Positions 1 through 45,940 of a stretch of 45,940 nucleotides of DNA are shown here, piece after piece. The DNA comes from Roseiflexus sp. (GTDB lineage Bacteria > Chloroflexota > Chloroflexia > Chloroflexales > Roseiflexaceae). The translations under genes and the position numbers were made by a program. The stretch is from NCBI GenBank assembly GCA_025055265.1, contig JANWXL010000475.1:1-45940 (forward strand), read 5' to 3'. The stretch's first letter is position 1; each line of letters starts with the position of its first letter. Below the pieces are notes generated by a model. The model searched no databases, had not been told where the DNA came from, and saw only the letters and a program-made list of their open reading frames with translations.

Positions 1-140
1 TGCTCGAAGAGTTGAAGGGCATGCCGTGGTGCGCGGTCTGGGATATGTACTGCTACCGCCATGGTGTGCCGGTCGGCGCCAGTTTCCTGAACGAGGTGCG
101 CCGCTACGAAGCCGAGACGCTTGCAGCGCGGCGCCCGTGA
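1..140 (+). CDS. rhaA: L-rhamnose isomerase, C-terminal end (partial)
   Basis: Only the last 45 codons are present; the first whole codon is at base 3 and the stop is TGA at 138-140. The tail contains MPWCAVWDMYC, then GVPVGASFLNEV and RRYEAETLAARRP. It matches the end of L-rhamnose isomerases, which typically carry an AVWD..C, then VPVG, then a YE..VL..R stretch. The family converts L-rhamnose to L-rhamnulose in the cytoplasm as the first catabolic step. No active-site residues lie in this fragment, so the call rests on tail similarity alone. The other rhamnose genes, if present, lie outside the window to the left. Confidence 0.7.
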   Translation, partial: LEELKGMPWCAVWDMYCYRHGVPVGASFLNEVRRYEAETLAARRP

Positions 141-491
141 CTTGATGACTCACACAAAGGCGCAGAGGCGCAGAGCCTTAATCTTGCGCTATTGCGTTTT
201 TACGCCAAATGGGGCTGCCACGTCCTGAGCGAGGGCTGATGAAGATTGAGAAAATGGTCCGGCATGCCTGGGCGCTGCGGGCTGAAGCCCTCGCTGAGAT
301 CATAAAGCCCCTTTGGGGCTGCCACGTCCTGAGCGAGGGCTGATGAAGATTGAGAAAATGGTCCGGCATGCCTGGGCGCTGCGGGCTGATGGAGTTTGAG
401 AAAATAATCCGGTATCGCACGGTCTAGCCCGCGCAGGCGGGCTTCGCAACCGTAGCCCGCGACTTCAGGCGCCGGGCGCTGGGCGACTCCG
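141..491. repeat. Repeat-filled intergenic region with a 76-bp duplication
   Basis: No convincing gene is present. Bases 151-175 are a CACACAAAGGCGC.. octamer-type repeat. A 76-bp block at 210-285 is repeated almost exactly at 314-389 (offset 104). Within it lies GCTGCGGGCTGAAGCCC, which recurs near 28.9 kb. The short inverted repeat AAGCCCCTTTGGGGCT is at 305-320. A hairpin AGCCCGC-GCAG-GCGGGCT lies at 426-443 just before the peptidase gene. The minus-strand ORF at 178-420 is only this repeat read through. Confidence 0.75.
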
Positions 492-2600
492 GTGCAGGAC
501 CCATCTGTGCAAACGAGCGCTTCTCCTTTCGTAATCGACGACCTCTACCGCCTCGGCTGGCTCGAAGATCCGCAGATCAGCCCGGATGGCCGTGAGGTCG
601 CCTTTGTGCGTGTGACGATTGATCGTCCGGCGAATGCCAACCGCCGCGCGATCTGGATCGCCCCGACCGACGGCGGTCCGCCGCGCCGCTTCACCTCCGG
701 GACGAACGACTCCGCGCCGCGCTGGAGTCCCGATGGCCGCTGGCTGGCGTTCGTTGGCGTGCGCGGCGATGACCAGCCACAACTGTATGTCATACGGCGC
801 GATGGCGGCGAGGCGCGCCGCCTGACCTCGCTGCTGCAGGGGGTGAGCGACCCGGCGTGGAGCCCCGATGGACGCCGGATTGCATTCCTCTCGCGCCTGA
901 ATGCGCCCGAGAGCGCGCGCGAGGATGCTGGCGAGCCGGAACCTGAGCCTGTGGATGAGTTCACGCGCAAACAACAGGCTGAGCGCCGCAAGTACGAAGA
1001 AGAGCGCCGCTTTGACCCGCGCGTGGTGCGGCGCCTCCCCTATCGCACTGGCGTCGAGTTCTTTGACGACCGCTACGCGCAGATCTATGTCGTCGAAGTT
1101 CCTGACGATGATGACGCGCCTGTACCCGCACCGCGCCGCATCACTGACGCCGACCTCGATTTTGGCGCGCCAGTGTGGATGCCGGACGGTCAGGCGCTGC
1201 TGACGACCGCCACGCGCGATCCGGAGGGAGATTCGCAGTTTTTCTTCTTTGATGTGCTGCGCGTGCCGGTGCTGGCGGAAGGGCGCGCCGACCCGCAACG
1301 TCTAACCGCTCCCGGTTTCACCTATTTTGCGCCGCAACCGTCGCCGGATGGCCGCTGGATTGCCTGCCTCCGCTCGCCGGAGGGTCAACCGTTCGCCTCA
1401 GCGACGTCGCTGGTGGTGATGGACGCCTCCGGCGGCGAGCCGCGCGATCTGACCGCCGCCGCCGATCTCAACATCGCCGCATATGACTGGTTGCCGGGGA
1501 GCGACGGGTTGCTGTGCCTCGCCGGGTATCGCGGCGCGCAGCCGCTGTGGCGCGTCGCACTGGACGGCAGCGGGTGCGAACGGCTCGCGCAGATGCCCGA
1601 CGACCGCGTCATCGCCGAGTTCGATGCCGGTAGGAATGGGACCATCGCGTTTGTGGCAGGGGACGCCGCCAACCCCTGTGAGTTGTACGCTTGCGATGTG
1701 CGCGGCGTCGAGCGCCGGTTGACGGCGTTCAACGCGCCGTTGCTAAACGAACGGATCGTCGCACCGTTCGAGGAACTGGTCTTTACTGCGCCGGATGGGT
1801 GTGAGGTGCAGGGGTGGGTGATCCATCCGCCCGACTTCGACCCGGCGCGTCCTGGCGGTTATCCCCTCGCGGTCTACATTCACGGGGGACCCCATCTGAT
1901 GTGGGGACCGGGGGTGCGCAGCATGTGGCACGAGTGGCAGACCGCTGCTGCGCGCGGGTATGTGGTCTTCTTCTGCAACCCGCGTGGTTCCGACGGCTAC
2001 GGCAACGCCTGGCGCCTGGCGACGCAGGCGAACTGGGGGTTTGCCGATGCGCCCGATATTCACGCCGGGATCGACGCGCTGATTGCGCGCGGGTATATCG
2101 ATCCGCGTCGCGTGGCGGTCACCGGCGGTTCGTATGGCGGGTATATGACCGCCTGGCTGATCGCTCACAGCGACCGGTTCGCATGTGCGGCTGCGGCGCG
2201 CGGCGTCTACAACCTGCTGACGCAGCACAGCACCAGCGATGCGCACGAACTGGTCGAACTGGTCTTTGAAGGGTTCCCGTGGGAGAACCACGAGTTGCTC
2301 TGGCGACACTCGCCGCTGGCGTATGCCCACTGCATCACCACGCCGCTGCTCATTCTGCACGCCGAACGCGACTATCGAACGCCGATCAGCGAGGCGGAGC
2401 AGTTGTTTACCTTCCTGCGCCGGCGAAAGCAGATCGTTGAGTTTGTGCGCTACCCGCGCGAAGGGCACGAATTGACCCGTACTGGCGAGCCGGGTCATCG
2501 CGCCGACCATATGCGCCGCATTCTGGAATGGTTCGACCGGTTCTGCCAGCCGCACACCGGCAATCACGTTGCATCTCGTGGGGAGCACGCCGATGGCTGA
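492..2600 (+). CDS. S9-family prolyl oligopeptidase-type serine peptidase
   Basis: A 702-residue cytoplasmic serine peptidase of the acylaminoacyl-peptidase/dipeptidyl-peptidase type. The N-terminal ~420 residues form a beta-propeller seen as repeated SPDGR.(I/V/L)AF motifs of the WD40/TolB kind. The C-terminal ~250 residues are an alpha/beta hydrolase. The nucleophile is Ser547 in GGSYGGYM, with Asp627 in HAERDYRTP and His659 in REGHE completing the triad in the family's order. No signal peptide is visible. The start is GTG at 492 with no strong ribosome-binding site, so it could shift slightly. The stop overlaps the next gene by 8 nt, indicating co-translation. Exact peptide specificity cannot be told from the sequence. 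Confidence 0.92.
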   Translation: MQDPSVQTSASPFVIDDLYRLGWLEDPQISPDGREVAFVRVTIDRPANANRRAIWIAPTDGGPPRRFTSGTNDSAPRWSPDGRWLAFVGVRGDDQPQLYVIRRDGGEARRLTSLLQGVSDPAWSPDGRRIAFLSRLNAPESAREDAGEPEPEPVDEFTRKQQAERRKYEEERRFDPRVVRRLPYRTGVEFFDDRYAQIYVVEVPDDDDAPVPAPRRITDADLDFGAPVWMPDGQALLTTATRDPEGDSQFFFFDVLRVPVLAEGRADPQRLTAPGFTYFAPQPSPDGRWIACLRSPEGQPFASATSLVVMDASGGEPRDLTAAADLNIAAYDWLPGSDGLLCLAGYRGAQPLWRVALDGSGCERLAQMPDDRVIAEFDAGRNGTIAFVAGDAANPCELYACDVRGVERRLTAFNAPLLNERIVAPFEELVFTAPDGCEVQGWVIHPPDFDPARPGGYPLAVYIHGGPHLMWGPGVRSMWHEWQTAAARGYVVFFCNPRGSDGYGNAWRLATQANWGFADAPDIHAGIDALIARGYIDPRRVAVTGGSYGGYMTAWLIAHSDRFACAAAARGVYNLLTQHSTSDAHELVELVFEGFPWENHELLWRHSPLAYAHCITTPLLILHAERDYRTPISEAEQLFTFLRRRKQIVEFVRYPREGHELTRTGEPGHRADHMRRILEWFDRFCQPHTGNHVASRGEHADG

Positions 2601-2850
2601 GCATCATCATGCGTCCGATTCGCATCCCTGGGCTGAGTTGACCGCACCGCAAACGCTGTCGCTGGTGTTGCACGAACTGTATGCCCCGGTCAGCGCGCTT
2701 GGCGACCAGGTGAACCGGCTGGCGAACGAGACGCTTGACGATGGCGAGCGCGCCGAGATTATCGGCCACATGCGCGCACGGATCGATGATCTGGGTCGTC
2801 TGGTAGTATTGCTCAAACGGTATCTCGATGATCACCTGACTCAGGATTGA
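2593..2850 (+). CDS. Small stand-alone DHp (HisKA)-like helical protein
   Basis: An 85-residue protein. The ATG at 2593 is preceded by GGGGAG and overlaps the peptidase stop (ATGGCTGA), so it is preferred over the longer ORF start at 2569. After a His-rich N-terminus it has LVLHELYAPVSAL followed by a second amphipathic helix. This layout resembles the dimerisation/phosphoacceptor domain of histidine kinases: an H-box like SHELRTPLTAI, about 25 residues, then a return helix. No ATPase domain, transmembrane segment or receiver follows. Whether the histidine is ever phosphorylated is unknown; it may be only a helical hairpin partner. The next gene is a dynamin-like GTPase 15 nt downstream. Confidence 0.6.
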   Translation: MAEHHHASDSHPWAELTAPQTLSLVLHELYAPVSALGDQVNRLANETLDDGERAEIIGHMRARIDDLGRLVVLLKRYLDDHLTQD

Positions 2851-2865
2851 GAAGCGAGCGCTGGT

Positions 2866-4623
2866 ATGACGCTGTTCCTGACCCGCCGAAAGCTGCTCAC
2901 CGAGCGCCAGGAGGCGCTGCTCGAGGAGATTCGCGCTGCGCTGGAGGCGCTGCGTGCAGCATTGAAACGGTTCGGCGTCGATGTGGCGCCCGCTGACGCC
3001 CGAATACTCGATGATGTGATCGCCAATCTCGACGAACTGTTCCTCCTTGTCGTCGCTGGCGAGTACAATTCAGGCAAGTCGAGTTTCATCAATGCGCTCC
3101 TGGGAGCGCCGGTGGTCGCCGAGGGGGTGACCCCGACCACCGACCGGATCACGGTTCTGCGCTACGGCGATACGCCCGGCGAAACGGTCAGCGGCGCGTT
3201 TCTGGTCGAGTATCGTTTCCCCGCCGATGTGCTGCGCCGCATGGCGATTGTGGATACGCCCGGCACAAATGCGATCATCCAGCGCCACGAAGAGTTGACG
3301 CGCAACTTCATCCCCCGCGCCGATCTGGTGCTGTTCATCACGTCCGCCAGCCAGCCGTTTTCCGCCAGTGAGCGCGCCTTTCTCGAACTCATTCGCGATT
3401 GGGGCAAAAAGGTCGTGATCGTCATCAACAAAGCCGATCTGCTCGACGACGCTGGTCTGACGGAAGTGGTCGCATTCGTTGGCAGGCATGCGGAAGACCT
3501 GTTCGGTATGCGCCCCGAAATCTTCCCTGTCTCAGCGCGGCTGGCGCGGCAGGCGCGCGATGGCGATGATCAGGCGTTGTGGGACGCCAGCCGCTTCCCG
3601 GCAATCGAACAGTATATCAGCGACACCCTCGACGAAGAGCAGCGGGTGCGTCTGAAACTCCTCTCGCCGCTCGGCGTGGCGCGTCGGCTGGCGGAACGCT
3701 ACCTGGTCGCCGTTGAGGATCGGTTGCTGTCGCTGCGCGACGATGTCGGCGCTATCGAGAACATCGAGCGACAACTTGAGCAATTCCGCAGCGATCTTGC
3801 CGACGATTTTCAGCGTCATCGCGCCGATGTCGCCAATATTCTCAATGAATTCGAACTGCGCGGCATGCATTTCTTCGACGATACCATCCGCGTCAGCAAT
3901 CTGTTCAACCTGGTGCGTCGCCAGCAGGAGATCAGCGAGGCGTTCGCGCACGAGGTGGTCGCCGATGTGCCGCAGCAGATCGAAGCGCGCCTGCAGGCGT
4001 TGGTCGACTGGATGGTGGAGAAGAACCTGCGCATGTGGCAGGGAGTTATGGACTATCTGCGCCGCGAACGGGCGGTGCAGCAGCGGAGCGGACTGATCGG
4101 CGAGATCGGCGGGACCTTCGAGTACAACCGGAATGCGTTGATCGAGTCAGTGGCCCGTGAGGCGGAAAAGGTCGTTGCGACCTATGATCGTGAGGCGGAA
4201 GCGCAGGCGCTGACCGAGGAGGTGCGTTCAGCGATTGCCAGTTCGACGCTGGTCGGCGCGGGCGCTGTCGGGATCGGCGCGTTGCTGGTGCTGTTGCTGC
4301 ACGGCGCGCTGCTCGACGTGACCGGCGTCCTGGTCGCCGGGGCGCTGGCGATCGGCGGGTTGTACATCATCCCGAATAAGCGGCGCCAGATCAAACGCCA
4401 GTTCCATCAGCGCGTCGCCGATCTGCGTGAGACGCTCGCTGACACGATGGAGCGCCAGTTCAACGCTGAACTTGACCGCATGATCACCCGCATCCGCGAC
4501 GCCATCGACCCCTACACTCGCTTCGTCTACACCCAGCACGACCATCTGCTGACGACCCAGCGCGAACTGTCGGATGCCGAAGCGGAGATTGGTCGATTGC
4601 AGGCGGAAGTGGAACGCTCTTGA
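2866..4623 (+). CDS. Dynamin-family large GTPase
   Basis: A 585-residue GTPase of the bacterial dynamin-like/mitofusin type. The G1 P-loop is GEYNSGKS at about residues 65-72. A threonine-rich G2 (TPTTD), G3 DTPGTNA and G4 NKAD follow in order. The middle of the protein is long and helical, as in dynamin stalks. Near residues 460-510 there is a hydrophobic hairpin (GAGAVGIGALLVLLL, then VLVAGALAIGGLYI), the expected membrane paddle or anchor, followed by a basic stretch and a coiled-coil tail. Family members bind and remodel membranes using GTP. It lies in a tight run with the small DHp-like gene upstream and the SAM hydrolase downstream. The role in this organism is not deducible. Confidence 0.9.
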   Translation: MTLFLTRRKLLTERQEALLEEIRAALEALRAALKRFGVDVAPADARILDDVIANLDELFLLVVAGEYNSGKSSFINALLGAPVVAEGVTPTTDRITVLRYGDTPGETVSGAFLVEYRFPADVLRRMAIVDTPGTNAIIQRHEELTRNFIPRADLVLFITSASQPFSASERAFLELIRDWGKKVVIVINKADLLDDAGLTEVVAFVGRHAEDLFGMRPEIFPVSARLARQARDGDDQALWDASRFPAIEQYISDTLDEEQRVRLKLLSPLGVARRLAERYLVAVEDRLLSLRDDVGAIENIERQLEQFRSDLADDFQRHRADVANILNEFELRGMHFFDDTIRVSNLFNLVRRQQEISEAFAHEVVADVPQQIEARLQALVDWMVEKNLRMWQGVMDYLRRERAVQQRSGLIGEIGGTFEYNRNALIESVAREAEKVVATYDREAEAQALTEEVRSAIASSTLVGAGAVGIGALLVLLLHGALLDVTGVLVAGALAIGGLYIIPNKRRQIKRQFHQRVADLRETLADTMERQFNAELDRMITRIRDAIDPYTRFVYTQHDHLLTTQRELSDAEAEIGRLQAEVERS

Positions 4624-4634
4624 CGAGGTGGCGT

Positions 4635-5465
4635 ATGCAACCATCAGGGATTATCACGCTCACAACCGATTTCGGGCTGGCGGATAGTTACGTCGGCATC
4701 ATGAAGGGGGTCATTCTCGGGATCGCGCCCAGAGCAACCATTGTGGATATCACGCACCAGATTGCGCCGCAGGATATCCACCAGGCAGCCTACATCGTCC
4801 AGACCTTCGGCGCTTTTTTTCCGCCGGGAACGGTGCACGTCGTGGTGGTCGATCCAGGCGTGGGCAGCAAGCGGCGCCGGATCATCCTGACCACCCCGGT
4901 TGCTGCATATGTCGCCCCGGATAACGGCGTGCTGACATATGTGTGGCGCGAAGCGATCGCGCAGTGGGGCGCGGAAAAGTGCGCGGTCTACAACCTGACC
5001 GAGTCGCGCTACTGGTTGCCGCATGTCAGCAGCACCTTCCACGGGCGCGATGTGTTTGCGCCGGTGGCGGCGCACCTGACCCTCGGCGTTCCGCCAGCAG
5101 AGTTTGGCGAGCGGTGCGAAGAGATCGTCGAAGCCATGCTTGAGCAACCGTCGCGCGGACGGCACGGCGAACTTGTCGGACGCATCATCCATATCGACCA
5201 TTTCGGCAACTGCATCACGAACATCACGCTGAAGCACCTGAAGGAGGCGGGGATCGGCGAGCGCATGGTTGCCCAATTGATCGGACAACGGATCGAGGGT
5301 CTGTATCGGACGTACTCCGACGTGCCGATTGGCGCGCTGGTTGCGCTGATCGGCAGCAGCGATCACCTGGAGATCGCCGTGCGCAACGGCAATGCGGCGC
5401 AAACGCTGGGCGCCGGCATTGGCGACATTGTGCGCGTGTTCCCGTTTACGCACGATGCATCGTAA
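4635..5465 (+). CDS. S-adenosyl-L-methionine hydroxide adenosyltransferase (DUF62 family)
   Basis: A 276-residue protein of the SAM hydroxide adenosyltransferase family, related to the chlorinase and fluorinase enzymes. These cleave SAM with water to adenosine and methionine. Family signatures seen are TTDFGLADSYVGIMKG at the N-terminus, VVDPGVGS, APDNGVLTY, FHGRDVFAP.AAH and IDHFGNCITNI. The track begins at a TTG (4620), but ATG 4635 has GAGG about 8 nt upstream and starts just before the conserved strand, so it is preferred. It follows the dynamin gene with an 11-nt gap. It lacks the loop expected of a halogenating enzyme as far as can be judged by eye, so hydrolysis is the likely activity. 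Confidence 0.88.
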   Translation: MQPSGIITLTTDFGLADSYVGIMKGVILGIAPRATIVDITHQIAPQDIHQAAYIVQTFGAFFPPGTVHVVVVDPGVGSKRRRIILTTPVAAYVAPDNGVLTYVWREAIAQWGAEKCAVYNLTESRYWLPHVSSTFHGRDVFAPVAAHLTLGVPPAEFGERCEEIVEAMLEQPSRGRHGELVGRIIHIDHFGNCITNITLKHLKEAGIGERMVAQLIGQRIEGLYRTYSDVPIGALVALIGSSDHLEIAVRNGNAAQTLGAGIGDIVRVFPFTHDAS

Positions 5466-5515
5466 CGCTGGCGAAAATTTGTTTTGCAAAATCCTGAATT
5501 TCGTGTAATACTCCC

Positions 5516-5544
5516 TTGACGCTCGATACGCGGGTTGCTATAAT
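5516..5544 (+). promoter_or_regulatory. Strong sigma70-type promoter for the prkA operon
   Basis: The -35 box TTGACG (5516-5521) and consensus -10 box TATAAT (5539-5544) are separated by 17 nt. It is the best promoter-like sequence in the gap before prkA. Transcription would start near 5551 and give a leader of about 260 nt. Confidence 0.75.
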
Positions 5545-5810
5545 AAACAACACCTGGAATACCAGGACCTCCTACCCGCCCCCTGAGATGTCTAGCTGTA
5601 TCGGTGCAGCGACCAGCGGGTGTTGTATATCTGCGGTTAGCCGCATCTCTTCGTTGGGGCAGTGCACCATCTACAGTTGGAGTCAATGCACGTTATCAGG
5701 ACCACAGATACCCGACCGGCGGCAATGGCACAGGCTGTTGCGATCGGTCCATTTTGCCGCAGGCATTCGCATAGCGCGCGAATGGCGGCAACAAACCAGG
5801 AGGACAATTC
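5545..5810 (+). promoter_or_regulatory. Long 5' leader of prkA
   Basis: The 266 nt between the promoter and the prkA ATG hold no convincing ORF. Small inverted repeats are visible, for example TGCGG-TTAG-CCGCA near 5632 and GACCG..CGGTC arms near 5715-5750. The ribosome-binding site AGGAGG (5798-5803) lies 7 nt before the ATG. No known riboswitch class was recognised. Confidence 0.4.
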
Positions 5811-7889
<2,079 letters not shown>

Positions 7890-7893
7890 GTCG

Positions 7894-8019
7894 GGCAAGA
7901 GGCAAGAGGCGAGAGGCAAGAGGCAAGGGGCAAGAGGCGAGAGGCAAAGGGTCACCTATAGCCTCTCACCTCTCACCTATAGTCTCTCACCTATAGCCTC
8001 TCACCCGTAGCCTCTCACC
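7894..8019. repeat. In-phase heptanucleotide array between prkA and yhbH
   Basis: Eighteen consecutive 7-bp units keep perfect register. The first eight are of the type GGCAAGA/GGCGAGA; after one transition unit, the rest alternate TCTCACC with TATAGCC. The first half is purine-rich and the second pyrimidine-rich. The centre can therefore fold as a hairpin (AGAGGCGAGAGGC against GCCTCTCACCTCT, one mismatch). The array starts 4 nt after the prkA stop and fills the gap, so the hairpin would sit in the polycistronic mRNA. Confidence 0.85.
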
Positions 8020-8035
8020 TAATGAAGGCATCACT

Positions 8036-9145
8036 ATGTCTATCCACCGCGTTGAGCGCGATTTGAACCGCTTTCGCCAGATTGTGCGCGGCAAGATCAA
8101 GAAGGATCTGCGCAAGTACATGTCGCAGGGCGAGATGATCGGCCGCCAGGGGCGCAAGTATGTGTCGATCCCGCTGCCGCAGATCGATCTGCCGCAGTTC
8201 CGCTACGGCATGCGCCAGAGCGGCGGCGTCGGGCAGGGCGATGGCAACGTCGGCGATCCGATCGGGCAGGGCGATGGGCAGTCGGGGCAGGGTGAGGCGG
8301 GCTCAGAACCAGGCCAGCATATCATCGAGGTTGATGTCACCCTCGAAGAACTGGCGCAGATCCTCGGCGAAGAGCTGCAACTGCCCAATATCCAGCCGAA
8401 GGGCAAGAAGAATATCATCTCACAGAAGGATCGCTACTCCGGCATCCGCCGCGTCGGACCAGACTCGCTGCGACATTTCAAACGCACCTACCGCGAGGCG
8501 CTCAAACGCCAGATCTCCTCGGGAGAGTACAACATCGCCGACCCGATTGTCGTGCCGATCCGCCAGGATATGCGCTATCGCTCCTGGAAGGAAACGCTTC
8601 AGCCTGAGTCGAATGCGGTCATCATCTATATGATGGACGTGAGCGGCTCGATGGGCGCCGAGCAGAAGGAGCTGGTGCGCATTACGGCGTTCTGGATCGA
8701 AACCTGGCTGCGCTCGCAGTACAAGGCGATCGATATTCGCTACATTGTGCACGACGCTGCCGCCAAAGAGGTCGATCAGGAAACGTTCTACCACATCCGC
8801 GAAGGCGGCGGCACCAAGATCAGCTCGGCGTACAAACTGTGCAACAAACTGATCGATGAGCGCTACCCGGCTGATGAGTGGAACATCTACCCGTTCCACT
8901 TCTCCGACGGCGACAACTGGGGTGGCGGCGATACGCGCGAATGTATTGAACTGCTGCGCACCCAACTGCTTCCCAAGGTCAACCAGTTCTGCTATGGTCA
9001 GGTGCGTTCGCTCTACGGGTCGGGCCGCTTCGCGCACGATCTTGAAGAGCACCTGGGTAAGCACGAGGCGCTGGTGATCTCGGAGATTGCTGATCGCGAC
9101 GACATCTACGACGCGATTAAGGATTTTCTTGGCAAAGGCCGGTAG
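8036..9145 (+). CDS. yhbH: YhbH/YeaH family protein (DUF444, von Willebrand A-like)
   Basis: A 369-residue member of the YhbH/YeaH family, always found next to PrkA-type kinases. The N-terminus is basic, followed by a Gly/Gln-rich low-complexity stretch ([11 protein letters not shown]) around residues 70-95. The C-terminal half is a vWA-like fold. Its MIDAS motif DVSGS is at residues 201-205, with the downstream GGGT.ISSA and SDGDN motifs expected for metal binding. E. coli YeaH acts with YeaG in sustained nitrogen starvation. The gene is the second of the trio and is separated from prkA only by the heptad array. It presumably is the adaptor or substrate partner of PrkA; that is inference. 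Confidence 0.92.
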
Positions 9146-9170
9146 CCCATAAAAGTGGCATGAGCAATAT

Positions 9171-11867
<2,697 letters not shown>

Positions 11868-11888
11868 GTCTGCCGGGGAGGAATCACA

Positions 11889-12422
11889 ATGCTCGGGAAA
11901 CAGATGGTCGATACGCTGAAGCGCCTGGCGAGCGAAGGTCCGCACGCGGTGAGCGCCCTTTCCTGGACTGATGACGGCGTAAGGGTAATCGCGGTCCCCT
12001 CCGATGCCGCCGATGCTCGCATCGATCTTGCCGACCTGGATCGTTTCAGTGCGACGCTCCGCGAACTCGCAGTGACGCGCCATGCCGCGCCGGTTGTTGA
12101 CGATGTGCGCGCCTGGCTCAGTGACCACGCGGCTGCCACGATCCGGGCGTTGAGTTTTCTGGAGGAGCCGCTGGCCGTCTGGGAACTCGAGGAGAGCGAA
12201 GGGATCGCGCAACTGCGCTCATCCCCGCCGCACCGCGAGGAGTCCGACGTCACCTATTGGGAAGTCGTCCTGAGCTGCGCTGAACGACCGTCAGCAACGC
12301 TCGCCCGGTATCGCTGGACACCGGGAATGGTGGAGCGGGAGCGGGTCGAGTATCCGGCGACCTTTGCGCTGATCGGACGCATGGCTGATGCGCTCGAACG
12401 CGCATTGACCTGCGAGGCGTAG
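11889..12422 (+). CDS. Unknown protein in the prkA-spoVR operon
   Basis: A 177-residue soluble protein I do not recognise. GGGGAGG sits at good spacing before ATG 11889, only 21 nt after spoVR. It has no signal peptide or transmembrane segment. It looks like a small alpha/beta protein with strands around VSALSWTDDGVRVIAV and a second half holding WELEESEG and YWEVVLSCAE, then helical ends. Acidic residues dominate. The stop is 3 nt before the prmC start, so it is cotranscribed with both neighbours. A role with SpoVR is possible but rests only on position. Confidence 0.75.
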   Translation: MLGKQMVDTLKRLASEGPHAVSALSWTDDGVRVIAVPSDAADARIDLADLDRFSATLRELAVTRHAAPVVDDVRAWLSDHAAATIRALSFLEEPLAVWELEESEGIAQLRSSPPHREESDVTYWEVVLSCAERPSATLARYRWTPGMVERERVEYPATFALIGRMADALERALTCEA

Positions 12423-12425
12423 CGG

Positions 12426-13298
12426 GTGACGCTCCGCGACTCTCGCGCAACCATCGATCAGGCGCTCGCCTGGGCGGTGGACACGTTGCGTGACATCAGC
12501 GAGACGCCGCGCCTGGACGCTGAGATTCTGCTGGCGCATGCGCTGGGCTGGTCGCGCGTCCGTGTGCTTGCCGGGGTTCGAGAGACAATCCCTGCAGATG
12601 CGCTTCAGACGTTTCGCGCGCTGGTGCTGCGCCGCGCAGCGCATGAACCGGTTGCCTACCTCATCGGGCGCAAAGAGTTCTATGGACTGGAGTTTGTTGT
12701 CGACCGGCGGGTGCTTGTGCCGCGTCCCGAAACCGAGACCCTGATTGATGCCGCGATTGAATGGGCGCGGCTGCATTTTGCCCCGCACGATACTCTTCTG
12801 ATCGCCGATATTGGAACCGGCAGCGGGTGTATCGCTATTGCGCTGGCGGTGCATCTGCCCAACGCCCTGATCTACGCAACCGACCTTTCACCTGACGCGC
12901 TGGCAGTGGCGCGGCAGAACATCGAACGGCATGGCGTCACCGATCGTGTTACGCTTCTGTGCGGCGATTTGCTGACGCCGCTGCCGCAACCGGTCGATCT
13001 GCTGGTCAGCAATCCCCCATATACGATCCTTGATGAGATTGACGCTGGCGTGCGGTTACACGAGCCGCACCTGGCGCTCGACGGCGGCAGCGATGGTCTT
13101 GCGGTCTATCGTCGCCTGCTGGCGGGGGCGCCGCAGGCGTTGCGACCAGGCGGCGCACTGATGCTGGAGATCGGCGCAACCCAGGCGGAGGCGGTGACGG
13201 CGCTAGCGCGCCAGGCGTTCCCAGCCGCCGTGGTGCGTGTGCGGTGCGACCTTGCCGGACGGGACAGGGTGGTGGAGGTGTTGCACGTTGCATCTTGA
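12426..13298 (+). CDS. prmC: Release factor glutamine N5-methyltransferase
   Basis: A 290-residue PrmC/HemK enzyme that methylates the Gln of the GGQ motif in translation release factors using SAM. The helical N-terminal domain has the family pattern [15 protein letters not shown] and ends in [14 protein letters not shown]. The SAM-binding motif is [16 protein letters not shown] and the catalytic motif is NPPY in LLVSNPPY. The start is GTG 12426, 3 nt after the preceding stop. The last codons (..VLHVAS, stop) are built from a TTGCACG heptad repeat that runs on past the stop, so the extreme C-terminus is repeat-derived. Confidence 0.95.
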
Positions 13299-13640
13299 AC
13301 GTTGCACGTTCGTTCCCGGCAAACGTTCGTTCCTGGCGGGCAGTCGTTTCCAGCAGGCGATCATTCTCGGCGAGCACTCGTTTCCGGCGAGTCCTCGTTG
13401 GCGGCAGGCATTCGTTTCCATTCGCTTATTCGTTCCCGCATTCGTGTATTCGTTGACAGTACAACAAGCAAGCTCTCCGATTTCCGGTGCGCAGTCGGCA
13501 TTCGTTTCCATTCGCTTATTCGTTCTCTCATTCGTTTATTCGCTGACCGCACGAAGAGCGAGCTTCCCGATTTCCGGTCTCAGTTCTCAGTTCTCGGTTC
13601 TCGGTTCTTGGTTCTCAGTTCTCAGTTCTCGGTTCTCGAT
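13281..13640. repeat. Composite repeat region after prmC
   Basis: Three layers of repeats are seen. TTGCACG-type heptads occupy 13281-13308 and overlap the prmC stop. Two 90-bp tandem copies (13407-13496 and 13497-13586) share GGCATTCGTTTCCATTCGCT and GATTTCCGGT. From 13578 to 13640, nine exact-length heptads of type TCTCAGT/TCTCGGT follow. The ORFs drawn through here on both strands are low-complexity (FVSIRLFVPAFVYS repeated) and are not believed. No terminator or promoter stands out. Confidence 0.85.
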
Positions 13641-13675
13641 GTCGCTCTTGAATCCTGTACGACGGACACAAACCC

Positions 13676-14491
13676 ATGCCCTTCCAGCTTATCGCTCTTG
13701 ACCTTGATGGCACCGTTATCGACCGCGATCTGGTCATCCACCCTGAGGTGCGTGAAACGATTGCCGCAGTGCAGGCGCGCGGCATTCACGTCACGCTGGC
13801 GACGGGGCGCGTATTTGGCGCCGCTATGCCGTTTGCGCGCGAGCTCGATATTCGCACGCCGATCATCTGCTACCAGGGGGCAATGGTGCGCCACCCGCTC
13901 ACCGGCGCCACGCTGTACCACGCGGCAATGCCCGCCGATCTGGCGGCTGCGGCAGTACGCGAACTCCTCGATGCCGACCTCTTCGTGATCGCCTACGTCG
14001 ACGATATTCATTACATCGCGGCATATCGACCGGAACTCGAACCCTACCTCGCCTTTCACCCCGAAGGGACGGAGATTGCCGTAACCGCTGAACTGGATCG
14101 CCTGGTGGCGCGCGTACCGCCAACCAAACTGTTGTTCGTCGCTGATCCGCCAGTGGTCGAGCGCGAACTGCGTCGCCTGACCGCCCGATTTGGCGATGCA
14201 CTGGCAATCGTTCGTTCACACGCTATCTTTGGCGAACTGACTGCGCCGCATGTCAGCAAGGGGAACGCACTGGCTGCCCTGGCGCAGTCGCTGGGTACGC
14301 CGCGCGAGGCGGTGATGGCGATCGGCGATCAGGAGAATGACCTCTCGATGATCACCTGGGCGGGGCTTGGTCTGGCGATGGGGAATGCGGCGCCGCAGGT
14401 GCAGGCAAGCGCGCATGCCGTGCTGCCGCCGGTTTCCGAGGCGGGCGTCGCCCACGCGCTCAGGCGCTACGTCCTGAATTGCACGTCCTGA
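13676..14491 (+). CDS. Cof-type HAD-superfamily phosphatase
   Basis: A 271-residue member of the Cof/HAD-IIB family of cytoplasmic phosphatases acting on sugar phosphates or cofactors. Motif I is LDLDGT with both aspartates near the N-terminus. Motif II is the Thr of LATGR. The cap domain spans about residues 85-185. Motif III Lys is in HVSKGNAL, and motif IV is IGDQENDLSMI. The ending GLAMGNA is typical. The start ATG directly follows the repeat region, so its promoter may lie inside or upstream of the repeats. Substrate cannot be predicted. Confidence 0.9.
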   Translation: MPFQLIALDLDGTVIDRDLVIHPEVRETIAAVQARGIHVTLATGRVFGAAMPFARELDIRTPIICYQGAMVRHPLTGATLYHAAMPADLAAAAVRELLDADLFVIAYVDDIHYIAAYRPELEPYLAFHPEGTEIAVTAELDRLVARVPPTKLLFVADPPVVERELRRLTARFGDALAIVRSHAIFGELTAPHVSKGNALAALAQSLGTPREAVMAIGDQENDLSMITWAGLGLAMGNAAPQVQASAHAVLPPVSEAGVAHALRRYVLNCTS

Positions 14492-14527
14492 CCCTATCCG
14501 CTATAATGTCGGACGTTTTAATGAGCA

Positions 14528-14556
14528 AGGCTGGCATCGCCGTGCGACGCCAGCCT
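14528..14556 (-). terminator. Hairpin between convergent HAD gene and rpmB
   Basis: An 8-bp perfect stem AGGCTGGC/GCCAGCCT with a 13-nt loop lies between the 3' ends of the HAD phosphatase (+) and rpmB (-). A good T-run is missing on either strand, so it is only a possible terminator for both genes. Confidence 0.4.
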
Positions 14557-14577
14557 GAGCGATCAGGAGCGGGACGT

Positions 14578-14784
14578 TTAGCGCGCCCGATACATCGTGC
14601 GCAGGCACTGGGTGCACACCTTGATCTGCACTTTTTCGCCATCGACCATGATCGTCGTCTTCTGCACATTCGGTTTGAAGGTGCGATTCGTCTTTGGCGC
14701 GCGCCGCGCCCAGCCGCCCGACGCTTTGTGCCGGATGTTGCGCCCAAAACTGACGCTCTTGTTGCAAACCATACACTTTGCCAT
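14578..14784 (-). CDS. rpmB: 50S ribosomal protein bL28, zinc-ribbon type
   Basis: A 68-residue bL28. It starts MAKCMVCNKSVSFGRNIRHK, preceded on the minus strand by GGGGGAG at good spacing. The longer ORF start at 14820 is therefore rejected. The pairs CMVC and CTQC form the C+ zinc-binding version of the protein. The body W..RR.PKTNRTFKPNVQ is typical. It is transcribed divergently from asp23-fakA, the same arrangement as in Bacillus. Confidence 0.96.
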   Translation of the reverse strand: MAKCMVCNKSVSFGRNIRHKASGGWARRAPKTNRTFKPNVQKTTIMVDGEKVQIKVCTQCLRTMYRAR

Positions 14785-14845
14785 ATCAGTCTGCTCCCCC
14801 GGCGTTGCCAGGAATATCACAACGTTGTTGACACACTAGCAGGAG

Positions 14846-14874
14846 ACTATACCACATTCTGATGCACAACGCAA
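14846..14874 (-). promoter_or_regulatory. Candidate rpmB promoter
   Basis: On the minus strand TTGCGT (14869-14874) and TATAGT (14846-14851) are separated by 17 nt, placing the transcript start about 55 nt before the rpmB ATG. It overlaps the start of the divergent asp23 transcript region. Confidence 0.5.
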
Positions 14875-14885
14875 CCGGAGAAATT

Positions 14886-15239
14886 ATGAACAATCACGCC
14901 ACAAGCAGCACAGCGCCAGCCGGGCGCATACTTGTTGCGCCGCGCGCCATCGCCTCAATCGCCGCTGCTGCCGCACTGCAAACTGATGGCGTCGCCGGTC
15001 TGAGCGATCCGCAGGGTCCGCCGCGTGTCCTTCCGCCAGGCGACGAGCGCCGCGGCATCGAGGTGCATGTGCATCAGAACCATCTCGAGGTCGATGTGCA
15101 CCTGATCGTCCAGACAGGCAGACCTATTGCCGACGTGGCGCACGCTGCGCAATCCGCTGTGCGCGCTGCGCTATCGTTTGCGCTCGACCTTCCCGAACTG
15201 ACGGTCAACATTCGCGTGCAGGGGGTGGGAGGGCGATAA
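14886..15239 (+). CDS. Asp23/Gls24 family protein (YloU-like)
   Basis: A 117-residue Asp23/Gls24-family protein. ATG 14886 has CCGGAG just upstream and is preferred over ATG 14862. The core has APRAIASIAAAAALQTDGVAGL, then IEVHVHQNHLEVDVHLIVQTGRPI and a final helix-strand ending ELTVNIRVQGV. Family members are small, abundant and linked to alkaline or envelope stress in Firmicutes. The gene overlaps fakA by one base, as yloU does with fakA (yloV) in Bacillus, suggesting a shared function with fatty-acid kinase that remains undefined. Confidence 0.88.
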   Translation: MNNHATSSTAPAGRILVAPRAIASIAAAAALQTDGVAGLSDPQGPPRVLPPGDERRGIEVHVHQNHLEVDVHLIVQTGRPIADVAHAAQSAVRAALSFALDLPELTVNIRVQGVGGR

Positions 15240-16798
15240 TGACGGGCGCGTGGAATGGCGAGCATCTGCTGGAGGCATTACGCACAGCGTCGCGCGATCT
15301 GGAGCGTCACGCGGCGTCGCTCAATGCACTGAACGTGTTCCCTGTTCCCGATGGCGATACCGGGACGAATATGGCGCTGACGTTGAGCGGCGCGCTGCGC
15401 GACATTACGCCGCACCCCTCGTGCAGCGTGGTGGCGGAGCGGGTCGGCTACTGGGCAACCATGCGCGGGCGCGGCAACTCGGGCATCATTCTGTCGCAGA
15501 TCCTGCGCGGCGTTGCGACGGCGCTCGCCGGACATCACCTGATGAGCGGGCGCGAACTGGCGGCTGCCCTGGCGCACGGCAGCGCCCGCGCCTATGAAGC
15601 CGTGCTGCGTCCGGTCGAAGGCACAATGCTGACGGTCATTCGCTGCGCTGGCGAGGCGGCGCAACGCGCCATCGCCGCTGGCGAAGCGTCGGTGAGCGCC
15701 GTGCTCGATGCAGCCGTGCGTGAAGCGCGCGCCGCTGTGATGCGCACGCCGCAGTTGCTGGCGACCCTGCGCGAGGCGGGGGTGGTCGATGCTGGCGGGC
15801 AGGGTTTACTTGTGCTGCTCGAAGCGCTGCTGCGCTATGCGCGCGGCGAAACGGGCGAGTTGCACGCACCAGCGGTTACGCCAGCAGCGATTGTTGACGA
15901 TCATGCCGGGAGCGCAGGCTATTGCACCAGTTTTGTGATCCATAAGGCGATTGCGTCGCTGGACGCGATCCGGCGCGTTTTTGCGGCGCTTGGCGACTCG
16001 CTGGTCGTGGCGGGGGATCAGGCGCTGGTCAAAGTGCATCTTCACACTCCGCGCCCGGGTGATGCGCTCAATCAGGCGCTGGAGTTCGGCGCGCTCGATC
16101 AGATTGAGGTGGTCAACATGGACCTGCAGCGCGCTGCGCGCGATGCGGGTGAGGCGCTGCCTGCGGATCCGCTGCCAGCGGAGAGCGTCGAGGCGCCCAC
16201 CGCTCCTGGCATTATCGCGCTGGCGTCGGGCGCCGGATATGCGGCGATCCTGCGCGACCTGGGCGCCGATCTGGTGTGGGAAACAACGGCGCTGCCGACG
16301 ATTGATGAGTGGCGCGCCGCTCTCGAGCGCCTGCCGCAGCGCGACATTCTCGTGCTGCCCAATGATCCGCAGGCGGTGGAAACGGCGCAGGCGGCTGCAC
16401 GCCAGGTCGCCAGGCGCGTTGAGGTCGTGCCGACGACCTCGCCGCCACAGGGGATCGCCGCGCTGCTGGCGCTGAACTTCCAGGCTGAGATTGATCAGAA
16501 TGTCCAGACAATGACGGCAGCCGCAGAACGTGTGCGGGTCATCACCTTCAACTGGCGCCAGGGCAACAAGCCCGAAACGCCTGCAGAAATGGCGCAAGAT
16601 GCGTATAATGTGTGTCATACGCTGCGCCAGATTGGAGCGAGTGACGCTGAAGTCGCAACGCTCTACTACAGCCAGGGGATCGACGATGCCCAGGCAGCGA
16701 TGCTGGCGGAAACCATCCGCGCCGCTTTCCCCGCGCTGCATGTCGACATGCACGCCAGCGGGCAGCCTGGTTGCGATATTATCATCGCTCTTGAATAA
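15239..16798 (+). CDS. fakA: Fatty acid kinase FakA (YloV/DAK2 family)
   Basis: A 519-residue FakA-like kinase. The N-terminal Dak2-type ATP-binding domain has PVPDGDTGTNM at residues 36-45, whose aspartates hold the Mg-ATP, and RGRGNSGIILSQILRG. The middle domain and C-terminal DegV-like domain follow, with the C-terminus reading QPGCDIIIALE. In Firmicutes FakA phosphorylates fatty acids held by FakB (DegV) proteins, feeding exogenous acyl chains to phospholipid synthesis. Two degV-family genes follow directly, which fits that role. Translation is coupled to asp23 by a one-base overlap. Confidence 0.9.
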   Translation: MTGAWNGEHLLEALRTASRDLERHAASLNALNVFPVPDGDTGTNMALTLSGALRDITPHPSCSVVAERVGYWATMRGRGNSGIILSQILRGVATALAGHHLMSGRELAAALAHGSARAYEAVLRPVEGTMLTVIRCAGEAAQRAIAAGEASVSAVLDAAVREARAAVMRTPQLLATLREAGVVDAGGQGLLVLLEALLRYARGETGELHAPAVTPAAIVDDHAGSAGYCTSFVIHKAIASLDAIRRVFAALGDSLVVAGDQALVKVHLHTPRPGDALNQALEFGALDQIEVVNMDLQRAARDAGEALPADPLPAESVEAPTAPGIIALASGAGYAAILRDLGADLVWETTALPTIDEWRAALERLPQRDILVLPNDPQAVETAQAAARQVARRVEVVPTTSPPQGIAALLALNFQAEIDQNVQTMTAAAERVRVITFNWRQGNKPETPAEMAQDAYNVCHTLRQIGASDAEVATLYYSQGIDDAQAAMLAETIRAAFPALHVDMHASGQPGCDIIIALE

Positions 16799-16844
16799 AT
16801 GCCGTCAGGCGCCGCTATGTGCGTACAGGTGAAATGAGAAACGT

Positions 16845-17693
16845 ATGGCTGGCATTAAAATCGTCACCGACAGTTCCAGTGACATCCCGCTGAGTGTTGC
16901 GCACGAGTTGGGGATCGAGATCGTGCCGCTGCAAGTTGTCGTTGGCAATCAGAGTTATCGCGCCGGTCTCGACATCACCGCAGATCAGTTTTATCAGGCA
17001 ATGCAGGAGAATCGTGCGCAGATCGCGGTGCAGCCGCCGCCAATGACGACCTTCGAGCAACTGTACCGCCGTCTGACGCTGGAGTACGATCACATCTTTT
17101 CGATCCATCTCTCCAGCCGCCTCGTGCCGGGTTATCGGGTGGCGCAGCAGGCGCGCAGCCGTTTGCCCGCGTCGTCCAGTCGGGTAGAGATCATCGACAG
17201 TAAATTGATCTCTATGGCGCTCGGCATGGTCGTCGTCCACGCGGCGCGCGCTGTGCGCGATGGCGCAACTCCGGCAGAAGTCGCGCAGTTGATCAGCCTG
17301 TTGACCCAGCATTGCCATCTGGTCTTCTTCGTCGATACCATCGAATACCTCGAGCATAGCGGAAGGCTGGCGCTGGCAACCACCGTGCTCGGATCGATGC
17401 AGCGCATCAAGCCGCTGCTCCTGCTCGACGACGGCGAGATCGTACCCTACGAACGCACCCGCACCCGCGCCAAAGCCATTGAAGGGCTGTACACCTTCAT
17501 CGAAGATTTTCCCCGCGTCCGCGAAGTGACGGCGCTGTATGCAACGACGCCGGAAGATGTCGAGAAGTTGCTGGAAAAGGTCGATCCAATCTTCCCGCGC
17601 GACCGGGTGCAGATCGCGCAGTTTGGTCCCAGCGTCGGCGCATTCCTCGGACCCGGCGCCATGGGCGTGGCTGTTTTCGAGGGGATCGATTGA
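16845..17693 (+). CDS. DegV-family fatty acid-binding protein 1 (FakB-like)
   Basis: A 282-residue DegV protein. It starts IKIVTDSSSDIPLSVAHELGIEIVPL and ends GPSVGAFLGPGAMGVAVF, both family hallmarks. DegV/FakB proteins bind a fatty acid and present its carboxylate to FakA. The usual S..SGTY motif near residue 90 is changed to LSSRLVPGY, and the T-S-Q-P-S/T-P loop reads VQPPPMTTF, so the lipid head-group pocket may differ. The spacing after fakA is 46 nt and the next degV starts 3 nt after the stop. Confidence 0.88.
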   Translation: MAGIKIVTDSSSDIPLSVAHELGIEIVPLQVVVGNQSYRAGLDITADQFYQAMQENRAQIAVQPPPMTTFEQLYRRLTLEYDHIFSIHLSSRLVPGYRVAQQARSRLPASSSRVEIIDSKLISMALGMVVVHAARAVRDGATPAEVAQLISLLTQHCHLVFFVDTIEYLEHSGRLALATTVLGSMQRIKPLLLLDDGEIVPYERTRTRAKAIEGLYTFIEDFPRVREVTALYATTPEDVEKLLEKVDPIFPRDRVQIAQFGPSVGAFLGPGAMGVAVFEGID

Positions 17694-17696
17694 TCT

Positions 17697-18542
17697 ATGC
17701 CGTCGGTCAAGATTGTTGTTGATTCGACTGCTGACATCCCGGCTGATGTTCGCGCTGCATACCATATTCACGTCGTACCAGTGCTGTTGCATCGGCGCGG
17801 TGAAACGCTGCGCGACGACATCGATATCAGCCGCGATGAGTACTATCGCTGGATCGCCGAACACGACGACCTTCCAACGACCTCGGCGCCATCGGTTGGC
17901 ATGTTCGAGGAGGTGTTTCGGGAGTTGACGCGCGACGGCAGCGCAGTGCTGTCGTTGAGCGTCGCCGCTGGCTTGAGCGCTACGTACAGCGCCGCCGTTC
18001 AGGCCGCGCGTCTTGTTGAGGACGCGCGCATCGTCTGCGTTGACAGTCACTCGATTGCCATGCCGATTGCTTATCTGGCGCTCGCCGCTGCACGCCGTCT
18101 GTCGCAGGGCGCCACGCTCGACGAGGCGGTTGCGCTGGTTGAACGCCTGCGCGATCAAACGGTCGCATATGTAGCACTTCAAACATTGCGATACCTGGAG
18201 CGCGGCGGACGCATCAGTCGCACCCGCGCACTGCTCGGCACGTTGCTCGATGTCAAACCGATCCTGGAGGTGCGCGACTCGCAGGTGTTGCCGGTCGAGC
18301 GAGTGCGCACCTGGCGGCGCGTCCCAGCGCGCTTGCTGGAACTGGCACAGGCGCGGGGCACGTATCAGGAACTGAGCGTCGTCTACACGACTGACCGCGT
18401 TGAAGCCGAATCGCTGGCAGATGCCTGCGCCGATGCGGGACTGCTCGCGCGCGACCGCATTCGCACTGTGCAGATCGGCGCGGTGCTCGGCACGCATATG
18501 GGACCCGGAGCGCTTGGCATCACCGGTTTGCTGGCTTCATAA
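17697..18542 (+). CDS. DegV-family fatty acid-binding protein 2 (FakB-like)
   Basis: A 281-residue second DegV protein directly after the first. It starts VKIVVDSTADIPADVRAAYHIHVVPV and ends GAVLGTHMGPGALGITGLL. The loop reads TTSAPSVGMF and the SGTY region reads SVAAGLSATYSAA, closer to the canonical motif than its neighbour. The two copies have clearly diverged, as do the FakB paralogues of Firmicutes, which prefer different acyl chains. Different lipid preference here is inference. Confidence 0.88.
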   Translation: MPSVKIVVDSTADIPADVRAAYHIHVVPVLLHRRGETLRDDIDISRDEYYRWIAEHDDLPTTSAPSVGMFEEVFRELTRDGSAVLSLSVAAGLSATYSAAVQAARLVEDARIVCVDSHSIAMPIAYLALAAARRLSQGATLDEAVALVERLRDQTVAYVALQTLRYLERGGRISRTRALLGTLLDVKPILEVRDSQVLPVERVRTWRRVPARLLELAQARGTYQELSVVYTTDRVEAESLADACADAGLLARDRIRTVQIGAVLGTHMGPGALGITGLLAS

Positions 18543-18551
18543 GAAGACCCT

Positions 18552-18770
18552 ATGGACGGCAAAGACCAGATTGTTCGCCTGGGCAAACTGCTGGCGGAGG
18601 AAGAGCGTCGCGGCTGTAACGATAGCGTCGTTGCCGGAGGTCTGGAGCGCTTCCTGACCGCATGGCGTCTGGACGCTGGCGCTGCGCTGCGCTACGAGCC
18701 GGTGCAACAGGCGCTCGAACTGCTTGCCGGATACACGATGCTCGATCAGCCGACCCGACGCGCGCGCCGA
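18552..18770 (+). other. Probable 5' segment of recG in another frame
   Basis: The ATG at 18552, 9 nt after degV2, opens a frame with MDGKDQIVRLGKLLAEEERR, then GGLERFLTAWRLDAGAALRY and LELLAGYTML. This reads like the helical N-terminal extension of RecG in this phylum. Past about 18765 the frame turns into Arg/Pro/Ser noise, while the recG frame becomes sensible. A one-base loss in the GACGCGCGCGCCGACCC tract, or a -1 frame change, would join the two. The N-terminal ~50 residues of the ORF at 18662 look like the matching out-of-frame noise. Confidence 0.6.
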
Positions 18771-20983
18771 CCCGTCGTTCTTCCCGTCCCGCTGCTCCAT
18801 CGCGCCCGCTCACCCCTGATTCGCCGCTCGATGACATACCAGGCATCACCCGCCAGATGGTGCAGTCGTTCCGGCGCCTCGGCGTTCACACCGTCCGCGA
18901 CCTGCTCTACCACTTTCCTCACCGCTACGACGACTTCACCTCGCGCAAGACGATCGCCGAACTGCAACCGGGCGCGGTTGAGACCATCATTGCCGAAGTG
19001 CTGGATGTGCGCACCCTGCCGATGAAGAGTGGCGGCTCGCGGCTCGATATCCTGGTCGGCGATGAAACCGGCACGCTCAAGGTGGTCTTTTTCCGCCAGC
19101 CCTGGCTGGCGCAGCGCTTCCTGGTCGGCACAAAAGTTGTGTTGAGCGGGAAGATCGGCGTTTACGACGGCTTGCGCCAGATGGCGTCACCCGAATGGCA
19201 ACCATTCACCGACGATGATCTGATTCACGTCGGGCGTCTGGTGCCGGTCCATCCCCTCACCCGCGGGCTGGTCGAACGGAGCGCGCGTGCGCTGATCAAG
19301 CAGGCAGTGGATCGCTGCGCGCCGATGCTGGAAGATCATCTGCCTCCCGCTGTGCGCGAACGAACCGGGTTGATGCCGCTGTCGGAAGCCATCGCGCAGA
19401 TTCACTTTCCCGATACTCACGAAAAGCTGGAGCAGGCGCGCCGTCGCCTCGGCTTCGACGAGTTCCTGTTCATTCAACTGGGCGTCCTGCAACGCAAGAT
19501 GATCTGGCAGGCGCAGCACGGGTACGCCATCACTCGCCGCGACGAGGTGCACGAAGCGTTTCTCAGGCGGCTGCCATTCGAGTTGACCGGCGCCCAGGTG
19601 CGCGCCATTGAAGAAATCATCGCTGACATGGAGCGTCCCGTGCCAATGGCGCGTCTCCTGCAGGGCGATGTGGGCAGCGGCAAAACCGTTGTCGCGGCAG
19701 CGGCGGCGCTGCAGGTGATCGCGGCTGGCTATCAGGCGGCGCTCATGGCGCCGACTGAGCTGCTGGCGGAGCAGCACTATCGTAGTTTGCGCGCACTCCT
19801 GAGCAAAGTGCCGGTTCCCCGCGATCAGCGTCACGCTCCAGAGAACGACGATCTTGACCCGGATCAGCGCGAGCGCCTGGAAGAGATCAAACGCATTCTG
19901 GGCATGAGCGGCGATGATGACCTCGACAGGCGCGGGGTGCGGGTGGCGCTGCTCACCGGCAGCCTCGGCGCAAAAGAGCGCCGCCGGGTGCTGGAAGGAA
20001 TTGCACGCGGCGACATCGACCTGATCGTCGGCACGCACGCGCTGATCACCGAAAGCGTGCAGTACGCCGCGCTCGGGCTGGCGATCGTCGATGAGCAGCA
20101 CCGCTTTGGCGTCGAACAGCGGCAGCGCCTGAAGGATAAAGGGTACAATCCGCATATGCTGGTCATGACGGCGACCCCCATCCCGCGGACGCTGACGTTG
20201 ACGATCTATGGCGACCTGGACGTATCGGTGCTCGACGAGTTGCCGCCGGGACGCCAGGAGATCAAGACGCGCTGGATCACCACCGTTGAGCGCGAAAAAG
20301 CCTACCGCCACATCCGGCGCGAGGTCGCCAAAGGGCGCCAGGCGTTCGTCATCTGCCCGCTGGTCGAAGAGAGTGAAAAGGTCGATCTGCCCTCCGCCGA
20401 AGAGATGCATGCCATGCTCTCGCGCGACGTCTTCCCCGATCTGCGGGTTGCGCTGATCCACGGCAAAATGCTGCCGCGCGAGAAGGACGCCGTTATGATC
20501 GCCTTTCGCAACCACGAATATGATATCCTGGTCGCCACTGCCGTGATCGAGGTCGGCATCGATGTGCCCAATGCGACAACGATCCTGATCGAAGGAGCGG
20601 AGCGGTTTGGTCTGGCGCAGTTGCACCAGTTCCGCGGGCGAGTCGGGCGCGGGGTGCACCAGAGTTACTGCATCCTGGTGTGCGACAAGGAACAGAATGA
20701 GGTAACGCGCCAGCGCATGGAGGCGATGGAGACGATCACCGATGGCTTTCGCCTGGCGGAGATCGACCTGCAACTGCGCGGACCTGGCGAATTCTTCGGC
20801 ACCCGGCAGAGCGGCACCCCCGACCTCAAAGTGGCGCAGTTGACCGACGTGCGCCTGCTTCAGACGGCATACCGCGAAGCGCACAAGATCCTGGCGGACG
20901 ACCCGCAACTTGAGCGACCTGAACACGCACTCTTGCGCGCAAAGATGGATGCGTTCTGGGTCAATGCCCTGCCAGCAGGATAG
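18662..20983 (+). CDS. recG: ATP-dependent DNA helicase RecG
   Basis: A 773-residue ORF; believable RecG sequence starts at PLDDIPGITRQMVQSFRRLG near 18826. The OB-fold wedge domain follows (DILVGDETGTLKVVFF). Helicase motifs are GDVGSGKTVVA (Walker A), VDEQHRFGVEQR (DEAD-box-like), MTATPIPRTL and QFRGRVGRG. RecG reverses stalled replication forks and migrates Holliday junctions. It is last in the asp23-fakA-degV-degV-recG run. The true N-terminus is probably encoded in the other frame from 18552, so the 18662 start is doubtful. A sequencing error, mutation or recoding all remain possible. Confidence 0.92.
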   Translation: MASGRWRCAALRAGATGARTACRIHDARSADPTRAPTRRSSRPAAPSRPLTPDSPLDDIPGITRQMVQSFRRLGVHTVRDLLYHFPHRYDDFTSRKTIAELQPGAVETIIAEVLDVRTLPMKSGGSRLDILVGDETGTLKVVFFRQPWLAQRFLVGTKVVLSGKIGVYDGLRQMASPEWQPFTDDDLIHVGRLVPVHPLTRGLVERSARALIKQAVDRCAPMLEDHLPPAVRERTGLMPLSEAIAQIHFPDTHEKLEQARRRLGFDEFLFIQLGVLQRKMIWQAQHGYAITRRDEVHEAFLRRLPFELTGAQVRAIEEIIADMERPVPMARLLQGDVGSGKTVVAAAAALQVIAAGYQAALMAPTELLAEQHYRSLRALLSKVPVPRDQRHAPENDDLDPDQRERLEEIKRILGMSGDDDLDRRGVRVALLTGSLGAKERRRVLEGIARGDIDLIVGTHALITESVQYAALGLAIVDEQHRFGVEQRQRLKDKGYNPHMLVMTATPIPRTLTLTIYGDLDVSVLDELPPGRQEIKTRWITTVEREKAYRHIRREVAKGRQAFVICPLVEESEKVDLPSAEEMHAMLSRDVFPDLRVALIHGKMLPREKDAVMIAFRNHEYDILVATAVIEVGIDVPNATTILIEGAERFGLAQLHQFRGRVGRGVHQSYCILVCDKEQNEVTRQRMEAMETITDGFRLAEIDLQLRGPGEFFGTRQSGTPDLKVAQLTDVRLLQTAYREAHKILADDPQLERPEHALLRAKMDAFWVNALPAG

Positions 20984-20990
20984 GAAGAGG

Positions 20991-21092
20991 GGTCCAGGCA
21001 TGAATTGTCAGACGGATTGCGAACACGGCGGATGCACTATGAACGTCATGCACCCGAACATGCGTAAGGGCGGGTCTGAGACCCGCCCTTAC
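20991..21092. repeat. Dispersed repeat plus 13-bp hairpin after recG
   Basis: Bases 20991-21013 read GGTCCAGGCATGAATTGTCA.., and the same element recurs, on the other strand, at 29143-29165. At 21064-21092 lies a perfect hairpin GTAAGGGCGGGTC-TGA-GACCCGCCCTTAC. It could stop recG transcription but has no T-run, and it looks like a widespread REP-type palindrome. The rest of the gap to 21283 shows no gene. Confidence 0.7.
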
Positions 21093-21283
21093 AGTGTCTG
21101 AGACCAGAATGACGGGTGGGGTGGCGGTAAACGCGGCGCTTGCTGTCAACTCATGACTGCACCCTGGGAAGAGTCTGGCTATTGAGATTTGGTTGAGACT
21201 GGTGTAATATAGAACACGAAGCCCTGCTCTGACTCTGGCGGACTATCGTGTCATCTTCCGTCTCCGCTCTGCAAGGCGCTCTC

Positions 21284-21664
21284 ATGAGTGCGAAGACCAA
21301 CATTCCGGGTATGGATCGCCCAATCGAAGAATATGTCGAACGCTGGCGTCGTCGCCAGGCTATTGAACGCGAGCGCAACCGGCGTCTGGCGCGCCAGGCG
21401 CGGCACGACGCTGAACATATTGCAGCCACGCTGCGTCAGAAGTTTGGCGCGACCCGCGTCATTCTGTTTGGCTCACTGGTCACCAGTCGCTTCGCCGCCG
21501 ACTCTGACATCGATCTGGCGGTGGACGGGCTTGCGCCTGCCGACTACTTCCCTGCGCCGGCGGAAGCCGGAAAGCTGACCGACTTTCCGGTGGATCTGAA
21601 GCCGCTTGGCGAGTTGTTTCCGCATGTTCGCGATCGGGTCCTGGCGACGGGAGAAGATCTGTAA
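21284..21664 (+). CDS. MNT-type nucleotidyltransferase antitoxin
   Basis: A protein of 126 residues from ATG 21284 (138 from GTG 21248; the choice is uncertain). A charged helix (WRRRQAIERERNRRLARQ) leads into the minimal nucleotidyltransferase core. There the motif LFGSLVTSRFAADSDIDLAV has the GS and DxD of the pol-beta fold. MNT proteins pair with HEPN toxins and, where studied (MntA-HepT), neutralise them by AMPylating a tyrosine. The HEPN-type gene starts 2 nt after this stop, supporting that pairing. Confidence 0.85.
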   Translation: MSAKTNIPGMDRPIEEYVERWRRRQAIERERNRRLARQARHDAEHIAATLRQKFGATRVILFGSLVTSRFAADSDIDLAVDGLAPADYFPAPAEAGKLTDFPVDLKPLGELFPHVRDRVLATGEDL

Positions 21665-21666
21665 GT

Positions 21667-22173
21667 ATGCAACCAGTGTCACCAGAACGCTTACGCGGCG
21701 TCGCAACTGATCTTTCCGCAGAACTCGAGCGGTTGCAACGCCTGTCAGAAGATATTGCATTTGTACACGCAGAAATCGCGCACGATCCAGGGCACGCCAG
21801 GCTGTTCTACGAAAACCTTGCGCTCAAGCTGCACAACTTCTACACCGGTTGCGAGCGCATTTTTCAGACAGTAGCCGCAGAACTGAATGGCGCTTCGCCG
21901 GGTGGCTTCGACTGGCAGCGGCGATTGTTCGAGCGCATGGGAGCCGCCTGGGGCGACCGTCCTGCCATGCTGTCCGGCGACAGCATTGATGGTCTGCGCG
22001 AATTCCTGGCGTTTCGCCACGTGGTAAGGAATCTCTACGGTTTCGAGCTCGACGAAGAGCGAATCGAACGTCTGATTGCACGTTATCCGGTTGTCTGGGG
22101 TCAGGTCGAAGTCGATCTCCAGCGGTTCATCGCCTGGCTGGAGACGCTTGCTGATCAGTTATCCGCCAACTGA
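21667..22173 (+). CDS. HEPN-domain protein (HepT-like toxin partner)
   Basis: A 168-residue all-helical protein. It has LALKLHNFYTGCERIF and then LREFLAFRHVVRNLYGFELD, matching the HEPN/HepT-like families that accompany MNT genes. The usual RX4HXY ribonuclease motif aligns to RHVVRNLY, which puts Asn where the catalytic His is expected while keeping Arg and Tyr. The protein may be a weak or inactive nuclease, or belong to a subfamily with that residue. It is translated together with the MNT gene. Confidence 0.78.
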   Translation: MQPVSPERLRGVATDLSAELERLQRLSEDIAFVHAEIAHDPGHARLFYENLALKLHNFYTGCERIFQTVAAELNGASPGGFDWQRRLFERMGAAWGDRPAMLSGDSIDGLREFLAFRHVVRNLYGFELDEERIERLIARYPVVWGQVEVDLQRFIAWLETLADQLSAN

Positions 22174-22310
22174 GTTCATACCACTGCTCCGCACCTTCTA
22201 TTCGTCAGGCTCACAGCGCTGTGGCACACGCTCGGGCTGCATCGCCGTCTGTGCGTGTTTGCGAAGATTCTTCCGACTCGTCGGGCGTGGAACAATGACA
22301 GGAGGGGACA

Positions 22311-22985
22311 ATGCCGAGGGTGATCGTTTTCGATGTGAACGAAACGTTGCTGGACATGCGCGCGCTCGATCCGCTCTTCACGCGGATATTTGGGGTTGCG
22401 AACGCACGCCAGGCGTGGTTCAACCAGGTGCTTCAGTCGGCGTTCTTGACGACCATCACTGGAGAGTATGTCAACTTTACCAGGATCTGGGCAACGGCGC
22501 TGGAGATGACCGCTGCACGCTATGGCGTGTCGCTTTCGGCGGATGATAGCGCCGCTGTCCTCAATGGCATGCGTCACTTACCGCCCCATGCCGACGTCCC
22601 TGCTGCACTCGAGCGGCTGCGCTCCGCCGGTTTGCGTCTGGCAGCATTGACGAACTCAACCGAGGAAGTGGCGATGACGCAGTTGACGAATGCCGGGATT
22701 GCGCACTTCTTCGAGAACATCTTTTCCGCCGACATTGTGCGACGCCTGAAACCGGCGTCGGAACCCTACGAATACGCCGCAACCCGCCTCTACGTTCCAA
22801 CTCGACGGATCCGCATGGTTGCAACGCATGCCTGGGACATTGCCGGAGCCTTGCGCGCCGGTTGCGCCGCCGCCTTCGTCGCGCGCCCTGGCACGGTGCT
22901 CGACCCGCTCGTTCCACGTCCTGATGTCGTTGGTACGGATATGGCGGAGGTCGTTGATCAGATCCTTGCGATTGAATGTCCGTGA
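22311..22985 (+). CDS. HAD-type (S)-2-haloacid dehalogenase family hydrolase
   Basis: A 224-residue HAD hydrolase with a strong AGGAGGGG site upstream. Motif I is FDVNETLLD with the nucleophilic Asp. Motif II is ALTNST, motif III Lys is RRLKPASEPY, and the final region is VATHAWDIAGALRAG. The pattern fits the L-2-haloacid dehalogenase type II group, in which the +2 position after the nucleophile is not Asp. Many such proteins do not act on haloacids, so the substrate is open. The 137-nt gap before it holds only a 12-bp palindrome CACAGCGCTGTG at 22212-22223. Confidence 0.82.
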   Translation: MPRVIVFDVNETLLDMRALDPLFTRIFGVANARQAWFNQVLQSAFLTTITGEYVNFTRIWATALEMTAARYGVSLSADDSAAVLNGMRHLPPHADVPAALERLRSAGLRLAALTNSTEEVAMTQLTNAGIAHFFENIFSADIVRRLKPASEPYEYAATRLYVPTRRIRMVATHAWDIAGALRAGCAAAFVARPGTVLDPLVPRPDVVGTDMAEVVDQILAIECP

Positions 22986-23115
22986 CGAACAGGGAGTTTC
23001 CGCCCGCGCGATCCGGCGCCGCGCCCGGCGCGTATTATGGTATGCTATGCTTCACTGACCGGCATGCAAGCACACACGAGCGACGGATGGCAGTCACAAG
23101 AGAAAGAGCAATGCC

Positions 23116-23400
23116 ATGCACGGCGAGTACAAAATCCCTGGCGGGAAACTGGTGGTCGTCGATCTGAACGTGACCGATGGCGCACTGCGTGATGTCGTCT
23201 TGAGCGGCGATTTCTTTCTCGAACCAGCGGAAGCGCTGGAATGGATGGCGGCAGCGATCGAAGGTCTTCCGGTAGACACGCCGGTGGAGATGATCGCCGA
23301 ACGGGTGCGTGGAGCAGCGGCGCACGCCGAATTGCTCGGCATTACGCCGGAAGGGGTCGCTGAAGCGGTGCGTCGCGCTCTGCAGGGAGGTGCGCAATGA
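23116..23400 (+). CDS. lplB: Lipoate-protein ligase accessory domain (LplB-like)
   Basis: A 94-residue protein matching the small C-terminal accessory domain of lipoate ligases: GEYKIPGGKLVVVDL, then LSGDFFLEPAEALEWM and a helical end. In Thermoplasma the ligase is likewise split, and the catalytic LplA needs this second subunit to adenylate lipoate. Here the stop overlaps the lplA start (ATGA), so the two are co-translated. This strongly supports the split-ligase reading. Confidence 0.85.
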   Translation: MHGEYKIPGGKLVVVDLNVTDGALRDVVLSGDFFLEPAEALEWMAAAIEGLPVDTPVEMIAERVRGAAAHAELLGITPEGVAEAVRRALQGGAQ

Positions 23401-24182
23401 GCACATACCCATCATCTTCCTGGCGCGCGTATGACTGGCAGTTGATCCGGGACGCGCCGATCATCCCGGTGATGCACATGGCGCTCGATGAGGCGCTGCT
23501 GGAAGAAGTCGCCGCTGGACGGCGCCCGCCGACGCTGCGCATCTGGGAGTGGGCCGCCAGCGCCGTTGTAATCGGACGCTTCCAGTCGCTGCGCAACGAG
23601 GTCGATCTGGAAGGCGCGCAACGCCACGGCGTCCAGGTTGTCCGGCGAATCACCGGCGGCGGCGCAATGTTCATCGAACCGGGGAACACGATTACCTACT
23701 CGATCTACGCGCCGGTCGAACTGGTGGCAGGCATGAGCATGGTCGACTCCTACGCCTTCTTCGACCGCTGGGTGCTCGATGCGCTGGCGTCGCTCGGCGT
23801 CGAGGCGTGGTACCAGCCAATCAACGACATCACTTCGGCGGCGGGCAAGATCGGCGGAGCGGCGCAAACGCGGCGCAACGGCGCAGTGCTCCACCACGTG
23901 ACGATGGCGTATGACATCGACAGCGCCAAGATGCTGGAGGTGCTGCGGATCGGGCGTGAGAAACTCAGCGACAAGGGGATTGCCAGCGCCGCCAAGCGAG
24001 TCGATCCGCTGCGGCGTCAGACCGGTCTGCCGCGTGATGCAATCATCGAGCGCATGATCGAGACCTTCCGCACACAGAATGGCCTGACCGACTCCGCGCT
24101 GAAGCCAGAGGAATGGCAGGCCGCCGAACGGCTGGTCGAAACCAAATTCGGCACGGAGGAATGGCTGCGGGCGGTGCCATGA
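23397..24182 (+). CDS. lplA: Lipoate-protein ligase, catalytic subunit
   Basis: A 261-residue ligase of the biotin/lipoate A/B family. It has MALDEALLEEV, then RRITGGGAMFIEPGN for the lipoyl-AMP pocket, and SAAGKIGGAAQTRRNGAVLHH with the expected lysine. The fusion-type accessory domain is missing from the C-terminus and is encoded by the preceding gene. The enzyme attaches lipoate to the E2 subunits of 2-oxoacid dehydrogenases and to GcvH. It ends in front of a long terminator hairpin shared with the convergent glycosyltransferase gene. Confidence 0.9.
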   Translation: MSTYPSSSWRAYDWQLIRDAPIIPVMHMALDEALLEEVAAGRRPPTLRIWEWAASAVVIGRFQSLRNEVDLEGAQRHGVQVVRRITGGGAMFIEPGNTITYSIYAPVELVAGMSMVDSYAFFDRWVLDALASLGVEAWYQPINDITSAAGKIGGAAQTRRNGAVLHHVTMAYDIDSAKMLEVLRIGREKLSDKGIASAAKRVDPLRRQTGLPRDAIIERMIETFRTQNGLTDSALKPEEWQAAERLVETKFGTEEWLRAVP

Positions 24183-24187
24183 TTTGA

Positions 24188-24226
24188 GCGCGGCAAAGAC
24201 GTTGCAATGCAACGTCTTTACCGCGC
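24188..24226. terminator. Bidirectional terminator hairpin between lplA and GT2
   Basis: A 19-bp stem with a single mismatch (GCGCGGCAAAGACGTTGCA against TGCAACGTCTTTACCGCGC) fills the 54-nt gap between two convergent genes. The A/T-rich inner arms give short T runs in either direction. Confidence 0.7.
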
Positions 24227-24236
24227 CGCAGGGGAT

Positions 24237-25229
24237 TCATTCCTCAAACCCAATTGCATCGGCGACGATGTAAAGGGGGCGTTGCTTAACCTCATCGTAA
24301 ATGCGGCCCAGATATTCGCCGATGATGCCGAGGAAGACCAGTTGTACGCCCCCCATGAACAGCACTGCCACCAGCGTCGTCGCCTGACCCGCCAGCTCAT
24401 TGCCGATCAACCGCAGAATGATCACCGCAATGATGCCGAGCAGACCGAGCGCCGCCACGCCGAACCCCACATAAGTCGCCAGTTGCAGCGGCAGGTACGA
24501 GAAGGCCGTGATGCCGTCCATCGCAAACTTTAGCATCTTGCGCAGCGGGTATTTGGTGACTCCTGCCTTGCGCGCATCGCGCTTGTAGGTGACGCCGGTC
24601 TGCTTGAAGCCGACCCACACCGACAACCCGCGCATGAAGCGGTGATGTTCGCGCATCGACTTGAGCGCATCGACCACCTTGCGATCCATCAGGCGGAAGT
24701 CGCCGGTGTCGGCGGGAATGTCAACACTGGTGATTTTGCGGATGAGACGGTAGAAGAGCGATGCAGTCGCAAGCTTGAACGCCGTTTCGCCCTCACGCTC
24801 AGAGCGCACGCCGTAGACGAGCTGGTATCCTTCGCGCCAGCGGGCGATCATGTCCACAATCACTTCCGGCGGATCCTGGAGGTCGGAGTCGATAACCGCG
24901 ACTGCCTTGCCGCGCGCATAGTCGGTGCCAGCGGTAATGGCGATCTGGTGCCCGAAGTTGCGTGAAAAGTTGATCACTTTGACGCGCGGATCGCGTTCAT
25001 GCAGTTCCAGCATGATCTGGAGCGACCGGTCGCGCGACCCATCATTCACCAGGACAATCTCGAACGGCTCACCCAGCGGCTCAAGGGCTGCCACGACGCG
25101 ACGATAGAACTCCGGCAGCAGCGCTTCTTCGTTATACACCGGCGCCACAATCGAAAAGGTCGGTCGTTCCGCACCAATGGCGCGTTGGTCGCGGGGACGC
25201 GCCTGCGTCACAGGTTCAACGAGGGTCAT
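24237..25229 (-). CDS. GT2 glycosyltransferase, DPM1/GtrB type, membrane-anchored
   Basis: From the preferred ATG at 25229 the protein has 330 residues; AGGAG lies upstream, and the extended -10 promoter just before 25283 would leave the longer start almost leaderless. The GT-A domain has [24 protein letters not shown] and the DxD-type [11 protein letters not shown]. Two C-terminal transmembrane helices follow ([20 protein letters not shown] and [23 protein letters not shown]). This is the layout of polyprenyl-phosphate sugar transferases such as GtrB or ArnC. The sugar is not predictable. Confidence 0.88.
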
Positions 25230-25297
25230 ACGAGGATGGTCTCCTGAAAAGATGTCCTTTCCGGTCAGCACACCCGTGCTCATCGTCGCGCCCTTTC

Positions 25298-25306
25298 ATT
25301 GTAGCA
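25298..25306 (-). promoter_or_regulatory. Extended -10 promoter for the GT2 gene
   Basis: On the minus strand TGCTACAAT gives an extended -10 (TGnTACAAT). No good -35 box is seen. The start of transcription would lie about 7 nt beyond it, upstream of ATG 25229. Confidence 0.5.
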
Positions 25307-25386
25307 TATGCCTGCACTGATTGTGGCACGCGGGGGTGACACGAGGATGATACGAGCTCGGTTCTGGATATGATGTTTGTCATCTA

Positions 25387-28320
25387 TCACACCGGCGTCA
25401 GTTCTTCCCAGTTCAGTCCCTTTTCGATTTCGACGCGCAGCGGGACGGCAAATGGCGGGTGCATATCGCTCAACACACCCTCCATCCGATCGCGCACCAG
25501 CGCTACCACCTCGTCCACTTCCGCTTCCGGCGCCTCGAAGATCAGTTCGTCGTGAACCTGGAGCAGCATGCGGGTTTGCAACCGGCGGCGGCGCAGTTCG
25601 GCATCGACTGCGATCATCGCCAGTTTCATAATGTCCGCCGCCGTGGACTGGATCGGATGGTTGATCGCTTCGCGCTCGGCTGCCTGACGCCGCGGACCAG
25701 AGGTACGCAGGTCGAACATGGGGCGACGGCGCCCGAAGAGCGACTGCACGTACCCTTCGTTCCGCCCGGTTTCCAGCGTGCGGTCGATGTACTCGCGGAT
25801 GCGGGGGAATTCATTGAACAGGCTGTCGATCAGGGCGCGCGCCTGTTCGCGCGAAATGCCCAGGCGCTGCGCCAGACCGAACGGGCTGATGCCGTAGATG
25901 ACGCCGAAGACGACAGTTTTGGCGATCCGCCGCTGATTCTTATCCACGGCATTGAAGCCGACGCCGAACAGACGGGCGGCAGTGGCAGCGTGAATGTCGC
26001 GCCCTTCAATGAACGTCTGGATCAGATTCGGATCGCCGGTGATATGCGCCAGTACGCGCAACTCGATCTGCGAATAGTCAGCGGCGATCAACACGTGTCC
26101 CGGTGCTGCGATAAAGCCGCGCCGCACCTCGCGCCCCTCATCGGTGCGGGTCGGAATGTTTTGCAGGTTCGGCGAATTGCTGCTCAAACGCCCGGTCGCC
26201 GCGCCAAGCTGATTGAAATCGGTGTGGACTCTGCCGGTCTCAGGGTTGACAAGCGTTGGGAGTTCATCGACGTAGGTTGATTTGAGTTTGCTCAGGCGAC
26301 GATGACGCAGGATCAACTCGACGATGCCGGTGGTATCGCTTGCCTGCAATTCCTCGAGCGCCTGCGCCGTCAGCGAGTAGCGCCCCGTCCGCGTGCGGTC
26401 GAGACCGGTGGTGGGCAGGTTGATCTTGGGACCGAACAGCACCTCGCTCAACTGATCGCCAGAGTTGATGTTGAACGGCTGCCCGGCAATGGCGAAGATC
26501 TGCTGCTCGATCTGCGCCAGTTCCCGCCCCATGCGCTCGCCAAGCGCCCGCATATACGGAACATCGAGCAGAATACCTGCCTGTTCCATCCGCACCAGGA
26601 CCGGGACGAGCGGCATTTCCAGGCGGTAGAAAATATCGGCGACGCTGCCGGCAGCGCGCAGTTTCGCTTCGAGCACCGGTTTCAGGCGCAGCGTCATGTC
26701 AGCGTCGGCGGCGGCATACGGCGTGGCGCGTGCAATCGGCACCTCGGCAAAGGAGACCTGACTTTTCCCTTTGCCGATCAGATCGCCAATCACATCCAGC
26801 GGTTCAGTCAGTTCCAGTTCATAGAACGCCAGATCCTTCAGGTTACGGCGCTTGTCGAGCAACCCGGCAGCCAGCATCGTATCGAACGACAGACCTTCAA
26901 CCGGGACTCCGGCGCGTTCCAGCACTTCAATGTCAAACTTGGCGTGATGAGCGATCTTGGGGCGCGCTGGATCGGCAAAGAACGGGCGCAGCGCCGCGAT
27001 TACCCGCTCACGCGGCAATTGCGCCTCGCCGGTGGTATGCCCGACAGGGATGTACCACGCCCGACCGGGGACCGTTGCCAGCGACAGACCGACGAGATCG
27101 TCGCGCAGCGGGTTCATGCCGCTCGTCTCGGTGTCGAACGCTATCAGCGGCGCAGCGGCAAGTTCAGCGATCACCGCTTCCAGATCGGCGTCGCTGCACA
27201 CAGCGCGGTATTCGCCTGGCGCCGCGCGCAATGGCGCTTCGACGTGCGCTACACGAGGCGGCGCACCTTCCGTGTCGCCAAACAGGGTCAACTGCTGCGG
27301 TTCGACAGCAGGCTCTGACAGAGCAGGCGCTTCCGACGCAAACATGTCAGCCTGGAGCGGCGCTTCCGCCTGCGGCACGGATGGCAACGGCTGCGGCGCC
27401 GTCGGCAACGACTGTGCAGCGGTCGTGCTGCCAGTGGGAGGGAGGCGTTTGACCAGCGACGCGCCAAACTCCAGCTCCTGAAAGACCGCAATCACCCGGC
27501 TGCGGTCGTAGTCGGCGAGCGTCGCGGCTGCAAGATTGAGCGTCACCGGCGCATCACACACGATGGTTGCCAGTTTTTTGCTGAAGAGCGCGATATCGCG
27601 CTGCCCTGCGAGGTGCTTCTGGTAGCGCTTCGGCGCTTCGTCCAGATGGTCGTACAGGTTCTCGATTGTGCCGAACTGATTGAGCAGCGCAATCGCGCCA
27701 GTCTCGCCGATGCCCTTGACGCCGGGGATATTGTCGGACGGATCGCCCTTCAAGCCGCGCAGATCGGCGAGTTGATCGGGGCGCAGTCCTTTGTAGCGTT
27801 CCGCCACTTCCGCGACGCCGTAGCGCGTGATCGTTTTCGGTCCGCGGAGGTACGGATTGTTGAGAAGCACGGTCACGTGCTCGTTGACCAACTGGAGCGT
27901 ATCGGTATCGCCGGTGAGAATCAGCACATCGACGCCGCGCTCAGTCGCCTGGCGCGCCAGTGTGCCGATCACATCATCGGCTTCATACCCTTCGGCAGTA
28001 TAGATCGGAATATCGAACGCCGCCAGCACCTGTTTGATGCGTTCGAGTTGCTGTTCAAACTCCGCCGGGGTCTCGGCGCGGTTCGCCTTGTATTCAGCGT
28101 ACAGATCGTCACGGAAGGTCCTGCCGACATCGAACGCCACCGCTGCATACTCGGGATGATACTCCTCGATGGCGCTGAGCATTGCCGAGGTGAAGCCATA
28201 GACCGCGTAAGTCGGCTCGCCAGTCGAGGAGCGCAACCCGGCTTCCGCCAGCGCATGGAAGGCGCGATATGCCAGCGCGTGACCATCGATCAGTAACAGC
28301 AGCGGACGGTTGGGTGCCAC
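25387..28320 (-). CDS. polA: DNA polymerase I
   Basis: A 977-residue three-domain Pol I. The 5'-nuclease domain (about 1-290) starts LLLIDGHALAYRAFHAL and has DTDTLQLV. A Pro/Gln-rich linker covers about 300-350. The proofreading 3'-5' exonuclease keeps its acidic residues in AFDTETSG, AHHAKFD and AAADADMTL, so it is probably active. The polymerase has motif A ADYSQIELRVLAH, motif B KTVVFGVIYGIS and motif C LLQVHDELIFEAP. It starts at GTG; an ATG 5 nt upstream is in another frame. It acts in repair and Okazaki-fragment maturation. Confidence 0.97.
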   Translation of the reverse strand: MAPNRPLLLLIDGHALAYRAFHALAEAGLRSSTGEPTYAVYGFTSAMLSAIEEYHPEYAAVAFDVGRTFRDDLYAEYKANRAETPAEFEQQLERIKQVLAAFDIPIYTAEGYEADDVIGTLARQATERGVDVLILTGDTDTLQLVNEHVTVLLNNPYLRGPKTITRYGVAEVAERYKGLRPDQLADLRGLKGDPSDNIPGVKGIGETGAIALLNQFGTIENLYDHLDEAPKRYQKHLAGQRDIALFSKKLATIVCDAPVTLNLAAATLADYDRSRVIAVFQELEFGASLVKRLPPTGSTTAAQSLPTAPQPLPSVPQAEAPLQADMFASEAPALSEPAVEPQQLTLFGDTEGAPPRVAHVEAPLRAAPGEYRAVCSDADLEAVIAELAAAPLIAFDTETSGMNPLRDDLVGLSLATVPGRAWYIPVGHTTGEAQLPRERVIAALRPFFADPARPKIAHHAKFDIEVLERAGVPVEGLSFDTMLAAGLLDKRRNLKDLAFYELELTEPLDVIGDLIGKGKSQVSFAEVPIARATPYAAADADMTLRLKPVLEAKLRAAGSVADIFYRLEMPLVPVLVRMEQAGILLDVPYMRALGERMGRELAQIEQQIFAIAGQPFNINSGDQLSEVLFGPKINLPTTGLDRTRTGRYSLTAQALEELQASDTTGIVELILRHRRLSKLKSTYVDELPTLVNPETGRVHTDFNQLGAATGRLSSNSPNLQNIPTRTDEGREVRRGFIAAPGHVLIAADYSQIELRVLAHITGDPNLIQTFIEGRDIHAATAARLFGVGFNAVDKNQRRIAKTVVFGVIYGISPFGLAQRLGISREQARALIDSLFNEFPRIREYIDRTLETGRNEGYVQSLFGRRRPMFDLRTSGPRRQAAEREAINHPIQSTAADIMKLAMIAVDAELRRRRLQTRMLLQVHDELIFEAPEAEVDEVVALVRDRMEGVLSDMHPPFAVPLRVEIEKGLNWEELTPV

Positions 28321-28402
28321 AGCATGCTCACTTTGCCATCTGGCGCTTCAGCAAGTAACACGGATATTCTAGCGCATTCTGCGGAGCGAGACAAACGAAC
28401 TG

Positions 28403-28435
28403 AAAAAAAAACGCGCGCCATAGCGTGTGGCGCGC
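28403..28435 (-). terminator. Rho-independent terminator of the BrnA-like gene
   Basis: On the minus strand a 7-bp GC stem GCGCGCC/GGCGCGC with a 9-nt loop is followed by G and nine T residues. It lies 115 nt downstream of the BrnA-like gene and insulates polA from it. Between it and the gene is an octamer-type CACACAAAGG repeat (28507-28539). Confidence 0.88.
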
Positions 28436-28549
28436 AAGCGTACGATTCCGTTCCGTACCTGAGCGGTTTCCCGACGACCCTCACGCTCGATACTGTTCGA
28501 AGCAACTCACACAAAGGCGCGAAAGCGCGAAGATTTTGAAACGTGCTGA

Positions 28550-28798
28550 TTACGCTACGTTCCGCAACTCCTCGCGCACGATGCGCCGCAGTAACTCTTC
28601 CAGCGACTGCCGCTCGATATAGTCGCGCAGCGCCTGATTGATCGCGGTCTGATAATTACCGCCGCCCGCCTCTTCAACCCACGACCGGAACCATTCGATA
28701 ATGTCGTTATCCAGGCGAATGGTAATGCGCGTTTTTCCCGCTGGTAAAGGCTCGATCGCGCCGCGTTTTCCCCGACTGAAATCGTACTCGTCTTTCAC
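28550..28798 (-). CDS. BrnA-like antitoxin (DUF4415-type ribbon-helix-helix)
   Basis: An 82-residue protein that starts at a GTG with AGGGGAAGAGG upstream. It has YDFSRGKRGAIEPLPAGKTR, then ITIRLDNDIIEWFRSWVEEAGGG.YQTAINQALRDYI. This is the BrnA/COG3514 layout: a family-specific N-terminal tag and a ribbon-helix-helix DNA-binding fold. The cognate toxin BrnT normally lies immediately upstream, but none is encoded there. It is therefore an orphan copy. A palindrome in its promoter fits self-repression. Confidence 0.8.
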   Translation of the reverse strand: MKDEYDFSRGKRGAIEPLPAGKTRITIRLDNDIIEWFRSWVEEAGGGNYQTAINQALRDYIERQSLEELLRRIVREELRNVA

Positions 28799-28853
28799 TG
28801 CCTCTTCCCCTCGTACTGCTGGCGCTCACGACGAGTCGCTTTACGCACCGAAA

Positions 28854-28882
28854 TAATTATGTACAATCGTACACAAGGTCAA
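28854..28882 (-). promoter_or_regulatory. Promoter and candidate operator of the BrnA-like gene
   Basis: Minus-strand TTGACC (28877-28882) and TAATTA (28854-28859) are separated by 17 nt. The inverted repeat TGTAC-N4-GTACA (28860-28873) occupies the spacer, where a bound ribbon-helix-helix dimer pair would block polymerase. Confidence 0.55.
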
Positions 28883-28902
28883 GGCGTGATGATTATCAGG
28901 GT

Positions 28903-29163
28903 GCAAGCATGATTTGTCAGAACCCGCCGTCTCGCTGCGGGCTGAAGCCCTGGCTGAGATCGTGCAAGCCCCTCCGGGGCTGGTCCGCGCGCCGGGCGCC
29001 GCTCCAGACGCCAAAGAAACAGCGCGATGGCGAACGAAGTCGCGCCTTCTCCCCGCGCATCCGACGGCTCGTGCGCCCATCGCAGCCCCGCAGGGGCTTG
29101 CCTGACCTGAGCAAGGGCTTTAGCCCGCCGCGCCAGGACGCTGTCTGACACTTCATGCCTGGA
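28903..29163. repeat. Long imperfect inverted repeat (about 79-bp arms)
   Basis: The left arm (28903-28981) and right arm (29083-29161) are imperfect reverse complements. Each holds GCATGA..TGTCAGA, a GC-rich middle, a CGGGCT(G/A)AAGCCC.GGCTGAG-type core, and AAGCCCCTCCGGGGCT or its complement. The ~100-bp spacer reads in several frames but no gene is credible. Related single copies lie at 256-321 and 20991-21013. This is a dispersed repeat family, REP or MITE-like, without a visible transposase. Confidence 0.75.
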
Positions 29164-29178
29164 CCCTTCTGGCGCCCC

Positions 29179-29625
29179 TCACGGCGTGGCCAGCGTTGGC
29201 GTTGCGGGCGCTGGCGTCGCCCCCGCCAGGCTCGAATCAACCGTCGGTGAGGCGCGCAGTGATGGCGATGCGTCGATCAGTGAAGGGATGATCAGCGGCT
29301 GCCCGACCTGGAGCGAGTCGGGATCGGTCAGTCCGTTGGCGGCCATGATTTCGGCCACTGTGGTGCCGAACATGATTGCCAGTTCGCTCAGAGTATCGCC
29401 CGGCTGAACAATGTACAATCCGGCTGGCGTCGGCGAGGGCGCCAGCTGGCTGGCATATGCCGTTGCTGTCGCATCAACATCCAGCGTCGGCGCAGGGGTG
29501 ATCTCCAGAATGACCGGCGCTGTCGGTCGCGGGGTCGTCGGTTGCGGCGGCGCTGGCAACGTACAGGCTGTCGCTCCTGTGATCAGGCTGATCAGACAGA
29601 GAGAGCGAAACACGCGATACATCAT
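29179..29625 (-). CDS. LysM-domain lipoprotein
   Basis: A 148-residue exported protein. The N-terminus FRSLCLISLITGATAC is a signal peptide with a loose lipobox ending in Cys21. A Pro/Thr-rich linker follows (PAPPQPTTPRPTAP). One LysM domain lies at about residues 71-114: YIVQPGDTLSELAIMFGTTVAEIMAANGL ... GQPLIIP, quoted in part. The C-terminal tail is again Ala/Pro/Thr-rich. LysM binds glycan chains, so it probably sits at the cell surface. Its stop lies next to the repeat element ending near 29165. Confidence 0.85.
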   Translation of the reverse strand: MMYRVFRSLCLISLITGATACTLPAPPQPTTPRPTAPVILEITPAPTLDVDATATAYASQLAPSPTPAGLYIVQPGDTLSELAIMFGTTVAEIMAANGLTDPDSLQVGQPLIIPSLIDASPSLRASPTVDSSLAGATPAPATPTLATP

Positions 29626-29787
29626 CTATGGATCGGTCTTTGCAGGACGAGATGCAACCATTCGTTGCGCAATCTTGACGGGTCCTGGGGAGCGTGCTAT
29701 CCTCAGCGGCGCGCCAGAGGCGCGAGGAAGACAGGTCAGGCGGAACTCACTGTCTTCCTCGTGAGCCGGAACGTATCAGCACAGCAG

Positions 29788-29865
29788 CTACTTCTTCCCG
29801 GCGCCCTTCTTCGCTGCCGCCTGCTTCTTCTGCTTGCTGACGTTTTTCGGACTCTTGTCCCCCAT
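29788..29865 (-). CDS. 25-residue basic microprotein of the MGDKSPK type
   Basis: Too short for the ORF track. ATG at 29865 (minus) reads MGDKSPKNVSKQKKQ and ends in an Ala/Lys/Gly tail before TAG. GGGAG lies 7 nt upstream and an extended -10 promoter about 40 nt upstream. I recall a group of short lysine-rich actinobacterial proteins starting MGDKSPKSK, which makes a real gene likely. It has 10 lysines and no acidic residue besides Asp3. Nucleic-acid binding would be a guess. Confidence 0.6.
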   Translation of the reverse strand: MGDKSPKNVSKQKKQAAAKKGAGKK

Positions 29866-29906
29866 ACACGGCTCCCTTCTGTGGCGCTGCTACTGATTGT
29901 TCTACC

Positions 29907-29915
29907 ATTATATCA
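29907..29915 (-). promoter_or_regulatory. Extended -10 promoter for the microprotein gene
   Basis: Minus-strand TGATATAAT is an extended -10 with a consensus TATAAT box. It lies in the 61-nt gap between the microprotein ATG and the divergent GH130 ATG. The -35 region is poor. Confidence 0.55.
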
Positions 29916-29926
29916 CGAGGTTGAGA

Positions 29927-30976
29927 ATGAATGCTACATTGAACCCGCAGATGCGCCGTATGTCCACCATCATGCGCGGCGATCCTGAGAACCCGGATGA
30001 AGTCCTGGGCGTGCTCAATCCCGCAGCGGCGCGGGCGCCGGATGGGACGCTCTATCTCTTCCCGCGCGTCGTAGCAGCCGGCAACTATTCGCGTATCGGG
30101 GTTGCCCGCGTGATCTTCGATGACCGCGGCGAGCCGGTTGCGGTTGAGCGGATGGGGTATGCCCTTGAGCCAACCGAGTCGTATGAACGGAATGCACGCA
30201 CTGCTGGCTGCGAAGACCCGCGCATTACGTATGTCGGGGCTATCGGATGCTATGTAATGGCGTACACGGCGTATGGTCCGCTGGGACCGCGCATCGCGCT
30301 GGCGCTCTCCACTGATCTGTTGCACTGGGAGCGGCTCGGTCCGGTTATGTTCGCTTTTGAGCCGGATCTGCGGGTCGATTTCAACCTGTACGACAACAAG
30401 GATGCGTTCCTCTTTCCTGAGCCGGTGCGCGACCCGCAGGGACGTCCGGCGCTGGCGCTGATCCATCGCCCGGCGCATGTGCAGGGCGGTATGCCGGTTG
30501 TTCCCGCTGGTATCACTGAACAGCGCGCCAGTATCTGGGTGTCGTATTGCCCGCTCGACCGGGTACAGGCGGATCGGGCGGAACTGCTGATCTGGCGCAG
30601 CCATTCGTTTGTCGCCGGTCCGCAGGCGCCGTGGGAGGAGGTGAAGATCGGCGGCGGTGCACCACCGATCCGCACGCCGTATGGGTGGATGATGATCTAT
30701 CACGGCGTCTCGGGGCGGATTGTCGAGCAGACGGATCATCAACCGTTTGTACGATACTGTGCAGGAGTCATGTTCCTCGACATTGAAGATCCGCGGAAGG
30801 TTGTATATCGCTCGCCGACGCCGATCCTGGCGCCGGAGATCGAGGAAGAACGTAGCGGCGTGGTGCCGAATGTCGTCTTCCCAACCGCTGTTGATCCGCG
30901 CGAGAACGGCGTGTTCGACGTTTACTACGGCATGGCTGACGCCGCGATCGGCGTGGCGCGGTTGACGCTAGGGTGA
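29927..30976 (+). CDS. GH130-family glycoside phosphorylase
   Basis: A 349-residue cytoplasmic protein from ATG 29927 (GAGG upstream); the longer ORF starts in promoter sequence. Family features are VLGVLNPAAARAPDGTLYLFPR, GCEDPRIT with the acidic catalytic region, YVMAYTAYGP, NLYDNKDAFLFPEP and GAPPIRTPYGWMMIYHGV (quoted separately). GH130 enzymes phosphorolyse beta-mannosides to mannose-1-phosphate, or hydrolyse them. A GT4 glycosyltransferase follows, so the pair may act on one storage or surface glycan. The stop codon lies inside a GGGTTAG heptad array. Confidence 0.85.
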   Translation: MNATLNPQMRRMSTIMRGDPENPDEVLGVLNPAAARAPDGTLYLFPRVVAAGNYSRIGVARVIFDDRGEPVAVERMGYALEPTESYERNARTAGCEDPRITYVGAIGCYVMAYTAYGPLGPRIALALSTDLLHWERLGPVMFAFEPDLRVDFNLYDNKDAFLFPEPVRDPQGRPALALIHRPAHVQGGMPVVPAGITEQRASIWVSYCPLDRVQADRAELLIWRSHSFVAGPQAPWEEVKIGGGAPPIRTPYGWMMIYHGVSGRIVEQTDHQPFVRYCAGVMFLDIEDPRKVVYRSPTPILAPEIEEERSGVVPNVVFPTAVDPRENGVFDVYYGMADAAIGVARLTLG

Positions 30977-31012
30977 GGGGTTAGGGGTTAGGGGTTAAGG
31001 GTTAGGGGTTAT
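30971..31012. repeat. GGGTTAG heptad array
   Basis: Six 7-bp units (GGGTGAG, GGGTTAG twice, GGGTTAA, GGGTTAG, GGGTTAT) begin inside the last codons of the GH130 gene and end 8 nt before the GT4 ATG. The same word recurs at 35084-35118. Confidence 0.85.
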
Positions 31013-31020
31013 GAGACCCT

Positions 31021-32142
31021 ATGAATATTGCGCTCGACCTTCGCTTCGTCAATGATCATTTTCCGGGAATTGGGCGCTATGCCTTCAGCCTGGCGTCGGC
31101 GCTCGTCGCGCTTGACACGTCGCATCGGTTCATCTTCATCGTCACGCGGGACGCTCCGAACCGCCGCCCGGTCCTGAATACGCGCTACGATTTGACGAGT
31201 CTGATGCGTTCACCGAAAGCGCGAGCGCTCGCAGCGCCTCATCCATTCAGTATAGCCGGGCAGATCGCCCTGCCTGCCCTGCTGCGCCTGGCGCGCGCCG
31301 ATGTGTATCACGCACCGTACTATGTGTTTCCCTATGTCAGTCTCCCCTGTCCTGCCGTTGTGACCCTGTACGACATCATTCCGCGCCTCTTTCCGCGTGA
31401 GTCGTCGCTGCGCGCGCGCCTGTTCTTTGATCTGTCGGTTCGCATGGCGCTTCGCTCGGCGCAACGGATCGTCACATCGTCGCACTGCTCGCGTGAAGAC
31501 ATTGTGCGTGTGTACCGCGTTCGCGCTTCGCGGATTGATGTGGTGTACGGCGCTGCAGACGGACGATTCCGCCCTGCAGAGCCAGCAACTACGGCAGCGG
31601 TGCGGGCGCGGCATCAACTGCCAGAGACGTTTGCGCTCTGTGTGACATCCGACAAGCCGCATAAGAACGTTGATACTTTGGTGAAGGCATGGCGTCTATC
31701 GGCGACCGGGCAGCGGGACGATTCGCCCTGGCTGATCCTGGCTGGTCACCGCGGACGCGGGTTGCTGACGTTCGACCACTCACGGATCCGCGACCTGGGA
31801 CCGATTGCTGAAGCCGATCTGCCTGCGCTGTATGGCAGCGCAACGCTCTTCATCTATCCATCACGCTATGAAGGGTTCGGATTGCCGCCGCTGGAAGCGA
31901 TGGCGTGCGGTGCGCCAGTGATCTGCAGCCGCACCGGAAGTCTGCCGGAAGTCGTCGGCGATGCGGCGTTGCTGGCAGATCCCGACGACCCGCACGCGCT
32001 GGCGGCGGCTATCGATCAGGCGTTTGCCGACCCGACGCTGCGTGCCGCCCTGCGCGCTGCCGGTCTCGAACGCGCGGCATCCTTCTCCTGGCAGCGCGCG
32101 GCGCAGGAGACCGTGGCAGTCTATGAACGGGTGTGCAGGTAA
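31021..32142 (+). CDS. GT4-family glycosyltransferase
   Basis: A 373-residue GT-B fold transferase. The N-terminal domain starts [21 protein letters not shown] with the Gly-rich acceptor-side loop. [11 protein letters not shown] and [11 protein letters not shown] follow. The C-terminal nucleotide-sugar domain has [17 protein letters not shown] and the E-x7-E motif in [18 protein letters not shown]. Family members transfer mannose, glucose or related sugars from NDP-sugar with retention. No signal or membrane segment is evident. The stop TAA is inside a heptad array. Confidence 0.92.
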
Positions 32143-32531
32143 GAGGTGAGAGGTTCCAGGTGGGAAGGTTGAAGGTTGCGCGTTGAATTTGAGAGGGCGA
32201 CAAGTAGGGGCGCGTCGCGGGCGCGCCTGTGCAGGCGTGGCGCGTGACGTGAGGGAACGCGACAAGTAGGGGCGCGCTGCGGGCGCGCCCGGACGGACCA
32301 CGGCAAGGCAGTTGTAGGGGTGCGCCGCAGGCGCGCCCGGACGGACCACGGCAAGGCAGTTGTAGGGGCGCGCTGCGGGCGCGCCCGGACGGACCACGGC
32401 AAGGCAGTTGTAGGGGCGCGCCGCGGGCGCGCCCACGTCGCCGCGGGCGCGCCTACGTGGTCGTTGCGCATTGCCCGTTGCCCGTGGGACGGGCGCAGGT
32501 AGGGGCGCGCCTGCGGCGCGCCCACGCAGGC
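32137..32531. repeat. Left compound array: heptads and GC palindromes
   Basis: It starts with seven heptads (32137-32185, AGGTGAG to AAGGTTG types). Then come palindromic modules of the form GTAG-GGGCGCGCCGCGGGCGC..C. Modules start at 32204, 32266, 32314, 32362 and 32410; the last four are spaced exactly 48 bp and share GGACGGACCACGGCAAGGCA as filler. Four CGTTGCC heptads follow (32462-32489), and a final palindrome ends near 32520. Minus-strand ORFs through it (GAPAARPY repeated) stay open only because 48 is a multiple of 3. Confidence 0.9.
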
Positions 32532-32560
32532 ATTGCATTCTGAACGAGGTGCCGAACAAT

Positions 32561-33196
32561 ATGTCAATCGCCGATCTGCGAAAAGAATACACCCGACACG
32601 GGTTGAGCGAATCTGATGTTGATCCCGATCCGCTCATCCAGTTTCAGCGCTGGTTCGATCAGGCGGTTGAGGCGGGATTGATCGAACCCAATGCCATGAC
32701 CCTGGCGACCGCCACGCCCGATGGCAAACCTTCGGCGCGAATGGTGCTGCTCAAAGGTGTGGATAACGGCGGTTTCGTCTTCTTCACCAACTACGAGAGT
32801 CGGAAGGGAAAGGAACTGGCGGCGAATCCGTGGGCGGCGCTGGTGTTCTACTGGCCCGAACTGGAGCGCCAGGTTCGCGTTGAGGGGCGTGTTGAGCGCG
32901 TCTCTCCCGAGGAATCCGACGCCTATTTCACCTCACGACCAAACGGTAGTCGCATTGGCGCGTGGGCATCGCGCCAGAGCAGCGTCATCGGCAGCCGCGC
33001 CGAGCTGGAACAGCGCGTTGCCGATCTGGAGCAGTTCTATGTCGGGCGCGAGATCCCGCGCCCGCCGTTCTGGGGCGGGTTCCGCGTTATTCCCGATACC
33101 ATCGAGTTCTGGCAGGGACGCCCGAATCGCCTGCACGACCGTCTGCGCTACCGGCGCGACACCGGTTGCTGGATTATCGAACGTTTATCGCCGTAG
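32561..33196 (+). CDS. pdxH: Pyridoxamine 5'-phosphate oxidase
   Basis: A 211-residue FMN-dependent oxidase forming pyridoxal 5'-phosphate. The real start is ATG 32561 ([17 protein letters not shown]); the longer ORF runs into the repeat array. Motifs are [29 protein letters not shown], then [11 protein letters not shown] and the C-terminal [21 protein letters not shown] signature (quoted in parts). All expected FMN- and PLP-contact regions are present. The next gene starts 15 nt later, so they may be cotranscribed. Confidence 0.96.
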
Positions 33197-33211
33197 CAAT
33201 GGAGCAAGCCA

Positions 33212-34105
33212 ATGAACCCCATTCTCGCACGCCTGGGCTTTCGCGCCGATGATCGGGTGGTCATCATTCACGCCGATGATCTCGGCATGTGTCAGGCGAC
33301 GCTTCCTGCCGTCGCTGAACTCTTCGATGCCGGGCTGGTCTCATCAGCAGCGACGATGGTTCCCTGCTCGTGGTTTCCGGCAGTCGCTGAGTATGCCCGC
33401 GCGACGCCATCCGCCGATATCGGCGTCCATACGACGCTCACCTCCGAGTGGGATGCGTACCGCTGGGGACCGCTCAGCACCCGTGATCCTGCGTCGGGAT
33501 TGCTGGACGATGAAGGGTATCTGCATCGCACGACGCCTGCGGTTCAGGCGCAAGCTAACCCGGCGGCTGTCGCCGCAGAACTGAACGCTCAACTGGACAG
33601 GGCGCTTGCCAGCGGCATCGATGTGACTCATATCGACTCCCATATGGGAGCGGCGTTTGCGCCGCATTTCCTGCCCGCATACCTTGCCGCCGCCGCTCGC
33701 GCGCGAGTGCCGCCGCTCGTGCCGCGCCTAAGCGAGGAGCGCATGCGCGAACAGGGCATGCCGGAAGAGATGATCGCCTTTGCGCGCCAGGCGATTCCGC
33801 AACTGGAAGGGCAGGGCGTGGTGATGGCGGATCACCTGGTCGGCATGCCGCTCGACCAGCATGAGGATCGGGTGGAAACCGCAAAACACCTGCTTGGCTC
33901 ACTGCCGCCGGGTCTGAGCTATTTCATCATTCACCCGGCGATCGACACGCCGGAGCTGCGTGCGATTGCCAGCGACTGGCGCGCTCGCGTGGCGGATTAC
34001 CAGGCGTTCTGCAGCGTCGAACTGCGGGCGTGGGTGCGCGAACAGGGCATCCAGGTCATCGGCTGGCGCCCGATACGCGACGCGCTGCGGAGCGGGTGGA
34101 TGTGA
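33212..34105 (+). CDS. ChbG/YdjC-family carbohydrate deacetylase
   Basis: A 297-residue YdjC-like protein. The metal-binding N-terminus is VVIIHADDLGMC, followed by GVHTTLTSEWDAYRWGPL and the histidine motif THIDSHMGAAF. LSYFIIHPAIDTPEL lies near the end. ChbG removes an acetyl group from chito-oligosaccharides, and other members act on hopanoid or glycan intermediates. The substrate here is not evident. A 14-bp inverted repeat starts within its last codons. Confidence 0.87.
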   Translation: MNPILARLGFRADDRVVIIHADDLGMCQATLPAVAELFDAGLVSSAATMVPCSWFPAVAEYARATPSADIGVHTTLTSEWDAYRWGPLSTRDPASGLLDDEGYLHRTTPAVQAQANPAAVAAELNAQLDRALASGIDVTHIDSHMGAAFAPHFLPAYLAAAARARVPPLVPRLSEERMREQGMPEEMIAFARQAIPQLEGQGVVMADHLVGMPLDQHEDRVETAKHLLGSLPPGLSYFIIHPAIDTPELRAIASDWRARVADYQAFCSVELRAWVREQGIQVIGWRPIRDALRSGWM

Positions 34106-34200
34106 CTGTCACCATGCATAGGGCGGCGCGGGATGGGAGCGTGGCGTCAGCATCTGCGGTGAGGTCGGCGTTGCGAAGCGGGTACAGGTGACAGTCACAT
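34100..34200. repeat. 14-bp perfect inverted repeat with palindromic arms
   Basis: ATGTGACTGTCACC (34100-34113) and GGTGACAGTCACAT (34187-34200) are exact reverse complements 73 nt apart. Each arm also contains its own palindrome GTGAC-N-GTCAC. The left arm covers the stop of the deacetylase gene and the right one borders the Uma2 pseudogene. It could be a paired protein-binding site or the ends of a small element. Confidence 0.65.
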
Positions 34201-34210
34201 GGGAAGGCGC

Positions 34211-34762
34211 CTACAAACTCTGTGGATCGATGCCCAACTCGCGCAGTTTCGCCCAGGCGGCTTCGCGCGCGGCGCGTTCCGCCTCCGCTTCGGTGGGGGC
34301 AATGCGTCCGTCAGGGAGCACGAGGCGCAGGAATGAACCATCAGGCATCAGCCAGCACCCCAGTTCATCGCTCCAGATGCGTCCCTGCTCATCCGCGCCT
34401 GCCTAGACCGCCTGGTTCCCGATGCAGCGCCAGACACGCAGCCGTCCCATTACTGCGGGCCAGTATGGCGGATCATTCGGGTCGTAGGCGACATATTCCC
34501 GCACGCCCAGCGCTGCATACCGCGCCGGTTTCTCTTCAACATCCGCCTGCCATGTCTCCTCGGAACTGAATTCAAACACCACATGCGGCGGTGGTCGATC
34601 TGGCTCATACAACCTCCAGCTGCGGAATTCGCGCGCTGCGGGGTTGGGAACGGTTACTCCCTTGAACACGGCGATATCCGGCGCCAGCGGATATTCATAG
34701 CGGCGACGACGCTGGTAGATGTTCAGGTTGCTGACGATGAAGCAGTCTTTGTCGCGGAACAA
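34211..34762 (-). pseudogene. Uma2-family endonuclease-like gene remnant
   Basis: The minus-strand frame reads FRDKDCFIVSNLNIYQRR, PLAPDIAVFKGV, HVVFEFSSEETW and ALGVREYVAYDP, all Uma2 (PD-(D/E)XK-like) features. A TAG at 34403-34405 then interrupts it. The same frame continues with GRIWSDELGCWLMPDGSFLR and a typical EAERAAREAAWAKLRELGI tail up to a second TAG. The N-terminal ~70 residues are also missing, since a stop lies just upstream of the first motif. Both defects argue for a decayed gene. Confidence 0.8.
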
Positions 34763-34850
34763 AAATGACTTCCTGACCCAAACCTTTCAAATAAATCGCA
34801 CACAAAGGCGCAAAGGCACGAAGATTCCGCATATGATCTGGAGGTGACGT

Positions 34851-34892
34851 CTAGCCTTTCTTGTTTGAAAGACGGCGCTTCTTTGCCTTCAT
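34851..34892 (-). CDS. Possible 13-residue basic peptide ORF
   Basis: MKAKKRRLSNKKG with GGAAGG 10 nt upstream, 29 nt after the small membrane-protein gene on the same strand. No homologue is recognised, and the length alone makes chance likely. Confidence 0.25.
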   Translation of the reverse strand: MKAKKRRLSNKKG

Positions 34893-34921
34893 CGATTTTT
34901 CCTTCCCTACGCTGGCGTGCA

Positions 34922-35068
34922 TCAATCGGGCGTAGCGCGATCACGGCGGTTGCGCGGCGCTGAGTTGCGCTTCATCCGCCCGCGGACATAGCCGCCGCGA
35001 AACGCCAGCGCGACCAGAAACGCTACCAGGATGAAGATAATCAGCGCTTCAGTCCAGCCAATGGTCAT
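34922..35068 (-). CDS. Small single-pass membrane protein
   Basis: Forty-eight residues, too short for the ORF track. ATG 35068 (minus) has AGG 5 nt upstream. The sequence starts MTIGWTEALIIFILVAFLVA, which is one transmembrane helix. A basic cytoplasmic tail follows (RGGYVRGRMKRN..RNRRDRATPD). The layout recalls TatA-like or other small anchors, but the amphipathic helix is not clear enough to call. It lies alone beside a heptad array 15 nt upstream of its start. Confidence 0.55.
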   Translation of the reverse strand: MTIGWTEALIIFILVAFLVALAFRGGYVRGRMKRNSAPRNRRDRATPD

Positions 35069-35083
35069 GATACCTGCTTTCTG

Positions 35084-35525
35084 GGGGGTTAGGGGTTAGG
35101 GGTTAAGGGTTAGGGGTTACGAGAACCAGGAACTGAGAACCAAGAACCGAGAACTAAAACCACCTTGCCTTACCTCTTATACCCTGCCGTTTCTCGCCTC
35201 TTGCCTCTTATCTCTGGACTTGCTTCGCCTTCCCGCGTTCAACGTGCAATGCCCCATGGGCGCGCCCGCGGCGCGCCCCGACTGACCGCCTTCCCGCGTT
35301 CAACGTGCAATGCCCCATGGGCGCGCCCGCGGCGCGCCCCGACTGACCGCCTTCCCACGGTCCATCCGGGCGATGCGCGACACCGCCTGGGCGCGCCCGC
35401 GGCGCGCCCCGACTGACCGCCTTCCCGCGTTCAACGTGCAATGCCCCCATGGGCGCGCCCGCGGCGCGCCCCTACTGGCAACCTTCCTACATTCAACGTT
35501 CAACCTTCCCATCTGAAACCTCGCG
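35084..35525. repeat. Right compound array: heptads and GC palindromes
   Basis: From 35084 to about 35251, 24 heptads run in one register: GGGGTTA type, then GAGAACC type, then GCCTCTT type. Next, four units start near 35227, 35288, 35349 and 35419 (offsets 61, 61, 70). Each carries the palindrome GGGCGCGCC-CGC-GGCGCGCCC and most carry GTTCAACGTGCAATGCCC. Seven further heptads at 35477-35525 end 1 nt before the oppF stop. Read in reverse complement, this matches the left array at 32.1-32.5 kb. Confidence 0.9.
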
Positions 35526-35526
35526 C

Positions 35527-36558
35527 CTACGACGGACGCACCGCGTACTGTTCCATCAACTCAATCGACTCCGGCGCGCGCCAGCAGGCGACAAAATGCC
35601 CATCGCCGTAGTCCTTGAACGGCGGCTCTTCGACTTTGCAGCGGTCAATGGCAATCGGGCAGCGGGTATGGAAGTGACATCCCGGCGGCGGATTGAGCGG
35701 ACTCGGCACGTCGCCTTCCAGAATGATGCGCTGCCGCTTCCGCTCAACGGTCGGGTCGGGAATGGGAGCGGCTGATAGCAGCGCCTGGGTGTAGGGGTGC
35801 ATCGGCATGGCGTAAAGTTTCTTCCCCTCCGCCAGTTCCACCACCTTCCCCAGATACATCACCGCCACCCGGTCGCTGATATGCTTCACGACAGCCAGAC
35901 CGTGCGCGATGAACAGGTAGGTCAGCCCCAGGCGCTGCTGAAGGTCTTCGAGCAGGTTGAGCACCTGCGCCTGGATCGATACGTCGAGCGCCGACACTGG
36001 CTCGTCGCAGACCACAAACTCGGGTTCAACCGCCAGCGCGCGCGCAATGCCGATGCGCTGCCGCTGCCCGCCGGAGAACTCGTGAGGGTAGCGGTTGATG
36101 AAATACGGGTTGAGGCCGACGAGTTCGAGCAGTTCCTGTACGCGCTCGCGGATGGCAGCCTTCCCCTGACGCAGATTGTGCACCGCGATCGGCTCGCCGA
36201 TGATGTCGCCGACCGTCATGCGCGGGTTGAGCGACGCATACGGGTCCTGGAAGATCATCTGCACTTTGCGCCGCATGCGCCGCAACTCTTCGCCCTTCAG
36301 TCGGGTGAGATCGACTCCCTGGAACAGCACTTCGCCAGCGGTTGGCTTGTATAGTTGCAAAATGGCGCGCCCGGTGGTGGATTTGCCGCAGCCGCTCTCG
36401 CCGACAAGCCCCAGGGTCTCGCCGCGCCTGATCGAGAATGTCACTCCATCGACGGCTTTGATATACCCGACGGTGCGCTTGATAATTGTACCCTTCATCA
36501 CCGGGAAATGCATCTTCAGGTTGCGCACCTGGATGAGATCAGTCGAAGCATCGCTCAT
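35527..36558 (-). CDS. oppF: Oligopeptide ABC transporter ATPase, second OppF-type
   Basis: A 343-residue ATPase with Walker [15 protein letters not shown], signature [16 protein letters not shown] and Walker [14 protein letters not shown]. The C-terminal Opp/Dpp extension with [11 protein letters not shown] is present. It starts ATG 36558 with GAGGGACGAG upstream and is the last gene of the transporter cluster. It resembles the other oppF in the cluster but differs in many positions, so it is not a recent copy. It should pair with the oppD-type ATPase encoded just before it. Confidence 0.93.
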
Positions 36559-36585
36559 CGCACTCGTCCCTCATTCGCTGTACAG

Positions 36586-37605
36586 TTACGCTGGCACTTC
36601 GCCGCCGGTGGTGGGAAGCGGCGTTTCGAGGGTGATGTCGAACAGGCAGGCGGCCTTGTGACCGGGAACCACCTCGCGCAGCGGCGGAACCTGCTGGTCG
36701 CACTTGCCGGGGATGAAATAGTCACAGCGCGGGCTGAACGGGCAGATCTGCGGCAGGTTGATCAGGTCCGGCGGCAGACCGCGAATTGGCGTCAGCTTAC
36801 GTCCCTCTTCCTCATCGAGGCGCGGGATCGAGCGCAGCAGCCCGATGGTGTACGGCATCCGCGGACGAGCGAAGATCTCTTCGGTGGGACCCTCTTCCAC
36901 AATCCGCCCGGCATACATAACGATCACCCGGTCCGCCATGCCAGCGACCACTCCAAGGTCGTGGGTGATGATAATCACCGCCGTGCCGAGTTCGTGCTGC
37001 AGCCGCTGAATGAGTTCGAGGATCTGCGCCTGAATTGTCACGTCGAGCGCGGTCGTCGGCTCATCGGCGATCAGGAGTTCCGGGTTGCACGACAGCGCCA
37101 TCGCAATCATCACCCGCTGCCGCATGCCGCCGGAGAACTGGTGCGGATAATCATCCAGGCGGCGCGCGGCGCTGGGGATGCCGACCATCTGCAACAGTTC
37201 GATGGCTCGCTTGCGCGCCTCTCTGGGGGTCAGTTTCATGTGGAGTTCGAGCGACTCGGTGATCTGCCGTCCAATCGTCAACACCGGATTGAGCGAGGTC
37301 ATCGGGTCCTGGAAGATCATCGCAATCCGGTTGCCGCGAATGTGGCGCATCTCCTCTTCGGTATAATCGAGCAGGTTCTCTCCATCGAAGATAATCTGCC
37401 CGCCGACGATCTTCCCCGGCGGATTGGGAATGAGGCGCATGATCGACAGCGAGGTGACGCTCTTTCCCGAACCGCTCTCGCCGACGATACCGAGAGTCTC
37501 GCCGCGATCCACGTGGAAAGAGACGTTGTTGACGGCTTTGACGACGCCATCCTGGGTTTTGAACTGAGTCTCAAGGTTCTTGACGACGAGCAGCGGTTGT
37601 GTCAT
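36586..37605 (-). CDS. oppD: Oligopeptide ABC transporter ATPase, second OppD-type
   Basis: A 339-residue ATPase from ATG 37605 (GGAG 7 nt upstream; the track's GTG is two codons earlier). Walker A is [14 protein letters not shown], the signature is [15 protein letters not shown] and Walker B is [13 protein letters not shown]. The C-terminal Cys-rich segment ([13 protein letters not shown]) matches the region that holds an iron-sulfur cluster in a mycobacterial OppD. With oppF2 it makes the second ATPase pair in the cluster. Signature residues suggest both members could hydrolyse ATP. Confidence 0.93.
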
Positions 37606-37617
37606 CGGCACTCTCCA

Positions 37618-38625
37618 TCAGGGTGAAACTTCATGGGCGAAATGGCAGGCCGACCAGTGGCCAGACGTTTTTTCCTCAAATGCCGGTTCGATCTCGCGGC
37701 AAATGTCGCGCGCCATCCAGCAGCGTGGATGGAAGCGACACCCCTTCGGCGGGTTGATCGGGCTGGGCACATCCCCCTGCAGAATGATCCGTTCGCGCCG
37801 GATGTTGGGGTTGGGGATTGGAATAGCGGAAATCAACGCTTTGGTGTACGGATGGAGCGGACGGCGGAAGAGTTCGGTGCGGTCCGCCAGTTCGACCATC
37901 TTCCCCAGGTACATCACGCCGACGCGGTTGCTGATATGTTCGACAACGCTGAGGTTATGCGCGATGAACAGGTAGGTCAGCCCGAATTCCTGCTGCAGGT
38001 TGCGCAGCAGGTTGAGCACCTGCGACTGAATCGACACATCGAGCGCCGACACCGGCTCGTCGCACACGATCAATTTGGGGTTCATCACCAGCGCGCGTGC
38101 GATGCCGATGCGCTGCCGCTGACCGCCGGAGAATTCGTGCGGGAAGCGTTCCATGTGGCTGGGATGCATGCCGACCTTCGCCAGCACTTCGCGCACCCGC
38201 TCGATGCGCTCGGCTTTGCTGCCGATGCCGTGAATGGTCAAACCTTCCGCCACGCTCTCGCCGATTGTCATACGCGGGTCGAGCGAGGCATACGGGTCCT
38301 GGAAAACAATCTGCATATCGCGGCGGAGCGCCTTCAATTGACTGCCGGAGGCGGCGAGCACATCTTTGCCATCAAAGATCACCTCGCCATCGGTCGCCTT
38401 TTCAAGGCGCAGGATCGTGCGCCCGGTCGTGGTTTTGCCACACCCGCTCTCACCGACCAGTCCGAGCGTTTCACCGCGTTTGATCGTGAAACTGACGCCG
38501 TCGACCGCTTTGACGACCGCGACAGTGCGGCGCAGAATGCCGCCTTTGATCGGAAAATGCTTGACCAGGTTATTGACTTCCAGCAGCGTATCGCTCGACA
38601 CGCTGCGCTGTGTTACTGTTGCCAT
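37618..38625 (-). CDS. oppF: Oligopeptide ABC transporter ATPase, first OppF-type
   Basis: A 335-residue ATPase. Walker A is [14 protein letters not shown], the signature [16 protein letters not shown] and Walker [14 protein letters not shown]. The C-terminal extension [19 protein letters not shown] is typical of Opp/Dpp systems. It follows the first oppD by 15 nt. Together they form the standard D/F pair next to the permease genes. Energy coupling for peptide import at the inner face of the membrane is the family role. Confidence 0.93.
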
Positions 38626-38640
38626 AGGGTTCTGTCCATT

Positions 38641-39678
<1,038 letters not shown>

Positions 39679-39693
39679 GTTTCGTACATTCTC

Positions 39694-40698
39694 TTACAGT
39701 TTCAAGCGCGGATCGAGCGCATCGCGCAATCCATCGCCAATAAAGTTGAACGCCAGCGAACAGAGAAAGATCGGCAGCCCAGGGATGAGCGGCATCCACG
39801 GGTGATTGAACATATAACTGGTGGCAAAGCCCATCATGTTGCCCCAGGTTGGCGTCGGATCCTGCACGCCGAAGCCAAGGAAACTGATCGCCACTTCACT
39901 CACCAGCGCGCCGTTGAGACCAAGCGTGAACGCCACGATCAGCGGCGGGAAGGCGTTCGGGAAGACGTGCTTGATCAGGATCCAGGCATTCGATCCGCCG
40001 AGCGCGCGCGCCGACTCGATGTATTGCATCTCGCGCACCTGGAGCACCATGCCGCGCATGAGGCGCGCCACGCCGACCCAACCGAGCGACGCGAGCACCA
40101 GGATCAGCAGCGCCACCTGCGTCGCCTCGCGGTTGGGCACTGCCATGATCCAGGCGACCGGACCAATGATCCAGGTCGGCAGCACGATCAGGTCGGCATT
40201 CTGGATCATAATCGCGCTGAGGATCAGCAGGATCGGCAGGTCCGGGATCGTCGCCACGAACTCCATAATGCGGCTGATCGTATTATCGACCCATCCGCCG
40301 AAGAACCCCGACAGCAAACCCAGGATGGAGCCGATGATCGCCACCAGGGTTGTGACCGAAATCGCCACCATAAGCGACACGCGCGCCGCGTAGATCACGC
40401 GGGTAAAGAAATCGCGTCCCAGGTGGTCGGTGCCGAGGATGTGGAGTTGCCCGGTCACCGGATCGGCGCTCATCGGCGGCAGACGGGTGCGGTTCAGTCC
40501 AATGTCGTCGCGTGGGAAGGGCGCAATCCACGGCGCCAGGATCGACGCACCAAAAATAATGATCAGAATGGCGAGACTCGCCATTGCCAGGCGGTGACGG
40601 CGAAACCGGCGAAAGACAACCGCCCACTGCCCTTCGGAGCGTGGTTGCAATCGCTCAATAGCGCCAGGTGCCGCCGGTGTCGATGTCGTGGTAGCCAT
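39694..40698 (-). CDS. oppC: Oligopeptide ABC transporter permease OppC
   Basis: A 334-residue permease. A cytoplasmic N-terminus precedes the first transmembrane helix LAMASLAILIIIFGASILAP. The OppC-type motif HILGTDHLGRDFFTRVIYGA-like region follows, here with IYAARVSLMV. The EAA loop for ATPase contact is ESARALGGSNAWILIKHVFPN. About six helices are expected. GAGGAG sits upstream of the ATG. It forms the membrane channel with OppB. Confidence 0.93.
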   Translation of the reverse strand: MATTTSTPAAPGAIERLQPRSEGQWAVVFRRFRRHRLAMASLAILIIIFGASILAPWIAPFPRDDIGLNRTRLPPMSADPVTGQLHILGTDHLGRDFFTRVIYAARVSLMVAISVTTLVAIIGSILGLLSGFFGGWVDNTISRIMEFVATIPDLPILLILSAIMIQNADLIVLPTWIIGPVAWIMAVPNREATQVALLILVLASLGWVGVARLMRGMVLQVREMQYIESARALGGSNAWILIKHVFPNAFPPLIVAFTLGLNGALVSEVAISFLGFGVQDPTPTWGNMMGFATSYMFNHPWMPLIPGLPIFLCSLAFNFIGDGLRDALDPRLKL

Positions 40699-40710
40699 GC
40701 GTTACGCTCC

Positions 40711-41913
40711 TCACGTGAGCCGGATGCGCGGATCGACAACGGTGTACAGGATGTCGGAGATGAGATACCCGATCAGCACCAGCACCGTACTGATAAACAG
40801 GATCGCCATTGCCACCGTATAATCGCTATTGCCCAGCGCATCGACCAGCAACCGCCCCATGCCGGGCCAGTTGAACACCGATTCGGTCACTGCCGCGCCC
40901 GCCACCAGCGTCGGCAGCACGCCTGCAAGCAGGGTCACAAATGGGATCAGCGCATTACGCAGCGCGTGCTTGGTAATGACTGCGCGCTCACGCACACCCT
41001 TGGCGCGCGCCGTGCGTACATAATCTTGCCGCAGCACTTCGAGCATGCTGGAGCGAATGAAGCGGCTCCAGGAAGCGATATTGAAGAACGTCAGCACCGC
41101 GCACGGCATAATGAAGCGCAGCGTGCGATCCAGCGTCGAACCGGCCTGCACCGTGCCAATCCAGGGAATTGTATAGTCGCGAATGCCCCGCACGCCGCCT
41201 GACGGCAGATACGGCAGCCCGGCATCCTTTGCCAGGACTGAAAAGATCAGGATCGCCATCACGCCCATGAAGAGGGTCGGCAGCGACGAACCGACGAACG
41301 TAATGCCGGTCATCGCATAGTCGAAGCGCGAATACTGGCGCACCGCCGAATAGATGCCGATTGGCACGCCGATCAGGATGGCCAGCAATGTCGAGACGCC
41401 CATCAACTGGATCGTATAGGGCAGCCGGCTCATCAACAGATCGCTGATCGGGCGGTCGCGCGCGATCTGCTGCGACAGCCCGAAGTCGCCAAACAGAATG
41501 CCGCGGCTGGTGCGGCGTTCCGCCAGGTCCGCCAGCGTGACATCACGCACGCACCCTTCTTCGCGGATTTCGACCGTGCCATCAGGGTAGCGCAGGCGCA
41601 CCTGACCGGGAATGGCGCATCCGACGACAGTGTCTGGCGGGATCAGGTTGACGCCGCCGATTTGAATGGGACCGGCGGGGAAGCCCGCCAGCCAGCGGGT
41701 AAAGCGGATAGGCAAATAAAGATCAAGTTCATACCGCGCTTTCAGGCGCGCAATATCTTCTTCCGTCACCCGGCGCTGCCCAGTATTCTGCATCTGCTGC
41801 AAAAACAACAACGGTCCGCCCGGCGCAAGGTACAACAACGAGTAGCCGAGCATCGCCGAGAGGATGGTGACGATCACCATCTGAATCAGACGTCGAACGA
41901 GATATGTGGTCAT
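40711..41913 (-). CDS. oppB: Oligopeptide ABC transporter permease OppB with insertion
   Basis: A 400-residue permease; typical OppB/DppB proteins have 306-340. The first helix is LIQMVIVTILSAMLGYSLLYLAP. Between about residues 75 and 140 an extra extracytoplasmic stretch holds two cysteines (VVGCAIPGQ and REEGCVRD) that could form a disulfide. The rest is standard: GDFGLSQQIARDRPISDLLMSRLP, then the EAA loop TARAKGVRERAVITKHALRNA and ESVFNWPGMGRLLVDA (quoted in parts). The insertion would face the binding protein, which is itself unusual here. Confidence 0.92.
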   Translation of the reverse strand: MTTYLVRRLIQMVIVTILSAMLGYSLLYLAPGGPLLFLQQMQNTGQRRVTEEDIARLKARYELDLYLPIRFTRWLAGFPAGPIQIGGVNLIPPDTVVGCAIPGQVRLRYPDGTVEIREEGCVRDVTLADLAERRTSRGILFGDFGLSQQIARDRPISDLLMSRLPYTIQLMGVSTLLAILIGVPIGIYSAVRQYSRFDYAMTGITFVGSSLPTLFMGVMAILIFSVLAKDAGLPYLPSGGVRGIRDYTIPWIGTVQAGSTLDRTLRFIMPCAVLTFFNIASWSRFIRSSMLEVLRQDYVRTARAKGVRERAVITKHALRNALIPFVTLLAGVLPTLVAGAAVTESVFNWPGMGRLLVDALGNSDYTVAMAILFISTVLVLIGYLISDILYTVVDPRIRLT

Positions 41914-41962
41914 GCCATTGTTCCTGAACGCGCCGTTATATTAGGCTTAATTATAATACGAA

Positions 41963-41995
41963 ATGCGCGTGCAGGGGTGATCCCCGCACGCGCAT
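41963..41995 (-). terminator. Hairpin between the binding-protein gene and oppB
   Basis: A 10-bp stem ATGCGCGTGC/GCACGCGCAT is extended inside by GGGG/CCCC, and is followed on the minus strand by an A/T-rich stretch without a solid T-run. Such hairpins after binding-protein genes often lower read-through or protect the upstream mRNA end, so that more binding protein is made than permease. Confidence 0.6.
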
Positions 41996-42011
41996 CCCGC
42001 TACCCGACCGA

Positions 42012-43970
42012 TCACCGGATGAACAGGTTCATATCCATGTGCTCCCAGGTCGGGCTGGCATCGGTCTTGACGTTGATCTTGCCCTCCTGCGCCGCCTTGA
42101 TCACCGTCTCTACCTCTGGACCGGCGCCGAGCGTCGCCTTCTCCAGGATGTCGACTTCGCCAGTCAGCAGCGCCGCCACGGCGGCGTTGGTGTCAGCGAA
42201 GAACTGGATGACGACATTCTTGACCTTCGGCGCGCCGAGGACGAAGTTCGGGTTCGCCTCGAACCGCATGAACTCCTTCTTCTTCCACTCCTTCAGGATG
42301 TAGGGACCGTATCCCAACGGCAGTTCAGCGATCTCCGGCAGCGTCGACCACTCCTTGGCTGGCACGTCCGCCAGTTTCCGCCCATCCGACAGCGTGCGGT
42401 GCGAGGGGTAACCGCCGTAGGGAGCGGTGAAGTAGATCGGCCACTGCACGCCGGGCAGGAACTTGATCGTGTAGCTAGTGTCGCTGTTGAAGGTCACGCC
42501 GTTGAGATTATCGTGCGACTCGCAGAAGGTGAAGCTAGTCGCACCCGACTCACGATCACAGTTGATCTTCACTGCCAATTCCAGGTCGGCCTTCTTCAGC
42601 GGCTCGCCGTCCGACCACTTGATGCCCTTGATCAGGTCATAGGTGACGGTGAGCTGCTTCATCTTCACCGTGCCGCTCTCATACTTGATCGTTTCGCCGT
42701 CGGCGTTGACAATTTCAACACCTGGCTTGAGTTCGACCGCGGCGCCGGTGGCATCCCAGACCTTATCGCCCGCCTTAACCTCGACGACCTCATTCTTCGC
42801 CTTGCCGCTCTCGATTGTCGAGAGACCGTCCTGCAGCACCGGCTGGAAGTCGTAGCTGTACTGCGTGGACAACACGCCGAAAACAAGCTGCGCCGCCTGC
42901 ACCTGCACCGCTGCGCTCTCGACCAGCGAGAACATCGAGGCTGGCTCCTGGGTGAAGCCCAGGATGATGGTATCGCCGTTGTCGGTGCGTCCCCACTCAT
43001 AGGCGTTAGCAGTGATGTATTCGGTCGGGTCGGGCTTCAGGCCGGTCAGCGCTTTGTTCCAGGCATACGCCTCCAGACGCTGGAACAGCGGCAGGCTCAC
43101 CATGTCCTTGGTGAACTCGACCTGGAACGCTTTGTACTGCTTGATGCGCTCCTCGCGGTTCAACGTATTGTTGGCCGCTTTGATCGCTTTGCTGGCAGTC
43201 TCATTGCACCAGCCCATGTAGTTCTGGCCCTCCCAGTTGTTGTCCGGCAGCGGAATCTGGTCGCAGGCATAGAGAGTATAGCCGCCCGGATCCGCCTCGC
43301 CGACCCACGCGAACGCGCCAAGCTCGAAGTCGCGCCGGCGCAGACCAGAGGCGCCGCCGAACCACCAGGATGCCGGAGCGTGCTTGCGGATGATCTGGAT
43401 GCCGCAGTTATCGAGCAACTGCTTCTCCAGCACCGTCGCCCAGGTGATGCGGAACTGCGCGTTGGTCGTCGTGAATTCGAGTGACAGCGGTACGCCATCC
43501 TTCGTGCGAACGCGCTGACCTTCCGCCAGTTTCCAGCCCGCCTCATCGAGCAGCGCCTTCCCCTTCTCCGGGTTGAACGGATAGGTCACAATGCCGTCCG
43601 CCTCGCTGGCTGCCGCCCAGTGCGTCTTCGGCAGGTTGGTGTCCATCAGCAGCGCCTGCTGCTGTTCCGGCGTCAGGTAGCTATAGACCGACTGGATCAG
43701 TTCCGGCCGGTTGGTGCAGTAGGCAATCGCCTGACGCACACGTACATCGCTGAGGATCGGATGCGGCGTCCTGAACGCGCCGGTTGGCGCCGCCGTTGGA
43801 GCTTCGGCCACAACCGTCTCGCGGACCACCACCGTCTCACGAACCGGTGGCGCGGTAACGACCACCGTCTCGCGGACCGGCGCCTGTGCAGCGCCAGCAC
43901 AGGCCGAAAGAATCGGCACAACGAGCGCGAGCAGCATCGCAAGCGCGATTTTCTTGTCGAGAATCTTCAT
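42012..43970 (-). CDS. Circularly permuted SBP_bac_5 peptide-binding lipoprotein
   Basis: A 652-residue lipoprotein with signal ALVVPILSAC (Cys24) and a linker with three RETVV repeats. The segment from residue 68 on begins HPILSDVRVRQAIAY and runs through NPEKGKALLDEAGW, FELGAFAWVGEADPGG and NYMGWCN to NAYEW at 322-326. In DppA-type proteins all of this is the C-terminal half. Only then come GDTIILGFTQEPASM, GIKWSDGEPL, LPLGYGPYIL and FFADTNAAVAALLTGEVDIL, normally the N-terminal half. The protein ends in TWEHMDMNLFIR, which normally leads directly into ..DVRVRQA. So the order is permuted, with the new ends at the inter-lobe hinge. It presumably delivers peptides to OppBC. Confidence 0.93.
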   Translation of the reverse strand: MKILDKKIALAMLLALVVPILSACAGAAQAPVRETVVVTAPPVRETVVVRETVVAEAPTAAPTGAFRTPHPILSDVRVRQAIAYCTNRPELIQSVYSYLTPEQQQALLMDTNLPKTHWAAASEADGIVTYPFNPEKGKALLDEAGWKLAEGQRVRTKDGVPLSLEFTTTNAQFRITWATVLEKQLLDNCGIQIIRKHAPASWWFGGASGLRRRDFELGAFAWVGEADPGGYTLYACDQIPLPDNNWEGQNYMGWCNETASKAIKAANNTLNREERIKQYKAFQVEFTKDMVSLPLFQRLEAYAWNKALTGLKPDPTEYITANAYEWGRTDNGDTIILGFTQEPASMFSLVESAAVQVQAAQLVFGVLSTQYSYDFQPVLQDGLSTIESGKAKNEVVEVKAGDKVWDATGAAVELKPGVEIVNADGETIKYESGTVKMKQLTVTYDLIKGIKWSDGEPLKKADLELAVKINCDRESGATSFTFCESHDNLNGVTFNSDTSYTIKFLPGVQWPIYFTAPYGGYPSHRTLSDGRKLADVPAKEWSTLPEIAELPLGYGPYILKEWKKKEFMRFEANPNFVLGAPKVKNVVIQFFADTNAAVAALLTGEVDILEKATLGAGPEVETVIKAAQEGKINVKTDASPTWEHMDMNLFIR

Positions 43971-44304
43971 GGAAAGAACGCTCCTTTCTGCGATCTCTCA
44001 ATAGAGAACAGCAGAGTCTTCGATCAGGAATCTGCAAGCAGTCCCTCAAGCGTTGTTCAACTCGATAGACCACCTCCTTTCCTGATGACAGTTGTTCCCG
44101 AAGACGATGCCAGATCATCGGCAGAGACCGTATGCATCAAGGCAGAGGCGTATGGCTGTGATACAGGATGTCCATATGACATCAAAAAAGGCTGTCGTTT
44201 ATCTCAGAGGAAAAGCCGCCAGTTGTGAGCCATTCGCCACATCTGCCTGGACGCGCCATGGAGTGTACCGGTTACTTTTGGGTAAAACATCACGATTGCG
44301 CGAA
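43971..44304 (-). promoter_or_regulatory. Long leader of the transporter operon
   Basis: About 330 nt separate the promoter from the binding-protein ATG, whose own site is AAAGGAG about 10 nt upstream. A second, stronger Shine-Dalgarno sequence GGAAAGGAGGTGG lies at 44070-44082. It is followed by TTG AAC AAC GCT TGA, a possible four-codon leader ORF. The plus-strand ORF 44092-44358 is not convincing. No riboswitch class was recognised. Confidence 0.4.
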
Positions 44305-44333
44305 ATGGTAACACGCGGCTACGTTGATGTCAA
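44305..44333 (-). promoter_or_regulatory. Promoter of the transporter operon
   Basis: Minus-strand TTGACA (44328-44333) and TACCAT (44305-44310) are spaced 17 nt. It is back-to-back with the plus-strand promoter at 44355. Confidence 0.6.
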
Positions 44334-44354
44334 GCCAAAAACCGTGCAAAGCGA

Positions 44355-44382
44355 TTGACAATGCGCATCAAAGCGCTACAAT
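44355..44382 (+). promoter_or_regulatory. Promoter of the histidine kinase gene
   Basis: Plus-strand TTGACA (44355-44360) and TACAAT (44377-44382) are spaced 16 nt. The start would leave a leader of about 115 nt before ATG 44504, containing an octamer-type repeat (44410-44429). Confidence 0.65.
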
Positions 44383-44503
44383 ACACGCAGAGGGCTTCTT
44401 GGAAAGGCTGGCGCAAAGACGCGAAGGGATAGAGTATTGATGACAAGACTTTGCACCTTCGCGTTGACCTTTTGAGAGATGCTGCACATGCACGCTGCTT
44501 GAG

Positions 44504-45940
44504 ATGTACGCGCTCACCCGCACAACCGCCACTCTACCCCTTGTTCTGAACGCTTCACGCCTGCTGGCGGGCGATCAGTCGTTGACGGTTCGTCTGCTCG
44601 GGTTGTTCGATGTGTTGCGTCAGGCGATTGCGTTCCATGATGGTCGGATAACATGGTGGCGGTGCGCGCCGATCACGGCAACTACAGGCGAACAGTGTTA
44701 CGCTCCGAACGGTTTGAGCTTTCCATGGAGCGATGACGTCCTGCGCGAAGTCATTGAGCAGGGTAAGCCGTGCCGAAACTCTTCCCGCAACGCTCTTGTT
44801 CACTACGGCGCACCGATTGCCTGGAACGGCCAGTTGTGGGGGGTGCTCGAACTGCGCGGCGACGACCGGATGACGATCGGCGACGAGGAGCAGGCGTTGA
44901 TCGATGCGCTGGCGCCGCTGGCGGCTGCGGCTATCGCGTCTGACCACGGGACGAACGGGGCACTGACCCTGACGGCGCGACAGCAGCGGGTGATCGAGAC
45001 GTTGCGCACTGAACTCGAAGCGCCGCACGACCTGAGCAGGCTGCTGACATTTCTGCTGCGCTGGGCGCTCGATGCGACCGGCGCGGAAGCAGGCGCTATC
45101 GCTCTGGTTGACCGTGAGCGCGGAGAACTGGTGCTTCAGGCATACGAGGGGTATGGCGAAGATCCGCTCAGCCGCGACGCCTTCGGCGAAGCGCGGCGGC
45201 GCCGGAGCTGGGAGATCGGCGTTGCGGGCAAGGTCGCGCGCACGGGCCGCGCCACGTTGCTGCGCGATGTGTCGCACGACCCGGATTACCAGGCGCTGAA
45301 CCCGGAGGTGCGCGCTGAGCTGGCTGTACCGATCGGCGCCGATCCGCCGCTTGCGGTGCTCCTCCTTGATAGCCCGCGCTCGGCAGCGTTCGGCGACAGC
45401 GAGGTCGCGTTCGTCAATGCCCTGTGCGATCTGGCGGTCAATCCGCTGCGCCGCGCGCTGTACTACCAGCAGTTGCTCGAAACCAGCGCGCACCTGGGTC
45501 AGGTCTTCGCCAGCATGCCCAATGGACTGGTGCTGATGGATCAGCAGGGGCGCGTGTTGCGTCACAACCCGGCATGGCTGACAATCTGGGGGTTGCCGCC
45601 CGACTCAATGCGCGATCCGTTCTACATTCCGCTCGACCTTGTGCCGCTGTTGCTGCCCCGCCTGCGCGACCCGCTGGCGCTGACCGAACTGTGCGCCGAG
45701 GGGCAACGTTCGCCCACGGAGGTTCAGTCGCTGCTGGTACGTCTGACCAACCCGCACCAGGAGCTGATGCTCCTTTCGGCGCCAACGCGCGACAGTTTCG
45801 GGTCGCTGACCGGCAGGCTCTGGATTGTCAGCGATGTAACCCGCGAGCGCGAGGCGGATCGCCTGAAGAGCGAATTCCTGTCGATCGTGTCGCACGAGCT
45901 GCGCACGCCGCTCACGTCGATCATGGGGTACACCGAACTG
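44504..45940 (+). CDS. GAF-GAF-PAS sensor histidine kinase (truncated by window end)
   Basis: Open from ATG 44504 to the last base, 479 codons, and missing from the ORF track because it has no stop. A first GAF-like domain lies at about residues 20-150 (GQLWGVLELRG). A second at about 180-310 has GAIALVDRERGELVLQAYEG, GVAGKVARTGRATLL and ELAVPIG (quoted in parts). A PAS domain follows, with SMPNGLVLMDQQGRVLRHN. The HisKA H-box FLSIVSHELRTPLTSIMGY is at the very end. The ATPase domain lies outside. There is no transmembrane segment, so it is a cytoplasmic sensor. Its ligand is unknown. Confidence 0.9.
   Translation, partial: MYALTRTTATLPLVLNASRLLAGDQSLTVRLLGLFDVLRQAIAFHDGRITWWRCAPITATTGEQCYAPNGLSFPWSDDVLREVIEQGKPCRNSSRNALVHYGAPIAWNGQLWGVLELRGDDRMTIGDEEQALIDALAPLAAAAIASDHGTNGALTLTARQQRVIETLRTELEAPHDLSRLLTFLLRWALDATGAEAGAIALVDRERGELVLQAYEGYGEDPLSRDAFGEARRRRSWEIGVAGKVARTGRATLLRDVSHDPDYQALNPEVRAELAVPIGADPPLAVLLLDSPRSAAFGDSEVAFVNALCDLAVNPLRRALYYQQLLETSAHLGQVFASMPNGLVLMDQQGRVLRHNPAWLTIWGLPPDSMRDPFYIPLDLVPLLLPRLRDPLALTELCAEGQRSPTEVQSLLVRLTNPHQELMLLSAPTRDSFGSLTGRLWIVSDVTREREADRLKSEFLSIVSHELRTPLTSIMGYTEL

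Follow-up and report, generated by a model that had tools for sequence, protein, structure and literature searches.

A probable stand-alone degenerate DHp protein with a variable phosphoacceptor position in Chloroflexales

The small gene and its surroundings in the window

The window analyzed in this study, i.e. the whole stretch of 45,940 nucleotides from a Roseiflexus genome (G000, order Chloroflexales), carries near its beginning a peptidase gene, a small gene, and a dynamin-like gene in the same orientation. The first (492-2600, +) was assigned to the S9 prolyl-oligopeptidase family and includes a PD40 propeller. The second (P0001; 2593-2850, +) encodes a small DHp-like protein, and translation gave exactly the reading frame and the 85 residues stated in the initial annotation. 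Directly downstream, as had also been noted, lies the gene of a dynamin-like GTPase (2866-4623, +; Dynamin_N, 5.2e-26). The peptidase gene and the small gene overlap by 8 nt (2593-2600, +), and the same overlap occurs at the loci L031-L033. Of the translational coupling to the peptidase that was claimed previously, the overlap was thus found, whereas coupling through it is graded as possible.

Homologues of the small gene were identified in 35 of 82 Chloroflexales genomes (E<=4e-7), distributed over two families. Our alignment of the protein family comprised 29 members, and the comparison of loci covered 35 loci including that of the window. The translated homologues are of similar length and share the same start. 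In the column matching the ATG at 2593, methionine is present in 28 of the 29 aligned members, which leaves the TTG at 2569, the start of a longer listed frame, unsupported. Values of dN/dS among relatives ranged from 0.05 to 0.24, and judged by these ratios the gene is under purifying selection. The occurrence in 35 of 82 genomes, the shared methionine start, and the low dN/dS establish that this is a real and conserved gene, more than a chance open reading frame.

Two further features of the window were recorded. A gene for a SpoVR-like protein (9171-11867, +), situated downstream of genes for PrkA (5811-7889) and a DUF444 protein (8036-9145), is split by an intein that contains a LAGLIDADG domain. 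A HisKA match at 45866-45940 (+) represents the H-box of a true histidine kinase that is cut by the end of the contig.

Relationship to histidine kinase DHp domains

A Pfam scan of the window protein by itself gave zero domain matches, and the HATPase_c catalytic domain is missing, in agreement with the initial annotation, which had noticed that a kinase ATPase domain was lacking. A search of PDB sequences with this protein as single query yielded nothing useful. Across the 29 members, HisKA was the main recurrent match, obtained for 11 members with a best value of 3.7e-5 and 24.1 bits; of those scanned singly, none reached the gathering cut-off of PF00512 (26.9 bits). Other Pfam families matched one or two members each, at 0.012 or worse, and HPt (PF01627) was not among the 25 of 29 family matches listed for the 29 members at E<=10.

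Twenty DHp domains encoded in this genome were aligned and compared with the family profile by hhalign, which resulted in a probability of 94%, an E-value of 1e-7, and a score of 41.7, with the H-boxes in register. This relationship exceeds the background expected of helical hairpins, as the score was 13.6 for the reversed family profile, at most 19.8 for 40 column shuffles keeping the heptad phase, and at most 16.3 for 94 segments of local protein families that are unrelated. A profile of only the 23 members devoid of the histidine still scored 36.6. Searching PDB sequences with the family profile returned no histidine kinase, and the matches were for the most part helical proteins, designed coiled coils among them; hence, the relationship to DHp domains rests on the profile-profile and fold comparisons. 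In a phylum-wide search with the same profile, the next-best matches outside the order fell on the H-boxes of true histidine kinases and, in one case, on a stand-alone HisKA protein. Matches to PHROGs were weak and concerned unnamed families (phrog_857 with 8 members, best 2.3e-4), and the hits among viral folds in BFVD were likewise weak, most of them being phage proteins that are uncharacterized. Among the open-access papers searched, none described the small family by title or abstract; one may exist elsewhere.

The AlphaFold2 model of the 85-residue protein (mean pLDDT 88) is a helical hairpin of two antiparallel helices, H18-45 and H50-84. The predicted helix 1 (2644-2727, +) bears the H-box-like motif, and the predicted helix 2 (2740-2844, +), with the invariant residues L67, V72, L74, and Y77, corresponds to the return helix described earlier. 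The nine best PDB matches found by Foldseek were all histidine kinases or DHp domains (HK853, SrrB, VC2136, and LvrB), with probabilities of 0.97-1.0. Their E-values were weak, about 0.06-0.5 with a best value of 0.063, as expected for the simple fold of a two-helix protein.

Residues conserved among the 29 aligned members are W13, L16, E/D28, L29, Y30, P32, V33, S34, L36, and G37 as well as R42, L43, M60, L67, V72, L74, K75, and Y77. The N-terminal cap W13-A-E-L16 (2629-2640, +), whose tryptophan is invariant in the 29 members, is shared by two stand-alone HisKA proteins of Anaerolineae. Hydrophobic positions 29, 33, 36, 43, 67, and 74 fit the core of a four-helix DHp dimer, which suggests that the protein may dimerize.

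Taken together, the recurrent HisKA matches below the cut-off, the hhalign E-value, and the fold matches to histidine kinases bear out the HisKA-like character proposed before, and homology of the family to DHp domains is well supported by sequence profiles and modelled structure. With regard to structural identity, the protein is very probably a stand-alone degenerate DHp. It has in common with class I DHp domains (HisKA, PF00512) the two-helix hairpin, the hydrophobic core, and the H-box register x-E-L-x-x-P-[VL]-[ST]. In contrast to these, the small family scores under the Pfam gathering threshold, possesses neither a conserved phosphoacceptor histidine nor an ATPase domain, and has an invariant tyrosine at H+3, where Arg, Lys, or Asn is usual.

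Variation of the gene neighborhood

The neighbors of the small gene vary. A dynamin gene adjoins it at 8 of the 35 loci, namely in Roseiflexus and the two nearby genera represented by G061 and G060, and is missing at 27. The peptidase gene is located upstream at 19 loci, with one additional remnant, and an intact peptidase gene is not adjacent at 16, so that it is not a partner of the whole family. A gene for a protein of about 113 residues, designated c3, is located just upstream of the small gene or the peptidase gene in 10 of 11 Roseiflexaceae genomes (e.g. at 3463-3816 of L034, 3489-3836 of L031, and 3824-4165 of L055), the exception being the genome of the window. The order c3, peptidase, small gene, dynamin is kept in 5 of 6 Roseiflexus genomes and in G061; again the window genome lacks c3. 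At three other Roseiflexaceae loci (L168, L171, and L173), c3, peptidase, and dynamin genes occur with no match to the small family in the stretch compared.

These arrangements bear on the idea that the small protein is a dedicated adaptor of a peptidase-dynamin operon, e.g. for holding dynamin or peptidase at the membrane, its resemblance to DHp domains being structural only. The conserved gene order in Roseiflexus and G061 and the 8-nt overlap in the window and at L031-L033 would agree with such a function. The loci devoid of dynamin or of an intact adjacent peptidase gene, the three loci at which the operon exists minus the small gene, and a DHp relationship above all null controls speak against it, and we regard it as improbable. 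As its main reading, the dynamin adaptor was rejected because the synteny is limited to one lineage and the operon also exists without the small gene. The varying neighbors, together with the c3-peptidase-dynamin arrangements lacking it, indicate that the small gene is a movable member of operons. Operon hitch-hiking probably accounts for the proximity to peptidase and dynamin, and the functional link to dynamin implied by the initial annotation is weak and permits no reliable inference.

The c3 family is present in 59 of 82 Chloroflexales genomes and is characterized by an invariant tryptophan and a RYRYD-like motif. It had no Pfam match, and its folded model, for which related folds were sought as a clue to a partner, had no convincing fold match. 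In the window, two identical 76-nt direct repeats (210-285 and 314-389; 104 nt from start to start) are located upstream of the peptidase gene in the place occupied by c3 in relatives. The repeats are possibly related to the loss of c3 in this genome.

In the second of the two families, f2, a gene for a tandem-HTH XRE-like protein, c0, is divergent from the small gene at 21 of 24 loci (2996-3805, -, at L042, and 20 others), sometimes with the peptidase gene between them. This protein has a conserved C-terminus (LWRQLHPQ.RRATL.YIA.LLAE), and the 40 genomes in which it was found all belong to family f2. The divergent arrangement would suit a small protein that is a partner or co-regulator of this transcription factor, acting as anti-repressor of c0 or being itself under c0 control. 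Since c0 is missing from every Roseiflexaceae genome including that of the window, and occurs in genomes without the small gene, this explanation appears very improbable, and c0 as an obligate partner was rejected on its phyletic distribution.

The phosphoacceptor position and the putative mode of action

The motif LHELYAPVSAL, correctly pointed out in the initial annotation, spans residues 26-36. Its histidine, His27, is encoded by the codon CAC at 2671-2673 (+) and aligned to the HisKA phosphoacceptor. Whereas the window copy keeps this residue, the column as a whole is not conserved: Tyr occupies it in 15 of the 29 homologues, His in 6, Gln in 4, Arg in 2, and Asn and Lys in one each, so that histidine is replaced in 23. 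The two arginines were found in Roseiflexus species (CGC versus CAC), in which the remainder of the motif is conserved. In a tree of the family, the His members are united in a single nested clade that also encloses the Arg members, and Tyr is found in most lineages outside; only 4 of 28 inner branches were strongly supported, so that the tree does not give the direction of residue change.

This variability concerns the first of two functions considered previously, that of an orphan phosphotransfer protein in which His27 would take phosphate from another kinase and hand it to a response regulator, similar to Spo0B, ChpT, or HPt proteins. The histidine in the window species and five other aligned members is followed by glutamate, and two stand-alone HisKA proteins of Anaerolineae have intact HEIRNP or HEIRDP motifs, which would be in line with phosphotransfer. 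However, the replacement of histidine in most homologues, and even within one genus with the rest of the motif kept, speaks against phosphotransfer, and we consider this function highly improbable. A histidine that is not conserved in homologues was one of the observations named in the initial annotation as refuting, so that the phosphotransfer reading fails this test. The second function, a DHp-derived adaptor, gained support from the HisKA recurrence, the profile-profile score, and the fold matches. Spo0B and ChpT are DHp-like phosphotransferases which demonstrate the use of a DHp-like dimer outside a kinase. They keep the histidine and a degenerate ATPase-like domain, whereas the small family keeps neither.

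Outside its core positions, helix 1 has the residues Y30 (H+3), S34 (H+7), and R42 (H+15), which are invariant according to the column counts. The stretch from H+3 to H+15 (2680-2718, +) is the equivalent of the response-regulator-docking face of histidine kinases. As these residues match the docking face of the pseudokinase DivL, docking of a receiver domain without phosphotransfer is taken as the most likely mode of action. The protein would be what is left of a histidine kinase of which the DHp (HisKA) domain has survived as a free two-helix protein, with the ATPase domain gone and a phospho-histidine no longer needed. It presumably forms a DHp-like four-helix homodimer whose Y30, S34, and R42 face would dock a receiver domain, as in DivL, and may thereby serve a single response regulator as sensor, sink, or scaffold, independently of phosphate and not as a phosphotransfer protein. 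By analogy with DivL, we propose this complete mechanism of a kinase-dead dimer tentatively and give it slightly less than an even chance.

DivL of Caulobacter carries tyrosine in place of the phospho-histidine, dimerizes, and binds DivK~P without having kinase or phosphatase activity (PMC4211667). Binding of DivK~P is disrupted by the exchanges R553A (+3), T557N (+7), and Y562A (+12); L565 (+15) is within the modelled interface and one residue of helix 2 is also used (PMC4211667). Most members of the small family likewise have a residue other than histidine at the phospho-site, usually tyrosine, whereas the window copy has histidine. Positions +3, +7, and +15 of the DivL face are constrained in the small family too, which at the sequence level suggests receiver binding. 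In contrast to DivL, a large PAS-DHp-CA protein, the small protein is a bare hairpin with a single 85-residue domain from another phylum, and it is not claimed as a DivL orthologue. Across the 35 compared loci, no response-regulator gene was a conserved neighbor, which makes receiver docking less certain. Moreover, positions H+4, H+8, and H+11 of the docking face vary among the 29 homologues, so that the invariant Y30, S34, and R42 may serve something else.

The main rival to receiver docking is pairing of the hairpin with the DHp helices of a genuine kinase, which would block or bias autophosphorylation in the manner of a minimal antikinase. In Pseudomonas, RetS regulates GacS by taking over its DHp-DHp interface, showing that a DHp can control a kinase by substituting half of the dimer interface (PMC12148439). 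The DHp fold is conserved, as are the residues of its hydrophobic core (L29, V33, L36, L43, L67, L74), which would permit such a heterodimer, and 32 HisKA matches in its own genome offer many possible partners. On the other hand, no particular kinase was indicated by the tests run, and it is the H-face, not the core, that bears the invariant polar and aromatic residues, which suits receiver docking at least equally well. RetS differs from the bare hairpin in being a full membrane sensor. We rate kinase pairing as rather unlikely.

The stand-alone HisKA proteins with intact HEIRNP and HEIRDP were detected in two Anaerolineae genomes (G381, L080 1402-1725, +; G561, L087 1492-1779, -). Their scores against the small-family profile were 22.8 and 15.8 bits, compared with at most 13.1 bits for 20 DHp domains of histidine kinases. 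They resemble the small family in length, in the single HisKA-like domain, and in an N-terminal W..[LM]...EVL cap. They differ in the intact H-box, in the G381 protein exceeding the HisKA cut-off (34.2 bits), in forming a clade of their own that is set on a very long branch, and in their neighbors, which judged from sequence are cysS-like (cysteinyl-tRNA-synthetase-like) and rRNA-methyltransferase-like genes. A wider search for stand-alone homologues with the mixed profile A4 added to the known ones only matches in long open frames (at least 251 residues among the matches listed). This pair may represent an ancestral state or, alternatively, may have arisen separately by reduction of a histidine kinase.

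A minimal free-standing pseudo-DHp regulator acting by binding only across much of one order, a component of two-component systems pared down to its docking hairpin, with the more distant His-keeping Anaerolineae set as a possible before/after pair for the loss of phosphotransfer, is conceivable and at present rather doubtful. Pseudo-histidine kinases such as DivL keep their sensor and ATPase domains and thus it is hard to isolate what a DHp alone is capable of. Annotation by the H-box motif can mistake proteins like the one found here for phosphotransfer proteins. If the proposed function is true, a natural DHp hairpin of 85 residues with a conserved H-face and a drifting histidine would provide a clean test of binding-only regulation.
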